In this document: positions 1 to 64,000 of the stretch, piece by piece
Layout of the letters: each line of letters opens with the position of its first letter
Numbering within the stretch: position 1 is the stretch's first letter
Assembly: GCA_022843825.1 (NCBI GenBank)
Contig: JALHMX010000004.1
Location: 1-64,000, forward strand
Source of the DNA: Pseudobdellovibrionaceae bacterium
GTDB lineage: Bacteria > Bdellovibrionota > Bdellovibrionia > Bdellovibrionales > Bdellovibrionaceae
Direction of reading: 5' to 3'
Length of the DNA stretch: 64,000 nucleotides
Notes under the pieces: generated by a model
The model's input: the letters and a program-made list of their open reading frames with translations, nothing else
What the model was told of the DNA's origin: nothing
Database searches by the model: none
Position numbers and translations under genes: made by a program

Positions 1-286
1 GTTTAATGTGACCTAAAAATTGATTTCCTAAACCTTCACCCTGACTGGCGCCCTTAACGATGCCGGCTATGTCCACGAATTCCATAGTGGTGGGAATGAC
101 CGATTGAGGTTTTACAAACCCCGTGATTTTATCTAAACGAGTATCAGGAACGGTGACCACACCCACGTTAGGATCAATAGTGCAAAAAGGATAGTTTGCG
201 GCCTCCGCTTTAGCTGCAGTTAAAGCGTTAAATAAAGTTGATTTTCCTACGTTCGGCAGTCCAACAATTCCAACCTGTAAAGCCAT
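1..286 (-). CDS. ychF: YchF/OLA1 ribosome-binding ATPase, N-terminal part
   Basis: The first 95 codons of the Obg-like P-loop ATPase YchF; the rest lies beyond the window edge. The P-loop GLPNVGKST occurs near residue 9, followed by the YchF-typical [12 protein letters not shown] and the G3 region [10 protein letters not shown]. The family binds ribosomes and hydrolyses ATP, and is implicated in stress and translation control. The ATG is set by a good AGGAGA ribosome site about 8 bp upstream. It sits downstream of pth on the same strand, a common ychF-pth pairing, but a long hairpin separates the two. Confidence 0.96.
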
Positions 287-300
287 GATAATCTCCTTCT

Positions 301-357
301 AAGGTGCCAGGCTACTTTTCGGGACGCTGTGCGTTCCGAAAAGTAGCCTGGCACCTT
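301..357. repeat. REP-like long hairpin between pth and ychF
   Basis: A near-perfect inverted repeat: 22-bp identical arms at 301-322 and 336-357, continuing inward through one G-T pair to a 3-nt loop at 328-330, about 27 bp of stem in all. Its ends carry the core GTGCCAGGC. The T-run lies on the plus-strand side, while both neighbouring genes run on the minus strand, so it is not a standard terminator for pth. It looks like a REP/BIME-type repeat; the same 9-mer core recurs at 3215 and, reversed, near 55131. It may still attenuate or protect the pth-ychF transcript. Confidence 0.8.
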
Positions 358-374
358 TTTATAATTGATTAGAC

Positions 375-956
375 CTACAGTTGTCCATTGTATTTCGTAG
401 CGGCTTTGGCGGGCCCATCGAATATAAAGCTTTCTATGGCTGATCCCGCTTTTTCTAAAAATTCTGGTAAGCGGGTAAGCTCTTCAGGTGCAAAGTTGGA
501 GAGCACATAGTCCCCCAAACTAAATTCAGGATGAGTGGGGCGTCCCACGCCTAGGCGTAGACGATGATAATCGGCGGCCCCAAAAAGTTCCGAAATATTT
601 CGAATTCCATTTTGGCCCGCATGTCCACGATTGAATTGTAATTTCATCACTCCAAAACCTTGATCAACTTCATCATGCAGCACTAATAAATCAGCGCGAT
701 TGATTTTGTAAAAATTCATAAGAGCTAAAACGGACTCGCCGGATTTATTCATATAAGTTTGCGGTTTGGCGACTAAAATTTCTTTTCCGTCGAGTTTTAC
801 CTTTTGAGTCAGTGCTTTGTGTTCAGAGCGCCAATGCGAAGCACTTGATCCCGCACCTATAGATTGAAGCCAAACATCGACGGCGATAAAGCCGATATTG
901 TGGCGATTCATCGCGTATTTTGCACCAGGATTTCCAAGGCCAACGATTAAATGCAT
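375..956 (-). CDS. pth: Peptidyl-tRNA hydrolase
   Basis: 193 residues, normal length for bacterial Pth, which frees tRNA from peptidyl-tRNA dropped by ribosomes. The catalytic set is visible: Asn9 in VGLGNPG, His19 in MNRHNIGF, Asn70 in PQTYMNKSG, Asp95 in LVLHDEVDQGFG, and the FNRGHAGQNGIRNI loop. Cytosolic. It is read toward ychF and lies just after greB on the same strand (31-bp gap), so greB-pth-ychF may form one transcript. Confidence 0.97.
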   Translation of the reverse strand: MHLIVGLGNPGAKYAMNRHNIGFIAVDVWLQSIGAGSSASHWRSEHKALTQKVKLDGKEILVAKPQTYMNKSGESVLALMNFYKINRADLLVLHDEVDQGFGVMKLQFNRGHAGQNGIRNISELFGAADYHRLRLGVGRPTHPEFSLGDYVLSNFAPEELTRLPEFLEKAGSAIESFIFDGPAKAATKYNGQL

Positions 957-987
957 GTCATTACTTTAAAAGGATAACTTTTTGAAT

Positions 988-1491
988 TCAAACAAATTCA
1001 ATGCTGGATATTACGACAGTTTCTTCCCCGGATGGTTTAAGGATTTTAACTTCATCATCCAGTTTTTTACCCAATAAAGCCTGTGCCACCGGCGATTTCC
1101 AGGAGATTTTATTTTGCTTAATATCAAACTCATCGGCACCAACAATTTTGTAGGTTTTAGTGTTTCCGTCTTCGTGCTCTAAGGTCACAGTTGCACCAAA
1201 CACCACTTTATCCGATTGCACCGTTTTGGGATCAATGATCTCAGCGGATTCGAGTCTTTTCTGTAAGAAATGCAGTCGCTTATCAATTTCTCTTAAACGC
1301 TTTTTTCCATACTGATAGTCTGCATTTTCAGAGCGATCGCCATTACTGGCCGCCCATGTTACGGTTTCCACCACCTTAGGTCGCTCCTGATTCAATAGCT
1401 CAGTGTACTCTGCACGAATTTTCTCAAATCCTTCGGGGGTTATATAATTAGCTGTAGTAGAAGCGGGTGTTGGAATTTTTTTAATTGCCAT
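988..1491 (-). CDS. greB: Transcription elongation factor GreB
   Basis: 167 residues with the Gre layout: an N-terminal coiled coil that enters the RNA polymerase secondary channel and a C-terminal FKBP-like domain. The tip motif NGDRSENADYQYGKKRLREID carries the acidic residues that stimulate transcript cleavage. The YGKKRLREID form and a length over 160 point to GreB rather than GreA. A short Pro/Thr-rich leader of about 15 residues precedes the conserved ITPEGFEKI. It follows the DUF3299 gene by 5 bp on the same strand. Confidence 0.93.
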   Translation of the reverse strand: MAIKKIPTPASTTANYITPEGFEKIRAEYTELLNQERPKVVETVTWAASNGDRSENADYQYGKKRLREIDKRLHFLQKRLESAEIIDPKTVQSDKVVFGATVTLEHEDGNTKTYKIVGADEFDIKQNKISWKSPVAQALLGKKLDDEVKILKPSGEETVVISSIEFV

Positions 1492-1496
1492 AATAT

Positions 1497-1952
1497 TTAC
1501 TCGTAAGGCTCAATATAATCGGCTAACATCTCAAAAGAGGCATCACCGTACTGTGAGGTCTTTGTGACAATTTTAAAAATACCGTATACCCAAATCGGGC
1601 CAAAAGCAGTGTTCACGCCGGCATTATTCATTTTAACATAGACCATTTGATTTGGTGGTGGAGCAGGTACATGAATGCAGGCCTGGGGATCAGGCACCAA
1701 CAAAAATTCAATCACTTTGCGGGCATTATCTTCCAGCGGAACCATGAAACCTGGAATACGCACACGCGTATTATCATGACGTTTAAGATTGTAGCTAGCT
1801 ACTTGAGTCGTGTAATCCAGCTCGGCTAAGTTTCCCCAATCAACTATAGGCGCACTTCCTCCGCCCGAAGCGCCGATTCCTAGCCCGAACCGTAGAAAAA
1901 CTCCGGCTAGAATAGAAAAAATAAATAAACCAACTAAAATCCGTTTCTTCAT
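1497..1952 (-). CDS. DUF3299 membrane-anchored periplasmic protein
   Basis: 151 residues from ATG at 1952: one N-terminal membrane segment (residues 4-22), a Gly/Ser-rich stretch, then a domain with the DUF3299 hallmarks IPGFMVPLE, FLLVPDPQACIHVPAPPPNQ and FGPIWVYG. The family is usually found near metal-handling or ABC-export genes; its function is unknown. A longer reading frame would start at 2138, but that runs into hisS on the other strand and lacks similarity. The start faces hisS across 30 bp, so their promoters must overlap the coding ends. Confidence 0.8.
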   Translation of the reverse strand: MKKRILVGLFIFSILAGVFLRFGLGIGASGGGSAPIVDWGNLAELDYTTQVASYNLKRHDNTRVRIPGFMVPLEDNARKVIEFLLVPDPQACIHVPAPPPNQMVYVKMNNAGVNTAFGPIWVYGIFKIVTKTSQYGDASFEMLADYIEPYE

Positions 1953-1982
1953 AGCAAAAGTTAGGATAGACTTTCTTTTATT

Positions 1983-3236
1983 ATGAGTAAATATCAAAGT
2001 GTCCGCGGAACCAGGGATCTTCTGCCTGACTTGAAGGGTCGTTTTCGCTATATCGAACAAACTGCATTTCAATGTGCGCAAAACTACGGCTTTAAAGAAA
2101 TTGAAACTCCTATTTTTGAATTCTCCGACGTTTTTCACAGATCCCTTGGCGAAACTTCTGATGCTGTCAGCAAAGAGACCTACACATTCACCGATCGTGG
2201 TGGCGAAAGCATTACGCTTAGGCCAGAAGGTACAGCTGGTGTGGTGCGCGCCTATATCAGCGAAGGCTTAGCCCAGCACAATCCAAATAAACTTTATTAT
2301 TACGGTCCGATGTTCAGATATGAGCGTCCGCAAAAAGGACGCTACCGTCAGTTTTATCAAATTGGTGTGGAAGTGCTGGGAATGGAAAACGCACTTACAG
2401 ATGTAGAGTGTTTGGATCTGGCGTGGACGTTTTTAAAGAAAATCAATCTTGCAGACAAGTGCACACTGGAGATCAACACGCTTGGGGATCAAGAATCACG
2501 CGAAAAATATCGTGAAGCGCTGGTGAAATATTTAACGCCATTAAAAACTCAGTTATCAGAAGATTCCCAAAAGCGTTTAGAAAAAAATCCACTACGCATT
2601 TTAGACAGCAAAGATGAAAACGATAAAAAATTAGTGCAAAGTGCGCCGAAGATGGATGAGTATTTATCTGAAGCTTCAAAAAAATTTTTCGCTGATGTTT
2701 TAGCTGGATTAGATACATTAAAAATTCCGTACAAAATAAATCCTAAACTTGTCAGAGGATTAGATTATTACTGCCACACCGTTTTTGAATTCGTCACCAC
2801 AGAGCTTGGTGCCCAAGGTGCCGTGTTGGCTGGTGGTCGCTACGACGGCTTAGCCGAAACTCTGGGGGGCACGAAAACTCCGGGCGTGGGCTGGGCCAGC
2901 GGCGTGGATCGGTTAGCTGAGCTGACGCTGATTAAAAATATCGAGATGCCACAAGCAGAAAAGCCCATCGCTTTTATATCGTTAGGGGATAAAGCGGTAT
3001 TAAAATCAGTGCAGTTGGCGAGCCAACTCAGACAAACCGGCACCTCGTGCGAGATTTTTATGACGGGCAACTTCAAAAAGAAAATGGAAAAAGCCAACAA
3101 GCTGGGTGTCGAAAAAGCCATTCTGATTTTCGAACAAGACGATGGCTCCCTCGAAATTAAAATTAAGAATTTCACTACAGGCGAAGAAACCGTTACTACG
3201 GAAGAAGCGGTAAAGTGCCAGGCAACCAAACTGTAA
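1983..3236 (+). CDS. hisS: Histidyl-tRNA synthetase
   Basis: 417 residues, standard length. It charges tRNA-His with histidine. Class II signs: the N-terminal VRGTRDLLP, motif 2 [20 protein letters not shown], the histidine motif [15 protein letters not shown], and motif 3 region [11 protein letters not shown], then a C-terminal anticodon-binding domain. The last codons run through a GTGCCAGGCAACC stretch resembling the REP core at 304, so the tail VKCQATKL may be repeat-derived. Confidence 0.97.
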
Positions 3237-3244
3237 GCGGTGAA

Positions 3245-3760
3245 TCAAATTAATTGGTTTTGAAGAATATTTTTTAAAAAAACTAATGAAACTAAAGGAA
3301 TAATCCCAGCAAACAGCGTATTGCCTTGATTTAAATAAGACCAAATAAAGGCTATGGCGACCGCTAGTATAAAATAACAAGAATATCTTTTTTCTAAGTT
3401 GTTTCTAGAGGCCGAGCTTTCAAAAACTCCTCTATGGGTAAAAAGTGTAGCTAGGATACAAACTATTCCCACCGAGAGGATGACTCCGGATTCGCGCAAC
3501 TGACCCATAAAGTTTAAAATAAAATTAATATTAAAGAAAAAACCTAAACCGCCAATGATAAGAAAAAGATTTATGCCACCGATCAAGCGATTAAGTCGGG
3601 TTTTAAGGAATGGCAGTAAAATGGCTAACTGAACAACGGCAGCTATCGCTCCGACTTGAAAAGCCCACGCCCATGCACTAACGGTTGATCCATAATATCT
3701 AGCGGTAAGAATAAATAAGGTCAGTGGTAAAAACTGAATCAGCGAGTATAAAAACCTCAT
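3245..3760 (-). CDS. Multi-pass membrane protein, septation protein A-like size, function unknown
   Basis: 171 residues with four to five hydrophobic helices, beginning MRFLYSLIQFLPL. The ATG at 3760 lies 1 bp after the orn stop, suggesting translational coupling; a longer frame starting inside orn is less likely. The helix pattern and length loosely resemble YciB/septation-protein-A-like inner-membrane proteins, but no diagnostic motif was found. Convergent with hisS (8-bp gap). Confidence 0.6.
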   Translation of the reverse strand: MRFLYSLIQFLPLTLFILTARYYGSTVSAWAWAFQVGAIAAVVQLAILLPFLKTRLNRLIGGINLFLIIGGLGFFFNINFILNFMGQLRESGVILSVGIVCILATLFTHRGVFESSASRNNLEKRYSCYFILAVAIAFIWSYLNQGNTLFAGIIPLVSLVFLKNILQNQLI

Positions 3761-3761
3761 T

Positions 3762-4319
3762 TTAAACTTGAATCTTATCCATATAGAATCGAAGCTCGCC
3801 AATGCTTTCGCGGATATCATCCAAGGCGCGGTGAGCGTTCTGTTTTTTGTAAACTAAATCAAGCTTATTATTAAAAATGACTTTCCACGAGCTCACATCC
3901 AGCACGCGGTAATGAAGGCGCTCGGAAAAACTTTTAAAATATTTATCAATAAACAATCGATCCTGTGCGATCGAATTTCCCGCTAAGATCGGCATATATT
4001 TTTTTTCTTTTTTCCAGTCTGGAAAGTGACGGTCCACCAAGGCATTCAGGTGATACTCAACTGACGATGGCTCCATACCCAGTGGAACTTTTGCGGTAAG
4101 ACCTGATTTTCCATGGTGCTCGGTATTCCATGCGTCCATATTATCTAAATAATGCTGGGGCTGCTTAACGATAGTTTCGAAAGTTTCCAGCTCTTTAAAG
4201 TTCATGTCCGTAATAATGCAGGCCACTTCCAAAATAACTTCTTTGGTCACATCCAGGCCTGACATTTCCATATCCAGCCAAAAAAGTTTTTCTACGCGAT
4301 CAGGCTTTTGCGGGTTCAT
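3762..4319 (-). CDS. orn: Oligoribonuclease
   Basis: 185 residues, the usual size. DEDDh 3'-5' exonuclease that degrades 2-5 nt RNAs to mononucleotides, including pGpG from cyclic-di-GMP turnover. Motif I is WLDMEMSGLD (Asp and Glu), motif II NSIAQDRLFIDKY, motif III AHRALDDIRESIGEL with catalytic His and Asp. It lies 5 bp after the HMA-domain gene on the same strand. Confidence 0.95.
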   Translation of the reverse strand: MNPQKPDRVEKLFWLDMEMSGLDVTKEVILEVACIITDMNFKELETFETIVKQPQHYLDNMDAWNTEHHGKSGLTAKVPLGMEPSSVEYHLNALVDRHFPDWKKEKKYMPILAGNSIAQDRLFIDKYFKSFSERLHYRVLDVSSWKVIFNNKLDLVYKKQNAHRALDDIRESIGELRFYMDKIQV

Positions 4320-4324
4320 AATTT

Positions 4325-4642
4325 TTATTTAATTTCTTTTTTGGTAATTTTATAATCGCCAGCCGCTTGAATGTTAGTCTCAACTAAAACTAAGTCAGCC
4401 TTAACATTCGGTTTATACTTAATGACAAGTGTTCCAATTTGCTTTTTAGCATCGAAAGCGGCAAACTCGCAGGATTCAAATTGCGCGGCCAATACAGCAT
4501 CGCCACACACTTTTTTAGTGATCATTTTTTTACAAGCCCCACAATGCATGCCTTCGATGGTCAAAGTTGCTGTTTCGGCAGCGGCGAAAACAGAGGTAAA
4601 GATAAGTCCTAAAAATGCAGTCAAAGCGATATATTGTTTCAT
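4325..4642 (-). CDS. Periplasmic heavy-metal-associated (HMA) domain protein, MerP/CopZ-like
   Basis: 105 residues: a signal peptide (residues 1-21, ending VFAAAE) and one ferredoxin-like HMA domain with the metal-binding loop GMHCGACKKM. Two further cysteines follow (VCGD, ESCEF), more than in a minimal MerP. It probably binds copper or a similar soft metal in the periplasm. No metal ATPase lies next to it; it is the first gene of a run toward orn. Confidence 0.82.
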   Translation of the reverse strand: MKQYIALTAFLGLIFTSVFAAAETATLTIEGMHCGACKKMITKKVCGDAVLAAQFESCEFAAFDAKKQIGTLVIKYKPNVKADLVLVETNIQAAGDYKITKKEIK

Positions 4643-4720
4643 AAAGTTAAGATACCGCGCGGTTATTTCTCAGTCAGTCCTTTTTTTTGCATTAAAAATG
4701 CGCTGCCTCCAAGAAAATGA

Positions 4721-4748
4721 TTGAATTTCAACTGAATATCTCTATATT
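4721..4748 (+). promoter_or_regulatory. Likely sigma-70-type promoter of tRNA-Asp
   Basis: TTGAAT at 4721-4726 and TATATT at 4743-4748 are spaced by 16 bp, placing a start about 20 bp upstream of the tRNA 5' end. Judged by eye against the TTGACA/TATAAT consensus. Confidence 0.4.
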
Positions 4749-4774
4749 TAGACGTTCATTATGTCTTTGACTAC

Positions 4775-4851
4775 GGAGTGGTAGTTAAGTTGGTTATAAC
4801 GTCCGCCTGTCACGCGGAAGGCCGCGGGTTCGAGTCCCGTTCACTCCGCCA
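4775..4851 (+). tRNA. tRNA-Asp (GTC)
   Basis: 77 nt folding as a standard cloverleaf: acceptor GGAGTGG pairing with TCACTCC (last pair G-U), a D-arm with GTTGG, anticodon stem TCCGC/GCGGA with loop CTGTCAC and anticodon GTC at 4809-4811, and a T-arm with GGTTCGAGTCC. CCA is encoded at 4849-4851. Eight T residues follow at once. The 3' end adjoins a small accessory islet, as is common for tRNA integration sites. Confidence 0.97.
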
Positions 4852-4856
4852 TTTTT
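4846..4856 (+). repeat. 11-bp direct repeat, left copy, in tRNA-Asp 3' end
   Basis: CCGCCATTTTT at the tRNA-Asp 3' end recurs at 6080-6090, bracketing the islet of about 1.2 kb. The match is short and T-rich, so an attachment-site reading is only tentative. Confidence 0.3.
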
Positions 4857-4858
4857 TT

Positions 4859-5056
4859 TCAAATTCATCCAATTATGGAAAGGGCGTTGGGGGAAAACTC
4901 ATCGATGAAGTTTCAAAGAAGGCTAAGGAGATGGGTATTGGTCACATCTATTGGTTAACCCATGAGAGCAACGCAACTGCTCGTAGGCTTTATGAGAAGA
5001 CTGCAAAGAATACGGGTTTTATAACTTATGTGAAGGTTGCTGCCTCAAAGCAATAA
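4859..5056 (+). pseudogene. C-terminal fragment of a GNAT acetyltransferase
   Basis: Translating from 4859 gives about 65 residues that match only the second half of a GNAT fold: the acetyl-CoA loop YGKGVGGKLIDEV (motif A), then MGIGHIYWLTHESNATARRLYEK, the usual end of the fold. The first 80 or so residues of a normal GNAT are absent; upstream is the tRNA and its T-run. With no start of its own this is a remnant, probably truncated when the islet formed behind tRNA-Asp. Confidence 0.75.
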
Positions 5057-5063
5057 GTTCTAA
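5052..5063 (+). repeat. 12-bp direct repeat, left copy
   Basis: AATAAGTTCTAA, repeated exactly at 6052-6063. Each copy is preceded by GC (with one extra A in the second) and lies at the end of a reading frame: the GNAT remnant here, the nucleotidyltransferase there. The pair brackets the winged-helix/nucleotidyltransferase unit. Confidence 0.5.
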
Positions 5064-5142
5064 TGTCGCCCAATGGGCCATTCACTCCACTAGACCAAAA
5101 TCTGTCGCAAATCGGTATAATATCTAAAAAAACATCATAAAT

Positions 5143-5172
5143 ATCGTACTATTTAGTAGTCTAATCGTACTA
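5143..5172 (+). promoter_or_regulatory. Likely operator: two ATCGTACTA repeats 21 bp apart
   Basis: ATCGTACTA occurs at 5143-5151 and again at 5164-5172, a start-to-start step of 21 bp or two helical turns, with ACTATTTAGT (a small palindrome) between. It lies 20 bp upstream of the winged-helix gene. This is what a self-regulating DNA-binding protein binding one face of DNA would need. Confidence 0.5.
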
Positions 5173-5192
5173 CTTTGTGTTAATGTTACATT

Positions 5193-5522
5193 ATGATAGA
5201 AAATCTTTTAGGAAACAAAACAGCAGAGAAAACTTTACTTTATATTGTCAATTATGGTGAAGGGCATACTTCAGGCATCGCTCAAACTTTTGATCTGCCT
5301 AAGTCACAGGTCAGAAAACAGCTTATTCGATTAGAAGCGGGTGGAATACTGGTGGGTCGAAATGTAGGAAACATTCGAATGTTCCAGATAAATCCGCGCT
5401 GTCCCTATAAAAAAGAATTGGAAGCCTTATTGGAAAAAGTGCTTTCTATGGTTTCTAAATCCGATCAAGAAAAATACTATCGTCAGCGTCGGCGTCCGCG
5501 CAGGACAGGTAAAGCCTTGTGA
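5193..5522 (+). CDS. Winged-helix DNA-binding protein, antitoxin/regulator-like
   Basis: 109 residues. The core (residues 10-65) is an ArsR/MarR-like winged helix: GIAQTFDLPKSQVRKQLIRLEAGGILV forms the helix-turn-helix, NVGNIRMFQINPRCPYK the wing. A basic tail (RQRRRPRRTGK) ends the protein. It overlaps the next frame by 4 bp (GTGA), a coupling typical of regulator/nucleotidyltransferase pairs such as AbiE-type or DUF6036 toxin-antitoxin units. It is probably the cognate repressor, acting at the repeats upstream. Confidence 0.7.
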   Translation: MIENLLGNKTAEKTLLYIVNYGEGHTSGIAQTFDLPKSQVRKQLIRLEAGGILVGRNVGNIRMFQINPRCPYKKELEALLEKVLSMVSKSDQEKYYRQRRRPRRTGKAL

Positions 5523-6048
5523 TTAAGATCAATAAAAAAATGACTTTAGAAAGCTTTGCTATCGCCGTGGCGGAAGCGCTTAAGAAAAAAGATATTGATG
5601 TCATTTTGACGGGTGGGGCTGTGGTTTCAATTTATTCAGCGGGTAAGTATGTGTCTAAAGACGCAGATTTTTAAGTACCACAGACCATCAAACCATTAAA
5701 CAGGCTATGCTTGAACTAGGGTTTAAAAATTTAGGAAAAGATTTTTATCATGATGACAGTTCTTTTACCGTAGAATTTCCCGGATACGATCTAGTTATTG
5801 GTGATGAGCCCATGAAACCCGAGGGAAAAATAAAGCATGGCCAGTTTACGTTAATACTTTTATCCCCCACTCAGTGTGTAATGGATCGGCTAGCTGCCTT
5901 TTATCATTGGAAAGACAGGCAAAGCTTGCAGCAGGCCATCATGGTAGCGAAAAATCATCCCGTTAAATTAAAAAGTATTGAAGCATGGTCAGATAAAGAA
6001 GGCATGCGTGATCGCTATGATTTTTTTATTCAGCAGCTAAAGAAGTAA
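5519..6048 (+). pseudogene. Nucleotidyltransferase (DUF6036/AbiEii-like) split by a -1 frameshift
   Basis: From GTG at 5519 the frame gives about 51 residues including LTGGAVVSIYS and SKDADF, the GG...DxD signature of nucleotidyltransferases, then hits TAA at 5672. One base back, the reading continues from 5671 as LSTTDHQTIKQAMLELGF and runs to 6048, about 176 residues in all. The break sits on a run of five T (GAT TTT TAA). It may be a real inactivating deletion, a sequencing error at a homopolymer, or slippage: tRNA-Phe on TTT could re-pair one base back. The active-site half is intact. Confidence 0.72.
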
Positions 6049-6051
6049 GCA

Positions 6052-6063
6052 AATAAGTTCTAA
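6052..6063 (+). repeat. 12-bp direct repeat, right copy
   Basis: Exact second copy of the 12-mer at 5052, starting 3 bp after the nucleotidyltransferase stop. Downstream, TTGGCCCGCCATTT loosely echoes TGGGCCATT behind the left copy, suggesting that a longer, diverged sequence was duplicated. Confidence 0.5.
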
Positions 6064-6079
6064 ACTCATCTCAGTTGGC

Positions 6080-6090
6080 CCGCCATTTTT
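6080..6090 (+). repeat. 11-bp direct repeat, right copy
   Basis: CCGCCATTTTT, matching the tRNA-Asp 3' end at 4846-4856. Possible right boundary of the islet; the match is short. Confidence 0.3.
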
Positions 6091-6169
6091 CTCTCGAATA
6101 AATTTAATTACTTAGATACGATTTTGTAGGTGAGGATAAGCTGGTCTCGAATTTCAGAAAGCAGACAAA

Positions 6170-6625
6170 ATGGAAAAAGTTTTCAAATCAGAATTAATCA
6201 TACAGCGTCCCATTAACGTAGTATTTGATTTTTTTTCTAAAGCCGAAAATCTGCAGCGGATTACGCCGCCCTCGCTTAATTTCAATATTGTAACCTCACA
6301 GCCGATTGAAATGAAAAAAGGTACATTGATTGATTACAAATTGAAAATTCGTGGAATCCCTTCAAAGTGGAAAACCTTGATTTCAGATTGGGACCCTCCG
6401 ATAAGTTTTACGGATACGCAACTTAAAGGTCCTTACAAAAAATGGGTGCACACGCACGAATTTGCAAAACTGAGCGAAAACTCAACCCGAATGATAGACA
6501 CGGTCGTTTATGAAGTGCCCTTTGGAGTTTTAGGAAGTGTAGTTGATTACTTGATTGTTCGTCATGAAATAGCAAACATATTTAAATACAGAAATAAAAC
6601 GATCTTGAAGTTTTTTGAAAGTTGA
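6170..6625 (+). CDS. SRPBCC (START-like) ligand-binding protein
   Basis: 151 residues, single SRPBCC domain: the start FKSELIIQRPINVVFDFFSKAENLQRITPP is the characteristic first strand and helix, and WVHTHEFAKL with DTVVYEVPFG forms the later strands. Family members bind hydrophobic ligands in a helix-grip pocket; the ligand cannot be told from sequence. Similar proteins are often annotated as cyclase/dehydrase-like. It stands alone, 120 bp after the islet. Confidence 0.8.
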   Translation: MEKVFKSELIIQRPINVVFDFFSKAENLQRITPPSLNFNIVTSQPIEMKKGTLIDYKLKIRGIPSKWKTLISDWDPPISFTDTQLKGPYKKWVHTHEFAKLSENSTRMIDTVVYEVPFGVLGSVVDYLIVRHEIANIFKYRNKTILKFFES

Positions 6626-6743
6626 ATAATAGGTATAAAAGTCCTATTTAATAGAACAGAATAAGCTTTAAAAAGGTAAAAAATGGCCCAATTTTAAACC
6701 TTTTCTATAGACGTTTGTTAAAATTCACTTTAGCATTTTAGCT

Positions 6744-7973
6744 ATGAGATTGAGATTTGCAGTCATCTTCTGCTTAATTAGTATGTTAATTATTGGAAGT
6801 ATTTCTATTTTTTATAAGTCAAAACAGAAAATTATAAATTTTGAAGAAACTGCGCAGGCAGAAACGGAACTTAATGAGGTTGTACCTATAGAGCAACGCT
6901 ATCCCTATGTTATCGAACCAAGGGCGACATTTTCAGAATCTCTTCGTAAATTAGATATATCCCCTAGGGACATTCATGACATCGTGGTGGCGGCTAAGCC
7001 GATAAAAGATTTAGGTCGTTTGCATCCTGGGATAAGATTTCAAATTTTACACGCTCCTAACGAAATTGGAAATTTAGTAAGTATTCGAATTAAATTATCG
7101 CCACAAGAGGTGCTGCTGGTACAAAAAGAATTAAACACCTGGGTGGCCGAAAAAATCACAAAACAGATCCAAACCAAAGTGGCTACTTTTCGGGGTCTTG
7201 TGAAAAGTTCTTTATGGGAGTCTGCGCTTGAGGCCGGAATGAATCCCACCATTATTGCAGAACTGGCAGAAATTTTTGCCTGGCAGGTGGATTTTTCACG
7301 GGAAGTACAGGTAGGGGATCGCTGGCGGTTGTCGGTCGAAGAAGAATTTGTAAAGGGTGAAAGTATTGGGTGGGGATCCATTTTGTCGGCAGAATACATT
7401 AACGGGGCAAACACTTATACGGCTATACTGTTTCGCAAAGAAAAAGAAGATATGGGCTATTTTGCTCCGGACGGAACCAGTCTAAAAAGAGTTTTTTTGA
7501 AAAGTCCGATTCAGTATGGAAGAATTTCTTCTCGATTTTCAAAAAGACGTTTCCATCCGGTTTTAAAAGTGGCGCGACCTCATAATGGTGTTGATTACGC
7601 AGCACCAACAGGAACCCCTATCCGCGCTGTAGGAGATGGCATGATTGCCTTTGTTGGTAGAAGTGGTGGAGGTGGAAATGTCATTACAGTCCGTCATAAT
7701 TCGACGTACACGACAAGCTATAAGCATTTAAGTCGTTTTGCCAAAGGCCTCCGTAAAGGATCATCAGTTCAGCAAGGACAAACGATTGGTTATGTCGGCG
7801 CAACTGGTTTGGCGTCAGGTCCGCATTTGCATTTTGAGTTTTTTGTAAATGGTAGGTACGTCGATCCCCTAAGCCAAAAATTTCCGACGGCAGAGCCTAT
7901 CCCCCCAGATAAGCTCGTCAATTTTTTAGAGATGAAAGATAAGTTTTTTGCCTATTTGCCTGATTGGATTTAG
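6744..7973 (+). CDS. M23-family murein endopeptidase, MepM-like
   Basis: 409 residues: an N-terminal membrane anchor or signal (6-24), a middle region typical of OapA/MepM-like proteins (about 45-260, including a LysM-like start ATFSESLRKLDISPRDIHDIV), and a C-terminal LytM domain. Zinc ligands are visible in RPHNGVDYAAPTGTPI (His, Asp) and GPHLHFEF (HxH). Such enzymes cut peptide cross-links of peptidoglycan in the periplasm. No good ribosome site precedes the ATG. Confidence 0.92.
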   Translation: MRLRFAVIFCLISMLIIGSISIFYKSKQKIINFEETAQAETELNEVVPIEQRYPYVIEPRATFSESLRKLDISPRDIHDIVVAAKPIKDLGRLHPGIRFQILHAPNEIGNLVSIRIKLSPQEVLLVQKELNTWVAEKITKQIQTKVATFRGLVKSSLWESALEAGMNPTIIAELAEIFAWQVDFSREVQVGDRWRLSVEEEFVKGESIGWGSILSAEYINGANTYTAILFRKEKEDMGYFAPDGTSLKRVFLKSPIQYGRISSRFSKRRFHPVLKVARPHNGVDYAAPTGTPIRAVGDGMIAFVGRSGGGGNVITVRHNSTYTTSYKHLSRFAKGLRKGSSVQQGQTIGYVGATGLASGPHLHFEFFVNGRYVDPLSQKFPTAEPIPPDKLVNFLEMKDKFFAYLPDWI

Positions 7974-7983
7974 TTGTAAAAAG

Positions 7984-8373
7984 CTATAAATTCATGGTGA
8001 CGATAAACAATGAAATCAAAGTCGTACCAAAATAAATAAACATATTAGCTGACCCTTGAAAGTCGTAAGTGATTCTTAGTCCGAAGAGTAAAATTCCAAA
8101 AAGAAAAAGTGATCCTAATAAAGCGTAAGGCAAAAGTGCAAAATTAAAAATTGAGGCTATAAATACTAAAGTCAGTAACGCCTCAAAAGTGGCAATCAGC
8201 CAGTAACCGACCGAAGCTTTTCCTGGCAGTTGATTGATAAATGTTTTTTCAAATTGTTTATTGAACCACTCCGGAGTGGAAAGGCTTTTCCACTTATCAA
8301 AAGCAGCGGTGCCAAAAAGTAATACATAAATAAATATAATCGCAAAATTAAGAACAGGTTGAAATGATGCCAT
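7984..8373 (-). CDS. DoxX-like small integral membrane protein
   Basis: 129 residues with four hydrophobic helices. The first helix is followed by FDKWKSLSTPEWFNKQFEKTF, a pattern of DoxX/MauE-type proteins. The cellular role is unknown. The start is supported by GAAGGA 9 bp upstream. Convergent with the M23 peptidase gene. Confidence 0.6.
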   Translation of the reverse strand: MASFQPVLNFAIIFIYVLLFGTAAFDKWKSLSTPEWFNKQFEKTFINQLPGKASVGYWLIATFEALLTLVFIASIFNFALLPYALLGSLFLFGILLFGLRITYDFQGSANMFIYFGTTLISLFIVTMNL

Positions 8374-8464
8374 ATTTGTTTTTCCTTCTTTTTAACTGTA
8401 TCTGAGCATTTAAATTTATATAAGACAAAAAAATTGACTTTCAAAGCTATTTTTATAATTGCTA

Positions 8465-8845
8465 CTAAGCCAGCTTCATATGTTTTTCTAACCAAGTTGC
8501 AATTTCATCAAGGTTGGCTTTGTTTTTGATAACGCGATCAATGATAAAGGATTCTCCGTTGTCAGCATCAACTTTCAGGCGGTATCCATTCATGCGAAGA
8601 AAAATTGCACTGGTGGCGAAGGCCACGCGCTTGTTACCATCAATGAATGCGTGATTTTGGGTAAGACTTTGTAGAAGTGCTGCCGCTTGAAGGGATAAGG
8701 ATTTATAGTATCCCGTTTGGGGGCGCATAAGAGCGCTTTCTAACAGGCCCATATCGCGAACGCCTGCTTTACCGCCGAATCTATCGATAAGACGCACATG
8801 AAGTTCTAAGGTTTCAGTCAGGGTAGGGTAAAGGACGACTTTCAT
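8465..8845 (-). CDS. doc: Doc-type Fic toxin
   Basis: 126 residues, the size of phage P1 Doc. The Fic active-site motif HAFIDGNKR is at residues 65-73 with the catalytic His and the phosphate-binding DGNKR; LLESALMRPQTGYY is a typical Doc N-terminal part. Doc phosphorylates elongation factor Tu and stops translation. Its start overlaps the antitoxin stop by 4 bp. Motifs look intact, so it should be active. Confidence 0.93.
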   Translation of the reverse strand: MKVVLYPTLTETLELHVRLIDRFGGKAGVRDMGLLESALMRPQTGYYKSLSLQAAALLQSLTQNHAFIDGNKRVAFATSAIFLRMNGYRLKVDADNGESFIIDRVIKNKANLDEIATWLEKHMKLA

Positions 8846-9054
8846 TTAGCTAAACGTTTTAAAAGCTCTTCGTGCTCATCTAAGACTTCGCTCATGGCGC
8901 TGCGAAATGCAGGGCGAAGCTTTGAGCGTTGCAGATATTCTGCAACAGCATCCGATACCACACTGGAAATACTGCGATCCGCCGCTTTCGTGTAGGACTT
9001 AAGATCTTTTAACACTTTTTCATCAATCTGAGTGGCAAATTTTTTAGCTTTCAT
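8842..9054 (-). CDS. Ribbon-helix-helix antitoxin paired with Doc
   Basis: 70 residues. The N-terminal half KKFATQIDEKVLKDLKSYTKAADRSISSVVSDAVAEYL is a MetJ/CopG-type ribbon-helix-helix; the C-terminal LDEHEELLKRLAK is a charged helix of the kind that inhibits Doc by masking its active site. First gene of the toxin-antitoxin operon, expected to repress its own promoter. Confidence 0.88.
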   Translation of the reverse strand: MKAKKFATQIDEKVLKDLKSYTKAADRSISSVVSDAVAEYLQRSKLRPAFRSAMSEVLDEHEELLKRLAK

Positions 9055-9068
9055 ATATTAACACTATA

Positions 9069-9084
9069 TCATGATAATTCATGA
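9069..9084 (-). promoter_or_regulatory. Likely operator of the toxin-antitoxin operon
   Basis: Two copies of the palindrome TCATGA separated by TAAT lie 14 bp upstream of the antitoxin ATG. Tandem 6-bp palindromes are the usual target of ribbon-helix-helix repressors. Confidence 0.55.
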
Positions 9085-9102
9085 AATGTCAAGAAAAAGC
9101 CC

Positions 9103-9936
9103 TTAGAAAAACAAACTTCCCACTAACGCCAGATCATTGACATAATTGCCATAAGCGGCGAAATGCCAAGCCTCATCACCAACACCGACGCCAAACCATA
9201 GTTCATGGTGGACATCATCGTCAGTGCTGGTGCTATTTTCACGGTTATTTAAGGTGATTTGATCCGTCAGACTCAGTTGTAAGAAGTCCGCGCGGACCAT
9301 AAGGCCTGGGCTAAGCAACATACGATCGTCGTAGATACTGTCATCGTCATAGTCGCGTTTGCTAGCGTCGATCGTGAATGTCCACTGGCTGGCGACGTAA
9401 GAGTAACCTAAGCCATAAGTTTTATAATCAGTGTTGATAATACTATTGTTGTCGTCTTCACCGCTAAATTCAGCGATAAGACCAAAACGATGTAGGCCGT
9501 TGGGGTTAATCAAAATACCTGCGGTGTACACGTCATCTTGATAGCGAAGTCCCACACCTATATCGACGACCACAGCAGCGGCGCTAATGGCGAAGCGACC
9601 CTCACATCCATCACAGTTGCGGGTGTAGTAGCCGCCAGCAACGCCAGCTTCACCAGTTCCATACCCAAGTTCCGCACCATAACCACTGCTTCCGTTATTA
9701 TTGTTGTCGTCGTTATCTTGATCGTATTGCGCACTGACGCGCCATGAGTCTTGGTAAACCACTCCAACTGGACTTTCACGGGTATATCCAGTCGAGAAAT
9801 TGACCGTGGAGGTGAGTGTCGGGGACGAAATACCTTGGCCAATCGCAATTAGGTTCGTTTGATTTTTAGAGGCTGCGTGAGCTTCAAAGGTGACAAAAGA
9901 AATAAATAAGAACAAAAGGGAAAAGATGCTTTTCAT
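9103..9936 (-). CDS. Predicted outer-membrane beta-barrel protein
   Basis: 277 residues: signal peptide (1-21, ending EAHAA), then alternating amphipathic strands ending in SLFF with a terminal Phe, the Bam recognition feature. Asp/Asn-rich loops (DQDNDDNNNNGSSG; DDDSIYDDR) look like surface or Ca-binding loops, and CDGC may form a disulfide. No known family recognised. The start has AAGGAG 10 bp upstream. Confidence 0.6.
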   Translation of the reverse strand: MKSIFSLLFLFISFVTFEAHAASKNQTNLIAIGQGISSPTLTSTVNFSTGYTRESPVGVVYQDSWRVSAQYDQDNDDNNNNGSSGYGAELGYGTGEAGVAGGYYTRNCDGCEGRFAISAAAVVVDIGVGLRYQDDVYTAGILINPNGLHRFGLIAEFSGEDDNNSIINTDYKTYGLGYSYVASQWTFTIDASKRDYDDDSIYDDRMLLSPGLMVRADFLQLSLTDQITLNNRENSTSTDDDVHHELWFGVGVGDEAWHFAAYGNYVNDLALVGSLFF

Positions 9937-10033
9937 ATAATGGGATCTCCTTGTAGACAGAATTCACCTACAAAGACTTAAGTGCAATTTTTAAAATAAT
10001 TTGGTTTTATAGGGGGGCAGGATGCCCCTGTAT

Positions 10034-10855
10034 TTAAAATAGATTAATAGACGTGTGAATCCAACTCTTAAAAGCGGGTATGTACATACTGGCACTAGCG
10101 GTGTGGCACTCAGTGTTGGGGTCTTTACCAATATTGACGGAGTTGATACCTATTATTTTCTCTGTGCCGGATACATTGACAAAGCTGGGGGCGCCCGAGT
10201 CCCCACGACAAAAACCGCCAGTAGCATCATCCTGACTAAAAACAATCAGAGGGCTTTTAAGATAAGCATTATTTTTAAAACTTTTCTTCGTTTTTCTTAA
10301 GACAAGAGAGTCTTTGGCTTGTTCACTGGTTATTCCATATCCTAACATCAAAACTTCGTCGCTAGTTATATTTTCGTTTTCATCATAAAGTTGTCCGATA
10401 ATATAATTTGAAGGTATTTTTTCTGAAAGATAAATAAGTGCTATGTCACCCTCGCTTTGAAGAGTGCCATCGAACTTAGGGTGAATCATATAAGATACTG
10501 ACGAAATCGTATCATCTGGGGAGTAACCTGACGAGCAATTCATGTCAGGATGAAAAATAGCCTGGATGTCTGTAGGTTGTGCCGCATTCACACAATGGGC
10601 CGCAGTTAATATTATGCGGTCTGAAATAGGAACTCCCGTGCAGGAGGTAACCGTAGAGTTGCGAAGCGCAAGTAACAAAACTACTTTTTTAGCATCATGA
10701 TCATTTTTATCGACGGATGTTCCACTAACTATCTTTGGTGAATTATGTGCGCGACAATCAATATTGAAAGCCGTGGCATTGGGTGATCGATCGCCCATGA
10801 TTTCAGGGGTGCATGAACTTAAAATTAATAATGGGATTAATCCGATTAATTTCAT
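10034..10855 (-). CDS. Lipoprotein serine protease, chymotrypsin fold (S1)
   Basis: 273 residues. Lipobox LSSC places the lipidated Cys at 15. The triad is complete: His87 in LTAAHC, Asp137 in GDIALIYL, Ser220 in CRGDSGAP. The position that is Asp in trypsin (six before the Ser) is Gly214, so the S1 pocket should not favour Lys or Arg. Expected on the outer membrane or exported. Its ATG is 1 bp from the stop of a small upstream frame, and AAGGGA precedes it. Confidence 0.9.
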   Translation of the reverse strand: MKLIGLIPLLILSSCTPEIMGDRSPNATAFNIDCRAHNSPKIVSGTSVDKNDHDAKKVVLLLALRNSTVTSCTGVPISDRIILTAAHCVNAAQPTDIQAIFHPDMNCSSGYSPDDTISSVSYMIHPKFDGTLQSEGDIALIYLSEKIPSNYIIGQLYDENENITSDEVLMLGYGITSEQAKDSLVLRKTKKSFKNNAYLKSPLIVFSQDDATGGFCRGDSGAPSFVNVSGTEKIIGINSVNIGKDPNTECHTASASMYIPAFKSWIHTSINLF

Positions 10856-10856
10856 G

Positions 10857-11030
10857 TTAATTCCCTTTTCGTGGACCCCAAGCTGGACCGACAGAAGAAT
10901 TATTTTCGTTGCGGTCTTTAGTGCGCTTAAACTTGCTAAAAGAAGGTGTTGCAGCGCCAGATTTTCGGGCTTCTATTTTACGGTTTATAATTTCAACAAG
11001 AAGATTAGGTTTGCCCGATGTTTTTTTCAT
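10857..11030 (-). CDS. Small basic protein upstream of the S1 protease
   Basis: A 57-residue frame, start ATG at 11030 and stop 1 bp before the protease ATG. The product begins MKKTSGKPNLLVEIINRKIEARK and ends with a GPAWGPRKGN tail: basic helix first, then a Ser/Asn-rich loop. The tight coupling to the protease and ordered composition suggest a real gene. No family is recognised. The ribosome site is weak. Confidence 0.5.
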   Translation of the reverse strand: MKKTSGKPNLLVEIINRKIEARKSGAATPSFSKFKRTKDRNENNSSVGPAWGPRKGN

Positions 11031-11040
11031 GGGTCTATGA

Positions 11041-11085
11041 CTAACATAAAAAATAGGTTATGGAAGCAGAATTTGGTTATGTTAG
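11041..11085. repeat. 9-bp inverted repeat upstream of the small gene/protease operon
   Basis: CTAACATAA at 11041-11049 and TTATGTTAG at 11077-11085 are perfect inverted copies separated by 27 nt. It sits just upstream of the minus-strand small frame and could be an operator or an RNA hairpin in its leader. Confidence 0.4.
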
Positions 11086-11226
11086 CTTAAAGTGGTTATT
11101 TTTTACAGAGCAGGGCTCTAATTGTTCTAAATTCGCTCTTTTGGCTATCATATTTCTTTAATAGTTGGATGTATTTTTTGATTAGATCTGCTAAAGCAAT
11201 AAAGTCAAGTTTGCGGGGAGTATATA

Positions 11227-12714
11227 GTGACAGCATTTCAAACTCAAAATTACACATTAGAAATGATTTTGCTTATTGGAAGTGTACTTATGATCATATC
11301 TGTACTGGCCAATCGAATTTCATCATCTTTTGGTGTGCCATCTTTAATTTTATTTTTAGGAATTGGTATGCTGGCTGGGTCAGAGGGCCCGGGCGGGATA
11401 GCTTTTAATAATTACTCTCTAGCATATGCTGTTGGAAGCGTTTGTTTGGCGCTTATCATATTTGACGGTGGTATTAGAACATCGTGGAAAAGCGTTCGTT
11501 CTATACTGCCTCTCGGAATTTCTCTTTCCTTCGTGGGAACAATGGTTACCGGAGCATCGACAGGTATATTTGCGCATTACGTATTTGGTTTGACTTGGCT
11601 CGAAGGTCTACTGCTTGGGGCAATTGTCTCTTCGACCGATGCCGCAGCAGTCTTTGGTATTCTAAGGGCTAAAAATTTGTCTTTAAAGGGATCACTCAAG
11701 CAGACTTTGGAGTTTGAAGCCGGCAGTAATGATCCTGTAGCCATCTTTCTAACTATCGGTATTTTAACTCTTATGACGACTCAAGAGGCCAGTCTTTCTA
11801 CTTTACCAATGTTATTCGTTCAGCAACTGGGGTTAGGTTTAGCGTTTGGTTGGTTTGGTGGGCTAGGTATTAAATGGCTAATTAATAATGCGCGAATTGA
11901 ATTTGAAGGTTTATATAATGTACTTTTGATTGGACTTGTTATTTTATTATTTGCTTCGACTGCGCTCATTGGGGGAAGTGGATTTTTGGCTGTATACGTG
12001 GCCGGTGTTTACTTGGGAAATGCGGATTTATTGCAAAAAGTGAATATGATAAGATTTCAAGATGGGATTGCTTGGATTGCGCAAATCATTGTTTTCTTAA
12101 CCTTAGGACTGCTTTCGTATCCCTCTAAGCTTTTAGAAGTTTGGAAGGTAGGAATTGTACTGGCTTTATTTATGATGTTTGTAGCAAGGCCATTAAGTGT
12201 AATTATTGCCGCACCTAGATCAACGTTAAAGCTTAACCAGCGAATGTTTGTATCATGGATTGGATTACGTGGAGCAGCCCCTATTATTTTGGCGACGCTT
12301 CCCTGGAGTATGAACATACCAAACGCCGAATTTTATTTTAATCTGGTTTTTTTCGTGGTGCTTGTTTCAGTTGTGATCCAAGGTGTAAGTATTCCATGGA
12401 TTGCAGAGAAGTTAGGAGTGACGGAGCCTATGCAGGAAGGTCCTGCACGAGAACTCTCTACAGGATTGTTGCCCGCAGGCTTTATTACCGTAGAAGTTAA
12501 GATCAGAAATGATACGCCCACAGAAAATCAAAGACTTATTGACATACACTTGCCTGAAGGAGTTTTACTGACCAGTCTAGAGCGCGAAGGCAGATATTTA
12601 ATTCCAAAAGGAAATACGATACTTACTCATGGCGATAAGATATGGGCTTTGGCGCGACCCGATGATATTGAGTCTTTAACGAAAATATTTGGTTCAGTTA
12701 AGAAGATTACTTAA
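11227..12714 (+). CDS. K+/H+ (or Na+/H+) antiporter, NhaP2/CvrA type
   Basis: 495 residues, GTG start with GGGGAG upstream. Twelve or so membrane helices of the CPA1 family cover residues 12-395, with SSTDAAAVF and EFEAGSNDPVAIFLT (acidic transport site) and FVSWIGLRGAAPIILAT late in the domain. The last 80 residues form a TrkA_C-type regulatory domain. Expected at the inner membrane for potassium or volume control. It is not obviously linked to its neighbours. Confidence 0.9.
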   Translation: MTAFQTQNYTLEMILLIGSVLMIISVLANRISSSFGVPSLILFLGIGMLAGSEGPGGIAFNNYSLAYAVGSVCLALIIFDGGIRTSWKSVRSILPLGISLSFVGTMVTGASTGIFAHYVFGLTWLEGLLLGAIVSSTDAAAVFGILRAKNLSLKGSLKQTLEFEAGSNDPVAIFLTIGILTLMTTQEASLSTLPMLFVQQLGLGLAFGWFGGLGIKWLINNARIEFEGLYNVLLIGLVILLFASTALIGGSGFLAVYVAGVYLGNADLLQKVNMIRFQDGIAWIAQIIVFLTLGLLSYPSKLLEVWKVGIVLALFMMFVARPLSVIIAAPRSTLKLNQRMFVSWIGLRGAAPIILATLPWSMNIPNAEFYFNLVFFVVLVSVVIQGVSIPWIAEKLGVTEPMQEGPARELSTGLLPAGFITVEVKIRNDTPTENQRLIDIHLPEGVLLTSLEREGRYLIPKGNTILTHGDKIWALARPDDIESLTKIFGSVKKIT

Positions 12715-12774
12715 TATAGGTTGCTTATTAATAAGCGCAGACTCTAGATTATAACTGTGTATACTTCTATATAT

Positions 12775-13224
12775 ATGAAAAATGCCTTTATGGTGTTCAT
12801 TATTCTTTTGATTGCACTACCAATAGGAACATCTATTGCTACCTTTGTTTATGCCGATGGGTTTTCATATATGAAAGCTGATCCCAAAGCTTGTATGAAT
12901 TGCCATGTGATGCAATCTCACTTCGAGGCCTGGACTAAATCAACTCATCGGGCAGTTGCGGCCTGTAATGACTGTCATACATCGGGGAATATAGCCTCGA
13001 AGTACAGTCAAAAAGCAGTGAACGGTTTTTTGCACTCATGGGCCTTTACGACAGGTTACTTTCATGAGCCCATTCAGATTAAAGGCTTTAACAAAAGGAT
13101 CGTGATGAAAAACTGTTTAAGTTGTCATTCACAAATGGAGCAAGCCAGTCGTTTTGAGCATACGGGTTTTGGAACTAAAAATTGTTTGGATTGTCATAAA
13201 GGCGTTGGGCATACAAGGTGGTAA
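12775..13224 (+). CDS. nrfH: Cytochrome c nitrite reductase small subunit NrfH
   Basis: 149 residues from ATG 12775 (GTG 12757 is an in-frame alternative). A single N-terminal membrane helix, then four CXXCH haem sites: CMNCH, CNDCH, CLSCH and CLDCH. NrfH takes electrons from menaquinol and hands them to NrfA on the periplasmic face. It is followed by nrfA after 3 bp. Confidence 0.95.
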   Translation: MKNAFMVFIILLIALPIGTSIATFVYADGFSYMKADPKACMNCHVMQSHFEAWTKSTHRAVAACNDCHTSGNIASKYSQKAVNGFLHSWAFTTGYFHEPIQIKGFNKRIVMKNCLSCHSQMEQASRFEHTGFGTKNCLDCHKGVGHTRW

Positions 13225-13227
13225 AGA

Positions 13228-14625
13228 ATGAGCAGATCAATTTTTAAATTAAAAAGATTTTGGTTTGGATTAACAGCTTCGATTTTATTAACGGTGTTTG
13301 CAACGTTTATGATTATAGATATTGTTCAAAAGAAGAATGAAGCTTTGTACATGTATCCGACGTTGATTCAAATTACAGATGAAACAGATGATCCCAAAAT
13401 CTGGGGCGCAAACTTTCCTCATCACTATGCAATGTATATAAAAACGGTGGACCAAACGCGTACGAAATATGGTGGAAGTGAAGCTGTCCCCTATATTCCG
13501 ACAGATAAAGATCCGCGAAGACAGGTCTCTCAGTCTCGTTTAGATGAGGACCCGCGACTTAAAGTCATGTGGGCAGGTTACGCGTTTTCTCATGATTTTC
13601 GAGAAGAGCGGGGACATGCGTACATGCTAGAAGACCAGCTTTATACCAAACGCCATGAAGTCACGAACCAGCCCGGTGCTTGTTTGAATTGTCATGCGTC
13701 CACTTATAATTATATGAAAAGCCTGGGGGATGGGGATATCCACAAGGGTTTTGAAAAAATGAATGCTCTTCCTTACTTTGAAGCCGTAAAAAATGTGAAG
13801 CATCCAGTTTCGTGCATTGACTGCCATACTCCGCAGACCATGACTTTAAGAGTAACTCGCCCGGCTTTTATGGAAGGTATTAAAAAAGTTAAAGCGTTAG
13901 AAGGTATTTCTGAATTTGAAGTCAATCGCGATGCGACACCACAGCAGATGCGAACGTTTGTCTGTGCCCAGTGTCACGTTGAATATTATTTTAAAGGCGA
14001 CACTAAACAACTTACGTTCCCCTGGAACAAAGGACTCCGTGGGGATGATATTTTAAAGTATTATGAAGAAACGGGTCATATCGATTGGAAACATAAGCTA
14101 AGTGATGCTGGTGTTTTAAAGGCGCAACATCCCGAGTTTGAACTTTATAGTCAAGGGATTCATGCTCGCAGTGGTGTGTCTTGCGTAGACTGCCACATGC
14201 CGTACACACGTCAAGGTGCCATGAAGATCTCAGATCATCATATTCAGAGTCCCACTTTAAATATCAATCGTGCTTGTCAGACTTGCCATAGCTGGCCTGA
14301 AGCGGAGCTTAAGGCGCGGATTGAAACTATTCAGGATCGTACTTATGAAGTTCGAGGTGTTGCCTTAGACGCCCTTGATGAATACATAAAACAACTGGCT
14401 GAATCGAAAGACAGTTTAAAAGATAAAGAAGCTTTAAAGAAAGCGCAAAACTTTCAGAAGAAAGCTCAGTTTCTTGTCGACTTTATTGAGGCCGAAAACT
14501 CGATGGGATTTCATGCTCCGGAAGAGGCCTTGAGGTTATTAGGACTTTCCATTGATTATACTCGTCAAGGACAAGGTGTGTTGCACAAAGCTTTACTTAA
14601 TGAAAAACCTAAGTCGGGGAAGTAG
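13228..14625 (+). CDS. nrfA: Ammonia-forming cytochrome c nitrite reductase NrfA
   Basis: 465 residues with a signal or anchor helix (11-32) and five haem sites: C152LNCH, C196IDCH, C246AQCH, C319VDCH and C350QTCH. The active-site region is recognised from CAQCHVEYYF and GIHARSGVSCVDCH (catalytic His312). It reduces nitrite to ammonium with six electrons. The first, catalytic haem has CXXCH rather than the CXXCK of E. coli, so no special haem lyase is needed; none is present nearby. Confidence 0.96.
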   Translation: MSRSIFKLKRFWFGLTASILLTVFATFMIIDIVQKKNEALYMYPTLIQITDETDDPKIWGANFPHHYAMYIKTVDQTRTKYGGSEAVPYIPTDKDPRRQVSQSRLDEDPRLKVMWAGYAFSHDFREERGHAYMLEDQLYTKRHEVTNQPGACLNCHASTYNYMKSLGDGDIHKGFEKMNALPYFEAVKNVKHPVSCIDCHTPQTMTLRVTRPAFMEGIKKVKALEGISEFEVNRDATPQQMRTFVCAQCHVEYYFKGDTKQLTFPWNKGLRGDDILKYYEETGHIDWKHKLSDAGVLKAQHPEFELYSQGIHARSGVSCVDCHMPYTRQGAMKISDHHIQSPTLNINRACQTCHSWPEAELKARIETIQDRTYEVRGVALDALDEYIKQLAESKDSLKDKEALKKAQNFQKKAQFLVDFIEAENSMGFHAPEEALRLLGLSIDYTRQGQGVLHKALLNEKPKSGK

Positions 14626-14789
14626 GGTCAGTGGCGCTTATCTATCGTCATTGTCGCAGACTCACTTGAATTAGATCAGCAACAACGGGGACTTGAAGGC
14701 GTTTGAGAATAGCGTATCTATTGTTGAGTATAAGAGTATACTTAAGACTTAGGCCGGTATTCTCTGGCTTTCAATCACTTAAGGACTAC

Positions 14790-15632
14790 ATGATAAAAAA
14801 TGAAACTGTTTCTGCATCTACGCGTTCGACGTTACTTAATCTTGCTTTACTAATACCTACTTTATTTATTATAGGCTGCAGCGGCTCTTCTGATGCTGAT
14901 AAAAATCCTCGAAATCCTTTTGGTGACGGGCCGGCACCGGTTTCATTATCCCCTAGTGGAGGAGCGGTCAATCCTGCGGATTTAGGTGCTGCGGGAAATT
15001 ATGTGATACTGGCTAAGACCGGAATTTCCAACGTTACTGGATCTACCGTAACCGGAAATATCGGTATTAGTCCGGCGGCCTCAACTTATATTACGGGTTT
15101 TTCTTTAGTTGCTGATGGAACTAATCAATTTGCCACTTCCAGTTCAGTGGTGGGAAATGTTTATGCCGCAACCTATGCAGCACCGACACCAACAAATATG
15201 ACATCAGCGATTGGTAATATGCAAACCGCCTATACGACTGCAGCAGGACGCACTCCCCCGGACTTCAATGAATTAGCCACGGGAAACTTAGGCGGTCTAA
15301 CTTTAGCACCGGGTCTATATAAATGGGGCACGACTGTAACTATTCCGACGAACGTGACGATATCTGGTGGGGCTAATGATACCTGGATATTTCAAATCGC
15401 TGGTGATCTGATTGTAAGCGCAGCAACTAATATAAATCTTGCCGGTGGAGCCCAAGCTAAAAACATTTTTTGGCAAGTGGCGGGTCAGGTCACGATTGGA
15501 ACAACATCTCATTTCGAGGGTATTATTTTATGTAAAACGGCAGTAAGTTTACAAACGTCGGCCACCATGAATGGACGCATCTTCGCTCAAAGTATGGTGT
15601 CACTAGACAACAATGTGATTACAAAACCCTAG
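14790..15632 (+). CDS. DUF3494 ice-binding-like lipoprotein
   Basis: 280 residues from ATG 14790 (AAGGA upstream); a longer frame begins at 14703. Lipobox FIIGC anchors it after a 20-residue hydrophobic signal. The rest is the DUF3494 beta-solenoid: LGAAGNYVILAKTGISNV, GNIGISPAA, LAPGLYKWGTTVTIP and NIFWQVAGQVTIGTTSHFEGIIL. The family contains true ice-binding proteins but also many surface adhesins, so ice binding here is unproven. Ala/Thr/Gly-rich as expected. Confidence 0.88.
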   Translation: MIKNETVSASTRSTLLNLALLIPTLFIIGCSGSSDADKNPRNPFGDGPAPVSLSPSGGAVNPADLGAAGNYVILAKTGISNVTGSTVTGNIGISPAASTYITGFSLVADGTNQFATSSSVVGNVYAATYAAPTPTNMTSAIGNMQTAYTTAAGRTPPDFNELATGNLGGLTLAPGLYKWGTTVTIPTNVTISGGANDTWIFQIAGDLIVSAATNINLAGGAQAKNIFWQVAGQVTIGTTSHFEGIILCKTAVSLQTSATMNGRIFAQSMVSLDNNVITKP

Positions 15633-15641
15633 GACAGCAGT

Positions 15642-16235
15642 CTATTCTCCACTTTCAACTGTAATCCAAGTTCCAAATCTGCCGCTTGCTCTGACTAAAC
15701 GATTAAATATTTTTCCTTGGTCAGGAAGCAAGCGGATGCATCCTCCTGAAACTGGGGTGCCTAATTGTGACCAGTTGCCTTCCGGTGTTCCGTGAATGGC
15801 ATAACCTCCTACGATAAAAACCGCATAAGGCATATTACCAAGACCTTCATAATCTCCACCAGGGTATATTTTAGACGAGTAAGCATCATAAATGCGACCG
15901 TTTGGGTTTCGATCCATAAGCGGAGTTCTATACCCTTCGGCTCCGGTTGATGTCAGCCAAGTGTGCACTAACTCTCCGTTGATATAAAGATAGAAAAGTT
16001 GTTCTTTTAAATTTATTCGTGCCCAAGTGGGACAGGCGGCGCGGTAGCAACGAGCAGCAAACATGGGTTCTGCAGGAAGCCAGGCACTAAGGCCCGTAGC
16101 TTCTTCATAATTTTGATCCATTTGCATCAGAATGTTTTCGATGTTTGGTGATTGAGGATTTAATTCATCTAATACTCCGGCATGCGCCACTCCCATACTT
16201 AGTATTGATATAAAAATAATCTTTTTGATATACAT
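15642..16235 (-). CDS. L,D-transpeptidase (YkuD)
   Basis: 197 residues: signal peptide (1-19, ending AHA), then a YkuD domain from about 70. The catalytic motif reads HGTPEGNWSQLGTPVSGGCIRL, with His, Ser-Gly-Gly-Cys and Arg in place. Such enzymes make or rework 3-3 cross-links or attach proteins to peptidoglycan. In predatory bacteria paralogues remodel prey wall, but nothing here shows that directly. CRYAACP-type cysteines (ARCYRAACP) may form a disulfide. Confidence 0.92.
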   Translation of the reverse strand: MYIKKIIFISILSMGVAHAGVLDELNPQSPNIENILMQMDQNYEEATGLSAWLPAEPMFAARCYRAACPTWARINLKEQLFYLYINGELVHTWLTSTGAEGYRTPLMDRNPNGRIYDAYSSKIYPGGDYEGLGNMPYAVFIVGGYAIHGTPEGNWSQLGTPVSGGCIRLLPDQGKIFNRLVRASGRFGTWITVESGE

Positions 16236-16440
16236 AGTGTTCTCCTTGAAGAAATTTAAGTTTCAGTTAGAAAAACATAAAGCAAACAGTGATCCAACTT
16301 GTACGCAAATAGGTTTAGGCCTTCGACGATTTGGCGAAAGGTAAGAGGATAAATGACTCCGTATGAGACAATTTTCTTTTTTTTTTTACTTTTTCTGAAA
16401 ACTGTATAGACTTTAAATAGGGAATAAGCGGGGGATAACT

Positions 16441-18096
16441 ATGTTTTCAAGACTCAACGCAAGAAATAGACGTATTACTGTTGTACTTTTTTTAATGACG
16501 CTAGGGTTAGTAGCATTTCAAAATTGCTCAAAAGCTAGTTTTTCGAGTGTTGAGGGAAGTCTAACTCGGTCCTCACCTATTGACCCTAAAACTGGTTTTG
16601 CGCCTATTCAAGTTGACGGAAGCTCTAATACCAGTGCCAATGCCGTAAAATTAGTTTTGATTTTGGACTTTTCATATTCCATGGTTAATGAATTAAATAA
16701 AGTAAAAACCGCTTTAAATGCTTTTATTGACGAGCAAAGAACACGTCAGGCGTTTGATATTTATATGTACCCCATTTATGATTATACTGAAAATGCGCAA
16801 AGTAGCGATAATACTAATATAGTCTTAAAAGCACCATTGGCTGAGATGAAACTGCGAAATGATGGAACTTTTAATGCGGCAAAATCGCAATTTATGGCCA
16901 AGCTTCAAGTTGAAATTGATAGGGCGTCTGTAAATACCCATGATGTCCATGAAACAGGGTTGTGCCAGGTTGTTCGTGTTATAAAAGAGCAAAAGTTGTA
17001 TAATGCTCAAGATAAGTTAGCACTTATTGTCGTTTCTGATGAAGACGATAGCTCCCTTGATAGTTGTATGGAAAAATCGACTACTGTAATCGTTGGTCGT
17101 AGTATACAGTTTGAAGCGGACTATGTCTCTACTTTAGCAAAGGGCAAATTTTCCGGGTTAGTTAAGTCGGATGCAGGTGGTACTGCACCATTTTCTCTTG
17201 AGCCTTTTGCTATTGCACCAAATTGTGGAACCCACAGCATCCCATGTGTCGCAGGAGTTTATCAGTGTTCATCGACACTTATAAATTATATTATGAATAT
17301 ACCTTACTATGGCACCAGCAAAGGAGACGTACACTCGATCAGTTCAGTTGATGAGTGTAATGTTCACGTTACTAACAGTAGAATTGGTTTTGGCCGTCTT
17401 TTTGTGGATGATTTAAAAACTTTAGCAGGTCAAGCACTGACCCAAGCGGATTTGAATAATATCTTGGCTGGTACCCAGGGCTTTATTTACCAAGGGGAGT
17501 CCTATAATAATTTCCTTGCGTATACGACTGATAAATTTCCACGATATAACCAAAATGTAGCAGCACAGTTTATTGATGCTGCGCTACGTTCTGAGTACCA
17601 TAAGTTTCCTGAACTAACAGGTACAGCTAATCAAAGTAATGCAGCGATTATGAATCTCATCAATCAGAAACTTCCAGATCCATCAAGTATTGCTATGGGC
17701 TTTGTGATTTATAATCCAGCAATCAATTCTACCGGAGTAACATGTGGTCCTCAGGACATAGGTATTTTTGGTCAACGCTATATGGATTTTGTTCATCAGT
17801 CAGGTCGACCAAATCTATTTAAAACTGAAAGCATATGTCAAACCAACTATAATAGTCCGCTTTTGCATGTAGCCAATTTAGTGGTAAGTTGGTCGGCAGT
17901 TCGTAATTATACATTAGTAGGTACGAATGCAGCTCAGATAAACTCTATTCGAGGAGTTGAAATTGTAGATGCTCAAGGAAATATATTGGCCGTCTTAAGA
18001 GCGGACCAATATACTTTAAATTTGGCCAACAAGACATTGATAATCGCAGATTCAGTGGAGTTGCCTCAGGGATCGCTTATTATTTTGCGGCCTTAG
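16441..18096 (+). CDS. Secreted lipoprotein with von Willebrand factor A-like domain
   Basis: 551 residues. After a hydrophobic segment (12-27) comes VAFQNC, a lipobox-like site with the odd Asn at -1. Residues 68-250 form a vWA domain with LVLILDFSYSM (MIDAS DxSxS at 76-80) and ALIVVSDEDDSS. Many cysteines follow (CGTHSIPC, CSST, DEC, TCG, ICQ). The C-terminal tail from about 495 forms a beta-sandwich-like end. Role unknown, possibly surface binding. Preceded by GCGGGGG. Confidence 0.75.
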   Translation: MFSRLNARNRRITVVLFLMTLGLVAFQNCSKASFSSVEGSLTRSSPIDPKTGFAPIQVDGSSNTSANAVKLVLILDFSYSMVNELNKVKTALNAFIDEQRTRQAFDIYMYPIYDYTENAQSSDNTNIVLKAPLAEMKLRNDGTFNAAKSQFMAKLQVEIDRASVNTHDVHETGLCQVVRVIKEQKLYNAQDKLALIVVSDEDDSSLDSCMEKSTTVIVGRSIQFEADYVSTLAKGKFSGLVKSDAGGTAPFSLEPFAIAPNCGTHSIPCVAGVYQCSSTLINYIMNIPYYGTSKGDVHSISSVDECNVHVTNSRIGFGRLFVDDLKTLAGQALTQADLNNILAGTQGFIYQGESYNNFLAYTTDKFPRYNQNVAAQFIDAALRSEYHKFPELTGTANQSNAAIMNLINQKLPDPSSIAMGFVIYNPAINSTGVTCGPQDIGIFGQRYMDFVHQSGRPNLFKTESICQTNYNSPLLHVANLVVSWSAVRNYTLVGTNAAQINSIRGVEIVDAQGNILAVLRADQYTLNLANKTLIIADSVELPQGSLIILRP

Positions 18097-18183
18097 GGCC
18101 CTGACTCAAGGCAGAACGCTACCCATAGCTTGACTGAGTGAGTACCCCAAAAGGAAACTAATTCTCTGTTGGAGGCTATTCAT

Positions 18184-19143
18184 ATGCGAACCATTTCCAT
18201 TCAAAAAGAAAATGGCAACCCTTTAGTTATTAGTGCGCCATTTGTTGATGAAGTCGGAGCTAACGAACGCGCTGATTCATTCACCAAACGCAGTATAAAA
18301 AAAGATTCTAAACTTTCGGCACTTTACTTAGCTATAAGCATGTGCGACTTAACAACACTTGAAGGCGCAGATACTCCAGGAAAAGTACAACAAATGTGCG
18401 CCAAGGCCCGTTATCCTGTGCCGCCAGATTTAATTTCAGAATATTTAAATAAAAAAAATCTATCAAGCATTCCCTCTGTGGCTGCAGTTTGCGTATACCC
18501 ATCCATGGTTCCTGTGGCGGTGAAAGCCTTGCAAGGAACTAACATTGGTATTGCTTCGGTCTCTACGGCTTTTCCATCGGGGCAAGCGCCACTTGAAATT
18601 AAAGTTGAGGATACTCGGTTCGCCGTTGAAAAAGGAGCCACCGAAATTGATATGGTTATCAACCGCGGTGCTTTTTTATCTGGGCGCTATCAACAGGTCT
18701 TTGATGAGATTGTTGAAATTAAAAAAGTCTGCGGGGACGCCCATCTAAAAGTTATTTTGGAAACTGGCGAACTAGGATCTTATGATCGAGTACGTCTTGG
18801 ATCTGAAATTGCGATGGAGGCCGGCGCTGACTTTATTAAGACATCGACCGGGAAAGTTACTCCGGCGGCCACGCTTCCTGTGACTTTAGTTATGCTCCAA
18901 GCTATTGCAGATCATTACCGTCGAACCGGTAAAAAAATTGGAATGAAACCTGCCGGCGGAATTCGTACAGCAAAGCAGGCAATTCACTATTTATGTATGG
19001 TGAATGAAACGTTAGGTTCTGATTGGTTAACACCAGATCTATTTCGCTTTGGAGCAAGCGCACTTTTAAATGATTTGTTAAGACAGATTTATAAAGAAGT
19101 CACGGGCCGCTATTACTATGATAAAGCTTTTTCAATTGATTAA
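18184..19143 (+). CDS. deoC: Deoxyribose-phosphate aldolase
   Basis: 319 residues; ATG 18184 is preceded by GGAGG with 8-bp spacing. It splits 2-deoxyribose-5-phosphate into glyceraldehyde-3-phosphate and acetaldehyde. The Schiff-base lysine is in ADFIKTSTGKV, with VAAVCVYPSMV, ATEIDMVINRG and GMKPAGGIRT as family signs. The first 60 residues extend beyond the classic 220-250-residue form, as in the longer eukaryote-like DeoC group. First gene of a four-gene run. Confidence 0.96.
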   Translation: MRTISIQKENGNPLVISAPFVDEVGANERADSFTKRSIKKDSKLSALYLAISMCDLTTLEGADTPGKVQQMCAKARYPVPPDLISEYLNKKNLSSIPSVAAVCVYPSMVPVAVKALQGTNIGIASVSTAFPSGQAPLEIKVEDTRFAVEKGATEIDMVINRGAFLSGRYQQVFDEIVEIKKVCGDAHLKVILETGELGSYDRVRLGSEIAMEAGADFIKTSTGKVTPAATLPVTLVMLQAIADHYRRTGKKIGMKPAGGIRTAKQAIHYLCMVNETLGSDWLTPDLFRFGASALLNDLLRQIYKEVTGRYYYDKAFSID

Positions 19144-19160
19144 TTAAATTTAAGGATAAT

Positions 19161-20660
19161 ATGCAAACAACAAAAGAAAACTCTAAAAGTACTGATAGCC
19201 AAAATACAAAATTTAATTTTGACTACGCCCCAGCCTTGGAATCAACGGACATAGTTCAGATTAAAGATCGCAACTTACTTTTTATCGATGGCAAATGGGT
19301 TGCGCCTAGTCAGGGTAAATATTTTAAAACCATTAATCCGGCGACAGGATTACCATTAGCAGAAATTGCAGAAGCATCAACAAAGGATGTCGATAATGCG
19401 GTCAAAGCCGCTCGTAAAGCCTACACCAAAACTTGGTCTAAGTTAACTGGCGCAGAGCGCGGTCGCTATTTGTTTCGGATCGCGCGACTTATTCAAGAGC
19501 GTGCTCGCGAGCTTGCCGTTTTAGAAACTATGGATAATGGTAAACCCATTAAAGAGTCTAGGGATATAGATATTCCATTAGTGGCTGCTCACTTTTTTTA
19601 TTATGCCGGATGGGCAGATAAATTAGATTACGCAATACCTGGACAAAAAGTTTCCCCAGTTGGCGTCGTAGGACAAATTATTCCCTGGAATTTCCCACTT
19701 TTAATGGCGGCCTGGAAAATTGCTCCGGCTTTAGCTTGTGGTAACACCGTTGTGATTAAACCTGCAGAGACCACCTCGTTATCGTTATTACTACTTGTTC
19801 AAATTCTGCAAGAGGCAGGCTTACCCGATGGAGTGGTCAATGTGATTACCGGTGCCGGTGAGACCGGGACGGCGTTAGTGGCCCATGCAGATATTAACAA
19901 AGTGGCTTTTACTGGATCTACTGATGTGGGTCGCCTGATCGCTAAAACTGTGGCCGGTACCAATAAAAAATTAACTTTAGAGCTAGGTGGAAAATCGGCG
20001 CATATTATTTTCGAAGACGCTGCCATCGAGCAGGCGGTTGAAGGCGTTATCAATGGAATATTCTTCAACCAAGGTCATGTGTGCTGCGCGGGATCTCGAT
20101 TGTTGTTAGAAGAATCGGTTTCAGAAATTTTTGTGGAAAAACTAAAAATACGTATGCAACAGCTTCGCGTGGGTAATCCACTGGATAAAAACACTGACAT
20201 CGGCGCCATTAATTCTTCGACTGAATTAGAAAAAATTAAAAAGCTCATCACCACGGGTCAAAATGAAGGCGCTGAGTTTTTTGAGCCCAATATTGAAATG
20301 CCAGATAAAGGGTATTTTCAAAAGCCGTGTTTTTTTAATCGTGTTTCATCTGCGTTCACTTTAAGTCGCGTTGAAGTTTTCGGACCCGTGTTGGCGATTT
20401 CAACATTTAGAACGACTCAAGAGGCCATTGCTAAAGCCAATGATACTCCTTATGGATTAGCTGCGGGTATTTGGTCAGAAAAAGGATCTAAAGTTCATAA
20501 AGTCGCTTCATCCCTTAAGGCTGGTGTGATCTGGGCCAATACTTATAACAAGTTCGATCCGACGTCACCGTTTGGTGGTTACAATGAAAGCGGTTGGGGT
20601 CGTGAAGGCGGACGTCATGGGTTGTTTCCGTATTTAAATACCAAGCAAGGAGCAAAGTAA
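19161..20660 (+). CDS. NAD(P)-dependent aldehyde dehydrogenase
   Basis: 499 residues, full ALDH fold. Catalytic Cys308 in FFNQGHVCCAGSRL, general base Glu274 in LTLELGGKSA, oxyanion Asn177 in PWNFPL, and nucleotide loop FTGSTDVG. Context says it probably oxidises the acetaldehyde released by DeoC to acetate. It lies 17 bp after deoC and its stop overlaps the next start by one base. Confidence 0.94.
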   Translation: MQTTKENSKSTDSQNTKFNFDYAPALESTDIVQIKDRNLLFIDGKWVAPSQGKYFKTINPATGLPLAEIAEASTKDVDNAVKAARKAYTKTWSKLTGAERGRYLFRIARLIQERARELAVLETMDNGKPIKESRDIDIPLVAAHFFYYAGWADKLDYAIPGQKVSPVGVVGQIIPWNFPLLMAAWKIAPALACGNTVVIKPAETTSLSLLLLVQILQEAGLPDGVVNVITGAGETGTALVAHADINKVAFTGSTDVGRLIAKTVAGTNKKLTLELGGKSAHIIFEDAAIEQAVEGVINGIFFNQGHVCCAGSRLLLEESVSEIFVEKLKIRMQQLRVGNPLDKNTDIGAINSSTELEKIKKLITTGQNEGAEFFEPNIEMPDKGYFQKPCFFNRVSSAFTLSRVEVFGPVLAISTFRTTQEAIAKANDTPYGLAAGIWSEKGSKVHKVASSLKAGVIWANTYNKFDPTSPFGGYNESGWGREGGRHGLFPYLNTKQGAK

Positions 20661-21517
20661 TGTCTTTAAATAAAAAAATGCAAATTGCAAAAACGTTTAA
20701 ATTATTTATTGGCGGAGATTTTCCACGAACTGAATCGGGACGAAGTTTTCCAGTCTATAGGTTTAAGTCTAAGGATATTTATGCCAACTTGTGTTTAGCA
20801 TCGCGGAAAGACCTGCGTAATGCCATTACTGCAGCCCAAGGGGCGCAAAGTGGTTGGCAAAATCGCAGTGCTTATAACCGCGGGCAAATACTGTATCGGA
20901 TGGCTGAGATGATGGAAGGAAAGCGTTCTGAATTTGTAGACACGATGAGTGATACTTTAGGGTACACATCAGCCAAAGCGAACACTGAAGTGGATAAAGC
21001 CATTGACTCATTTATTTACTTTGCTGGCTTTACAGATAAATACCAGCAACTGGTAGGAACAGTAAATCCGGTCAGTGGTCCACATCATAATTTTACATCC
21101 TGTGAGGCGGTTGGAGTTGTGGGATTAATCGCCGCCAAAAAATTCAGTCTTAGTGATTTAGTTTCCCAAATTGCAGCCATTATTGCTTCAGGAAATACAG
21201 TTGTGGTTTTAATGCAGACTGAGGGCGCTGCTACCATTTCACCTTTGGCGGAAGTGATGGCGACCTCTGATCTGCCCAAAGGTGTTGTTAACTTATTAAC
21301 GGGCCAAGCTGAAGAACTTTACACCCATTTTGGAAGTCACATGGAAGTCCACTCTTTAAGTTATCAAGATACAGATAAAAAAATACTGGGTGAAATACAA
21401 ACTTTAGGCGTCGAAAATATGAAAAGAATAATTAAACCGATCAATGACTTGAAGTCGTTGGATCATATTTTAAATTATGTCGAATACAAAACCGTTTGGC
21501 ACCCGATAGGGAATTAA
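20660..21517 (+). CDS. Truncated aldehyde-dehydrogenase-like protein, no catalytic domain
   Basis: 285 residues that match only the NAD-binding half of ALDH: LFIGGDFPRTESGRSFPV at the start, AAQGAQSGWQNRSAYNRGQILYRMAEMME, then GVVGLIAAKKFSL where PWNFPL should be, and DLPKGVVNLLTG. The oxyanion Asn, the nucleotide loop, the catalytic Glu and the Cys are all missing. The frame is intact and coupled to the full ALDH, so it looks like a retained non-catalytic partner, not decay. Confidence 0.82.
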   Translation: MSLNKKMQIAKTFKLFIGGDFPRTESGRSFPVYRFKSKDIYANLCLASRKDLRNAITAAQGAQSGWQNRSAYNRGQILYRMAEMMEGKRSEFVDTMSDTLGYTSAKANTEVDKAIDSFIYFAGFTDKYQQLVGTVNPVSGPHHNFTSCEAVGVVGLIAAKKFSLSDLVSQIAAIIASGNTVVVLMQTEGAATISPLAEVMATSDLPKGVVNLLTGQAEELYTHFGSHMEVHSLSYQDTDKKILGEIQTLGVENMKRIIKPINDLKSLDHILNYVEYKTVWHPIGN

Positions 21518-21526
21518 GGATATCGT

Positions 21527-21898
21527 ATGAATACTGACGTTAAAAAATTAGTTCAAGCCTACCTTCATTTTTTTACTCAAGAGAAAAGAAATCCAAAAGT
21601 ATTACAGGAAATACTTTCCAAAGATTTTCATTTTAAAAGCCCACTTGGGGAATTCTTTACCGCCGACACCTTTATCCGAGATCTTCAGCGCGACGTTTTA
21701 GCCATTCAAAAAATTAACATTCACCAAATCATTACCGATCAAAACAAAGCTTGCGCGCTTTACGAAGTTATCTCTAGCGACCCAGACATCGGCACCTTAA
21801 GATTCAGCGAATGGTTTCAAACCGACAACGGAAAAATCACGTCGATCGAATCCACGTATGATGCCACTGACGTTCGTAAGTCCATGGCGCAGATTTAG
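21527..21898 (+). CDS. SnoaL/NTF2-like small protein
   Basis: 123 residues of one cone-shaped NTF2-like fold: a first helix LVQAYLHFFTQEKRN, ILSKDFHFKSPLGEF, then ACALYEVIS, LRFSEWFQTDNGKITSIESTYD as the last strands. Such proteins are isomerases, hydrolases or dimer partners; function unknown. It closes the deoC run (10-bp gap) and is convergent with the DUF188 gene. Confidence 0.7.
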   Translation: MNTDVKKLVQAYLHFFTQEKRNPKVLQEILSKDFHFKSPLGEFFTADTFIRDLQRDVLAIQKINIHQIITDQNKACALYEVISSDPDIGTLRFSEWFQTDNGKITSIESTYDATDVRKSMAQI

Positions 21899-21900
21899 AA

Positions 21901-22350
21901 TTATCGTTTCTTCAATGATTGTATAATTTGATCCAGCTTTCCTAAAAATTGGGAGCGAGCTTTTTTATCCATGGGTGCGGGGCCACCGCGCATTTCTCCC
22001 ATATGTCTTAAGTTTTGCATCAGCTCGCGATTTGAAACCGCAGAGCCGATATTGTCTTCGGTGAATTCGACGCCCTTAGAGTTAAGTGCGCGAGCTTGCT
22101 TTTTCAGGCAGCGATCCGCCAGCAAGATATCAGAAGTAATTACTATATCTTGATTTGTAACTTGGTCGACGATCCAATCGTCAGCCGCATCGAAGTCGCC
22201 AGATACCACTTTTATTTCAATAAGTGGATCAAAGGGCACTTTCTGACGTTGATTCGCAACAACGTAGGTTTTGATTTGATAGCGGGCGGCCACTTTGTAG
22301 ATTTCATCTTTTACCGGGCAGGCATCCGCATCGATATAAATTTGAATCAT
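21901..22350 (-). CDS. YaiI/YqxD family (DUF188) PIN-like protein
   Basis: 149 residues. The DUF188 marks are plain: [14 protein letters not shown] at the start, [33 protein letters not shown] and [17 protein letters not shown] near the end. The Asp residues form a PIN-like nuclease site, but activity in this family is not established. It overlaps the DUF2945 gene upstream by 4 bp. Confidence 0.92.
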
Positions 22351-22607
22351 GATTTAAACATCTTTGGTTGAGTGGTTGAGTTAGCTTTTGTTGTTTGTGG
22401 CGTAAGCTCTGTTTCCAGCTTTAGCGCCAGGTTGCCGGCCTCTGACTTAACTAAGTAGGCGGGCTTATTATCAGTGCCGTGACGAGTAATTTTTTTGCTT
22501 TTTATAGTTTTGGTAATGCTGGTTTTAAAAATATCTTCGACTACGCCATAAACTGGTCGACCCAACCACTTCCATTGTACTCTAGATGATTTTTTAAATT
22601 TCGACAT
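22347..22607 (-). CDS. DUF2945 (HVA1 TUDOR-like) protein
   Basis: 86 residues: [20 protein letters not shown], then [36 protein letters not shown], the pattern of the small Tudor-like fold called hypervirulence-associated protein. A Thr/Gln-rich tail follows. Role unknown. Stop overlaps the DUF188 start (ATGA), so the two are co-translated. Confidence 0.82.
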
Positions 22608-22725
22608 GCTTTCTATTTAAGCTGCAGCTAGTATTTTGGTCAATATTTTTTCTTAACCAAAATCAAACAATTGCATATAGAATATTGTCGTAGAATCTGT
22701 GTATTGCGAACTGTTTGGGGTGGGC

Positions 22726-23391
22726 GTGCATACAAGTTTTTCCAGAAAATTAGCCAGTGAATTTTTAGGGACGTTGTTTTTGTTAACGATTGTTGTTGGC
22801 TCTGGAATTATGGGCGAGCGCGCGGCTGCGGGAAATGATGGTATTGCCTTAATGGCCAATTCCATTGCCACTGGATGTGGGCTCATTGTTTTGATTTGGA
22901 TATTCGGTCCACTTTCTGGGGCGCATTTTAATCCCGTCGTGACGATGATTAGTTATTTGCAGGGACACCATAGTAAAAAAGAAAGTGCACTATATATTTT
23001 AACTCAAATTGTCGCAGCAATCTGCGGTGTTCTTGTGGCTCATATTATGTTTAATGAGGACCTTGTTACTTTTTCTTCTAAGTCCCGCGCAGGTTTTCCA
23101 TTGATGTTCAGTGAATTTGTCGCCGCCTTTGGACTTATTATGGTTATTCGTGGGCTAAATAAAAATCACAATGATAAAATACCTTTCGCTGTGGGGGCCT
23201 ATATCACAGCGGCGTACTGGTTTACCTCATCGACTTCCTTTGCCAATCCCGCAGTGACCATTGCTCGGGCATTAACGAATACTTTTTCAGGAATAGCTTA
23301 CAATAATGTATTGGGTTTTATATTGGCGCAGGTTTTAGGGGCGTTGGCTGCGGAATTGACGTTTCGTTGGTTTCTGAAGGAGTTAAAGTGA
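22726..23391 (+). CDS. Aquaporin family channel, AqpS-like (arsenic-linked)
   Basis: About 221 residues with six membrane helices and two half-helix loops. Loop B is SGAHFNPVVT (NPV instead of NPA), loop E is SFANPAVTIARALTNTFSGI, a form typical of ars-operon aquaporins where the usual pore Arg after NPA is Val. In Sinorhizobium, AqpS lets arsenite made by ArsC flow out. Here arsC overlaps the stop by 4 bp, supporting that role. GTG starts at 22699, 22720 and 22726 are possible; the last best fits family length. Confidence 0.87.
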   Translation: MHTSFSRKLASEFLGTLFLLTIVVGSGIMGERAAAGNDGIALMANSIATGCGLIVLIWIFGPLSGAHFNPVVTMISYLQGHHSKKESALYILTQIVAAICGVLVAHIMFNEDLVTFSSKSRAGFPLMFSEFVAAFGLIMVIRGLNKNHNDKIPFAVGAYITAAYWFTSSTSFANPAVTIARALTNTFSGIAYNNVLGFILAQVLGALAAELTFRWFLKELK

Positions 23392-23786
23392 TAAAAGTTA
23401 TTTTTGCCTGTGTGCATAGTGCGGGACGATCGCAAATGGCCGCAGCATTTTTTAATCAGCTAACTGATCCGAGTCAATTCAGGGCAACGTCGGCTGGAAC
23501 TGAACCAGCAGCGAAAGTTCACCCTGAAGTACTTACGGTGATGAATGAAATTGGAGTAGATCTTTCCTTGGCTAAACCCACGCTATTAACACAAGAGTTA
23601 GCTAAAGATGCGCGAATGATTGTGACGATGGGGTGTGGAGAGAATTGTCCCTATGTTCCCGGAGTTCAAATTATCGATTGGTCGTTAACTGATCCTAAGG
23701 GTCAAGGTCTTGAGCAAGTTCGTTTGATCCGTGATGAGATCAAACGGCTTGTGGTTGATTTACTAAGAGAAAAAGGATGGAATTAA
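23388..23786 (+). CDS. arsC: Arsenate reductase, low-molecular-weight phosphatase type
   Basis: 132 residues from GTG 23388. The catalytic loop CVHSAGRSQ (C-X5-R) is near the N-terminus, followed by SAGTEPA and a C-terminal DWSLTDPKG with the general acid Asp. Extra cysteines MGCGENCPY match the redox cascade of thioredoxin-linked arsenate reductases. It turns arsenate into arsenite, which the channel gene before it can release. No arsR-like regulator is adjacent. Confidence 0.92.
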   Translation: MIKVIFACVHSAGRSQMAAAFFNQLTDPSQFRATSAGTEPAAKVHPEVLTVMNEIGVDLSLAKPTLLTQELAKDARMIVTMGCGENCPYVPGVQIIDWSLTDPKGQGLEQVRLIRDEIKRLVVDLLREKGWN

Positions 23787-23789
23787 GTA

Positions 23790-24551
23790 ATGAAGAAAAT
23801 TATATTTACCATCGTTTTCGCTTTTGCAATACCTGCATTATCCCAGTACCCAGCGACCGTTTTAATTTCCGATATCGACGATACGCTTAAAATATCCAAC
23901 GTGAACGATGGCTACAGCGGGATCCCTTCGGCCGTATATACAGATCGTCGCTTTACCGGTATGCAAGAGATCTATCGTGAGCTTGAGAAAAATAATTTGT
24001 TTTTTCATTTCTACTACGTATCAGCAGCGCCTTTATTATTGATGCAAAAACATCATGAAAAATTTTTAACTCAACACGATTTTCCGATGGGACAACTAAT
24101 TCTGCGTTTAAGTGGACCTACTGTATCTTTTAAAGTTTCTAAGATAACAGAAATTATTAAGCGCCATAATGCTGATACCGTTATTTTAGTGGGAGATAAT
24201 GCTCAGGAGGACTCAGAAATTTTTCATCAAGTACAAATGCAGTTTCCTCAAGTCAAATTTCATCATTTTGTTCATGTTGTGACGGATCCGCAGCGAAGTA
24301 CTGTGAGGCCTAGTCAAACGGGATACGCTTATGCAGCAGAGTTGGCCTATCACTTAGCGATGGCTAATTTTTTACCAATGCCTATAGCGGAATCACTAAT
24401 GAAATTTATAAATGATAAACTCCCACTAGAAACGAATTCACCAGAGAAAAGCTTTCCCGATTGGTTGGATTGCCGGGGACATCAGTTTACGCATTCAGGA
24501 ACGCCTTTGTTAGCTACGGTCAGTCAAAATGTGGTGCAGTATTGTCACTAG
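23790..24551 (+). CDS. App1-like (DUF2183) secreted HAD phosphatase
   Basis: 253 residues: signal peptide (1-18, ending ALSQ), then a HAD-type domain with ISDIDDTLK (nucleophile Asp), YYVSAAP and ILVGDNAQEDSEIF (acidic metal site). The closest known type is the App1 phosphatidate phosphatase catalytic domain; the substrate here is unknown. It begins 3 bp after arsC but looks functionally unrelated. Confidence 0.82.
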   Translation: MKKIIFTIVFAFAIPALSQYPATVLISDIDDTLKISNVNDGYSGIPSAVYTDRRFTGMQEIYRELEKNNLFFHFYYVSAAPLLLMQKHHEKFLTQHDFPMGQLILRLSGPTVSFKVSKITEIIKRHNADTVILVGDNAQEDSEIFHQVQMQFPQVKFHHFVHVVTDPQRSTVRPSQTGYAYAAELAYHLAMANFLPMPIAESLMKFINDKLPLETNSPEKSFPDWLDCRGHQFTHSGTPLLATVSQNVVQYCH

Positions 24552-24569
24552 CCTATTGAAACCAATAGG
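24552..24569 (+). other. Small hairpin after the App1-like gene
   Basis: CCTATTG and CAATAGG form a perfect 7-bp stem with an AAAC loop directly after the stop codon. No T-run follows, so it is at most a weak or factor-dependent terminator, or an RNA end protector. Confidence 0.35.
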
Positions 24570-24609
24570 TATTGATGTACAATCATTTTATTAAAACAAA
24601 GGTGGATAT

Positions 24610-24855
24610 ATGTCTGAAGATATGAAAGCAGAATTAGAGCGATTAAGAGCTGAAAATGAGGCCCTTAAAGAAAAAAAATCTAAACCTGGTGTACTTTCCA
24701 TGAAGGTCAGTGAGAAAGGTGCTTTATCCGTGTATGGAATGGGGCGATTCCCAGTAACTCTTTACAAAGAACAATGGCTAAAACTTTTGGGTGTGTCGGA
24801 AGAGCTTAAACAATTTATTAAAGATAATGAAAGCCGTTTAAAAACTAAAGAATAA
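24610..24855 (+). CDS. Small coiled-coil protein, unknown function
   Basis: 81 residues. The first 25 form a charged coiled coil (ELERLRAENEALKEKK); the rest, SMKVSEKGALSVYGMGRFPVTLYKEQWLKLLG, is a compact conserved-looking domain that recurs as an uncharacterised small protein in other bacteria to my recollection. The start has AAAGGTGG upstream. Convergent with the methyltransferase gene. Confidence 0.65.
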   Translation: MSEDMKAELERLRAENEALKEKKSKPGVLSMKVSEKGALSVYGMGRFPVTLYKEQWLKLLGVSEELKQFIKDNESRLKTKE

Positions 24856-25923
24856 TTAGATCAATCGGGCTTTAGATCTAAAAAGGCAAAGATTGCCATC
24901 GTTAAATTCCTGGGGTTCAGACCAAAACTGGCTTTTGATCCAATTTTTCGCATTGCCCTTAGTAACTACTGTGATCTTTCTTTGTTGAGTCAATTCCTGC
25001 AGCTGAGCCATTATCGTGGCATAAGTTTCATCGGTAAAAGAATCAAAAATATAATAAGTATCTGCCGCTGGGATTTTAAAATGAGGATCCGACAAATCTT
25101 GAGTGATAAAGCGAACGTGTTGATCTAATTGAAGATTACGACTGGCTTTATTGGCAACTTCTACGCGCTCACTAACATATTCGTACCCAATAAATTTTAT
25201 ATCAGGCCTCATCAGTCCGACAACTAAACCTATACGTCCATAGCCTGAGCCCAGATCAATAAACTGTGAACCCTTTCCTAGGTTTAAGTATCGCATAGCT
25301 ATTAGAGTTGTGGCATAGCTGGACTGAACACCCAGGCCGGCACCTTCATATAGTCTTTCCTTTTGATCTGCAGATGGTGTTTCGTTCAATATGTAATCCA
25401 GTTCAAAAACTTTATCCAAAATATCAAAAGATCTATAAAGCGAAATTTTTGAATCATCCTTTTTTTTCTTTTGCGGAGAATTTAGTTGGTATTCGAGTTC
25501 AAAAATTTCTGACATACGCTGTAGTGAAATCTGCAAAAGTGTTTTTTGATAGGGATAGCTTTTTGTTTTAATAATATTTAAAAGAATTTTTTCCGTTTGC
25601 ACCAAGACTTTCTTGGCTGAGTGTAAACCATCTATATTAGAATCTGAAAAAAAAGAGTGCAGAAACAGTAATGGTTTTAGTTCTGCACTGAAAAACTTTT
25701 TCACAAAACGATCAAAAGATACTTCAGCTGGCGCAGCTTGGCTTTGTATCCAATATTCATCGGCCATATATTGAATGACACTTTTTAAGTAGATACTATC
25801 AATAAAGAAGTTAGCTAAGTCTTTTTCGCTGATAACTTTTGAGATAGAATTTAACTGTGCTTCTAAAGTGTCAAATTCAGTCAATAAGAGTATTTTTTTT
25901 AATTCAGACTTATATTCAATCAC
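24856..25923 (-). CDS. SAM-dependent methyltransferase with helical N-terminal domain
   Basis: 355 residues. Residues 1-195 are mostly helical with no recognised family. The C-terminal part is a class I methyltransferase: FIDLGSGYGRIGLVVGLM (motif I), FIGYEYVSERVEVANK (motif II) and AADTYYIFDSFTD (motif IV). The target is unknown. The layout, helical part plus Rossmann domain, recalls DOT1-like or KOMB-type enzymes only loosely. Confidence 0.7.
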   Translation of the reverse strand: MIEYKSELKKILLLTEFDTLEAQLNSISKVISEKDLANFFIDSIYLKSVIQYMADEYWIQSQAAPAEVSFDRFVKKFFSAELKPLLFLHSFFSDSNIDGLHSAKKVLVQTEKILLNIIKTKSYPYQKTLLQISLQRMSEIFELEYQLNSPQKKKKDDSKISLYRSFDILDKVFELDYILNETPSADQKERLYEGAGLGVQSSYATTLIAMRYLNLGKGSQFIDLGSGYGRIGLVVGLMRPDIKFIGYEYVSERVEVANKASRNLQLDQHVRFITQDLSDPHFKIPAADTYYIFDSFTDETYATIMAQLQELTQQRKITVVTKGNAKNWIKSQFWSEPQEFNDGNLCLFRSKARLI

Positions 25924-26006
25924 ACAGCATTATACATCCCCTTTGTTTTAAAATAGTATTGAAAGTATAATGACGCATGATATTCTTAGCTTATGTGAGG
26001 ACATTT

Positions 26007-26366
26007 GTGAATATACCAACCATTTTTCATTATTTAGCGCCATTGATAGGATTCACGACTTTGTTTATTGGAATTGCTGCTACAATTTGGCCAGAGCCGA
26101 TGTCTAAGAAGTTTGGTATTTCTGCAAGTAGCCAGGCCATACCCTATGTCATGAGCACGGGAATTCGCGACGTCTTTATGGGGCTTGTCGTATTGATATT
26201 ATTTAATCTGCAACTGTGGGAAGCGTTAGGTCTAAGTATTATATGTCTGGGAATTGTGGCCTTTTCAGATTTTATAGTAGTACGTAAATATGGAGATAAA
26301 AAAGTTTCCTTGGTGCATTTAGCAGCTTGTATAATTGTTTTGGTCTATGGATTCTGGTTGTTGTAA
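26007..26366 (+). CDS. DUF4267-like small membrane protein
   Basis: 119 residues from GTG 26007, chosen for the GAGGA five bases upstream; ATG 25977 is the alternative. Four membrane helices with FGISASSQAIPYVMSTGIRDVFMGL, the conserved centre of the DUF4267 group. Function unknown. Confidence 0.65.
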   Translation: MNIPTIFHYLAPLIGFTTLFIGIAATIWPEPMSKKFGISASSQAIPYVMSTGIRDVFMGLVVLILFNLQLWEALGLSIICLGIVAFSDFIVVRKYGDKKVSLVHLAACIIVLVYGFWLL

Positions 26367-26374
26367 GTTTAAAA

Positions 26375-26641
26375 TCATTTTTGTTTAAAGCCTAAGATAT
26401 CCACGTAAGTAATGCCCTTAGCTATTCCTGAAGAGGGTCGAGCATTTTGACCTTTAATTTGAATTTTTCCAGTATTAAAAAGCTCTTTAAATGCTGTCCT
26501 AGAAATTTCTCGCAAAGTTAAGTTTTCATTTTGCTGCTTGATGGCTTGCAATAAAATATTATCTAAACGATTTTCAGGTCGGTTTAAATCTAAAACGATA
26601 CGAAATGAATTGGCCGGCAGCGGAGGAATATTTTCAGACAT
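26375..26641 (-). CDS. Small S4-like putative RNA-binding protein
   Basis: 88 residues. NRLDNILLQAIKQQ, ISRTAFKELFNTGKIQIKGQNARPSSGIAKGITYVDI resembles an S4 domain (R-L-D start, a helix, then G-x-I-x-I-x-G and a P-S-x-x-I-x-x-G turn). The match is by pattern only. Its start overlaps the HExxH gene by 8 bp, so both are made from one message. Confidence 0.5.
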   Translation of the reverse strand: MSENIPPLPANSFRIVLDLNRPENRLDNILLQAIKQQNENLTLREISRTAFKELFNTGKIQIKGQNARPSSGIAKGITYVDILGFKQK

Positions 26642-27521
26642 CAGAGTCTCCTATAAATAATGAAAGATTAGAGATTAAATCATTTAAATTTGTATCAGTC
26701 TTGATCAGTTTTAAGTAATCAAAGCTTAAAGCTTGTTTAACTGAAGCCTCTAGACCGTTTAATCTTAAATACATCTCAGTGGTCGTATAACGAAAACGTG
26801 CATTTAAGGCAAAAGCGTTTTGTGCTAAATTTTTAAAGACATGGGCTTCTGAGGGAAGTTCAAAACGGCTGAGTTCAAAAATCTTTTTAAAATCATTTTC
26901 ATGCAGACGATCATTAAGAAAATTACTATGTAAGTAACAAAGTAACATAAATTTAAAAACTGAAGTAGAGCCGTGCTTTTCTAGGGCTTTTTTTAAATTT
27001 GTGCGATCTTCAAAGACTGTAAAATAAGAATTAACTTCTAAGAATAATTTATGAGTCATTTCCTGTGCATCTGCTATGGCAAAAAACTCACATGTATTGG
27101 CGAAGGACTCTTCGATCAGCATAACCATAAGCTGACGAGGCAGGTCCGTCGCTTTAAAGCTGAAGGATCGCGCTACGGCGTGACTGGATTCGTGAAAAAC
27201 ATAATTTGGCTTTAAATTATCAACAATGTGATCCCATTCTAACGGAGTTTTAGAGTGCTGATTTAAGTTTTTAAGCGTAGTTACGTTATTAACATAAGGA
27301 ATAGTTTTTGTATTTAAAATTTTCTCTAACTGCCCCATAGGAAAAGCGATATAGTCTGGGTTGATGTCATCAGAGTACACAAAACCTAATGACAAAGCTT
27401 TTTGACGAATGCGACGAAACACTTTGTTGTGCTGAAGCAAGTATCCGTCACCTAAACTCAGCTTAAGGCAACCGTTAGAAATAGCTTCATCATGTTTTGC
27501 TAACAGTACGGAAAGTTTCAT
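26634..27521 (-). CDS. Putative HExxH zinc metalloprotein
   Basis: 295 residues, no signal peptide. HESSH at 110-114 is followed 23 residues later by EESFANTCEFF (Glu137/138), the spacing of gluzincin peptidases. The rest is helical and matches no family I know. It could be a cytosolic peptidase or a structural relative. It precedes and overlaps the S4-like gene. Confidence 0.55.
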   Translation of the reverse strand: MKLSVLLAKHDEAISNGCLKLSLGDGYLLQHNKVFRRIRQKALSLGFVYSDDINPDYIAFPMGQLEKILNTKTIPYVNNVTTLKNLNQHSKTPLEWDHIVDNLKPNYVFHESSHAVARSFSFKATDLPRQLMVMLIEESFANTCEFFAIADAQEMTHKLFLEVNSYFTVFEDRTNLKKALEKHGSTSVFKFMLLCYLHSNFLNDRLHENDFKKIFELSRFELPSEAHVFKNLAQNAFALNARFRYTTTEMYLRLNGLEASVKQALSFDYLKLIKTDTNLNDLISNLSLFIGDSDV

Positions 27522-27545
27522 AAAAATAAGATACGCTTAAGCCGG

Positions 27546-28340
27546 CTAATAGCCAAATAAAAACTTTAAGGCTTCCGGAAGTCTTTGAGCCCAGTAATAT
27601 TCGCTGTGGCTTGCCCCTGATTGTATAATCATTTTGATCTTACTTGGATCAGCGTATTGAACGATAAGCTGATTTTTGAGTTGAACGACATCTTGGGGGC
27701 GTTCACCACCAGCGGTGCCGCAATCGATGTAAATTTTAACGGGTAAATCCGTTGCATTTTTATAGATCGATAAAATGGATTTGTTGTTCCACCAAATAGA
27801 GGGTGAAAGAGCAGCGATTAGGCCGAAGTCTTTTGAGTACTTAGCGCCGGCATATAAAGAAACCAGCCCTCCTAAAGAGGAACCCATGATGGCCGTTGAT
27901 TCTCGATCAGTTTTGGTTTGAAAATCCTGGTTAATTTTTGGCATTAGGTCTGTGGAAATATTTTTTAAATAAATGTCTGCTGCATTATTAGGGGTGTATT
28001 CGGCGGTACGGTCTGGCGTATTGTCGATGGCGACAACGATGAGCGGCTGTATTTGTTTATTCTGAATCAAAATGTTTAAGGTCTTTTCAGCGTTCCAGGT
28101 TTGACCCATGAAGGCTCGCTCTGGATCAAAAAGATTTTGTCCATCATGGACATACAAAACAGGGTATCGTGTAGACTTATTTAAAGAATATCCTGGCGGC
28201 AAATAAACATAGATATCACGAGAATAAACAGAGTCAGAAGGAAGATAATTTTTTAAGAATAGCGTAAATTTGCCATCCTGTGCCCACGCACTCATAGCCG
28301 TTAAGAGTACCCCTGCAAAAACTAAAAGTTTTTTACTCAT
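27546..28340 (-). CDS. Secreted esterase, alpha/beta hydrolase (esterase D type)
   Basis: 264 residues: signal peptide (1-20, ending SAWAQ), then a PF00756-type fold with RDIYVYLPPGY, YPVLYVHDGQNLFD, the nucleophile elbow GSSLGG, and SGASHSEYYW with the catalytic His. Similar proteins hydrolyse sugar esters or siderophores; the substrate is unknown. Separated by 24 bp from the HExxH gene on the same strand. Confidence 0.88.
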   Translation of the reverse strand: MSKKLLVFAGVLLTAMSAWAQDGKFTLFLKNYLPSDSVYSRDIYVYLPPGYSLNKSTRYPVLYVHDGQNLFDPERAFMGQTWNAEKTLNILIQNKQIQPLIVVAIDNTPDRTAEYTPNNAADIYLKNISTDLMPKINQDFQTKTDRESTAIMGSSLGGLVSLYAGAKYSKDFGLIAALSPSIWWNNKSILSIYKNATDLPVKIYIDCGTAGGERPQDVVQLKNQLIVQYADPSKIKMIIQSGASHSEYYWAQRLPEALKFLFGY

Positions 28341-28405
28341 TATTCAGAGTTATAAAACAAACCCGCAGAAGACAAACTTAATGCTGAGAATGCTGTTTTT
28401 ATGAT

Positions 28406-28747
28406 CTATTGACAGGTAAATTCAACAAAATTATACATGGCGCTATTTCGATGTGACCCACCTACAAAAATCCCACCCATACCCATACCAACCCCGGTGC
28501 CAACACCACTTGATGCGCCAGTTTCATCTCGTGCTTGATACTCTTTTGTGATTTGATAGTTTCCTTCGCAAAAATTGCGTGCTTGTTTATCAACTTCTTG
28601 AAGGTACTTGGATCTGCTTTTTTCACTTGAAGCTGGTGCATAGCGAACTACAGCCTGCTTTGTAGGCGCAAGATCCTTTCGCACAAATTCAACGGTCGTA
28701 CATCCAGCAAAAGCAACAAGGGCAGTCCAGTAAACTATTTTTTTCAT
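28406..28747 (-). CDS. Small lipoprotein, glycine-rich centre
   Basis: 113 residues from ATG 28747, which has AGGAGA 7 bp upstream. Lipobox FAGC ends the signal; the middle has a glycine stretch GVGTGVGMGMGG, and FCEGNYQ with the terminal FTCQ suggest a disulfide. No family recognised. Stands 66 bp after the esterase start region, on the same strand. Confidence 0.65.
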   Translation of the reverse strand: MKKIVYWTALVAFAGCTTVEFVRKDLAPTKQAVVRYAPASSEKSRSKYLQEVDKQARNFCEGNYQITKEYQARDETGASSGVGTGVGMGMGGIFVGGSHRNSAMYNFVEFTCQ

Positions 28748-28940
28748 TTGAAAATCTCCTGTTAATTGAAACACATCTAATAATAAGCAATCTTTATTCC
28801 TAGTATGTTAGCTGTATAGAAGATTTAAGGAATGCAATGGGAATTATTGCCCCGCATACAGATGTTTAATAATTAATTAGACTAGAAAAATCTGAAAGAA
28901 TTCGATAAGTTTAACTGATAAAAAAATAGTGGAGTAGTTC

Positions 28941-30905
28941 TTGGATATCCTAAGTTCGATATTGTCTCAAAAAATTTCTCAAAAAAATGATCGCGAAAGT
29001 GATTTTGATCGTATTTTTTGGTTCGTTGAAATAATGAAGTGGATTCAGCGACCTCACAGTGACGCTGAAAAGGGAGCTAAGAAAGAAACGGTCTACACTG
29101 TAAGGTTAAAATATCTTTTACAGCAGCTCAGTAAGAATCCGGAGTGGAAGTCTCATTTTATTTCTAATATCACTTTGTTGTTGTCTAAAATATCTTCGCC
29201 TTCTCAGTTATCTTCTGCGGGATTACCCGAGACCACCAGTTTTATTCAAGAATTTGTGAATAGGTTGCAAGAAAAAATTCTACCTCAGTCACCATTGTCT
29301 GAAGATTTATCAACGCTTATTTATGAAATTTTCCCTACTGAAGATGAAAGTTTGTATATTGACTTTATTGAAGGGGACGTGCTGGAGGAGTTGTTTTCAC
29401 TTTTCAAAGCAGATGAAGTGTTGTCACGAAAATTAAGATCAGACTTATTGGCCGCAGCTTATATATTAAATCATCAGATACTTGGATATTCGCTCGTTAT
29501 ACAGAAAGAAATTGATGACATTAATGCACGCGTTGATCAGTTATATGAATTTAAACTTGAGGGGGCTTTAAGAGATTTGCAAAATCAACCGGATGGACAA
29601 GTCACTCAGGAAGTTTTTAGTTATATCGATGCTATTGAGTCGCATGTGCAACAACTTTTTCAAAAAATGAAGTTGCGCGGGGTAAAAATTGATCTTGTGT
29701 ATCTTTTTCAATTGCAGCGCCGTAAAATCAATAGACTTCATATCATTATGAAGTTTTTAGATGCGAGCACCTCAAAAGTGTTAACGTTTAGATATTTTGT
29801 TTCACAATTAGTGTTAGAAATTCATCATCAAAAAAGTTTAATTTCATTTTTTTCGGAAAATCTAACTTTGTTAACTAATCGTATTGTTCAAACGAATTCT
29901 CATGTTGGAGAACATTACGTTACATTCACATGGACGCAATTTAGAAAAATGTTTCAATCGGCCTTGGGTGGTGGGGCGGTTACGTCAGTAACGGTCATGA
30001 TTAAACAATTAATTTCCTTTTTAGGATTATCAGGTTTTCTCAAAGGGCTAGCAGACAGTTTTAATTATTCGGGAAGTTTCTTAGCTATTCAGATGATGGG
30101 CTTTACATTAGCCACTAAGCAGCCTTCCGCTACTGCACCGTATATTGCTTCAGCACTTCAGAAGTCTGTTACAGAATCGAAAAGGGCTATCGTTGCACTG
30201 TTAAGAACTCAATTCATTGCGGTATTGGGTAATTTAAGTTTTGCATTTCCGATGTGTTTTTTGTTTGCATGGTCCCTCAAGCAACTTGGTTATCCATTTT
30301 TAACAAAAGAAGAATCTATGTATATGTTTTATTCGACGAACATATTGGGGCCATCTGCAGTTTTTGCAGTATTCACAGGTGTGTTACTGTTTTTAGCCAG
30401 CTTGTTTGCAGGGTGGTTTGAAAATTGGATGCTCGTTAACCGAGTTAATAAACGCATTAAATACAATGGACGACTACAAAGAATATTTGGCGTTCAGCGT
30501 ATTCGTAATTTTGCTGAATCTTTAGTAGAAAAAGCAAATCCCTTAGCGGCTAATATTGGATTGGGTTTTTTACTAGGAATGTCTCCGCAGATTCTGAAAT
30601 TTTTTAATATTCCTTTAGATGTTCGTCACGTGACGCTAGCCACTGGGGGCTTTGCAGCCTCTTTGCCTATGGCGATTGAACATGGAGTGACGGCTTGGGA
30701 TGTTATCAATGCTTCATCGGGTATTTTACTTATTGGAACTTTGAATTTGTCAGTTAGTTTTACTTTGGCTTTCTTGCTGGCATCAATTTCATCTAAGGTT
30801 CGAATTTCGTCATTTGTGCGTTTATTAAAATGGGGATTCTCATTAATACTGACCCGACCATGGCTGTTGATTATTCCTGAGAAGCAAGAAGAGAAAAATA
30901 TATGA
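28941..30905 (+). CDS. Gcr/COG4389-type membrane protein (labelled site-specific recombinase)
   Basis: 654 residues, TTG start with GGAG upstream. Residues 1-330 are helical and soluble; 330-640 hold several membrane helices. HVGEHYVTFTWTQFRKMFQSALGGGAVTSVTV and SFLAIQMMGFTLATKQPSATAP are the family hallmarks (PF10136). Despite the recombinase label, no tyrosine or serine recombinase site is visible; it looks like an envelope protein. It overlaps the next gene by 4 bp. Confidence 0.85.
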   Translation: MDILSSILSQKISQKNDRESDFDRIFWFVEIMKWIQRPHSDAEKGAKKETVYTVRLKYLLQQLSKNPEWKSHFISNITLLLSKISSPSQLSSAGLPETTSFIQEFVNRLQEKILPQSPLSEDLSTLIYEIFPTEDESLYIDFIEGDVLEELFSLFKADEVLSRKLRSDLLAAAYILNHQILGYSLVIQKEIDDINARVDQLYEFKLEGALRDLQNQPDGQVTQEVFSYIDAIESHVQQLFQKMKLRGVKIDLVYLFQLQRRKINRLHIIMKFLDASTSKVLTFRYFVSQLVLEIHHQKSLISFFSENLTLLTNRIVQTNSHVGEHYVTFTWTQFRKMFQSALGGGAVTSVTVMIKQLISFLGLSGFLKGLADSFNYSGSFLAIQMMGFTLATKQPSATAPYIASALQKSVTESKRAIVALLRTQFIAVLGNLSFAFPMCFLFAWSLKQLGYPFLTKEESMYMFYSTNILGPSAVFAVFTGVLLFLASLFAGWFENWMLVNRVNKRIKYNGRLQRIFGVQRIRNFAESLVEKANPLAANIGLGFLLGMSPQILKFFNIPLDVRHVTLATGGFAASLPMAIEHGVTAWDVINASSGILLIGTLNLSVSFTLAFLLASISSKVRISSFVRLLKWGFSLILTRPWLLIIPEKQEEKNI

Positions 30906-32371
30906 ATATCAACATACATCCTCAGCTGATTCAGGGTGGTATGGGTATAGCTGTTTCTAATTGGAAACTAGCTAAAGTCGTGTCAGAAAAAGGATACCTT
31001 GGAGTTGTTTCGGGGACGGCCATCAATACTGTGCTTGTCAGACGTTTACAAGACGGTGATCCAGGGGGGCACACGCGACGAGCAATGTTGGCTTTTCCTT
31101 CGCAAGAAATTGTACAAAACATTTTAAAACAATATTACATTGAAAACGGCAAGGATCCTCAGCAGTCGTATAAAAGGTCGCCGTTGTTTAATCTAAAGTC
31201 ATCGACACAATTACTGCAATTAACCATGGTTGCAAGTTTTGTTGAGGTCTTTTTAGCTAAAGAAAATCACTCAGGAAGAGTCGGTATTAATTTATTAGAA
31301 AAAGTTGTGCTACCTAATTTAGCTTGTCTGTATGGGGCTTTATTGGCGGATGTGGACTACGTCATTATGGGTGCAGGAATTCCGCGCGAGATTCCGGGGG
31401 CATTAGATTTGTTGAGTGAAAATAAAGAAGCTAGTCTTAAAGTACCCGTTGTAGGCAGTTCTTCTGAAGATAATTACGTCACTCTTTTTGATCCAAAAGA
31501 AGTTTTGGGTGAAGTTTATTTTAAGCCGCTTAAGCGTCCCTATTTTTTTCCAATTGTGTCTTCAAGTGTGTTAGCAGCAAATTTGAAAAAGAAATCGACA
31601 GGAAGAGTGGACGGCTTTATCGTCGAAAGTTCTTTAGCTGGTGGACATAATGCTCCACCTCGAGGTCCTATGAAACTCAATGATTTAGGTGAGCCCATTT
31701 ACGGAGACCGGGACACCGTTGATTTAGCTGAAATGAAGGCCCTCGAATTACCCTTTTGGATGGCTGGTTATTATGCCACGTCAGAAAAAATTAAAGAAGT
31801 TCAGTCACAAGGAGCTCATGGTATTCAAGTAGGAACGCTATTTGCTTTTAGTGAAGAGTCTGGTTTTGACTCTAAACTCAAGGAAAAAGTAATCACAAAA
31901 ATAATTCAAGGGGAGCGTCCAGAAAATGGATGGGTCTTTACTGACCCTGTGTCCTCTCCCACTGGCTTTCCTTTTAAAGCCGTACGACTTGATGACACAG
32001 TCTCTGAAGAGTCTGTGTATCTGCAGCGTATGAGAATTTGTGATTTGGGTTATTTGCGACACGCCTATAAAACACCGGAAGGTAAGGTGTCCCAACGATG
32101 TCCCGCAGAGCCAATTGAGGATTTTGTCAAAAAGGGCGGAGATATTGTAGAAACCAAAGGGCGTAAATGTCTTTGTAATGCTTTAATGGCGGATATTGGT
32201 ATGGCTCAAAAACAAAGTGATCAAAGTTTTGAAAAACCGTTGATTACAGCCGGGGACGATCTGAACAATCTTTTTCGTATTCTTAATCAGAAGGCAAGGC
32301 AAAATCATATAGATCCCAAGGAAATAAAAAGTTATTCGGCAGTCGATGTGATTAGTTATTTAGGATTCTAA
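30902..32371 (+). CDS. Nitronate monooxygenase-like flavoprotein
   Basis: 489 residues. FMN TIM-barrel of the NMO/2-nitropropane dioxygenase group: QGGMGIAVSNWKLAKVVSEKGYLGVVSGTA at the start, VESSLAGGHNAPP in the flavin pocket and GAHGIQVGTLFAF near the phosphate site. The C-terminal extension carries a cysteine set (RICDLGYLR, QRCPAEP, GRKCLCNAL) that could hold a metal. Substrate unknown; coupling to the Gcr-like protein suggests membrane or lipid work. Confidence 0.85.
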   Translation: MNINIHPQLIQGGMGIAVSNWKLAKVVSEKGYLGVVSGTAINTVLVRRLQDGDPGGHTRRAMLAFPSQEIVQNILKQYYIENGKDPQQSYKRSPLFNLKSSTQLLQLTMVASFVEVFLAKENHSGRVGINLLEKVVLPNLACLYGALLADVDYVIMGAGIPREIPGALDLLSENKEASLKVPVVGSSSEDNYVTLFDPKEVLGEVYFKPLKRPYFFPIVSSSVLAANLKKKSTGRVDGFIVESSLAGGHNAPPRGPMKLNDLGEPIYGDRDTVDLAEMKALELPFWMAGYYATSEKIKEVQSQGAHGIQVGTLFAFSEESGFDSKLKEKVITKIIQGERPENGWVFTDPVSSPTGFPFKAVRLDDTVSEESVYLQRMRICDLGYLRHAYKTPEGKVSQRCPAEPIEDFVKKGGDIVETKGRKCLCNALMADIGMAQKQSDQSFEKPLITAGDDLNNLFRILNQKARQNHIDPKEIKSYSAVDVISYLGF

Positions 32372-32378
32372 AAGGCCA

Positions 32379-32864
32379 ATGAAAGAGGATAACAAACACT
32401 ATAAACATTTAAAAAATATTGCTCAGTGGCTGGATAATAAATTTGAAGGGCCATTTGGTTTTAAGTTTGGATTAGACCCTATCATTGGATTAATACCTGT
32501 CGTTGGCGATTTAATTACTGTTTTCCTTTCAGTGTACATATTATTTAACGCCTATTTATTAGGGTGCAGCTTTCCAGTTTTTATAAGAATGCTCTTTAAT
32601 ATAGGATTGGATTTTGTAATCAAGGTTATACCCATTCTTGGTATCGCATTCGATTTTGTATGGAAAGCGAATATTAAAAATATTCAGTTGCTTGAAGCAC
32701 ACTTAGAGAATCCTCAAGGCACGCGTCGGCAATCTTTAATTATGATCATAGTAGGTATGATTACTCTATTTTTATTTTTAGTTTTTTGTCTTGCTATAAC
32801 TATTGCAGTTCTAAGTTTTCTGATTGGAATGATATCTCGTTATATGGAGAGAACCACTTCCTAG
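32379..32864 (+). CDS. DUF4112 membrane protein
   Basis: 161 residues with FGLDPIIGLIPVVGDLITVFLSVY, the DUF4112 signature, then a second helix pair IGLDFVIKVIPILGIAFDFVWKANIKN and a long C-terminal hydrophobic stretch. Function unknown. Third gene after the Gcr-like and NMO genes (7-bp gap), so part of that transcript. Overlaps the rodA stop by 4 bp on the other strand. Confidence 0.85.
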   Translation: MKEDNKHYKHLKNIAQWLDNKFEGPFGFKFGLDPIIGLIPVVGDLITVFLSVYILFNAYLLGCSFPVFIRMLFNIGLDFVIKVIPILGIAFDFVWKANIKNIQLLEAHLENPQGTRRQSLIMIIVGMITLFLFLVFCLAITIAVLSFLIGMISRYMERTTS

Positions 32865-33988
32865 AATAAGTAGCGGCGATAGGCGACGGAAGAAACTAAT
32901 CCTAATCCCAACATCGTCGTTAGCATTCCTGATCCGCCGTAACTGAGCAAAGGTAGGGGAACACCAACAATTGGTAAAAGGCCCATAACCATTCCCACAT
33001 TGATGAACATATGCCAAAATAAGTAGGCTGACACGCCCACAGTGATGAGCGCACCATTTCGATCACGTGCTTTTAATGCAATTTCAAAACTTCTAATGAA
33101 TAAATAGACAAAGGTAAGCAGAACAGCGACACTTCCAAAAAATCCCCACTCTTCAGAGAGCACAGAATAAATGAAGTCAGTATGTCGCTCGGGCAGAAAT
33201 TCAAGTTGTGACTGAGTTCCCTGCTTAAATCCTTTTCCCATGATTTGACCTGATCCCACAGCAATACGAGATTGAATGGAGTTATACCCTTTGCCTTGAG
33301 GATCAGAATCTGGAGATAGAAATGTAAGAACGCGATGTTTTTGATAATCTTTTAGTCCATAGTTCCAGGCCAGTGGCATGGCTACGATACCTACTGCAGC
33401 AGCAAAAACTATAATTTTTGCTTTAATTTTTACAAAAAATAATAAAGTTCCACCAATAAAAAACAATGTCATCGCGGTTCCCAAATCAGGTTGCTTGACG
33501 GTTAAGATAAACGGAACAAGAATGAGCAGCACGGGAACAAACAGATCCCGTAAACCCATGCCGCGACCTTCTGAATCCTTATGTATTAATACTTTTGCTA
33601 AAACCAAGATTAAGGCCATCTTCATGGTTTCAGATGGCTGGTAGCGAAAAAAATGAAGATCAATCCATCTTTGTCCACCAAGCACGACTTTTCCAAAAAA
33701 ATCAACATAGACCAGCGCTCCTAAGTTTAAAACATAGATCACCCAGACAAGTTTGCTGATCCATGCGTAATCTACGAAGGTAAGAAAGAAAAAAATGCCC
33801 CAACCTACAATAAGCCATATGATCTGCTGAATAAACAAAGGTTGCACGTCAATTGAGTTAGGACCATGGGTAGCGCTGTACAGATTCACTAATCCAATAA
33901 CATTTAATAAAAATATGGGAAGTAAAAACTTAAAATTTATACGACTAAAGATGTTCCTTTCGTTGACGTTCATGTAATCAGTAGCCAT
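32861..33988 (-). CDS. rodA: Rod-shape glycosyltransferase RodA
   Basis: 375 residues, ten membrane helices. SEDS marks: YSATHG early, FRYQPSETMKMALIL, TVKQPDLGTA, RTxL-type QSRIAVGSGQIMGKGFKQGTQSQLEFLPERHTDFIYSVLSEEWGFFG and LPLLSYGGSGMLT. RodA polymerises lipid II glycan in elongation with PBP2. AAAGGA precedes the ATG. Last gene of mreC-mreD-mrdA-rodA. Confidence 0.96.
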   Translation of the reverse strand: MATDYMNVNERNIFSRINFKFLLPIFLLNVIGLVNLYSATHGPNSIDVQPLFIQQIIWLIVGWGIFFFLTFVDYAWISKLVWVIYVLNLGALVYVDFFGKVVLGGQRWIDLHFFRYQPSETMKMALILVLAKVLIHKDSEGRGMGLRDLFVPVLLILVPFILTVKQPDLGTAMTLFFIGGTLLFFVKIKAKIIVFAAAVGIVAMPLAWNYGLKDYQKHRVLTFLSPDSDPQGKGYNSIQSRIAVGSGQIMGKGFKQGTQSQLEFLPERHTDFIYSVLSEEWGFFGSVAVLLTFVYLFIRSFEIALKARDRNGALITVGVSAYLFWHMFINVGMVMGLLPIVGVPLPLLSYGGSGMLTTMLGLGLVSSVAYRRYLF

Positions 33989-34002
33989 AAAATTCCTTTG
34001 CT

Positions 34003-35988
34003 TTAGTCATTGATCTCTTCGACTTTTATTTTTGGAGGGATCACTTTGCTCCCTGGTTTCTTGGCAGCAGCCTCAACGATGCCTGGATGATATTTTTTAT
34101 AATAGGCTTCGACCACATCGCGCACTATCGGTGCTGCAGCGGTATTACCACTACAGCCATGAAGTGCTAACACGGCGACGACAATTTCTGGATTGTCCCA
34201 GGGAGCCCAAGCTATATACCACCCATGATGTCTGCTTTGCATAGGTCGTTCTTTGCAACTGGTGTAAATTTGATCGGCGGAAAAATTTTGGACTTGTGCA
34301 GTTCCTGTTTTACCGGCCATTTCAACTCCAGGAACTTTCCAGTGACGAGCAGTCCCTGTTGACCCATTAGCAACACGTCTCATAGCTTCTTTTATAATTT
34401 TAAAATTTTTAGGCTCAATATGAGCTCCACTATTTTGAGGTTGAGATACATCGCGAACTATTGATGGAAATTGTTCCAACAAAGTATTTCCTTCGTTGTC
34501 TGTGACTTTTTTGATGAGCATGGGACGCACAACTTTTCCTTCAGTAGCAATAGCATTGTATGCTACGGCCATTTGCAACGGGGTAACGGATACATAGCTT
34601 TGTCCTATGGCTACGCTCAGGTTTTCACCTGGTTGCCACTCTTCACCTCGATTATTTTTTTTCCAAACGGAATTCGGCATCAGGCCGGGTACTTCTCGTG
34701 GAAGTTCAATGCCTGTACGACTACCTAACCCAAGAAGGCTGATGTAATCATACATTTTATCAATACCCAGTTTAATGCCTAATTGGTAAAAGAAAATGTT
34801 ACTGCTTTTTTCCATGGCCGAATAAATTGTGACGTAACCGTGTCCTGCACGATTGTGATCATGATATGGACGACCACCAAAAAACATTCTGCCAGGAGAG
34901 TACACGACAGTTTTGTCAGTGATAATGCCGTCTTGCAAGGCCGCTAAACCAACGAAAGGTTTAAAGGTAGATCCCGGTGAAAAGTGATCTTGAATAGCCT
35001 TATTTCTTAAAGGCTTAAAAGGATTAGTAATCAACTGGTTCCAGGTTTTAGCAGGAATTTCTGTGGCAAAGTCATTAGGATTAAATGAAGGGGTGTTGAT
35101 CCAAGCTAAAATTTCCCCATTACTTTTCATGGCAATTAATGATCCGATTTTTTCATTTTTTTCAAAAGAATCGTAGGCTGCTGTTTGCAGGTCTTTGTCG
35201 ATAGTTAAAGTCGCGTTATTGCCATAGACGGGTTCAAGATCTCTGATTTGCTCACCATATATATTAGGAATTTTGGTGACGGTTTCTCGGCCATGGGCAT
35301 CGACTTGGATAAAGCGAACACCATCTGTCCCGCGGATCTTATCATCGAGAAGTTCTTCTAATCCACTTTTGCCAACTATGTCACCCTGATTAAACACAAC
35401 CTGTCCGGGCAGTCTTTTTTGATTCAACTGGCTGAGTTCTCGACGAGAGATTTCCCCTACATATCCCAGAAGCTGAGCTCCATTATCCTGCAGTGGATAC
35501 GCTCTAAGAATAGACTCTCGTATTTCTAAACCAGGTACAGTCATGCGCAGTTGTTTAAGACGAAACACTTCTTCTCTGGTCAAGTTCTCTTTTATTCGAA
35601 TGACTGAGAAAGGACCATTAATCTTTAAACTTCTGTTAATGCGATCGACGACTCGCTGGGGCGTATATCCCATAACGGGGCCTATAATTTTCGCAAGTTC
35701 GTTTTTGTCTGTAATGTATTGTGGAGATATTATGACTTCGAAACCGGATAAGTTTTCAACTAAAATGCCACCTTCGCGATCAAGAATAAGTCCTCTTGGA
35801 GAATAAATTTTATTTTGCTTAACTCTATTTTTTTCCGAGAAATTTCGAAGTTCAGTGCCAATAACGATTTGTAACCAAAACAAACGACTAATAAACACCA
35901 GCATGGTCAGTCCTACAAAAATATACAGGATACGATATCTGCTTTGGTACGATCGGGCCTCTTCTGGGTTACTGATATATTGACTCAT
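34003..35988 (-). CDS. mrdA: Penicillin-binding protein 2 (transpeptidase)
   Basis: 661 residues: one N-terminal membrane helix (about 22-42), the PBP dimerisation region, then the transpeptidase domain with SPGSTFKPF (SxxK nucleophile), SSN in EKSSNIFFYQLG and KTG in MAGKTGTAQ. It cross-links side-wall peptidoglycan with RodA. Overlaps mreD by 4 bp. Confidence 0.96.
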   Translation of the reverse strand: MSQYISNPEEARSYQSRYRILYIFVGLTMLVFISRLFWLQIVIGTELRNFSEKNRVKQNKIYSPRGLILDREGGILVENLSGFEVIISPQYITDKNELAKIIGPVMGYTPQRVVDRINRSLKINGPFSVIRIKENLTREEVFRLKQLRMTVPGLEIRESILRAYPLQDNGAQLLGYVGEISRRELSQLNQKRLPGQVVFNQGDIVGKSGLEELLDDKIRGTDGVRFIQVDAHGRETVTKIPNIYGEQIRDLEPVYGNNATLTIDKDLQTAAYDSFEKNEKIGSLIAMKSNGEILAWINTPSFNPNDFATEIPAKTWNQLITNPFKPLRNKAIQDHFSPGSTFKPFVGLAALQDGIITDKTVVYSPGRMFFGGRPYHDHNRAGHGYVTIYSAMEKSSNIFFYQLGIKLGIDKMYDYISLLGLGSRTGIELPREVPGLMPNSVWKKNNRGEEWQPGENLSVAIGQSYVSVTPLQMAVAYNAIATEGKVVRPMLIKKVTDNEGNTLLEQFPSIVRDVSQPQNSGAHIEPKNFKIIKEAMRRVANGSTGTARHWKVPGVEMAGKTGTAQVQNFSADQIYTSCKERPMQSRHHGWYIAWAPWDNPEIVVAVLALHGCSGNTAAAPIVRDVVEAYYKKYHPGIVEAAAKKPGSKVIPPKIKVEEIND

Positions 35989-36542
35989 GCAGTCTCACCC
36001 GCCGCTGTCGACTTAGGATTTCTCCAGCTTTCCTTGGCTGAAAAGATGTGTTCTAAAAAGTTACCGATAAAATAGATCGGCAGACTAAATAAAAAAGCCA
36101 GGCCACATTCAGTAAGACGATGTAACAAAAACACACTGGTGCCTTTGTTTTCTAAGACTGCGGAGATCATAATATATAGAACGGAAAACAACATACAGGA
36201 TACTGCCGATAATGTAGCAAATGAAAGTAGGGTTGAAGAGTTGACTCTGTTTTTTATAGTCCAAATAATTATATAAACTAAATTCAGCGTAATCCAGATC
36301 ATCATCAGCGGTGCGTAGGTATAAAAAATAAGAATGAATCCTAAAAAATAAGTGAAGAATATTCCGTGGTACAAAGGCCAGCGAATGATAATATAGACAA
36401 TCATTGTTAACCAGATGTGTGGCATCGGGAACGAACCAAACAGTGTGGGCCACACGCTGGTTTCAAAGGCGCAAATAAAAAAGAACAGCATTGTAAATGA
36501 AGCTATCTTTAAAATTAAACGCATGTGATTTTTATTGAGCAT
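35985..36542 (-). CDS. mreD: Rod-shape protein MreD
   Basis: 185 residues of five or six membrane helices, PHIWLTMIVYIIIRWPLYHGIFFTYFLGF among them. Sequence is loosely conserved, as usual for MreD; the call rests on position between mreC and mrdA and on size. Start overlaps mreC by 11 bp. Confidence 0.85.
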   Translation of the reverse strand: MLNKNHMRLILKIASFTMLFFFICAFETSVWPTLFGSFPMPHIWLTMIVYIIIRWPLYHGIFFTYFLGFILIFYTYAPLMMIWITLNLVYIIIWTIKNRVNSSTLLSFATLSAVSCMLFSVLYIMISAVLENKGTSVFLLHRLTECGLAFLFSLPIYFIGNFLEHIFSAKESWRNPKSTAAGETA

Positions 36543-37389
36543 TCAAAGAGTCCGCTGTTCTAAAAAAATCTTCTTTTTCGGTATTAGTAATAATAAAGAC
36601 CTCTTCGATTTGGTCAGAGTCCACGACCGGCTTAATATGAATAGCACGAATCGTATTATTGGAACGTTTGATGACGTCACTTACCACGGCTAGGGGAAAG
36701 CCATTAGGATAGATATTGTCTAATCCCCCAGTAACAATGACGTCACCCACGGCAATTTCATCACCTCGATCAAAATACTGTAGTGCGCCTAGGTTTTTAC
36801 CTAGGCCCTCAACTAATGCATGAGAGCGGTTTTTTTGAATAATCGCATCAGTTACGGCGTAACGATCGGTTAGAAGCATGACATGACTTGAGTGTTTCTC
36901 TGGTCTAAAAACATAACCCACAGCGCCATGAGTGGTTATGACCGCCTGTTGCTCTTTAATTCCATCTTCTGTGCCTTTGTTAATAGTTATTGTTTGGTGA
37001 TCGATCGTCAGGTCCCGGCCAATAACTTCAGCGGCGATCAATTTCATTTTAGTTTTATTTTTAAAATCGAGTAGGTTCCTTATGCGATTTAGCTCATTAA
37101 GATTTTCTTGAAACTGAGTATGAAAAGCCATGAGTTCGCTATTTTGCTGAAGCAGCTTTTCATTGTCGGATTTAATGTTAATTAAGTTTATATATTCTGC
37201 GGTAGTGCCTCGAACAGACTGACTTATTCCAGAGAAAAAAGATTGAGTTATGCTTGCCAAAAAGCTTATTGGTTGAGCAAACCATACATTTTGAGTGTGT
37301 TTTTGCTCCATGTTGATTGAAAGTAATGGCAATAATGCAATTAAAAGAACGATTATCGCTTTTCTAAAATTAAAGTTGAAAAAATTCAA
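36532..37389 (-). CDS. mreC: Rod-shape protein MreC
   Basis: 285 residues: N-terminal membrane helix (10-25), coiled coil (about 65-105), then the MreC beta domains with EVIGRDLTIDHQTITINKGTEDGI, AVITTHGAVGYVFRPEKHSSHVMLLTD and GDVIVTGGLDNIYPNGFPLAVV. It scaffolds the elongasome in the periplasm. First gene of the operon; mreB is not next to it. Confidence 0.95.
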   Translation of the reverse strand: MNFFNFNFRKAIIVLLIALLPLLSINMEQKHTQNVWFAQPISFLASITQSFFSGISQSVRGTTAEYINLINIKSDNEKLLQQNSELMAFHTQFQENLNELNRIRNLLDFKNKTKMKLIAAEVIGRDLTIDHQTITINKGTEDGIKEQQAVITTHGAVGYVFRPEKHSSHVMLLTDRYAVTDAIIQKNRSHALVEGLGKNLGALQYFDRGDEIAVGDVIVTGGLDNIYPNGFPLAVVSDVIKRSNNTIRAIHIKPVVDSDQIEEVFIITNTEKEDFFRTADSLNAQ

Positions 37390-37534
37390 AACCCCACCTC
37401 ATGTTCTATCACTTACCAGGGTAGCAAAAACGTTTTATAATTCAAGAAATATAATTAAACGCAGGTAACCTCAAAAAGCTTGAAAAAAACGGAGATCCAT
37501 GCGGAGATTGGAAGACTTTACTTAAGGAGTTGGA

Positions 37535-38593
37535 ATGTCGAAACAAAGCACCACTGGTTTTGCTGAGCAGTTACAGCGTGGATTTTCTCAGAAATTTAAC
37601 ATTAGAACCATTTTAGCGCTTATTTTATTTGGTATGATCATAGTCGTCTTCGTTTTTTCAGGAATCATGGGGCAGGGCGGAGCCAGCATGGGGACCGGCG
37701 TTGCAGCCACAGTCAATGGAGATATTATTTCCCTCAAGCAATTTCAAGATCAAGAAAACCGTGTAGCGACATACTATTCTCAAATGTTGGGTGGCCAGTT
37801 TGAAAACTTAATCCAAAGAAAGCAGTTGCAGGCTGAAGCCCTGAATCAACTTGTTGATAATTCAGTCGCTGCTCAATCGGCAGAGCGTGAGCAGATATAC
37901 GCTACTAACGTGGGTGTGCGTTTGACCATTCAAGATATGCCTTATTTTAAAAAAGAGGGCATTTTTCAGACAGATTTGTACCGCGGCGTCTTGGCCAGCA
38001 ATAATTTGTCGCCCAGCGAATTTGAAAAAATGATTCGCCAACAAATTGCCATCCAAAAGATGCGGGATATTTTTGAAGCCTCAGTTATCCTCACAAAATT
38101 AGAAAAAAATGTTGAAAATGATATGAAACGCGCAAAAATGAATTTGTTGTACTTAAAAATTTCTCCGGAAACCCAGAAAACTCCGGAAGAGGCAATTAAA
38201 TTAGCTCAAGAACTTGAAGCTGAAATGGCTAAAACCTTAGATCAAAAATCACTAGAGATTTTTTTGAATTCTAAAAATCAAAAGCTTAAGGAGACAGGTC
38301 TATTTGAAATCTCATCAGAAGTTGTACCGGTTATAAATTCTCCAGGTGTTTATAAGGCAGCGCTGGATCTGACGGCTGATAAGCCTGTAGCAAAAAACTT
38401 AGTTAAAGAGGGCGACAGTCATTATTTAGTCATACTTAAAAGCAAAATTTTTGAGCCGACAGCGAATGTTAAAGAAGATCCTAAAAAAATTGAGATGCTT
38501 GATAAGCAAAAATCCTATGTGCAATATCAGCAATGGTTGGAAAACAACAAACAGATTTTTACCATCAATCGTAATCCACAATTAATTCAGTAA
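37535..38593 (+). CDS. Membrane-anchored SurA_N/PpiD-like chaperone without PPIase domain
   Basis: 352 residues: cytosolic start, one membrane helix (24-45), then a SurA_N-like helical domain (ATVNGDIISLKQFQDQENR; VDNSVAAQSAEREQI; FEKMIRQQIAIQKMRDIFEA). The region where PpiD has its parvulin domain is short and lacks recognisable parvulin motifs. It may be a holdase for exported proteins. AAGGAG lies 6 bp upstream. Confidence 0.78.
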   Translation: MSKQSTTGFAEQLQRGFSQKFNIRTILALILFGMIIVVFVFSGIMGQGGASMGTGVAATVNGDIISLKQFQDQENRVATYYSQMLGGQFENLIQRKQLQAEALNQLVDNSVAAQSAEREQIYATNVGVRLTIQDMPYFKKEGIFQTDLYRGVLASNNLSPSEFEKMIRQQIAIQKMRDIFEASVILTKLEKNVENDMKRAKMNLLYLKISPETQKTPEEAIKLAQELEAEMAKTLDQKSLEIFLNSKNQKLKETGLFEISSEVVPVINSPGVYKAALDLTADKPVAKNLVKEGDSHYLVILKSKIFEPTANVKEDPKKIEMLDKQKSYVQYQQWLENNKQIFTINRNPQLIQ

Positions 38594-38600
38594 TTTGGCA

Positions 38601-39518
38601 TTAATCAGTCTTGGTTTCAAACGGCAGCGTCTGACGAGCTGCCTTTCGTCCTGGATTTAATTGATAGTGATGAGCACAGTTTTTAGAGCAGGTATCTTTT
38701 TTCCAATTAAGCTTTACACAGTCTTCACAAATCAGCATAGAGGTATCGCACCGTTTACAGTCAATTGGAGTTTTGCCGGGCTGTCCACAGTGTGGACAAA
38801 GTTTATATTGCTTTGAGGGTTTTAGGGTTTGGTCTACAGCTACGCGATGGTCGAATACAAAACACTCACCTTCAAATTTATCGTTAGGCTTCTCTTTAAG
38901 GTAGTTTAAAATACCGCCATCAAGCTGATAAACTTGTGAATAGCCTTTTGCTTGAAGCTCTAAGATTCCTTTTTCACAGCGGATGCCGCCGGTGCAAAAG
39001 ATCAGGACCTTCTGATCTTTTTTGATGTTTTGTCGTTCCATGTATTGTGGAAACTCAGTGAATTTTTCGGTATTAGGATTTAAGGCTCCCTTAAAGGTCC
39101 CGATTTTGTATTCATACCAGTTACGGGTGTCAATTATGACTGGATTTTCACTATCAATGAGTTTATTCCATTCCTCTGGTGAGAGATGATGATTCTTGTC
39201 GCTAGTAGGCCGAAGTTCAGCGCGACCAGATGTAACTATTTCCGGTCTAAGTTTTACGACAAATCGACGAAATGGAGTATGATCAGATTCAGAATCCTTA
39301 AAATTAAGAGATTCCAAATTAAAATATTTCAAGATAGATTTCTTATAGATATTAAGTTGATCCAAAGACTTATTAGATATAGTCGAGTTAAAGCCTTCAG
39401 AAGCTAAAACAACTAAGCCTCGAGTCTGTGTTTCGTCTGCTAGTTGTATAAAAAATTCTTTGGTTTTTTCGATGTCGACGATCTCAATGAACTTATAATA
39501 GGCTGTAATATGATGCAC
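38601..39518 (-). CDS. trhO: tRNA uridine(34) hydroxylase TrhO (rhodanese family)
   Basis: 305 residues from GTG 39518, chosen for AGGAG upstream; a longer frame to 39557 has no such site. Layout: N-terminal UPF0176 domain (LASEGFNSTIS), rhodanese domain with active Cys in IFCTGGIRCEKG, and a Cys-rich tail (CPHCGQPGKTPIDCKRC, CEDC) that binds metal. It makes 5-hydroxyuridine at the tRNA wobble position. Confidence 0.92.
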   Translation of the reverse strand: MHHITAYYKFIEIVDIEKTKEFFIQLADETQTRGLVVLASEGFNSTISNKSLDQLNIYKKSILKYFNLESLNFKDSESDHTPFRRFVVKLRPEIVTSGRAELRPTSDKNHHLSPEEWNKLIDSENPVIIDTRNWYEYKIGTFKGALNPNTEKFTEFPQYMERQNIKKDQKVLIFCTGGIRCEKGILELQAKGYSQVYQLDGGILNYLKEKPNDKFEGECFVFDHRVAVDQTLKPSKQYKLCPHCGQPGKTPIDCKRCDTSMLICEDCVKLNWKKDTCSKNCAHHYQLNPGRKAARQTLPFETKTD

Positions 39519-39618
39519 AAAATCTCCTAAAGTTGTCAGCTTGTGGCTACAAACCACATTGAGCTTATTTGATTTTATTCTACTTCTCTCAACGCTTTTT
39601 AGATGCTAAGTTGCGAAT

Positions 39619-41256
39619 ATGTCAACAGCTATTCCTTCTACCCTAACAGCCGGCCCATTAGTTAGTCCTCAGGATCAAACAGAGATTCAACGACGTCGCA
39701 CGTTTGCAATTATTTCGCATCCTGATGCGGGGAAAACCACACTTACCGAAAAGCTTCTTTATCATGGAGGAGTTATTCATGAAACTGGCGAGGTCAAAGG
39801 TAAGTCAGGGACCAAAGCAGTGACTTCAGATTGGATGGAGCTTGAACGTCAAAAAGGAATTTCAATCACATCCAGTGTAATGACTTTCGACTATAATCAA
39901 CTAAGAATTAATTTATTGGATACGCCAGGACACAAGGACTTCTCTGAGGACACTTATCGTGTTTTGATGGCGGTTGAAAGTGCCTGCATGCTTATCGACG
40001 TGGCCAAGGGTGTAGAGGAACGTACTAAAAAGTTATACGACGTGTGTAGATTAAGAAATATTCCCATTTTTACTTTTGTTAATAAGTTAGATCGCGAAGG
40101 AAAAGATCCACTTACTTTGATAGATGAAATTGAAAAAACTTTAAATATGCAGTGCTACCCAGTTACCTGGCCGCTGGGAATTGGTCAGAGATTTAAAGGA
40201 ATTTATAATCGGTTAACTAAAAAAGTACTTTTTTATAATCAACGCCGAGAAGATGACTCTTTCGAAGAGTTTGATTTTTCTGGCCCGCAGGATCCCATTC
40301 TAGAAAAATATCTAGATCATGAAACTGTTCAGCAAGTTCGAGATGAACTTGAACTGATTGAAAGTGCGCTACCGCCCTTTGATGTGCAGGATTTCTTAGA
40401 TGGAAAAATTAGCCCAGTGACTTTTGGTTCCGCTAAGCAAAACTTTGGAGTAAACACCTTTCTTGATTTTTTCACTCAGTATGCTCCTCCACCTTGCGCG
40501 CGCATGACGCTGAAAAATGAAACTATTACGCCATTGTCCCAGAATTTCTCAGGCTTCGTCTTTAAGATTCAAGCTAACATGGATAAGCGTCACCGAGATC
40601 GCATCGCGTTCTTAAGAATTTGTTCAGGAAAATTTGAGCGAGGGATGAAAGTGCAACATGCACGCCTGCAAAAAGAATTGCGACTTTCATATTCAAGCCA
40701 ATTTGTAGCGGCAGATAAAGAGACTGTCGACATCGCCTATGCAGGGGATATCGTAGGAGTAGGGGATACCGGGAATTTTGCTATTGGTGATACCGTCTCT
40801 TCGAATGGCAAAGTAGCCTATGAAGATATTCCTAAGTTTGCTCCAGAGTTATTTGCAAAACTTTCGGTACGAGATGCCTTAAGAAGAACGAAAATGAATG
40901 AAGCCTTAAAGCATTTATCTGAAGAAGGCGCAATTCAACTTTTTGTCGATCCAATTATTGGTCATCAAGAATACATTGTCGGTGTAGTTGGTGAACTTCA
41001 GTTTGAAGTTCTGCAGCATCGTTTAATGGATGAGTATAATATCGAAGTAAAAATGACACGTCTTGGGTTTTCGGTGGCGCGGTGGCCTCGCAATTCAGAG
41101 GGAAAAGCCGTCCATCAGTTGAAAGGTAATTTTAATCTATTCGTGGATATGATCGAACAACCGGTTATTCTGTTGAACCAAGAGTGGGATCTTAATTGGG
41201 CTCAAAAAGAAAATCCAGATGTTGTATTTGCAACCAGTATATCGAGGGCTCGTTAA
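39619..41256 (+). CDS. prfC: Peptide chain release factor 3
   Basis: 545 residues. GTPase with P-loop SHPDAGKTTLTEK, switch II DTPGHKDFSEDTYR, G4 NKLDREG, then RF3 domains II and III (FSGFVFKIQANMDKRHRDRIAFLRICSG). RF3 recycles RF1/RF2 after termination. Its stop overlaps the next start by one base (TAATG). Confidence 0.97.
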   Translation: MSTAIPSTLTAGPLVSPQDQTEIQRRRTFAIISHPDAGKTTLTEKLLYHGGVIHETGEVKGKSGTKAVTSDWMELERQKGISITSSVMTFDYNQLRINLLDTPGHKDFSEDTYRVLMAVESACMLIDVAKGVEERTKKLYDVCRLRNIPIFTFVNKLDREGKDPLTLIDEIEKTLNMQCYPVTWPLGIGQRFKGIYNRLTKKVLFYNQRREDDSFEEFDFSGPQDPILEKYLDHETVQQVRDELELIESALPPFDVQDFLDGKISPVTFGSAKQNFGVNTFLDFFTQYAPPPCARMTLKNETITPLSQNFSGFVFKIQANMDKRHRDRIAFLRICSGKFERGMKVQHARLQKELRLSYSSQFVAADKETVDIAYAGDIVGVGDTGNFAIGDTVSSNGKVAYEDIPKFAPELFAKLSVRDALRRTKMNEALKHLSEEGAIQLFVDPIIGHQEYIVGVVGELQFEVLQHRLMDEYNIEVKMTRLGFSVARWPRNSEGKAVHQLKGNFNLFVDMIEQPVILLNQEWDLNWAQKENPDVVFATSISRAR

Positions 41257-42128
41257 TGAATGCCTTAGAAGTAAAAAACCTTAAAAAAACTTTTCAATCC
41301 AAAGATACCCGAACCGCCTTAATTGTTGAGGCGCTAAAGGGTGTAAGTTTTGAAATCAAGCATGGAGAAATATTTGGTTTGCTGGGTCCTAATGGTGCAG
41401 GTAAAACGACTTTAATTAATTCTATAACCACGTTAGAGCAACCCACATCGGGAGATGTTTTTGTCTTTGGGGAAAGTGTTCTTAAGAATCCACAGTTTAC
41501 TAAAAAGCAAATAGGCGTAGTTCATCAGGAAGTCATCAATACAGGTTTTTTTGATGTTGATGAAATTCTGCATTTTCAGTCGGGATTTTATGGGATTAAA
41601 AATAATCATGAACGAATTGACTATCTTTTGGCTAAGCTTTCTTTAGCTGCTCACAAACATAAAAAAGTAAAACAACTTTCTGGCGGCATGAAGCGTCGTC
41701 TGATGATAGCAAAAGCTTTGGTGCATTCCCCTCGATTATTATTACTGGACGAACCCACAGCCGGCGTAGATGTAGAACTTCGCGAATCACTTTGGAAATT
41801 TGTATTGGAGTTAAAAAACTCCGGTGTATCTATTTTGCTGACCACGCACTATTTAGAGGAAGCAGAAAAACTGTGCGACCGCGTGGGTATAATTAACAAA
41901 GGGCAACTTGTGTATGTCGGACAACCTACTGAAGTAATTTCAAAATATTCAACTAAAAAAATTAACGTTAGAACCAATGATGGCAAAACTTATAGCTTTA
42001 TTGATAGTGCGGCGAAGCCCATTCAGGAAATCTTAAAGGAACATAAAATTTCTTTTTCTGATGTGGCAGATATTCGAATTGAAGAGGGTAAGTTGGAAGA
42101 GGCCTTTACTAAAATGGTGAATTTATGA
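41256..42128 (+). CDS. ABC transporter ATP-binding protein
   Basis: 290 residues from ATG 41256. Walker A GPNGAGKTT, signature LSGGMKRR, Walker B LLLLDEPTAGVDVE and the His switch TTHYLEEAE are intact; the tail contains a regulatory domain typical of ABC-2 type (drug, polysaccharide, NodI-like) exporters. It pairs with the permease that overlaps its stop by 4 bp. Confidence 0.93.
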   Translation: MNALEVKNLKKTFQSKDTRTALIVEALKGVSFEIKHGEIFGLLGPNGAGKTTLINSITTLEQPTSGDVFVFGESVLKNPQFTKKQIGVVHQEVINTGFFDVDEILHFQSGFYGIKNNHERIDYLLAKLSLAAHKHKKVKQLSGGMKRRLMIAKALVHSPRLLLLDEPTAGVDVELRESLWKFVLELKNSGVSILLTTHYLEEAEKLCDRVGIINKGQLVYVGQPTEVISKYSTKKINVRTNDGKTYSFIDSAAKPIQEILKEHKISFSDVADIRIEEGKLEEAFTKMVNL

Positions 42129-42898
42129 TTCCATTTTTAACACTTATACAACGAGAAATTTCGCGCTTTTTTAAAGTGATTATTCAAACTGTTTTAAGTC
42201 CTATTCTGAACTCCTTCTTATATCTTTTAATTTTTGGGGTATCCTTAGGTTCTTCAATTCAAATGGGAAGTGGTAATAATTATTTGGCGTTTCTGATTCC
42301 AGGTTTAGTGGTTATGGGGCTTATTAACAATGCCTTTCAAAATTCATCATCGTCCATTATTACATCGAAGTTTTCAGGTGACATCGAGGACATCAGAGTG
42401 GCTCCAATCACTCACAGTCAAATTGTATGGGCTATGGGAATTGGCGGAGTATTTCGAGGATCACTGGTGGGACTTATTACATTTATCGTTGGAGAAATTT
42501 TCTATTATGTTCAAAACGGGGAACTGTTATCTATCGCGCATCCTTTTCTGATGCTTTTCTTTACTTTGACCGGTGGATTTATTTTTTCATTTTGCGGGAT
42601 TTTTGTAGCGTTTATAGCTAAAACTTTTGATCAACTGAGCGCCTTCACATCATTTATTTTACTTCCACTAACCTACTTAGGTGGAGTGTTTATTTCTACA
42701 GATAACTTAAATCCATTTTTTAAAGCCCTGTCGCATGCAAATCCTTTATTTTATCTGATCAATGGCTTTCGGTACTCTGTTTTAGGGCATTCAGATGTAG
42801 AGATTCTTGTGGCTATAATTACAACTTTAGTAGCAACTGTGGTTACATTTTTCATGGCGCGATTTGCCTTACTTAGGGGCTCATACAGTAGGTGGTAA
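42125..42898 (+). CDS. ABC-2 type transporter permease
   Basis: 257 residues, six membrane helices, with LIFGVSLGSSIQMGSGNNYLAFLIPGLVVMGLINNAFQNSSSSI and DIEDIRVAPITHSQIV, the ABC-2 signature region, and PLTYLGGVFISTDNL. Exports an unknown substrate using the preceding ATPase. ffh begins 2 bp after its stop. Confidence 0.92.
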   Translation: MIPFLTLIQREISRFFKVIIQTVLSPILNSFLYLLIFGVSLGSSIQMGSGNNYLAFLIPGLVVMGLINNAFQNSSSSIITSKFSGDIEDIRVAPITHSQIVWAMGIGGVFRGSLVGLITFIVGEIFYYVQNGELLSIAHPFLMLFFTLTGGFIFSFCGIFVAFIAKTFDQLSAFTSFILLPLTYLGGVFISTDNLNPFFKALSHANPLFYLINGFRYSVLGHSDVEILVAIITTLVATVVTFFMARFALLRGSYSRW

Positions 42899-42899
42899 T

Positions 42900-44273
42900 A
42901 TGATATTTGAAGGTTTATCAGACAAAATTTTAGGTTCGATTAAAAAATTAAAAGGGCAACATAAAATTTCAGAATCGAATATTGAAGATGCGATTAAGGA
43001 AATTCGATTAAGTCTGCTTGAGGCTGACGTTCATTTTAAAGTCGTAAAATCATTTGTTGATCGCGTAAAGGCTAAAGCTCTGGGCGCTGAGGTCTTAAAA
43101 GATGTAAATCCCGGACAAATGTTTGTTAAAATTGTACACGATGAGTTAGTTCAAACGCTTGGTGGTGGCGCTGTTGATATTAATGTTCGCGAAAACCCAT
43201 CGGTGATCATGATGGTTGGTTTGCAAGGGGTGGGAAAGACAACCACGACTGCGAAATTGGGTTTATATTTACGTCAAAAGCTGGGAAAAAAAGTGGGGTT
43301 TGTACCGGTAGACGTTTATCGTCCGGCTGCCATAGAGCAACTTCAGACTTTAGCTAAACAAAATAATTTTTTATGCTATCCGTCCACCGTCAATGAAAAG
43401 CCTCCGGAAATTTTAAAAAAGGCATTGAGCTGGGCGCAAACGGAAATGATCGATGTTTTGCTGGTGGATACTGCAGGCCGTTTGCAAATAGATACAGAGT
43501 TAATGCAAGAGCTTGAGGACTTGAAGAAGGTCATAACTCCTACAGAGGTGTTATTAGTTGCTGATGCCATGCTGGGACAGCAATCGGTCACGGTGGCAGA
43601 AACCTTCCATGCTAAGATGAATCTAACGGGTTTGGTCTTAACTAAGGTTGACGGCGATGCGCGCGGAGGGGCTGCGCTGTCTATTCGCGAAGTCACGGGC
43701 GTTCCTATTAAATTTCTTGGTGTGGGTGAAAAAGTTTCCGCTTTAGAGGTCTTTCATCCTGATCGGTTAGCGGGGCGAATTTTAGATATGGGGGACGTGC
43801 TTTCCTTAGTCGAAAAAGCTCAAGATGTTATTGACGTCAAAGAAGCTGAACAGTCGGCTAAGAAAATGATGAGCAACAAGTTTACACTGGAAGATTTTTT
43901 AGCTCAGATTCAACAACTTAAGAAGCTAGGAGGCTTCGAATCGATGCTGAAGTTTTTACCGGGAATGGGTAATATTTCGAAGCAACTTAAGACGATGACC
44001 CCTCCGGATAATGAAATTAAGAAGATTGAGGCCATCATTCGATCCATGACAATTCAGGAAAGAAATGACCACAAAATACTGAATGGCTCAAGGCGTCAAA
44101 GGATCGCTTTAGGCAGTGGTACCCAGGTTCAAGATGTTAATAAGCTGGTTAAGCAATTTGAAGAGGCCAAGAAAATGATGTCGGGAATGATGTCCGGGCT
44201 GGGGCGAGGGGGCCCTGGTGGTAAAAAAGGTCGTCCGGGCTTCGGTGGTGGGGGCATGAAATTCCCCTTTTGA
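42900..44273 (+). CDS. ffh: Signal recognition particle protein Ffh
   Basis: 457 residues from ATG 42900. NG domain: GLQGVGKTTTTAKLG, DTAGRLQID, TKVDGDARGG. The M domain follows with FLPGMGNISKQLK and the RNA-binding ...IIRSMTIQERNDHKILNGSRRQRIALGSG, then a Gly/Met-rich end (MMSGMMSGLGRGGPGG). It targets membrane proteins with 4.5S RNA. Leads into the rpsP chain. Confidence 0.97.
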   Translation: MIFEGLSDKILGSIKKLKGQHKISESNIEDAIKEIRLSLLEADVHFKVVKSFVDRVKAKALGAEVLKDVNPGQMFVKIVHDELVQTLGGGAVDINVRENPSVIMMVGLQGVGKTTTTAKLGLYLRQKLGKKVGFVPVDVYRPAAIEQLQTLAKQNNFLCYPSTVNEKPPEILKKALSWAQTEMIDVLLVDTAGRLQIDTELMQELEDLKKVITPTEVLLVADAMLGQQSVTVAETFHAKMNLTGLVLTKVDGDARGGAALSIREVTGVPIKFLGVGEKVSALEVFHPDRLAGRILDMGDVLSLVEKAQDVIDVKEAEQSAKKMMSNKFTLEDFLAQIQQLKKLGGFESMLKFLPGMGNISKQLKTMTPPDNEIKKIEAIIRSMTIQERNDHKILNGSRRQRIALGSGTQVQDVNKLVKQFEEAKKMMSGMMSGLGRGGPGGKKGRPGFGGGGMKFPF

Positions 44274-44362
44274 GTGATAATTTTATTAATTTTTATTGAT
44301 CTTGAATACTTTAAGATATAAAAACAGTGTCTTTGGAATAGATTATAAGGAAGGGCCTTAAA

Positions 44363-44659
44363 ATGGTTGTTATTCGTTTAGCTCGAGTTGGTTCAAAGCA
44401 TGACCCTAAATACAGAATCACTGTAGCTGATTCTCGTAAATACGTTACTGGTAAATTTATTGAAGTTTTAGGAACTTACATTCCTTCTCCTCGTGGTAAA
44501 GAGACTAAAGTCACACTTAACGTAGAGAAAGCTAAAACATGGCTATCTCAAGGTGCTCAACCATCAGATACAGTTCGTCACGTGTTTAAATTAGGTGGGC
44601 TCGAGATGCCAGCAAGAAAATCTCCGCCAAAAACCAAAGTAAAATCTAAAAAAGCGTAA
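44363..44659 (+). CDS. rpsP: Ribosomal protein bS16
   Basis: 98 residues: VVIRLARVGSKHDPKYRITVADSRKYVTGKFIEVLGTYIPSP is typical S16, with a Lys-rich tail. GGAAGG lies upstream. First gene of the rpsP-khpA-rimM-trmD-rplS chain that is widely conserved after ffh. Confidence 0.97.
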   Translation: MVVIRLARVGSKHDPKYRITVADSRKYVTGKFIEVLGTYIPSPRGKETKVTLNVEKAKTWLSQGAQPSDTVRHVFKLGGLEMPARKSPPKTKVKSKKA

Positions 44660-44729
44660 TCTAATTGCTTGAGACCGTCTGCAATTTTTGCAAAACTGTC
44701 TTTGTACTTCGGATGTAGAAGAGGGGCGT

Positions 44730-44969
44730 ATGGACAATTTAAAAGAGCTTGTTGAACACATGGCCAAATCATTGGTCGATAAACCTGAAAACGTTGTAGT
44801 CGATGAAATTCCTGGTCAACAAACAACATTGCTTGCATTAAAAGTTGATAAGGAAGACCTGGGTAAAGTCATCGGGAAACAAGGAAAAACAGCTGCTGCG
44901 ATGAGAACAATAATAAGAGCCGCTGGAACCAAATTAAATAAAAGATACCACTTAGATATCGTTGAATAA
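44730..44969 (+). CDS. khpA: KH-domain RNA-binding protein KhpA
   Basis: 79 residues from ATG 44730 (GAGGGG upstream): LKELVEHMAKSLVDKPENV then the KH loop GKVIGKQGKTAAAMRTIIRAA. Short KH proteins between rpsP and rimM are KhpA, an RNA chaperone partner of KhpB. Stop overlaps the rimM start by 8 bp. Confidence 0.93.
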   Translation: MDNLKELVEHMAKSLVDKPENVVVDEIPGQQTTLLALKVDKEDLGKVIGKQGKTAAAMRTIIRAAGTKLNKRYHLDIVE

Positions 44970-45519
44970 TAAAAACAATACAGACCATTCAGATATTTCA
45001 CCTAAACTTCGCAAAGTAGGGAAACTTAAAAGTTCTCACGGGATACGCGGAGATATTTTTTTTCTTATTTTTTCTAAAGATGCATCGTGGTTACAACCCA
45101 ATATGAAAATCTATCTTCCCAAAAACAACTCATTTGAAGAAAAAGTAATTCAAAAATGCAAACCTCATAAAGACGGTGCAATTATCACCTTGGAGGGTAT
45201 CAACAGCCGCAATGATTCAGACCTTCTGTTGTCACAAGAAGTTTGGGTGTCTGCGGATTTGTTTGTATCGGAAGACAAGGGAAACTTGTATTTGATCGAA
45301 CTTGAGAATTTTGAAGTTGTCGATGCGATGTTAGGAATGATCGGTCGTATTGAGGGATTTTCTTCCAATGGAATGCAGGATTTGCTGATCGTCGTTAATA
45401 ATGATAAGAGCTATGAAATCCCTTTTGTTAAAGAGTTTATCCAAGAGATTGATTATAAAAAAAGAAGCATAAAGACTCAGCTTCCTGAAGGATTATTGGA
45501 TATAAACTATGAAGATTAG
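44962..45519 (+). CDS. rimM: Ribosome maturation factor RimM
   Basis: 185 residues, TTG start inside khpA. KVGKLKSSHGIRGDIFFLIFSKD opens the RimM domain and the C-terminal PRC-barrel part contains FEVVDAMLGMIGRIEGFSSNGMQDLLIV and EIPFVKEFIQEID. It assists 30S maturation and binds S19. Overlaps trmD by 11 bp. Confidence 0.93.
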   Translation: MNNKNNTDHSDISPKLRKVGKLKSSHGIRGDIFFLIFSKDASWLQPNMKIYLPKNNSFEEKVIQKCKPHKDGAIITLEGINSRNDSDLLLSQEVWVSADLFVSEDKGNLYLIELENFEVVDAMLGMIGRIEGFSSNGMQDLLIVVNNDKSYEIPFVKEFIQEIDYKKRSIKTQLPEGLLDINYED

Positions 45520-46297
45520 TTTTATTACACTTTTTCCTGAATTTATTAAAAGTTACATTCAGACAGGGCTTTTGGGTCGAGCGCAGTTAAATAACATATT
45601 TGAGTTTGAAGTTTATAACATAAGAGATAATGCCGAAGGTAATTATAAGTCTGTGGACGACACTGTTTATGGTGGTGGGGATGGCGCTTTAATTCAGTAT
45701 GCTCCATTAAAGAAAACTTTAGATCAAATTGAATTAGCTTCAGATAGCGCGGTGATCTACTTATCTCCACAAGGCCGACCGCTAGATAGTGCATTAATTA
45801 ATGAGTTAAAAAATAAGAAACACTTGGTCTTAGTTTCAGGCCGGTACGCCGGAATTGACCAGCGTTTTATTACACGCCATGTGCATATTGAGGTCTCTAT
45901 AGGTGACTACGTATTAAGTGGTGGTGAGTTACCCAGTCTGGTTTTAGTCGAGTGCCTATCAAGACAATGTGATGGAGTATTGGGGAATCAGAAATCTTCG
46001 AAGGAAGATTCATTTGTTAATAATTTTTTAGAAGCCCCGCAATTTACAAAACCTGTGGAAATTGACGGTATGACGGTGCCTCAGGTGTTGACATCCGGTG
46101 ATCACAAAAAGATTGAAGTGTGGAAAAAAAATATGTCTGTTTTAATGACTTTAAGTAAACGAGAAGACCTTATAGCCAGTCATGACCATATTAATTGGCC
46201 GGATGTTTTAAGTTTTTATAATTCGCTTTCTGAGGAAGACAAAAACCTTATGCAGATTCATCATTTGTTAGAAAAAATAAAGAAATACAGTTTATGA
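45509..46297 (+). CDS. trmD: tRNA (guanine-N1)-methyltransferase TrmD
   Basis: 262 residues, SPOUT fold: ISFITLFPEFIKSYIQTGLLGRA, YGGGDGALIQYAPL, LSPQGRPLD, and the trefoil knot region SGRYAGIDQRFI, IGDYVLSGGELPSLVL. Methylates G37 of tRNAs to prevent frameshifting. Overlaps the next gene by 4 bp. Confidence 0.97.
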   Translation: MKISFITLFPEFIKSYIQTGLLGRAQLNNIFEFEVYNIRDNAEGNYKSVDDTVYGGGDGALIQYAPLKKTLDQIELASDSAVIYLSPQGRPLDSALINELKNKKHLVLVSGRYAGIDQRFITRHVHIEVSIGDYVLSGGELPSLVLVECLSRQCDGVLGNQKSSKEDSFVNNFLEAPQFTKPVEIDGMTVPQVLTSGDHKKIEVWKKNMSVLMTLSKREDLIASHDHINWPDVLSFYNSLSEEDKNLMQIHHLLEKIKKYSL

Positions 46298-46866
46298 AAA
46301 GAAAAGCCCCATTAGCTGTTGCGCTTATGCATTATCCGACCATAGATCGTCAGGGCGACATAGTGGCCACGAATATAACCCATTTTGATATTCACGATAT
46401 TGCGCGGGCATGCCGAGTGTATGGGGTAGATCGCTATTTTTTAATTCACCCTATTGCCGAACAGCTTATGTTTGTAGAAAGGGTCCTCGATCATTGGCGT
46501 ACCGGCGATGGGTCCAAATTTAATCCCATGAGGAAAACGGCATTAACTGACGTTTATGTTGCTGAAAACTTGGACAAGGCTTGTTCGGACTGGGGTTATC
46601 CTGATGCTAAAATTGTGGCTACCCATGCTCGTCAGCTGCCAGGACAGGAAAAGTTCAGTTTTGGTAAGTTTAAAGAGCAGCTATTAAGTCAGGATAGTAC
46701 ACCCTACATTCTTATTTTTGGGACAGGCTTTGGTTTGACTTCGGATTTTATGAAAAACTGTCATGCTGTATTAGAACCTATTCGAGGAGACTCGAAAGAT
46801 GATTATCGGCATCTGAGTGTGAGATCGGCCGTGAGTATCTGTTTGGATCGACTTCTGGGCACTTGA
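46294..46866 (+). CDS. SPOUT-type RNA methyltransferase beside TrmD
   Basis: 190 residues: VALMHYPTIDRQGDIVATNITHFDIHDIARACRVYGVDRYFLIHP and LIFGTGFGLTS, LEPIRGDSKDDYRHLSVRSAVSICLDRLL show the SPOUT_MTase_2 type knot. The target RNA is unknown. It sits between trmD and rplS, an arrangement I recall from several delta-proteobacterial lineages. Confidence 0.82.
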   Translation: MKRKAPLAVALMHYPTIDRQGDIVATNITHFDIHDIARACRVYGVDRYFLIHPIAEQLMFVERVLDHWRTGDGSKFNPMRKTALTDVYVAENLDKACSDWGYPDAKIVATHARQLPGQEKFSFGKFKEQLLSQDSTPYILIFGTGFGLTSDFMKNCHAVLEPIRGDSKDDYRHLSVRSAVSICLDRLLGT

Positions 46867-46922
46867 CCCACCTGGGGTGACATGGTAACACCATATGTCT
46901 TAAAGAAAACAAAGGGATACAT

Positions 46923-47360
46923 ATGGCTAAAGCAACTGCAGCAAAATCAAAATCTACTAAGAAAAAGACGGTTTCAACAGCTGTTGAAACTAATTTGGTT
47001 CGTCGTGTGACTCATAAAAAGAAAACAGCAAATACTAAAATAGCTGATTTTTCTCCAGGCGATACAGTCAAAGTTTATGTTAAAGTTATTGAAGGTGAAA
47101 AAGAGCGTGTTCAGCTTTATAAAGGCGTAGTGACTAAAATCCAAGGACACTCTCATAAAACGTTTACTGTTCGTAAAATTTCTGCAGGCGTGGGTGTTGA
47201 AAGAACGTTTCCGTACTCTTCTCCAGCGGTAGATTCAGTGGAAATCGTAAGTTACGGTAAAGTACGTCGCGCTAAACTTTATTATCTGCGAGATCTTGAT
47301 GGTAAGGCAGCTCGTATCGAGTCTGAGTTAGCTGCTGTTAATGAAACGGCTGCTGAGTAA
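46923..47360 (+). CDS. rplS: Ribosomal protein bL19 with basic N-terminal extension
   Basis: 145 residues. The L19 core starts near residue 38 ([31 protein letters not shown]...[29 protein letters not shown]). It has an added Lys/Ala/Thr-rich leader of about 35 residues, longer than the usual L19 (about 115). Overlaps rnhB by 20 bp. Confidence 0.95.
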
Positions 47361-47985
47361 TCAAATTAAAGTTAAAGAAATTCTAGCCACCACTTCATTG
47401 TCCATAGTAGGAGTTGATGAAGTAGGCCGTGGTTGTATCGCCGGACCAGTCTGTGCCGGCGTTGTTATTTTCAACCCTCTGTCCAAATCAAATCTTAAAA
47501 ATTACGTTGATTCTAAAAGTATTCGTGAAGCTCAAAGGCAGCAGCTATCTGAAGAAATTTTGTCAGAGCATATGTGCGCACTAGGATGGGCCACCGTTAA
47601 TGAGATAGATCAGATAAACATTCGTCAGGCGGCTTTATTAGCCATGCGCAGGGCCGTCCTAGAGCTTACCGAGAGCTATAAGATTCAGATTGATCAGCAA
47701 CTTCTTATGATTGATGGTTTAGATATTATTCCGAATCTCGTCGGATACAAACAGCAAAATGTGATTAAAGGTGATCAACTCCTTCGTCAAATTTCTGCAG
47801 CTTCAATTATTGCTAAGGTGGCTCGAGACAACTTAATGAAAAATTTTTCTCTTGAGCATCCAGAGTATGGGTTTGAAAATCACAAGGGGTACGGCACTGT
47901 CACACATCGAAAAGCCATCGAAAAATTTGGGGTCACCACGTATCACCGAAGAACTTTTGCCGGAGTTAAAGAGTATATCCGTTAA
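47341..47985 (+). CDS. rnhB: Ribonuclease HII
   Basis: 214 residues. [21 protein letters not shown] holds the acidic pair; DGLDIIPN and [12 protein letters not shown] follow. Removes RNA from RNA-DNA hybrids. The ATG lies within the end of rplS, indicating coupled translation. Confidence 0.95.
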
Positions 47986-48301
47986 CCAACATAAAGGTCA
48001 TTGGGCGGAGTCGACAGCTAGGGACTACTTTCTTAAACTCAACTATGCTTTTGTAGGACACAGAAAAAAACTTAAATTTGGAGAAGTCGATTTAATGTTC
48101 CAAAAGAGCCAACAGGTACTGTTGGTGGAAGTTAAATATTTGCATAATGAATGGATGAGCTTTCAACGGATATCGCGTCATCAAAAGAAAAAAATAATTT
48201 TAAATGTTGTTTTTTATCAGTCTATGAATCCAAAGCACGAAGTCAAGGCCTTGCTCTGCTTGGTGGATGCAAAAAAGAAAATAACAATTATAGAATTGTG
48301 A
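47957..48301 (+). CDS. yraN: YraN/UPF0102 family nuclease-like protein
   Basis: 114 residues from TTG 47957, overlapping rnhB; a longer frame reaches back to 47852 but that part lacks family similarity. [52 protein letters not shown] shows the restriction-endonuclease-like core (GEVDLM...VEVK). YraN typically follows rnhB. Start choice uncertain. Confidence 0.8.
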   Translation: MPELKSISVNQHKGHWAESTARDYFLKLNYAFVGHRKKLKFGEVDLMFQKSQQVLLVEVKYLHNEWMSFQRISRHQKKKIILNVVFYQSMNPKHEVKALLCLVDAKKKITIIEL

Positions 48302-48309
48302 ACAGATTT

Positions 48310-50670
48310 TTAATTAATATTTAGCTCTGTCGGCGGAATAACTTTAGTAGGTTTTCCATCCCATGAGAAGTCAAAACTAAATCTCCACTCGGCTTCAGTT
48401 CCAATTTTTTGTTCTCTCAGTAAATTGATGGCCCAGCATTCTCCAGGGGGTTTAATTTGAGCAATCATTGATACTTTTTTTACCCTTGAGTCCGCTTGAC
48501 GATTTTCACTGGTGTCTAAAATAACTCCTGTTAGTACATTGATATAGGTACTGACAAATCCTAAAGCCAAGGAAACATCATCTTGTTTGGGTTCTTCGGA
48601 TCGCTTAGAAATGTATCCAATTTTAAAATATTGCTGGTAAATATTTTTATAGGTCAATGTTGTATATGAGTTCGTCGCAGACAAGTAAGGATAAAAGTAG
48701 GATTCATTTGAAACTATAAAGTCGCTTAAATAGAGGTTGGCATTGCTGTAGAGTGCCGACAAGGGTTGTGATTTATTCTCTCCGTAGAAGGCCTGATATA
48801 TATCGTAAGACTGTTTAAGTTGGAAATCGAAAATATTAGCATAGGCTTGAGTTTCATTGTTTTTTTGTATGACTCGGTTAACTAAAGTGACGGTAATAAA
48901 GTTTCGATCGTAAAGACGGTCGTTATAATCAAACTGGATTTTGCGATCAGTATTTATGTCATTGTCGGAAATTGTTTGTCGTGACAGTATGGGGATCTCT
49001 CCGTTTATTGTAGTTCCAAAAAAGGGGTGAATATCCTCTTGTAACCAAGGAATCCAGCGGTAAGAAATTTCGGGGATAAATTCATGTTTATATTTATTAT
49101 CCTCGGACTCATAAATGCGATAAAGTTTACTGCGAGAAACCAGGTCAAATTCAAGATATCTTTTAGTGCTGTAAGGGTCATCCCCAACTGGAAATAAATA
49201 ATGGGCTTCGTTGTATGAAACCTCTGGCGTTATACTGACCACATCACCGATAGAATAAGAAGGAGTTAATAAAGTTCCTCGTGCAAAAAATCTTTGTCCA
49301 GTTCTTATAATATCTGAGTCGGGATCGTAAACTCCACCAGCAGTGAGTTGGCAATTTGGGGAAAGTTTGTTCTCATCATTTTCACATCGAGGGTCGTTAA
49401 GTAGGTTAGAAACATATTTTTGAGTCCCATCAATTGAGACATCATCGAAGTCGCGGTCACGATGGAAGTTGGTATAGTTAAAGTTAAGTTTATAATACAC
49501 ATGCGAGTCGCCTATTTGCTGAAGTGTCGTATCATATTTAATCTCAGGAAGCTGATGAACAGCCATAGAGTTATCTGATAGTGCATTAGCGGACAACAGA
49601 TGTTTATAGTAAATCGTGTTAATGCTAAAAGAAGTGTTGTCGGTATTTTTGGTGTAGTTAAGTCGATTTTCTAGGGCGCTATCAGCGTAGTTTGGGAACT
49701 CATCGCTATAAAAATCCTTAGGGTATTGAATATCGCTGACTTGATTAAGTGTAAGTCTTAGTTTGTTGGATTCATTGAATCCATGTTCGGCGTAACCCCT
49801 TGCGCTCCAGCGATCATAGTCGGAGTCAATTTCGCTGACAGGTATAAATGAAGTATAACGTCGTTGCGAAGCAAATAATCTATCAGGAATATGAGAAAAA
49901 GATAATGTCCCTGTTGAATTTTTCGCCAGGGCGTAGTTGTACTCCATTTGTTTTTTTAAACCACCACGTTCGTAGTTAGTTAATTTAAAAGTAAGATCTT
50001 GGGATCGAGACACAGCAAGAAATAGACTTTGGCTAAAGAAAACACCGCGATCACTTTTAGAGCCAAATTCCGGAGTAAGGAGTCCGGTTTGTCTTTCATT
50101 TTTTAAAGGCACCATAAAATAAGGTAGCCACAGCACGGGTATGCCAGACACACGTAAAAAAGCGTTCTTTAGAAAAGCATACCCACCAATTTCAGCATCA
50201 ATTTCTGAGCTATCAAAACTCCAGGTTGCGGGGCAATTGCTGCAAGCGGTATAGTCCGCATCTACTACAAAAAACTGATTTTTACCCCTTTGTTCAATTC
50301 GACGCCCTGAAAAGAAGATGTTATTTGATTTAACGTACCCGTTAATAATAACGGCCGTGTTATTTTCGTAATTAAGATCAAACTGATCGCCGCCAACTTC
50401 AACAGTCATATTTTTAACGACGACGTTACCTGCAAAAGAAGCTGTTTTATTTCTTTGATCAATTCTTGCTGAATCAGCAGAGATATGTTCTTCGCCAAAA
50501 AGAATTTGTACCTTTCCAGTAAGTTCAGTTTCTCCGGTCTCTAGGTTGCGTGATACATTTTCACTAGAGATAGTAAATTGATCTATTTTAGCTACGGACA
50601 TAGAAGAACCCTGAGCATAGGCAACAAGCGAAATCAGATGTGCAAACAAGATGATAATAAAGTGTCTCAC
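48310..50670 (-). CDS. lptD: LPS-assembly protein LptD
   Basis: 786 residues: signal peptide (1-19), periplasmic OstA jellyroll (ETGELTGKVQILFGEEHISADSARIDQRNKTASFAGNVVV), then a large beta-barrel domain of alternating strands. FSQSLFLAVSRSQDLTFKLTNYERGG and PVLWLPYFMVPLKNERQTGLLTPEFG are LptD_C marks. Cys pairs (CSNC; PRCENDENKLSPNC) likely form disulfides. Inserts LPS in the outer membrane with LptE. Confidence 0.93.
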   Translation of the reverse strand: MRHFIIILFAHLISLVAYAQGSSMSVAKIDQFTISSENVSRNLETGETELTGKVQILFGEEHISADSARIDQRNKTASFAGNVVVKNMTVEVGGDQFDLNYENNTAVIINGYVKSNNIFFSGRRIEQRGKNQFFVVDADYTACSNCPATWSFDSSEIDAEIGGYAFLKNAFLRVSGIPVLWLPYFMVPLKNERQTGLLTPEFGSKSDRGVFFSQSLFLAVSRSQDLTFKLTNYERGGLKKQMEYNYALAKNSTGTLSFSHIPDRLFASQRRYTSFIPVSEIDSDYDRWSARGYAEHGFNESNKLRLTLNQVSDIQYPKDFYSDEFPNYADSALENRLNYTKNTDNTSFSINTIYYKHLLSANALSDNSMAVHQLPEIKYDTTLQQIGDSHVYYKLNFNYTNFHRDRDFDDVSIDGTQKYVSNLLNDPRCENDENKLSPNCQLTAGGVYDPDSDIIRTGQRFFARGTLLTPSYSIGDVVSITPEVSYNEAHYLFPVGDDPYSTKRYLEFDLVSRSKLYRIYESEDNKYKHEFIPEISYRWIPWLQEDIHPFFGTTINGEIPILSRQTISDNDINTDRKIQFDYNDRLYDRNFITVTLVNRVIQKNNETQAYANIFDFQLKQSYDIYQAFYGENKSQPLSALYSNANLYLSDFIVSNESYFYPYLSATNSYTTLTYKNIYQQYFKIGYISKRSEEPKQDDVSLALGFVSTYINVLTGVILDTSENRQADSRVKKVSMIAQIKPPGECWAINLLREQKIGTEAEWRFSFDFSWDGKPTKVIPPTELNIN

Positions 50671-50781
50671 GGCCTAAATAGTCTAGAAACAGAATATAAG
50701 AAAGTCACGGCGTATTGCTCAGTAAATAAGTGTCTCAAATAAATACTCATGTCATCAGGTATTTTTGACGATAAAGACTTG

Positions 50782-51906
50782 ATGAAAATGAGACTGCTAT
50801 TCCTATTTGGGGTTATAACACTAAGTTCGATATTGAATGCGCAGGTTCCTCAGAATCAACCCTGGAGGCCGCCAGTTTATGGTGAGCAGGTTGGAATGGG
50901 TTACGATGCAAATACTTTTGCTATTCCTGAGGCACTCAAGGAAGAAGTTAACTTTTGGATTAAAATTTATACACATTATACGACTCATCAAGGGGTCTTT
51001 CATGTAGCTGGAGGGATCAACCAAATTTTAGGCGAAATTGACTTAACGGATGTTCATTTGAATCCTAAATGGGGTCCGATTCGTCGGGAAAAAGAGGCAG
51101 AACTTATTATAAAACGCCAACGCCAACGCATAGCTAAAGAAAAGAAAATGGATATTAAAAATATACGACTGCAAATGGGATTAAAAGACCGTATGCAAAA
51201 AGCTATCTATGAGTCAGGCAAATATTTACCCATGATGGAAGAGATCTTTGAGAAACATAAGCTCCCTAAAGAGCTCACGCGGGTCGTTTTTGTTGAAAGT
51301 TCTTTTAATACCTTAGCGAAGTCAAAAGTGGGGGCTAGCGGTTTATGGCAGATTATGCCTGCCGTGGGTCGTAAATATAAATATCTTCATAAAAGTTATG
51401 ACAAGCGAGATCATCCTCAATACGCAACCGAGTTAGCTGCAGATATTTTTAAACAAAACTATCGGATATTGAAGTCCTGGCCGCTGGCGGTGACTTCTTA
51501 TAACTTTGGCGTCGGCAGAATGATGAAAGTACGAAAAAAACTTAAAGCCTCTGATGCGCAGGGAATTTTTGGATCCCAAAAGCTAAAAAAGCATATTGGC
51601 TTTGCATCCAGAAATTTTTACGCAACATTTCTGGCGGCACTTCATGTCGAAGCCCATGCCAACATATACTTCGGTGAGCCTTTTATGGTGGCTCAACCAT
51701 TAAAGCTTAAACATATCTATTTAACTAGAAATACTAAATTTGAAGAAATTGTTAAAAAACACAATTTAGAAAATCAAGAATTTAAAAAATTGAATGTGCA
51801 TATAGAATCGAGACTTCTAAGAAAAGGACGAGTTTTGCCTAAGGGAACATTGGTCTCTGTTCCGGTAGAAGACAGTCGTGAAAAAGTCGCGGACTCCGAT
51901 AACTAG
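50782..51906 (+). CDS. Lytic transglycosylase, SLT/MltD-like
   Basis: About 374 residues. After a signal peptide ([19 protein letters not shown]) and a linker comes an SLT domain: [34 protein letters not shown] with the catalytic Glu in VES, and [11 protein letters not shown]. The C-terminal [20 protein letters not shown] and [11 protein letters not shown] look LysM-like. Cuts glycan strands of peptidoglycan. ATG 50749 is another possible start; neither has a clear ribosome site. Confidence 0.88.
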
Positions 51907-52331
51907 TTAAATAACTTTAGATACTCTGAATAGCCTTCCGCTGTCAGCTTATCCTTAGGGATAAAGCGCAATGATGCTGAATTAATACAGTATCGTAATC
52001 CACCGCGATCCTGAGGGCCGTCAGGAAATACGTGGCCAAGATGGGAGTCAGCACCTAAACTTCGAACTTCAGTTCGCTGTCGACCATGACTTTCATCTAA
52101 AAGAGTTGTTATTGAAGTCGCATCTAAAGGTTGGGTGAAGCTGGGCCATCCAGAGCCTGAATCAAATTTATGAATTGAACTAAACAAGGGAACACCAGAA
52201 ATGATATCCACATAAATACCTTCCTGTTTGTTGTCCCAATATTCATTATCAAATGCGGGTTCGGTTCCACATTGTTGAGTGACAGCGTATTGTATCGGTG
52301 TAAGTTGGCTTAGATTTTTTTTATTATTCAT
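51903..52331 (-). CDS. msrB: Peptide-methionine (R)-S-oxide reductase, non-zinc type
   Basis: 142 residues. [54 protein letters not shown] and [15 protein letters not shown] are MsrB, catalytic Cys in RYCINS. Both CXXC zinc pairs are absent, as in PilB-type enzymes, and the resolving Cys of SGCGWPSF is Ser. Cys21 (QQCGTEP) might resolve instead. Convergent with the lytic transglycosylase gene (4-bp overlap). Confidence 0.93.
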
Positions 52332-52421
52332 AGAGTGAATATATCAATCTAAGTCTAGAAAAACTAGACCTACGTATTGAGTCGGGTTAAAAAACGGCAA
52401 AAATCCCCTTACGATATAGTC

Positions 52422-53123
52422 ATGGGGATAAAAAATAATATTAAGTCGGTGTTAGGTGCATTTCTTTTGTGCTCTTTATTCAGTTGCCAGGGATCTACCT
52501 ATTCGGAACATGATGTCGCAGATATTGTTGAAGCTACACAGCCGCAGCAAAAGCCTGAGGGTGTTGGTTATACAAATCGATCATGTGCTCATGCTAACAA
52601 TGGTCAATTCACACAAGTTAATCTGGGGCTTAGTAAGCTAGATTACTTTTTAAATCGCTGTTATTCGGAAACTAACTCTAAAGCCTGGTGTGACCAAGTC
52701 GCGCGTCCCAATCCAGACAGTCGGCCCACATTTAACTGCACATACTCACCGCAACAACCACACTTTTTAATTCATCCTGATGAGAACACCTGGGCCCACG
52801 CCATTCAAGCGGTGAAGCTAGTTCAAGAGATGGTGTCCTTAGGAATTGGAGTAGAAGTTATTTATAATTGGTGGCGGCCAGAGCCTTATAACGCAAATGT
52901 GGGTGGTGCAGCAGGAAGACATCCCTATGGAACTTCAGTGGATGTGCGTTTTAAGAACAAGGCAGAGCAAAACCGTGCTCATCAAAAATTATGCGAATGG
53001 AGAAGTCACGGTCGACTACGTGCTTTAGGTTATTACCCAGGAACGGGTTTACATTTAGGAGTTGGTGATACTCAAGCGAATACTTGGGGTAAAGGTTGTC
53101 CATCAGGATTTAATACTTTGTAA
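52422..53123 (+). CDS. Lipoprotein with M15 (D-Ala-D-Ala carboxypeptidase-like) domain
   Basis: 233 residues from ATG 52422; TTG 52377 is possible. Lipobox LFSC follows a hydrophobic signal. IYNWWRPEPYNANVGGAAGRHPYGTSVDVRF and GTGLHLGVGD place the His-Asp-His zinc triad of M15 or a related Peptidase_M15_2 domain. Multiple cysteines (CAH, CYSE, WCDQ, NCTY, LCEW, GCP) suggest disulfides. Probably a periplasmic cell-wall peptidase. Confidence 0.8.
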   Translation: MGIKNNIKSVLGAFLLCSLFSCQGSTYSEHDVADIVEATQPQQKPEGVGYTNRSCAHANNGQFTQVNLGLSKLDYFLNRCYSETNSKAWCDQVARPNPDSRPTFNCTYSPQQPHFLIHPDENTWAHAIQAVKLVQEMVSLGIGVEVIYNWWRPEPYNANVGGAAGRHPYGTSVDVRFKNKAEQNRAHQKLCEWRSHGRLRALGYYPGTGLHLGVGDTQANTWGKGCPSGFNTL

Positions 53124-53345
53124 AAGCGTGCAGCCTTTAGACATTGTGTTTTTATCATCATTTATAATAACAATCCATTCAGTTGCAATTCAAAGCGCTC
53201 TGTTTATGTCAATCTGAGAAAATCTCATTTTGATCACTACAAATCGAAAAAAATTTATCCATATTAATCATTCTAAAAACAAATAAAGCGGCTCTAGCAG
53301 GTCCTTCTGTTGCACATAACTGTAATAGTTAATTGGGGGGATTGT

Positions 53346-55061
53346 ATGAATAGCTACAAACAAACTATTATAGCTTTAGTAAGTTTTGTATTTATTGCTT
53401 TAAATGCACAGGCAAGTACGCGCGGTGGATATTTAACTACGCCGGCAGAATTGTTGATCATTAAAGAAAAAGCCGAGCAAAATATCGAGCCTTACAAGGC
53501 CTCCGCTTTAAAATTGTATAATGTGGTGCAAGCGCCGAGCTATTGGCCTTACTCTACCTTTGCAACATCATTTAATCGAGACGTGTGGGATGGCGCCAGT
53601 ACGCTTTTGTATGGTAAAGCGTTGGCCTATCATTTAAAAAATGATCCAGCTTACGCCCAGTCAGTTCGCGATAGATTAGTTCAAGTAGCGCAAGCCCAAA
53701 TTGGTTCAGGTGGGGATGATCTGGGTTTAGTTAGACATATTCCGGGCCTCATTGCTGCTGCCGATTTAATTGAAGATTTTTACGGCTGGTCATCAGCGGA
53801 TAAACTTTTATTTAAGACGTGGTTGGCCAGTGATAAAATATATAAAATTGTAGATAAGGTATCCCAAGAGCGTTCCAATAACTGGGGCTATATGGGTAGT
53901 GGAGCTGCGGCCTATATATCAGATTATTTAATTGGTTCTGGTTTACAAGTTACAACCAAAAACGGTTCAAAAATTTCCGCAGAAGCTGCGTACCTTGAAG
54001 CCAACACTGTTGCAAAACTGAGAATGGATTCTGGTAACAATATAATGAAGTGTGGAACTTGTTCGAACATGACAGGGATTTGGCCTTCAGGGCGAATTCC
54101 CAATGAAACAGGACGGGGAAGCACAGGTTGCTATGGTGATTACTTACTTGATGATGATGGATCATGGAGTTACATGATTTCAGCGGTGAACGGGTTAGTG
54201 CGACATGCAGAGCTGTTGCTTCGTCGTGGTGACAGATCTATGTACGACTTTGTGACCAGTTCAGGAAGAGGATCATTGTTGCAGGCTATACTTTATGTCA
54301 TTGATAATCCAGGTGGGTCGTTTCCATGGGACAATGGTCAAATAGAAGTATTAGAACCGGCTTACCGCTATTATCGACATCCAGCAATTGCAGCGCAGTT
54401 AAAAATTGGTACCACATCACGAGTTATTGCGATGAATGGAACAAACGCTACCTCTGGCCCTAACGGTTTTTTAGATTTTACCACATTGACACATGGTTTC
54501 GCCTTAAATGAAAATCCATCGCCGACCCCGACCCCTACACCAACGCCGACTCCTACTCCGACGCCACCACCGACGCCACCACCGACGGAACTTAACATTA
54601 AAGTTTCTGAAGATGCGATCATTCAACATAAGTATCCCAATGCTAATAAAGGGACGGCTAAATTTTTAAACTTAGATAATTCGCCTAAGTCTGATGTCTT
54701 ACTTAAGTTTGTCGTATCAGGGATTGGTAATAAAAGAGTTGTCAGTGCTAAGCTAAAAATGAAAGCCATCAAATCTCTTTCTCATGGTGGTGTTGTGAAT
54801 GTTGCATCAGATAATAACTGGGCGGAAAGAACAGTAACTTGGAATAATGCGCCAGCAGTATCAGTGACGATGGCCACAATCGGAGCTGTAGCTGAAGATG
54901 CATGGACAGACGTAGACATCACTACCTTTATAAATAGTGATGGGACCTATAGCTTCAGACTGAATACTCCTGTTGATGATAAGCGTACGTACGACTATCG
55001 ATCTCGAGAAGAGGGTAGTTCCAGCGCGCCATACATTATGTTAACGTTAAGTGACATATAA
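53346..55061 (+). CDS. Secreted alginate-lyase-family protein with CBM96/DNRLRE domain
   Basis: 571 residues from ATG 53346 (GGGGGG upstream). Signal peptide (1-24, ending AQA), an Alginate_lyase helical (alpha/alpha) domain (about 30-385; SNNWGYMGSGAAAYISDYL; LLDDDGSWSYMISAVNGLVRHAELLL), a 24-residue Pro/Thr linker, and a C-terminal DNRLRE/CBM96 beta-sandwich (NWAERTVTWNNAP, PYIMLTL). It likely cuts an acidic polysaccharide outside the cell. The exact substrate is not shown. Confidence 0.88.
   Translation: MNSYKQTIIALVSFVFIALNAQASTRGGYLTTPAELLIIKEKAEQNIEPYKASALKLYNVVQAPSYWPYSTFATSFNRDVWDGASTLLYGKALAYHLKNDPAYAQSVRDRLVQVAQAQIGSGGDDLGLVRHIPGLIAAADLIEDFYGWSSADKLLFKTWLASDKIYKIVDKVSQERSNNWGYMGSGAAAYISDYLIGSGLQVTTKNGSKISAEAAYLEANTVAKLRMDSGNNIMKCGTCSNMTGIWPSGRIPNETGRGSTGCYGDYLLDDDGSWSYMISAVNGLVRHAELLLRRGDRSMYDFVTSSGRGSLLQAILYVIDNPGGSFPWDNGQIEVLEPAYRYYRHPAIAAQLKIGTTSRVIAMNGTNATSGPNGFLDFTTLTHGFALNENPSPTPTPTPTPTPTPTPPPTPPPTELNIKVSEDAIIQHKYPNANKGTAKFLNLDNSPKSDVLLKFVVSGIGNKRVVSAKLKMKAIKSLSHGGVVNVASDNNWAERTVTWNNAPAVSVTMATIGAVAEDAWTDVDITTFINSDGTYSFRLNTPVDDKRTYDYRSREEGSSSAPYIMLTLSDI
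54516..54587 (+). repeat. Pro/Thr-repeat linker coding region
   Basis: 24 codons of almost strict Pro-Thr alternation ending in two PPT units, joining the lyase and CBM96 domains. Pro and Thr codons are varied, so the DNA is not a simple slippage repeat. Such linkers are common in secreted carbohydrate enzymes. Confidence 0.85.
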
Positions 55062-55093
55062 AAAAATTAAAAGCATGTTATATTTAGATAAAC

Positions 55094-56029
55094 CTATTGA
55101 ACAGGTTGGATTAAAAAATCAATGCGGTCTGTGCCTGGCACTTCTTTACCGATGATTTTGTACTTTACAGTTTTTCCGTTTTGTAATGTTTGAACATGTT
55201 CGAATTCAACGTTGTCTTTTTGCATATACTGCTGTATTTGCGGTGCAGGAATAGGTAAAGGTTGTGGTTCAGCATCGTTTTGCATAGTCATGATTGAAAA
55301 CATGACCACCACTCCAAGTAATATTTTAAAAGGTTCTTTAACTAAGACTTTATAAAAAATGTCTTTAGCTTTTCTTAAAAGAATTTTTTGCGCAATGACT
55401 TTTTCTGATTTTAGGGAAAACAATTGTCTTAGCTCAGTTTTAGTAAAAAGTTCGAAAGCATCAGCATATTTCTCTAAAATGTCTAAAGTTTTTCCTTCGA
55501 TAATAAAGGGAATAGCGACATCTATAACTGTTCCAGGCTCAAAATATTTGGTGATTTCAAATTCAGAGCGTTGAAGTTCATAGCGATCTTCATGAAAGAT
55601 GTCTTTGGTAACTAATGTTTTATAGCCCGTTGGGCTTACAATGCTAATTTCCTTGATGACAAATTTATTTTCAACCCGCGAGTCTGATTTATAAACCACC
55701 TCTAAAAAGTAATCTTTTCCAAGTTTGTAACCTAATGTCATGTGATCTTTTTTAACAAAATTTTTATCGCTTAATGAAATATTGGAACTTAAAAGAGCCT
55801 GACGAGTAATTTCTATCGCCGCCTTTGCAGAATCTTTAAGGACATGCTTCTGGGTTAACACAAGTTTGGCCGGGTCGGCAGAGGCTTCATTATGTGTTAT
55901 TGTAACACTTTCAGCGGCTTCTATGGTTTGTGAATCTTGGTTTGAAAATAAATCAATGCACTGAACAGCCTGCGCTGAAACAGCGAAATGAACCAAAATA
56001 AAAAGTAGTAGTTTCGTTTTTATATACAC
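55094..56029 (-). CDS. Secreted protein of unknown function
   Basis: 311 residues: signal peptide (1-21, SAQAVQC), a beta-rich region, a helix-rich part, then a hydrophobic segment (FKILLGVVVMFSIMTM, about 232-250) and a Pro-rich end. No family recognised. Its 3' end reads through a GTGCCTGGCAC sequence similar to the REP core (codons VPGT). Convergent with the alginate-lyase gene. Confidence 0.55.
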   Translation of the reverse strand: MYIKTKLLLFILVHFAVSAQAVQCIDLFSNQDSQTIEAAESVTITHNEASADPAKLVLTQKHVLKDSAKAAIEITRQALLSSNISLSDKNFVKKDHMTLGYKLGKDYFLEVVYKSDSRVENKFVIKEISIVSPTGYKTLVTKDIFHEDRYELQRSEFEITKYFEPGTVIDVAIPFIIEGKTLDILEKYADAFELFTKTELRQLFSLKSEKVIAQKILLRKAKDIFYKVLVKEPFKILLGVVVMFSIMTMQNDAEPQPLPIPAPQIQQYMQKDNVEFEHVQTLQNGKTVKYKIIGKEVPGTDRIDFLIQPVQ

Positions 56030-56143
56030 GTTTACTCCATCTTCTTAAAATGCAAATACATCACCTGCTGAGGTCTAATATAAACGATTATAGGATTCTA
56101 GAGTGTTAATGTTTTTGACATTTTAAAAGGGGGTTTACAGTGA

Positions 56144-56175
56144 GAAAAAGCCCCAAATCCCCGTCGGAAATTTGG
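56144..56175 (-). terminator. Rho-independent terminator after tRNA-Gly
   Basis: On the minus strand CCAAATTTCC and GGGGATTTGG pair (two G-U) around a GAC loop, followed by GGC and five T. It reuses the tRNA's own CCA as the hairpin foot. Confidence 0.6.
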
Positions 56176-56248
56176 AGCGGGAGACGGGACTCAAACCCGC
56201 GACCTATGCCTTGGCAAGGCATCGCTCTATCAACTGAGCTACTCCCGC
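56173..56248 (-). tRNA. tRNA-Gly (GCC)
   Basis: 76 nt on the minus strand: acceptor GCGGGAG/CTCCCGC, D-arm with AGCTCAGTTGATAGAGC, anticodon loop TTGCCAA with GCC (plus-strand 56213-56215), T-arm GGGTTTGAGTCCC, encoded CCA. No tRNA-Gly partner gene is nearby. Confidence 0.97.
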
Positions 56249-56268
56249 AATCGAATTGCGTGCTGTCA

Positions 56269-56297
56269 AATCTATGGAGTTTCAATGCGCTGGTCAA
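56269..56297 (-). promoter_or_regulatory. Promoter of tRNA-Gly
   Basis: Minus-strand TTGACC and TAGATT separated by exactly 17 bp, with a start point expected about 13 bp before the tRNA. Close to the sigma-70 consensus. Confidence 0.55.
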
Positions 56298-56358
56298 GAA
56301 AAACTAACCTCTGCTTTAATAAGTTGCCGATATGTAAATAATATGTAAATATGAAGGA

Positions 56359-57576
56359 ATGAACTACAAACTTCAATGGCTTTTGGTGGACTTGAATTCT
56401 TTTTTTGCCTCTTGTGAGCAGCAAGATAACCCCGCACTTCGGGGAAAGCCCATAGCGGTGGTTCCGATGTTTGCCGAGAACACTTCCTGTCTGGCGGCCA
56501 GTGTGCAAGCTAAAAAGTTTGGCGTAAAAACCGGAACCAAGGTTTTTGAAGCGCGTAAACTGTGCCCAGATATTCAGTTTGTCTGCAGCGGACATCGCAA
56601 ATATGTCGAATATCATAATCGTATTGTGGAAGCCGTTCATAAGGTTTGTCCGGTGGAGAAAGTGTTATCTATTGATGAAATGGTTTGTCGACTTATCGGT
56701 CGCGAGCAAGAGTATGAAAATGCGTTAGCTATTGCTCAGCGGGTGAAGAAAATTATTTTAGACGAAGTGGGTGAGTGTCTGACCAGCTCGGTGGGATTGG
56801 GTCCGAATATTTGTATCGCTAAAATTGCCTCCGATATGCAAAAACCCAATGGTTTGGTGGTTATCCCGAAAGAACTTATTTTAGAAAAAATTGGTGATCT
56901 TGACGTGCAGGCGATTTCCGGTGTGGGTTACAACATGAAGTACCGCTTGAATCAAAAGAGTTTTTTTAAAATTAAGGATTTGTTGGCGATTTCTGAATAT
57001 GAAATGCAGAGAGTTTGGGGAAGCATTGTAGGGCTTCGCCTAGCTAAAGAATTGCGCGGGGAAGATTTTGCCCGGGCCCAAAACAAAACCGCTGCGTTTT
57101 CGCACGAACATGTATTGCCACCGGATCTTCGGACCAAGGAAGCGGCTTATAAAATTATTCAAAAGCTTTTATTTAAAGGGTGTTCTCGGTTGCGCGATAC
57201 GCGAAGAAAAGCGCGGGGGGTGGGAATCTCTATTCGCTATATGAATGGCGAGCGCTTTGAAAAAACCATTCAATTTCAAGATAATGATGATGCTTTTTAT
57301 ATGCTGAAACAAATTGATCGAGTTTATGCGCGGATCGGAAATGAAAAACCTATTAAAGTGGGCATTGTGCTTTTTAATTTAACCGAGCCTGGTGCAGAGC
57401 AATTCTCTTTTTTTGATAATCAAAAAAACAATAAAATTAATCAGGTGCTGGATCTTATTAATGATAAACACGGTGCTAATTCGATAGTTTCAGCGGGGCA
57501 TTTAGATGTGGTCGGCGAAGCCAAAGCACGGATTTCATTTTCTCATGTGCCCAGTCTTAAAGAGGATTATGAATAG
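56359..57576 (+). CDS. Y-family (translesion) DNA polymerase, DinB/UmuC type
   Basis: 405 residues. WLLVDLNSFFASCEQ carries Asp11, KVLSIDEMVC carries Asp106 and Glu107, and SVGLGPNICIAKIASDMQKPNG is the Y-family helix; a little-finger domain follows. It copies damaged DNA. No uvrD-like or umuD partner is adjacent, and no SOS box was recognised by eye. AAGGA abuts the ATG, an unusually short spacing. Confidence 0.9.
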   Translation: MNYKLQWLLVDLNSFFASCEQQDNPALRGKPIAVVPMFAENTSCLAASVQAKKFGVKTGTKVFEARKLCPDIQFVCSGHRKYVEYHNRIVEAVHKVCPVEKVLSIDEMVCRLIGREQEYENALAIAQRVKKIILDEVGECLTSSVGLGPNICIAKIASDMQKPNGLVVIPKELILEKIGDLDVQAISGVGYNMKYRLNQKSFFKIKDLLAISEYEMQRVWGSIVGLRLAKELRGEDFARAQNKTAAFSHEHVLPPDLRTKEAAYKIIQKLLFKGCSRLRDTRRKARGVGISIRYMNGERFEKTIQFQDNDDAFYMLKQIDRVYARIGNEKPIKVGIVLFNLTEPGAEQFSFFDNQKNNKINQVLDLINDKHGANSIVSAGHLDVVGEAKARISFSHVPSLKEDYE

Positions 57577-57580
57577 CTGA

Positions 57581-59200
57581 CTATTTTCTCTTCTCGGCAT
57601 GCCGTGATTCAGAAACGATAGTTTCCCGCACCACCACCACTTTAATTTGACCAGGGTATTGCATTTCATCTTCGATGGTTTTCGCAATCTGGGCGGAAAC
57701 TTCCATGGCTTGGGCGTCGTCTAAGACTCTGGAGTTAACCAGCACGCGGCATTCGCGACCACCGTTAAGGACGAAGATATCGGTGACACCTTTAAAGCGG
57801 CGGCCAATTTCTTGAAGGCCGGTGACTTTTTGATTGTAAGTTTCCATGGTGCTGCGACGAGCGCCCGGGCGTCCGCCGGAGATCGCATCGGCCGCAATAA
57901 CCAGGAAATCCATTTCATTGTCGGGCTGCACATCATAGTGATGGGCGCGAACAGCATGGACGATATCGGCGGCTTCGTTTCTTTCTTGAATAAAGTCGGC
58001 TCCAATAACCGCATGGCTTCCATCAAATTGATGATCTAACGCTTTACCGAGATCATGCAGAAATCCGGCACGTTTGGCTTTTTTAATTTCAGTTTTTAAT
58101 TCACCTGCAAGCAGCCCCGCGAACCAGCCCACTTCACCGCAGTGAAAATACTGATTTTGAGTATAGGAATAACGATAGCGCAAAGATCCCATCACTTGTT
58201 TTATTTCAGGGTGAAGATCTTGAAAGCCTAATTCTTTGGATAAGTTGTCTCCATCTTTTTTAATTTGTCTGACCAGCTCAGTTTTTAAATTTTCGCTAAT
58301 TCGTTTAATATAAATCGGATCAGTGGGCTTGTTGGACTTTTCGGTATCGCGAAATATTTTATCAAAAATTCTGCGTGTAAGTTCTCGGCGTACTGGATCG
58401 TAGCCGACCACCTGAACATTAAAAAGTCTTTCAGGCTCAGGATTGGCATCAATAAAAATGTCACAACCGGTCGCTTCCTGAAGGGCAGTGATATTTTCTT
58501 TAAGGTTGCGACAGAAAAGTTCTCTGATTTTTTCATTAGGAAAATAAGTTGAAGATATATGACGTTCAGTGCTCATCTCTTTGGAAAAGCGCTCAATACA
58601 CAAGGCTAAAATTCTTTTAGCCTTAGCTTCAGAAAAGTCTTTAAGATCGGCATCCACCTGTTGAAGATATTTCTCCGTATCTGCTTCGTATTCAGAAATA
58701 AAGCGATCTTTGATTTGGCCGATAACATCTTCTTCTGACATGGTGGTTTTAGCAAGAAGGTCTTTGGTGTAAACGGTACGTTTCTCTTGAAGTTGATCTT
58801 TGACGCTTTGGAACTGTTTTTGAACTTCACTGAGGCGAATAGAGGCCATACGAAGATCAGTTTCTTCATGCATTAAGTTCTGTCTTTGAAGCTTATCGGA
58901 TTCCTCGTAAGTCTTTTTCTTGCTTTGAATTTGTTCTTCAAGCTCGGTGCATTTTTCTTCAATAGCCAGATGCGCGTCTTCAACTTTGCTCCAAAGGTCA
59001 AATTCTATTTCTTGGGTGCGCTCTAAACGATGGGCTTCTTCGGCCTCAAAGGTTTCCTTAGATTCTTTTATGATTTCGTCAGCATCTTGGCGGGCCTCAT
59101 TAATAATCGATCTTTCAACTATTTTTTGAATTGCAAAAATAATTAAAAGACCGACTCCTGATCCGATTAAAATATAAATAGCAAGCGATGTTAAATTCAT
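57581..59200 (-). CDS. rny: Ribonuclease Y
   Basis: 539 residues: membrane helix (6-24), coiled coil (about 30-190), a KH domain (CRNLKENITALQEATGCDIFIDANPEPERLFNVQVVG), and an HD domain with GFLHDLGKALDHQFDGSHAVIGADF. The typical Rny order. It starts mRNA turnover at the membrane. Rny with Gram-negative envelope genes fits Bdellovibrionota. Overlaps the MFS gene by 4 bp. Confidence 0.93.
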   Translation of the reverse strand: MNLTSLAIYILIGSGVGLLIIFAIQKIVERSIINEARQDADEIIKESKETFEAEEAHRLERTQEIEFDLWSKVEDAHLAIEEKCTELEEQIQSKKKTYEESDKLQRQNLMHEETDLRMASIRLSEVQKQFQSVKDQLQEKRTVYTKDLLAKTTMSEEDVIGQIKDRFISEYEADTEKYLQQVDADLKDFSEAKAKRILALCIERFSKEMSTERHISSTYFPNEKIRELFCRNLKENITALQEATGCDIFIDANPEPERLFNVQVVGYDPVRRELTRRIFDKIFRDTEKSNKPTDPIYIKRISENLKTELVRQIKKDGDNLSKELGFQDLHPEIKQVMGSLRYRYSYTQNQYFHCGEVGWFAGLLAGELKTEIKKAKRAGFLHDLGKALDHQFDGSHAVIGADFIQERNEAADIVHAVRAHHYDVQPDNEMDFLVIAADAISGGRPGARRSTMETYNQKVTGLQEIGRRFKGVTDIFVLNGGRECRVLVNSRVLDDAQAMEVSAQIAKTIEDEMQYPGQIKVVVVRETIVSESRHAEKRK

Positions 59201-60420
59201 TCTTTTACTCTTCCATGTGTAAGGTCTAAGTATTTAATTTTTTGAAATAACATCAACGAAATAAATCCAAAGACAATAGCAAGATACCCTACTATTTGAT
59301 AGTGTTCAAGACGCCCCGTTAACACATCTTGTGTGACGACTTGTCCAGCAAACCAGGCCCCTAGCGCCATAGATAAAGACTGAACACAGCTCAGAATACT
59401 TAAAAACGAGCCTCGATGACTTGGGTTGGCGGCCGAAGAAATTAAAGCCTGAGCAGGTATCATCCGGGCTACTGCGGATATAAAAAATAAGCCTACTATG
59501 GGAAGGACAACGTATAATGGGGCAACCTTCTGATGAGTAATCAACCAAATGGGAAGTGTTGAAGCGATTAAAGACCAGGTAAAAATTTTGGCTTTACCAT
59601 AGCGATCCGATAGTGCGCCGACATAGGGGGCCATGAACATGGAACATAAACCTCCAACTAAGTAGATTAACGGAAGATGATGTTCCGCTACGCCGGCATT
59701 GGCCACAAGCGAGGGAGAGATGAATGGAATGATGGCAAAGTGTCCTAACATCAGCATAAACATGAAGGCTAGGGCCATCATTTGAGTCGGACTTTTTGCA
59801 ATATTAATAAATGGATTAACTAAACGAGAGTTCATCGTTTGAGTTTCTAAGTGCGCACGTACGGGTGGAATGTATTTATAGGCAATGGCTAAGACAATCA
59901 CCGATAAGATGGCCAAAAAGTAAAATGGAGCATGCCAATCAAAGCGATCAGATAAATATAAACTAAAAGGAATGCCAACAATTGACGCCGTAGAAAAGGC
60001 CGAAGTAATAGTCCCCATAGCTGTACCTCGACGATTGTAGTCAATCAGATCACTGACTATGGACAGTATAAGTGAATTCATAATGCCACCGAAAAATCCC
60101 GCAAAGGCACGAGCGATCAGAAGCCATTGATAATTAGGTGCAGTACCGCACAGAGCTGTGGAGACTATGAAACCCATAAACATGACCATCAAAGTACTTT
60201 TTCGATCAAATTTATCCACGTAAAAAGAGGCTATAAACCCAGAAATGCCGGCCATTAAAGTGTACATCGAGACCAACAAGCTGAATTGATCAGGTGAAAT
60301 TTCAAATATACGCATTAATTTAGGCCCGAGTGGCATAACGATCATAAAATCAACAATGTGATTAAATTGTATGGCAGCTAGACTAAATAAAATAATTTTT
60401 TCACGACGATCGAACATCAT
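59197..60420 (-). CDS. MFS transporter
   Basis: About 407 residues, 12 membrane helices of the major facilitator fold with FYVDKFDRKSTLMVMF (motif A), GALSDRYGKAKIF in the second half and RAFAGFFGGIMNSLIL (motif B/C-like). Resembles DHA1 drug efflux carriers; substrate unknown. ATG 60420 is preferred to TTG 60435; no strong ribosome site. Confidence 0.85.
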   Translation of the reverse strand: MMFDRREKIILFSLAAIQFNHIVDFMIVMPLGPKLMRIFEISPDQFSLLVSMYTLMAGISGFIASFYVDKFDRKSTLMVMFMGFIVSTALCGTAPNYQWLLIARAFAGFFGGIMNSLILSIVSDLIDYNRRGTAMGTITSAFSTASIVGIPFSLYLSDRFDWHAPFYFLAILSVIVLAIAYKYIPPVRAHLETQTMNSRLVNPFINIAKSPTQMMALAFMFMLMLGHFAIIPFISPSLVANAGVAEHHLPLIYLVGGLCSMFMAPYVGALSDRYGKAKIFTWSLIASTLPIWLITHQKVAPLYVVLPIVGLFFISAVARMIPAQALISSAANPSHRGSFLSILSCVQSLSMALGAWFAGQVVTQDVLTGRLEHYQIVGYLAIVFGFISLMLFQKIKYLDLTHGRVKE

Positions 60421-60532
60421 GACAGTGTAATTCAAGAAGTTATCAACACGTAGAAAATAGAGTGGATGTTGTGCGTTATGCCAAAGCTAATGAGCACTAT
60501 GAAATCAGTAAAGAATAAGTCATATTTAGAGT

Positions 60533-60976
60533 ATGAAATTTCTAAACTATGTATTAAAAGCTTTCTTTATTTTTTTAGGTGTAACCTTATTTATTTGGAT
60601 TTTTGTTTTTAACTGGTCCTTTGTTTTTAAAAAACGAGTCGTTGGTGAAGTAGCCACAATCGAAAAAGTGAATGCGGGTTTTGTCGTGGCCACGACCCAA
60701 GAGGGAATTCCGGCCCAGGCTTTTTCTTTTTCAGTAGCTATAAAAGATCTAATAACACAGGAAATTCACATGGCTTCCAGCGAAGATCGCAAATGGGCTG
60801 CTGTTCAGCCTGGTAACTGTGTGATTGCGGCGTTTTATCCTTATCCGCCGTGGATGATTAATAAGGGGACAACAGATTATAATGCGCGTTTGGTTCAAAA
60901 TTTTCAGTCCTGTGATACAGTTAATAAACACCCAAGCTGGTGGGATCACATCAAATTTTTCTTTTTGTGGGTTTAA
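60533..60976 (+). CDS. Membrane-anchored protein of unknown function
   Basis: 147 residues: N-terminal membrane helix (9-28), then a small domain (VGEVATIEKVNAGFVVATTQEGIPAQAFSFSVAIKD; GNCVIAAFYPYPPWM) with two cysteines (NCV, SCD). No family recognised. The frame and codon use look genuine and it stands alone between the MFS and pgsA genes. Confidence 0.6.
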   Translation: MKFLNYVLKAFFIFLGVTLFIWIFVFNWSFVFKKRVVGEVATIEKVNAGFVVATTQEGIPAQAFSFSVAIKDLITQEIHMASSEDRKWAAVQPGNCVIAAFYPYPPWMINKGTTDYNARLVQNFQSCDTVNKHPSWWDHIKFFFLWV

Positions 60977-60990
60977 TAAGTAGAAAGTCT

Positions 60991-61116
60991 TTATTTAAAA
61001 ATCGAAAATGAGGCCGCTGATGCAGAAGGGAAAGCTCCTCTGTGATGAGGATTTATTTTTTGATGAAGCATGTAAGTCATCGTAAGGATCATTAATATAA
61101 TAAACCAGTTACGCAT
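60991..61116 (-). CDS. Possible small membrane peptide downstream of pgsA
   Basis: 41-residue frame (MRNWFIILMILTMTYMLHQ, then HHRGAFPSASAASFSIFK): one membrane helix and a Ser/Ala tail. It lies 27 bp after the pgsA stop on the same strand; ATG 61122 is an in-frame alternative. No ribosome site is clear, so it may be chance. Confidence 0.3.
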   Translation of the reverse strand: MRNWFIILMILTMTYMLHQKINPHHRGAFPSASAASFSIFK

Positions 61117-61143
61117 TTGCATATAAAATAACATATACTGATT

Positions 61144-61689
61144 TTATATCTTGTTTTTAGGATGAACGTAAAGCTGAATGTATTGCCACCCACTAAATAG
61201 GCTAAGTCCGACGCTAAACCAAAGTAAAAAATATCCGATTTTGACTGTGTGTAAATAGCTATCAATATAATCAAAATCAGTCATAATTAAGGGGATAGAG
61301 ATCATTTGTAGAGCGGCCTTCCACTTGCCTGTAGTTTGAGCATCTATAATGATACCATCGGCAGAGGCCGCCGCTCGTATGCCTCCGACTAAAGTGTCCC
61401 GGGTAATAAACAAAACGACAATCCAAATATCTATTTTTTGTTGGTAAACAAATAATATAAGAAGTGAAGAGACAAGAATTTTGTCAGCCACAGGATCTAA
61501 AAATTTTCCTAAATTTGTGACCTGATTGTACTTACGAGCAAAGTAGCCATCATAGTAATCAGTTATTGAGGCCACAATAAATAAAATTATTGCAAACCAA
61601 GTTGTCCAGTGGGCTTGAGCCAAGGCCAGGCACACTATAGGCAAAGTCAAAAAGATACGGCTAAGAGTTAAAAATAAAGGAAGAGTCAT
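61144..61689 (-). CDS. pgsA: CDP-diacylglycerol-glycerol-3-phosphate 3-phosphatidyltransferase
   Basis: 181 residues with four or five membrane helices and the CDP-alcohol motif DYYDGYFARKYNQVTNLGKFLDPVADK (three catalytic Asp). Makes phosphatidylglycerol phosphate. Head-to-head with glpX. Confidence 0.95.
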   Translation of the reverse strand: MTLPLFLTLSRIFLTLPIVCLALAQAHWTTWFAIILFIVASITDYYDGYFARKYNQVTNLGKFLDPVADKILVSSLLILFVYQQKIDIWIVVLFITRDTLVGGIRAAASADGIIIDAQTTGKWKAALQMISIPLIMTDFDYIDSYLHTVKIGYFLLWFSVGLSLFSGWQYIQLYVHPKNKI

Positions 61690-61751
61690 TCTTGTTAAAT
61701 GTTGAGGTACACGTTAGTCTCTGTCAATATAGGTTTTTATAAGGAGGCATA

Positions 61752-62717
61752 GTGGATCGAAATTTAGCCTTAGAATTTGTACGTATTACAGAAGCAGCCG
61801 CTCTTTCTTCAGCCAAATGGATGGGGCGAGGAGATGAAAAAAAGGCCGATCAAGCCGCCGTGGATGCCATGAGAAAAGCTTTTGATTCAGTTCGTATCGA
61901 CGGCACAGTGGTTATTGGCGAAGGAGAGCGCGATGAAGCTCCTATGTTGTATATTGGTGAAAAAGTCGGTTTTAAAGGGGCGAGTGATTCACCGGCAGTA
62001 GATATTGCTTTGGATCCATTAGAAGGCACAACAATTTGTGCTAAGGGCGGGGTCGGCGCCATATCAGTGATCGCCGCAGCCGAACGAAATGGTTTTTTAC
62101 ATGCGCCAGACACATACATGGATAAAATTGCTGTCGGACCAGCATGTAAGGGTTTAATCGACATTGATAAGTCTGCCACTGAAAATATTCATAGAGTATC
62201 CGAAGCGCTTAAAAAGCAGGTCGGTGATATAACCGTAGTTATTTTAGATCGCCCACGTCATACGGATTTGATAGCCGAAGTCAGAAAAACCGGAGCACGC
62301 ATTCATCTTATAGGTGATGGTGATGTATCAACAGCAGTAGCAACAGGCTGGCCTGATTCTGGAATTGATATTCTTATCGGTATAGGTGGAGCCCCCGAAG
62401 GGGTTATCGCCGCCGCTGCTATGAAATGTTTAGGCGGAGATTTTCAAGGAAGACTTAAGTTTCGTAATGAAGGCGAAAAAGAGCGCGCGTTAAAGATGGG
62501 AATAAAAGATTTAAATAAAAAGTTTACATTGGAAGATTTAGCTAAAGGTAATGTCATATTCTGCGCGACAGGTATTACAGACGGTCCTTTATTAGATGGA
62601 GTTAAAGTTTTCCCAGGGGGACGCGCGAAAACTCAGTCTATCGTCATGAGATCTCAAACGGGAACGATTCGAACGATACATGCTCATCATAATTTTTCTA
62701 TTAAAAATGTTATCTAA
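61752..62717 (+). CDS. glpX: Fructose-1,6-bisphosphatase class II (GlpX)
   Basis: 321 residues, GTG start with AAGGAGG five bases upstream. VVIGEGERDEAPMLYIGE, DIALDPLEGTTICAKGG and HLIGDGDVSTAVATG are GlpX marks, with the metal-binding acidic residues intact. Gluconeogenic step from fructose bisphosphate to fructose-6-phosphate. Two small genes follow. Confidence 0.96.
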   Translation: MDRNLALEFVRITEAAALSSAKWMGRGDEKKADQAAVDAMRKAFDSVRIDGTVVIGEGERDEAPMLYIGEKVGFKGASDSPAVDIALDPLEGTTICAKGGVGAISVIAAAERNGFLHAPDTYMDKIAVGPACKGLIDIDKSATENIHRVSEALKKQVGDITVVILDRPRHTDLIAEVRKTGARIHLIGDGDVSTAVATGWPDSGIDILIGIGGAPEGVIAAAAMKCLGGDFQGRLKFRNEGEKERALKMGIKDLNKKFTLEDLAKGNVIFCATGITDGPLLDGVKVFPGGRAKTQSIVMRSQTGTIRTIHAHHNFSIKNVI

Positions 62718-62728
62718 AGGGTTCACAC

Positions 62729-63025
62729 ATGCAGGTTTTTTGTTTTCACTGTAAAAAAACGAATGAAGTGATCGCCAGTTCAGGTCAAATTGGTCGGCGT
62801 GAAGAGTGTCAGTTCTGTAAATCGGACCTGCATGCTTGTAAGAATTGTGAGATGTATGAACCGAAAAGTTACAATGAGTGTAAAGAGCCTTCAGCTGAAG
62901 TCGTAAAAGAAAAAGAGCGCGCAAACTTTTGTGATTACTTTAAAGCACGGGCTACGGGCGATAATGGAGATCAAAAAACAAAGCTATTGTCCGCAGCTGA
63001 GGCATTATTTAAGAAAAACAGTTAA
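62729..63025 (+). CDS. Small cysteine-rich zinc-ribbon-like protein
   Basis: 98 residues. CFHCKK, ECQFCKSDLHACKNCEMYEPKSYNECKEPSA, and FCDYFK give seven or more Cys, a probable zinc site with a GRREEC link. Function unknown. 11 bp after glpX, same strand. Confidence 0.75.
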   Translation: MQVFCFHCKKTNEVIASSGQIGRREECQFCKSDLHACKNCEMYEPKSYNECKEPSAEVVKEKERANFCDYFKARATGDNGDQKTKLLSAAEALFKKNS

Positions 63026-63047
63026 ATTAATCATAAGGAGATGATCA

Positions 63048-63482
63048 ATGGCCAGCGTAGAAGTTACCGAAAAGTTCAATTGTACCGCTCAGGAGTTTTT
63101 TGATTTAGTGGCAGACTTTGAAAGCTACCCTGAGTTTTTGTCTGACGTGAAAGATGTCAAAGCCTTAAAAAAAGGAAAAAAAGAAAAAGAATTTGAATTT
63201 ACGGTATCAATCATTAAAACCATCAAATATAAAATTAAAAGCACGCAAAAAGCACCTTCAGAGGTTGATTTTGAATTTATAGGTGGCGATATATTTAAAT
63301 CTATGGCAGGAAGTTGGAGAATTGCAGATCTAGCCGGCGGAAAATGTAAAGTCACTTATCAGATCGAAGCTAGCTTTGGCCTGCTGGTACCAGGAGCAAT
63401 TGCCAAAACTCTTATTGGGGTAAATTTACCATCAATGATGGAAAGTTTTAAAAAACGCGTAAAAAAAGTGTATAAAAAATAA
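63048..63482 (+). CDS. RatA/Coq10-like SRPBCC protein
   Basis: 144 residues. FNCTAQEFFDLVADFESYPEFLSDVKDVKALKKGKKEKEF, FEFIGGDIFKSMAGSWRIADL and YQIEASFGLLVPGAIAKTLI are typical of the RatA/Coq10 ligand-binding type. In E. coli RatA blocks ribosome joining, and Coq10 binds ubiquinone; the role here is not settled. AAGGAG is 7 bp upstream. Confidence 0.82.
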   Translation: MASVEVTEKFNCTAQEFFDLVADFESYPEFLSDVKDVKALKKGKKEKEFEFTVSIIKTIKYKIKSTQKAPSEVDFEFIGGDIFKSMAGSWRIADLAGGKCKVTYQIEASFGLLVPGAIAKTLIGVNLPSMMESFKKRVKKVYKK

Positions 63483-63483
63483 T

Positions 63484-63723
63484 ATGAAAAAAAACAAGAA
63501 AACGCCTCAGCGCTTATCAGATTTTCCAAAAGATTTACTAAGTATCGCTATAAACCAGGTGACCCGCACTAAAGATGATATTTCTAACCGAGTTACTCAA
63601 GAAATGATTGCTTTAATTCGTAAAATTGACTTTGTGAAAGAGATTTCTAAATTTGCTGAAGACCATAAGTTTAAGGTTTCTGCAGAAATCGAAATTATTA
63701 AGAAAGCGAAAGACAAGTCGTAG
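63484..63723 (+). CDS. Small helical protein, polyhydroxyalkanoate-granule-like length, function unknown
   Basis: 79 residues: Lys-rich start, then DLLSIAINQVTRTKDDISNRVTQEMIALIRKIDFVKEISKFAEDHKFKVSAEIEIIKK, two amphipathic helices. No family recognised with confidence. Starts 1 bp after the RatA/Coq10-like stop and ends 5 bp before an aldehyde dehydrogenase, so it belongs to that transcript. Confidence 0.65.
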   Translation: MKKNKKTPQRLSDFPKDLLSIAINQVTRTKDDISNRVTQEMIALIRKIDFVKEISKFAEDHKFKVSAEIEIIKKAKDKS

Positions 63724-63728
63724 CTTTT

Positions 63729-64000
63729 ATGAATTCTTGGAGTATTTTTAATCCCAGAACAGGTCATAAAGTTAAAGATTGCAGTTACGCCAATCATTCG
63801 GAAGTATTTAAAACCTTAGAAAGCTTGTATTTGGGTTTTTTAAAGTGGAAAAAAATATCTTTCAAGGAACGTCAGCAGACATTGTCTAAAGTCGTTAAGG
63901 TCTTTGAAGAAAATCAGCAAGAATTGATTTTAGCTATCCATGAAGAGATGGGGAAATCCTTAGCTCAGACCCAAGCAGAAATTAAAAAATGTTTAGATTC
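63729..64000 (+). CDS. Aldehyde dehydrogenase, N-terminal part
   Basis: The first 90 codons from ATG 63729, cut by the window end. SIFNPRTGHKVKDCSYANHSEVFKTLE and LAIHEEMGKSLAQTQAEIKKC are the ALDH opening (succinate-semialdehyde dehydrogenase-like). Its catalytic Cys and Glu lie outside the window. Confidence 0.85.
   Translation, partial: MNSWSIFNPRTGHKVKDCSYANHSEVFKTLESLYLGFLKWKKISFKERQQTLSKVVKVFEENQQELILAIHEEMGKSLAQTQAEIKKCLD

Follow-up and report, generated by a model that had tools for sequence, protein, structure and literature searches.

The window, a 64,000-nucleotide stretch of DNA, carries a single-copy tRNA-Asp(GTC) gene (4775..4851; plus strand, like every other feature of the islet described here) that ends in CCGCCA, the putative insertion point (attB side). 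Behind it lie a truncated GNAT acetyltransferase gene (4857..5056), a gene for a 109-aa winged-helix protein (5193..5522) that matches the PADLOC candidate PDC-M05A (E 7e-10), a nucleotidyltransferase-fold gene with a broken reading frame (5519..6048, in pieces 5519-5674 and 5707-6048) and a gene for a standalone SRPBCC protein (6170..6625). The earlier note on this DNA had recognized a GNAT tail and a winged-helix/nucleotidyltransferase unit behind the tRNA. Both are present, but the tail comprises the C-terminal ~53 residues only (aligning to HPA2 95-147 of 152), and the unit consists of two genes, the second of them broken. Its remark that there is no integrase here stands: the interval between the sites described below holds the GNAT remnant, the winged-helix gene and the broken nucleotidyltransferase gene only, with no integrase and no transfer genes, and the genome contains no homologue, at E<=1e-40, of the tRNA-Asp serine recombinase discussed below. 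An Rfam scan of 4300-6800 returned nothing besides the tRNA, and the base composition of the islet is not shifted (39.0% GC versus 39.7%).

Two short repeats had been reported in the islet. The first, AATAAGTTCTAA, is indeed exact at both 5052 and 6052; the whole 2.4-Mb genome contains four exact copies, the other two in unrelated contexts. The second, CCGCCATTTTT, occurs without mismatch at 4846 and 6080; alone it is weak and not beyond chance within the window, but it is the common core of a conserved site. The repeats are not nested, as had been proposed, but belong to one site: the 6052 repeat opens a 39-nt sequence (6052..6090) that closes with the second CCGCCATTTTT copy. This sequence is the window copy of a conserved 40-nt right end, AATAAGTTCTAAACTCGTCCCATnnGnCCCGCCA followed by TTTTT, which we described with a sequence model built from 24 sites (R1). 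In the window, R1 placed 6052-6090 first (40.8 bits, E 9e-12) and, unprompted, the T-arm/acceptor 3′ end of tRNA-Asp with its T run (4834..4856) second (E 0.015); it likewise matches tRNA-Asp 3′ ends in many relatives.

Judged by its sequence, the right end appears to mimic the T-arm and acceptor of tRNA-Asp (GTTCTAAACTCGTCCCATnnGnCCCGCCA). It departs from the tRNA identically almost everywhere, with GTTCTAAACTCGTCCCAT where the tRNA has GTTCGAG-TCCCGT, and this near-constant difference makes an element-borne sequence more likely than a host copy. Since the right end and tRNA-Asp hold in common only CCGCCA and the following T run, we infer that the crossover takes place within CCGCCA. At 5052..5083, abutting the GNAT stop codon, AATAAGTTCTAA is followed by a gapped match to the remaining site (TCG-CCCA-NTGG---GCCATT). 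Random 32-mers align equally well in 0.8% of cases, and R1 gives this copy 4.5 bits only; it may be a decayed right end, the decay being too great for certainty. The repeats of the window are thus real, and they are probably remnants of recombination sites.

Among 140 genomes of the order, R1 matches were found in 50 at E<=0.05 and in about 28 at E<=1e-5. The pattern GTTCTAAACTCNTC..CGCCA gave 19 matches in 16 of 141 genomes, and its reversed control gave 0. Strong matches give one tRNA-Asp copy for each of the 28 genomes with strong sites. In 19 genomes a site was found on the tRNA-Asp contig: it lies downstream of the tRNA, on its strand, in 18 of these and at most 15 kb away in 16. Several other genomes have tRNA-Asp about 1.3 kb or less from the end of a contig. 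In G053, G124 and G127, right-end sites are located far from tRNA-Asp. The window SRPBCC gene has a 78%-identical counterpart in a genome of another genus (G017), with AATAAGTTCTAAACTCGTCC....GGCCCGCCA in front of it, and within 8.8 kb the right end and this adjoining gene are all that the two loci have in common. Direct repeats of ~27-40 bp are present in G014, G069 and G038. A GTDB-wide pattern scan produced 23 matches, roughly half of which we estimate to be due to chance, judging by a length that is not 29 nt, a GC-rich coding environment and the lack of a tRNA ending in CCGCCA in register; matches with tRNA-Asp or tRNA-Ser upstream (L159, L175, L179) and 29-nt forms were kept. A scan of viral contigs with the right end gave no match. 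In G005, 30 bp of the tRNA-Asp 3′ end are repeated exactly, in inverted orientation, beyond orn (L097, 8571-8600, minus strand), a layout suggesting that the segment with orn and tRNA-Asp has been inverted between two attachment sites.

The 66 nt that follow CCGCCA in the window (6086..6151) recur behind tRNA-Asp in G007 and G016, where they follow the tRNA directly, and also behind right ends in G016, G007, G003, G038 and G133. We refer to them as the left-end module; in the window it would begin the next cassette. A model of these 66 nt with CCGCCA not included (R2; 57.7 bits in the window) was run as a blind scan. Seven of 11 new matches (E<=1e-3) start right after CGCCA (0 to 1 nt), a sequence that directly precedes 0.3% of random positions; in one of the seven, from another family (G041), it is tRNA-Asp itself that precedes the match. 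The joining of one left end, at one base, to either a tRNA or a right end points to site-specific recombination of units. The module core was found by a simple pattern at 12 of 82 inspected junctions, so left ends are diverse. The junction of 4856 to 6091, proposed in the earlier note as a sign of an empty site, is seen in G007 and G016, but it reflects the shared left-end module and not a plain empty site: G007 was rejected as a simple empty site since its matching flank is the module, which is tandemly repeated in both genomes. Elsewhere in the window, a DoxX-like gene (7984-8373, minus strand) is preceded by a partial match to the module (8394-8431, minus strand, E 0.0013). G005 (L097) has this gene 1.9 kb behind tRNA-Asp, and it may therefore be either a native neighbour or an old cassette.

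The suggestion of a cassette-style array using a 3′ sequence behind a tRNA is supported by the relatives. The units between sites are single genes or toxin-antitoxin pairs, many of them 0.5-1.8 kb in size. Four right ends occur within 4.6 kb behind the G016 tRNA-Asp and enclose genes for a 316-aa protein, a RelE-like/HTH pair plus a GNAT, a TPR protein and HigBA. HigBA is also located between two right ends in G003, where a HEPN-MNT pair comes after the second; in G007 a unit of 0.7 kb encodes a single membrane protein, and G131 has a YafQ-like/HTH pair. On a delta-proteobacterial contig, AbiEi/AbiEii-like genes (identified by eye, with no family search) lie between tRNA-Ser and a right end, and HEPN-MNT-like genes, also identified by eye, are found behind tRNA-Asp in G009. 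A retron-type reverse transcriptase gene behind tRNA-Asp in G002 (L105, 1297-3147, minus strand; PADLOC RT-Toprim I-C, E 4e-197) adjoins a serine recombinase remnant. Contigs of Candidatus Eisenbacteria and a related MAG carry 1.3-1.8-kb units behind tRNA-Asp. On L159, L168 and L175, which belong to these lineages, the right ends behind tRNA-Asp precede terminator-like hairpins and genes for single large secreted proteins; these right ends imply that the system may span phyla. The window contains, in addition, a Doc/Fic-type toxin-antitoxin pair (8465-9054, minus strand), and a very similar pair adjoins a right end in G076 (L227).

The winged-helix and nucleotidyltransferase genes of the window are neighbours in nearly all relatives inspected, where the nucleotidyltransferase reading frame is intact. 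The pair has weak similarity to NTP_transf_5 and AbiEii and adjoins as in AbiE/MNT-type systems, and it may represent a putative toxin-antitoxin. In G010, a homologous pair is also located behind tRNA-Asp. We considered the possibility that right ends are tied to this particular cargo and rejected it, as homologous pairs occur elsewhere with no adjoining right ends. The earlier note would have taken relatives that have these genes but not the repeats as an argument against its reading; for this pair such relatives do exist, but the sites are conserved independently of cargo.

Larger elements at tRNA-Asp in relatives end in the same right-end site and encode a serine recombinase of ~500 aa with Resolvase, Recombinase and zinc-ribbon domains, next to a MerR-like gene. 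The recombinase is CcrB-like, with similarity far below the CcrB cut-off. Its gene is read antisense to tRNA-Asp, and the stop codon lies within the antisense of the tRNA gene. Such endings are present in all seven closest homologues (ranked by the target-end part), which are full length in G003, G033, G040 and G062 and partial in G122, G036 and G015, and which are 40-64% identical to the G003 copy. More distant recombinases (about 27-34% identical) mostly end in tmRNA, tRNA-Ala, -Leu, -Arg and -Ser genes. Within this family, the recombinase genes of G020, G030 and G046 (L236, L238, L239) terminate in tmRNA genes, in parallel to the ssrA islands of Dehalococcoides. Since full-length tRNA-Asp recombinases were found in only 4 genomes of 140, most arrays are without the enzyme and may be fossils.

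We consider it probable that the islet consists of decayed remains of small gene cassettes, at least two and probably three, stacked behind tRNA-Asp, and that a CcrB-like tRNA-Asp recombinase is the most likely enzyme. Each cassette would carry one gene or operon between a left end and a right end, the latter about 40 nt long, and cassettes would be joined by site-specific recombination at the CCGCCA that terminates the tRNA and every right end. With this common finish the tRNA would stay whole and tandem additions would be possible. The enzyme, a large serine recombinase specific for tRNA-Asp, would be supplied by the larger elements of relatives and would act on the small units as well; lacking a recombinase, these would move in trans or by accretion (that is, they would be cis-mobilizable). 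The sites are conserved, joined at one base, associated with tRNA-Asp and spaced by one gene, and there is a recombinase with the same target and the same right end; from these sequence relationships we infer the assignment of the enzyme and the excision and movement of units. Read in this light, the order in the window would be tRNA-Asp, the GNAT remnant of a first cassette whose left end is lost, a decayed right end, the winged-helix and nucleotidyltransferase genes, an intact right end, a left-end module and the SRPBCC gene. The last is the probable cargo of a third cassette: a 77-78% identical copy stands behind the G017 right end, and the window gene has no recognisable right end of its own. 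The array looks inactive, as the GNAT gene is truncated, one site is decayed, one gene is broken and the genome is without this type of recombinase.

A less likely but serious alternative is that successive full-size serine-recombinase elements accumulated at tRNA-Asp and were reduced by deletions to right ends and one or two genes, in which case the small cassettes would never have been mobile units. Cis-mobilizable elements are known to form by this route (PMC5704250), C-terminal remnants of serine recombinases are found behind tRNA-Asp in G002, G036, G014 and G077, and the window's own genes are decayed. Yet the spacing of one gene or one toxin-antitoxin pair is repeated, with clean ends, in G016, G007, G003, G131 and L159/L175, and a single left-end module starts cassettes with different genes; such uniform ends are not expected from independent random deletions. 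One gene per repeated site and cargo rich in toxin-antitoxin genes, together with inverted T-arm-like ends (GTTC..GAAC) at several junctions, would also suit an integron, or an array resembling one, built on attC sites and a tyrosine integrase, a route the earlier note had proposed to follow with attC models. It led nowhere: an integron integrase (TIGR02249) scores above the cut-off in 0 of 140 genomes, single-strand folding of the junctions resembles that of shuffled sequences in seven of eight (z-scores -0.7 to +1.5; -2.4 in the remaining one), and the sites are tied to tRNA-Asp and not to attI/intI, which makes this reading very improbable. We give just as little credence to chance repeats or shared transcription signals in a plain, vertically inherited intergenic region. 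CCGCCATTTTT alone is within chance in the window and AATAAGTTCTAA is short and AT-rich, but the E value of the full 39-nt site, the zero matches of the reversed control in 141 genomes and the strict position behind tRNA-Asp refute this explanation for the 6052 site; for the 5052 copy it is possible.

Stacked small cassettes behind tRNA-Asp would have their nearest published analogue in the tandem ssrA islands of Dehalococcoides. These lie behind one RNA gene, are inserted in its T-loop, are bounded by repeated tmRNA 3′ ends, a conserved motif adjoining the repeat, and have a CcrB-family recombinase at the island end that borders the RNA gene; some lack an integrase and were suggested to be cis-mobilizable, and the cargo is mainly reductive dehalogenases (PMC3146451). 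Here, too, the 3′ end of the RNA gene is repeated at the far boundary (CCGCCATTTTT at 4846 and 6080). A CcrB-like recombinase gene overlaps the tRNA-Asp 3′ end in the relatives G003, G062, G033 and G040, and the window's genome has none at E<=1e-40. The differences are the target, tRNA-Asp, the many one-gene or one-pair units of 0.5-1.8 kb and the recurring left-end module. CIMEs, decayed ICEs or IMEs that keep attL and attR and stand in tandem with elements that share their specificity and have an integrase (PMC5704250), resemble our units in having no integrase or transfer genes between flanking attachment sites; in contrast, we see arrays of putatively mobile one-gene units with uniform ends. 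In the window the right end is intact by sequence and the left end of the first unit is lost, and some relatives have recombinase remnants while others have one-gene units with uniform ends. The staphylococcal cassette chromosome (SCC, ccrB) also has composite tandem cassettes and, at the 3′ end of a conserved gene, a large serine recombinase of the CcrB-like type; its target (rlmH) and size differ, and no counterpart of its second recombinase, ccrA, was seen here. Chromosomal integron arrays are alike in the repeated site after each gene, the toxin-antitoxin-rich cargo and the stacking of genes, whereas the arrays described here have no IntI, no attC fold and a tRNA anchor. The present system is set apart from published ones by its target, by the many units that hold a single gene, by left and right ends that are uniform and by cargo rich in toxin-antitoxin genes. 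A search of the open-access literature found no description of it, which does not prove absence, and a text search for the core sequence of the site gave unrelated matches only.

Across the order, tRNA-Asp looks like a hotspot of gene capture run by a tRNA-Asp-specific serine recombinase. A bolder possibility, which we put forward tentatively, is a tRNA-anchored analogue of the integron, in which cassettes with a composite site (a 40-nt right end mimicking the T-arm and the 66-nt left-end module) would be captured, stacked and reshuffled in trans by serine recombinases of co-resident or passing elements, in Bdellovibrionota and probably in other phyla. This raises the question of whether arrays of minimal cassettes can be operated by a serine recombinase in the manner of IntI. 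With a pair of short sequence models and a single tRNA gene, the gene-capture site becomes searchable in predatory bacteria and their relatives, and variable cargo such as toxin-antitoxin pairs, HEPN-MNT, AbiE and, at the same tRNA, a retron can be located.

Follow-up and report, generated by a model that had tools for sequence, protein, structure and literature searches.

Gene organization of the locus

Two overlapping genes on the reverse strand occupy positions 26375 to 27521 of the window, by which we mean the whole 64,000-nt stretch of DNA that was analyzed. They encode proteins of 295 and 88 amino acids and, as the initial annotation had described, overlap by 8 bp. The larger carries an HExxH metal-site motif and is referred to here as the HExxH protein; the smaller consists of an S4 domain. 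The genes and the signals at their junction are as follows.

27546-28340, minus strand: putative esterase gene (PF00756, Pfam E=3.8e-26), co-directional and 24 bp upstream of the HExxH gene
26634-27521, minus strand: HExxH gene, encoding 295 amino acids, mostly alpha-helical and of no known family, as judged from the ORF, its relatives and an AF2 model
26634-26652, minus strand: 8-bp overlap (26634-26641) and AGGAG ribosome-binding site (26648-26652), read from the sequence
26375-26641, minus strand: S4 gene, encoding an 88-aa stand-alone S4-domain protein (AF2 pLDDT 84, match to RluD)

The AGGAG ahead of the S4 start codon falls inside the 3' end of the HExxH gene. The esterase gene is probably carried on one transcript with the pair, and it was not found in the flanks of other HExxH-S4 pairs. 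From the other side, a DUF4267 gene converges on the two genes. Additionally, a gene for a 122-aa lipoprotein-like protein lies at 28406-28774 and shares about 50% identity with its counterparts in genomes G044 and G054. Further away, at 22699-23786, an aquaporin-like gene overlaps a gene for an ArsC-type low-molecular-weight phosphatase, which by eye appears to be an ordinary arsenic detoxification pair.

Candidate metal site, distribution and predicted fold of the HExxH protein

The motif HESSH was located at residues 110-114 and a pair of glutamates at 137/138, exactly where they had been placed initially. The codons of the candidate metal ligands are given below.

27180-27194, minus strand: codons H110-E111-S-S-H114, the HExxH metal-site motif, with H110, E111 and H114 invariant in 50/50 homologs
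27108-27110, minus strand: codon of E138, the presumed third metal ligand, invariant in 50/50 homologs and 24 residues past H114

Across 50 family members, G24, D25, H110, E111, H114, E138 (the invariant Glu of the EE pair) and F243 never vary, and N142 and E145 are almost invariant. HExxH arises in 2.1% of shuffles of the 295-aa protein, so the motif by itself is weak evidence; that 50 of 50 homologs keep it, even at identities as low as about 24%, greatly exceeds chance expectation. Homologs differ in the length of the H114-E138 loop, indicating that the helix with E138 is conserved for its own sake. Inspection of the N-terminus (MKLSVLLAKHDEAISNG...) by eye revealed no export signal, in agreement with the initial annotation.

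Relatives of the HExxH protein were detected in 47 of 369 Bdellovibrionota genomes, including 14/14 genomes of the window's genus (the window genome itself is 2.4 Mb), and in just 2/24 genomes of genus g4, which includes B. bacteriovorus kdesi. Outside the phylum, a scan of genome contigs recovered the family in bins labeled Bryobacteraceae and Streptomyces griseus only, and such labels are unreliable, since the 'Streptomyces griseus' bin appears to correspond to G029, a genome from the window's own family. The wide alignment of the HExxH family (A3) was too divergent to use in the collection scans. Viral contigs and plasmids were scanned and contained no relative of the HExxH family; a mobile origin of the gene was therefore rejected. 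Among the Bdellovibrionota, Ca. Bdellovibrio qaytius and P. exovorus JSS have been described as epibiotic predators (PMC11656739).

The AF2 model of the 295-aa protein is confident (pLDDT 94.1, pTM 0.93) and almost all-helical. Specifically, helix 108-120 carries HExxH and the next helix, 127-151, carries E138; the only strands are two of 3 residues each (48-50 and 73-75). The classical zincin fold, in which a beta sheet packs above the active-site helix, is absent from this model. Sequence searches against Pfam, NCBIfam, PHROGs, PADLOC and PDB gave nothing above noise, and the best Foldseek hits had E values of 0.21 (PDB) and 0.45 (BFVD). The top VIA-align matches (Z 4.1) were nuclear receptor ligand domains, a likeness that was set aside as common helical packing. 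Thus none of the database and fold searches yielded a sequence or fold relative with known activity. Taking sequence and model together, the HExxH protein is best read as representing a putative new family of mainly alpha-helical metalloenzymes in the Bdellovibrionota.

The S4 protein and the retention of the gene pair

The S4-like pattern noticed earlier in the small protein was borne out by fold comparison, in which the best match of its model was the S4 domain of RluD (Z 6.7, rmsd 3.5, 68 residues), with further matches to Hsp15 (Z 3.8), RqcP (Z 3.6) and many S4 ribosomal proteins. With this fold and with HExxH conserved in homologs, neither of the two outcomes that the initial annotation had set as refuting it was observed. 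RluD is a 23S rRNA pseudouridine synthase, whereas the 88-aa protein resembles its S4 domain and is without a catalytic domain. In a profile search against PDB sequences, RqcP (RqcP/YabO, 7aqc_Y) and Hsp15 scored best. At the PF01479 gathering score, the window protein was not matched, and 9/28 relatives were (best E 0.0047). Relatives occur in 46/144 genomes of the class.

Like RqcP (YabO) and Hsp15, the protein is a stand-alone single S4 domain of about 86-90 amino acids. By published criteria (PMC11317155), it appears to match RqcP at Arg2, Asp4 and Arg16 (B. subtilis numbering), of which Arg2 and Arg16 are essential 23S rRNA contacts (PMC11317155). The corresponding codons are these.

26561-26569, minus strand: codons R25-L-D27 of the S4 protein, taken as RqcP Arg2 and Asp4
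26498-26500, minus strand: codon R48 of the S4 protein, an invariant residue that the profile pairs with RqcP Arg16

R25, D27 and R48 are invariant, the first two in 28/28 relatives; the equivalence of R25/D27 with Arg2/Asp4 is taken from the common RLD pattern, as the profile alignment begins after RLD. Unlike RqcP, the family is without the K14-R15-R16 (KRR) motif and has ISR or ITR at the aligned place. Unlike both RqcP and Hsp15, it has a segment between the two arginines that is 9 residues longer and a conserved proline-rich N-terminal tail, in which P6, P9, S12 and R14 are invariant. This tail was considered as a substrate of the HExxH enzyme, an idea that was rejected since genomes lacking the HExxH gene conserve the tail just as well.

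The window genome has five PF01479 matches, each within an open frame of 212-406 aa, and no PF13275 match, so that the 88-aa protein is the sole stand-alone S4 protein detected in it. A scan with NFACT_N for RqcH returned one match of 22.7 bits (cut-off 31) in a 285-aa frame (G000:C23:12557-12763, L224), possibly a divergent RqcH-like fragment. The most likely target of the S4 protein, with its rRNA-contact-type residues, is rRNA, either in the ribosome or in a precursor. The initial annotation had imagined the peptidase and its partner acting at ribosomes; for the S4 protein alone such action can be inferred.

The HExxH and S4 genes are adjacent in G000, G044, G045, G052, G053, G054 and G064, and these adjacent pairs form one clade in the tree (base support 98/93). 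The gene order has flipped once, in G064, where the overlap is 4 bp. In the sampled pairs, the sister pair G045/G053 aside, the two genes are nearly the sole similarity over 14-20 kb, the exceptions being the 122-aa lipoprotein-like gene (G000, G044 and G054), a DUF188-like gene (G000 and G054) and a few low-identity paralogs. Outside this clade, the two genes are unlinked. Over 66 genomes of the family, both genes were present in 24, the HExxH gene only in 6, the S4 gene only in 18 and neither in 18 (Fisher p=0.02), whereas the counts without genus g1 (10/6/18/18) were not significant (Fisher p=0.55). Hence, the S4 protein is no general partner of the HExxH protein, and the proposal of a general HExxH-S4 system was rejected. 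The part of the proposed pairing that stood is narrower: the link is real and limited to one clade, in which the pair has been retained amid reshuffled surroundings.

How this retention should be understood is less certain. The genes would have become adjacent in that clade and translationally coupled; selection would then have kept the pair together, the two proteins probably serving a common process there. The strongest alternative, which we regard as a real but somewhat improbable one, is that the pair is a conserved expression unit only, its proteins working separately after an adjacency that arose once by chance. The confinement of all adjacent pairs to one clade and the lack of significant co-occurrence outside genus g1 speak for it, as do the other neighbors of the S4 gene elsewhere, which were named by eye from sequence as ABC-F ATPase, DEAD-box helicase and DTW-domain genes. 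Against it, the pair has outlasted the exchange of nearly everything else within 10 kb and also the change of order in G064.

Proposed function of the pair and comparison with known HExxH enzymes

Our preferred explanation combines a Bdellovibrionota-restricted helical metalloenzyme acting on peptides or proteins, an rRNA-binding S4 partner and a common process in one clade; taken as a whole, we give it an even chance of being correct. The 295-aa protein would be the founding example of a cytosolic family, most likely holding one metal ion through H110, H114 and E138, with E111 as the presumptive general base or a second-shell residue. Several divergent members lie in gene clusters that resemble those for peptide modification, which makes a peptide or protein the enzyme's most likely substrate.

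In G359, the family member adjoins an aKG-HExxH gene (54 bits, TIGR04267 cut-off 40) and overlaps a JmjC_2 oxygenase gene. These three genes belong to a RiPP-like cluster (L125, G359:C30:6000-14500, 2753-6088) with a 70-aa peptide containing two near-identical repeats (LVDEVFGESRVNGVIIDI); ABC and MFS transporter-like genes are close by. Close to the second G054 copy are an Asp_Arg_Hydrox gene (Asp/Asn hydroxylase-like) and a gene with a Hint domain. G136 has two paralogous HExxH genes, each overlapping a PP-loop-like gene (L128, 3408-4406 with 2483-3415; L131, 3620-4579 with 4569-5594), and a radical SAM gene is near one of them; the PP-loop-like genes show weak likeness to asparagine synthase or QueC. 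G321 has one copy with a twitch radical SAM gene (368 bits, cut-off 170) nearby and another that adjoins methyltransferases. A second, divergent copy in G044 (L147, G044:C1:2611000-2624000, 5880-7732) overlaps a 299-aa gene of unknown function among subtilase-like, GDSL-lipase-like and FhuF-like genes. These neighborhoods suggest peptide or protein substrates for the divergent members. For the core family, we infer the same with more reserve, as the divergent members sit on long branches and may differ in function.

The initial annotation favored a gluzincin peptidase. Peptidase families M3 and M32 of clan MA are largely helical, and M2 is a clan-MA gluzincin with a helical fold; a small helical relative of this kind, a true zinc peptidase that trims cytosolic proteins and is brought to ribosomes by its S4 partner, is an unlikely alternative. 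What stood of that claim is the position of HExxH in a helix and, at the level of sequence, the invariant downstream Glu. In common with M3 and M32, the protein has HExxH, a Glu about 24-25 residues downstream (24 past H114 here) and a second acidic residue 7 further (E138...E145), which recalls the spacing in this phylum's M3 (HEFGH...ELPSQIMENW) and M32 (HEAGH...HESQSRFWEN) proteins. Unlike them, it is about half the size and has no known peptidase signature beyond HExxH; among the fold matches listed for the model there was no solved peptidase, and Foldseek ranked no M3/M32-type fold. Moreover, hhalign aligned the family with M3 and M32 over just 15 columns round HExxH (probability 1.8% and 0.5%), compared with 183 columns between M3 and M32. 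With a near-all-helical model and a likeness to M3/M32 confined to the motif, 'peptidase' is just one option.

A further alternative, which we consider improbable, is an iron/2-oxoglutarate peptide oxygenase that either converged on the aKG-HExxH hydroxylases of RiPP pathways or shares very remote ancestry with them. The idea draws on the peptide hydroxylase and radical SAM genes beside divergent members, above all the aKG-HExxH gene and repeat peptide in G359, and on the precedent that aKG-HExxH proteins were themselves formerly annotated as metallopeptidases (PMC12636437). However, a gene beside a peptide cluster might equally encode a leader peptidase. Neither the 295-aa protein nor the window genome gave a TIGR04267 match, and hhalign aligned the family with TIGR04267 proteins over 17 columns (probability 0.7%). 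The boldest extension of the preferred reading seems to us very unlikely. It posits an undescribed helical HExxH class that acts on peptides by modification or cleavage, with divergent members belonging to peptide natural-product clusters; the enzyme of the Pseudobdellovibrio lineage would team up with an S4 factor bound to the ribosome, their targets being nascent chains or ribosomal proteins.

HExxH is customarily taken to mean 'zinc peptidase'. Despite that reading, one recently characterized HExxH family, the aKG-HExxH peptide beta-hydroxylases (TIGR04267 / IPR026337; ChlH, PDB 8s5f), proved to be iron oxygenases; they are common in Bdellovibrionota, with 119/359 genomes above cut-off. The family described here has in common with them HExxH and, for some divergent members, peptide-modification surroundings, and it is distinguished by being without the SPWR...RP segment that comes after their HExxH. 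If our reading is correct, the HExxH-S4 pair offers a simple way to ask whether such an enzyme acts at the ribosome, and an enzyme type would be added to the predatory bacteria. A third, mainly helical HExxH family without known relatives would then mean that, once again, the motif alone fails to define the chemistry.
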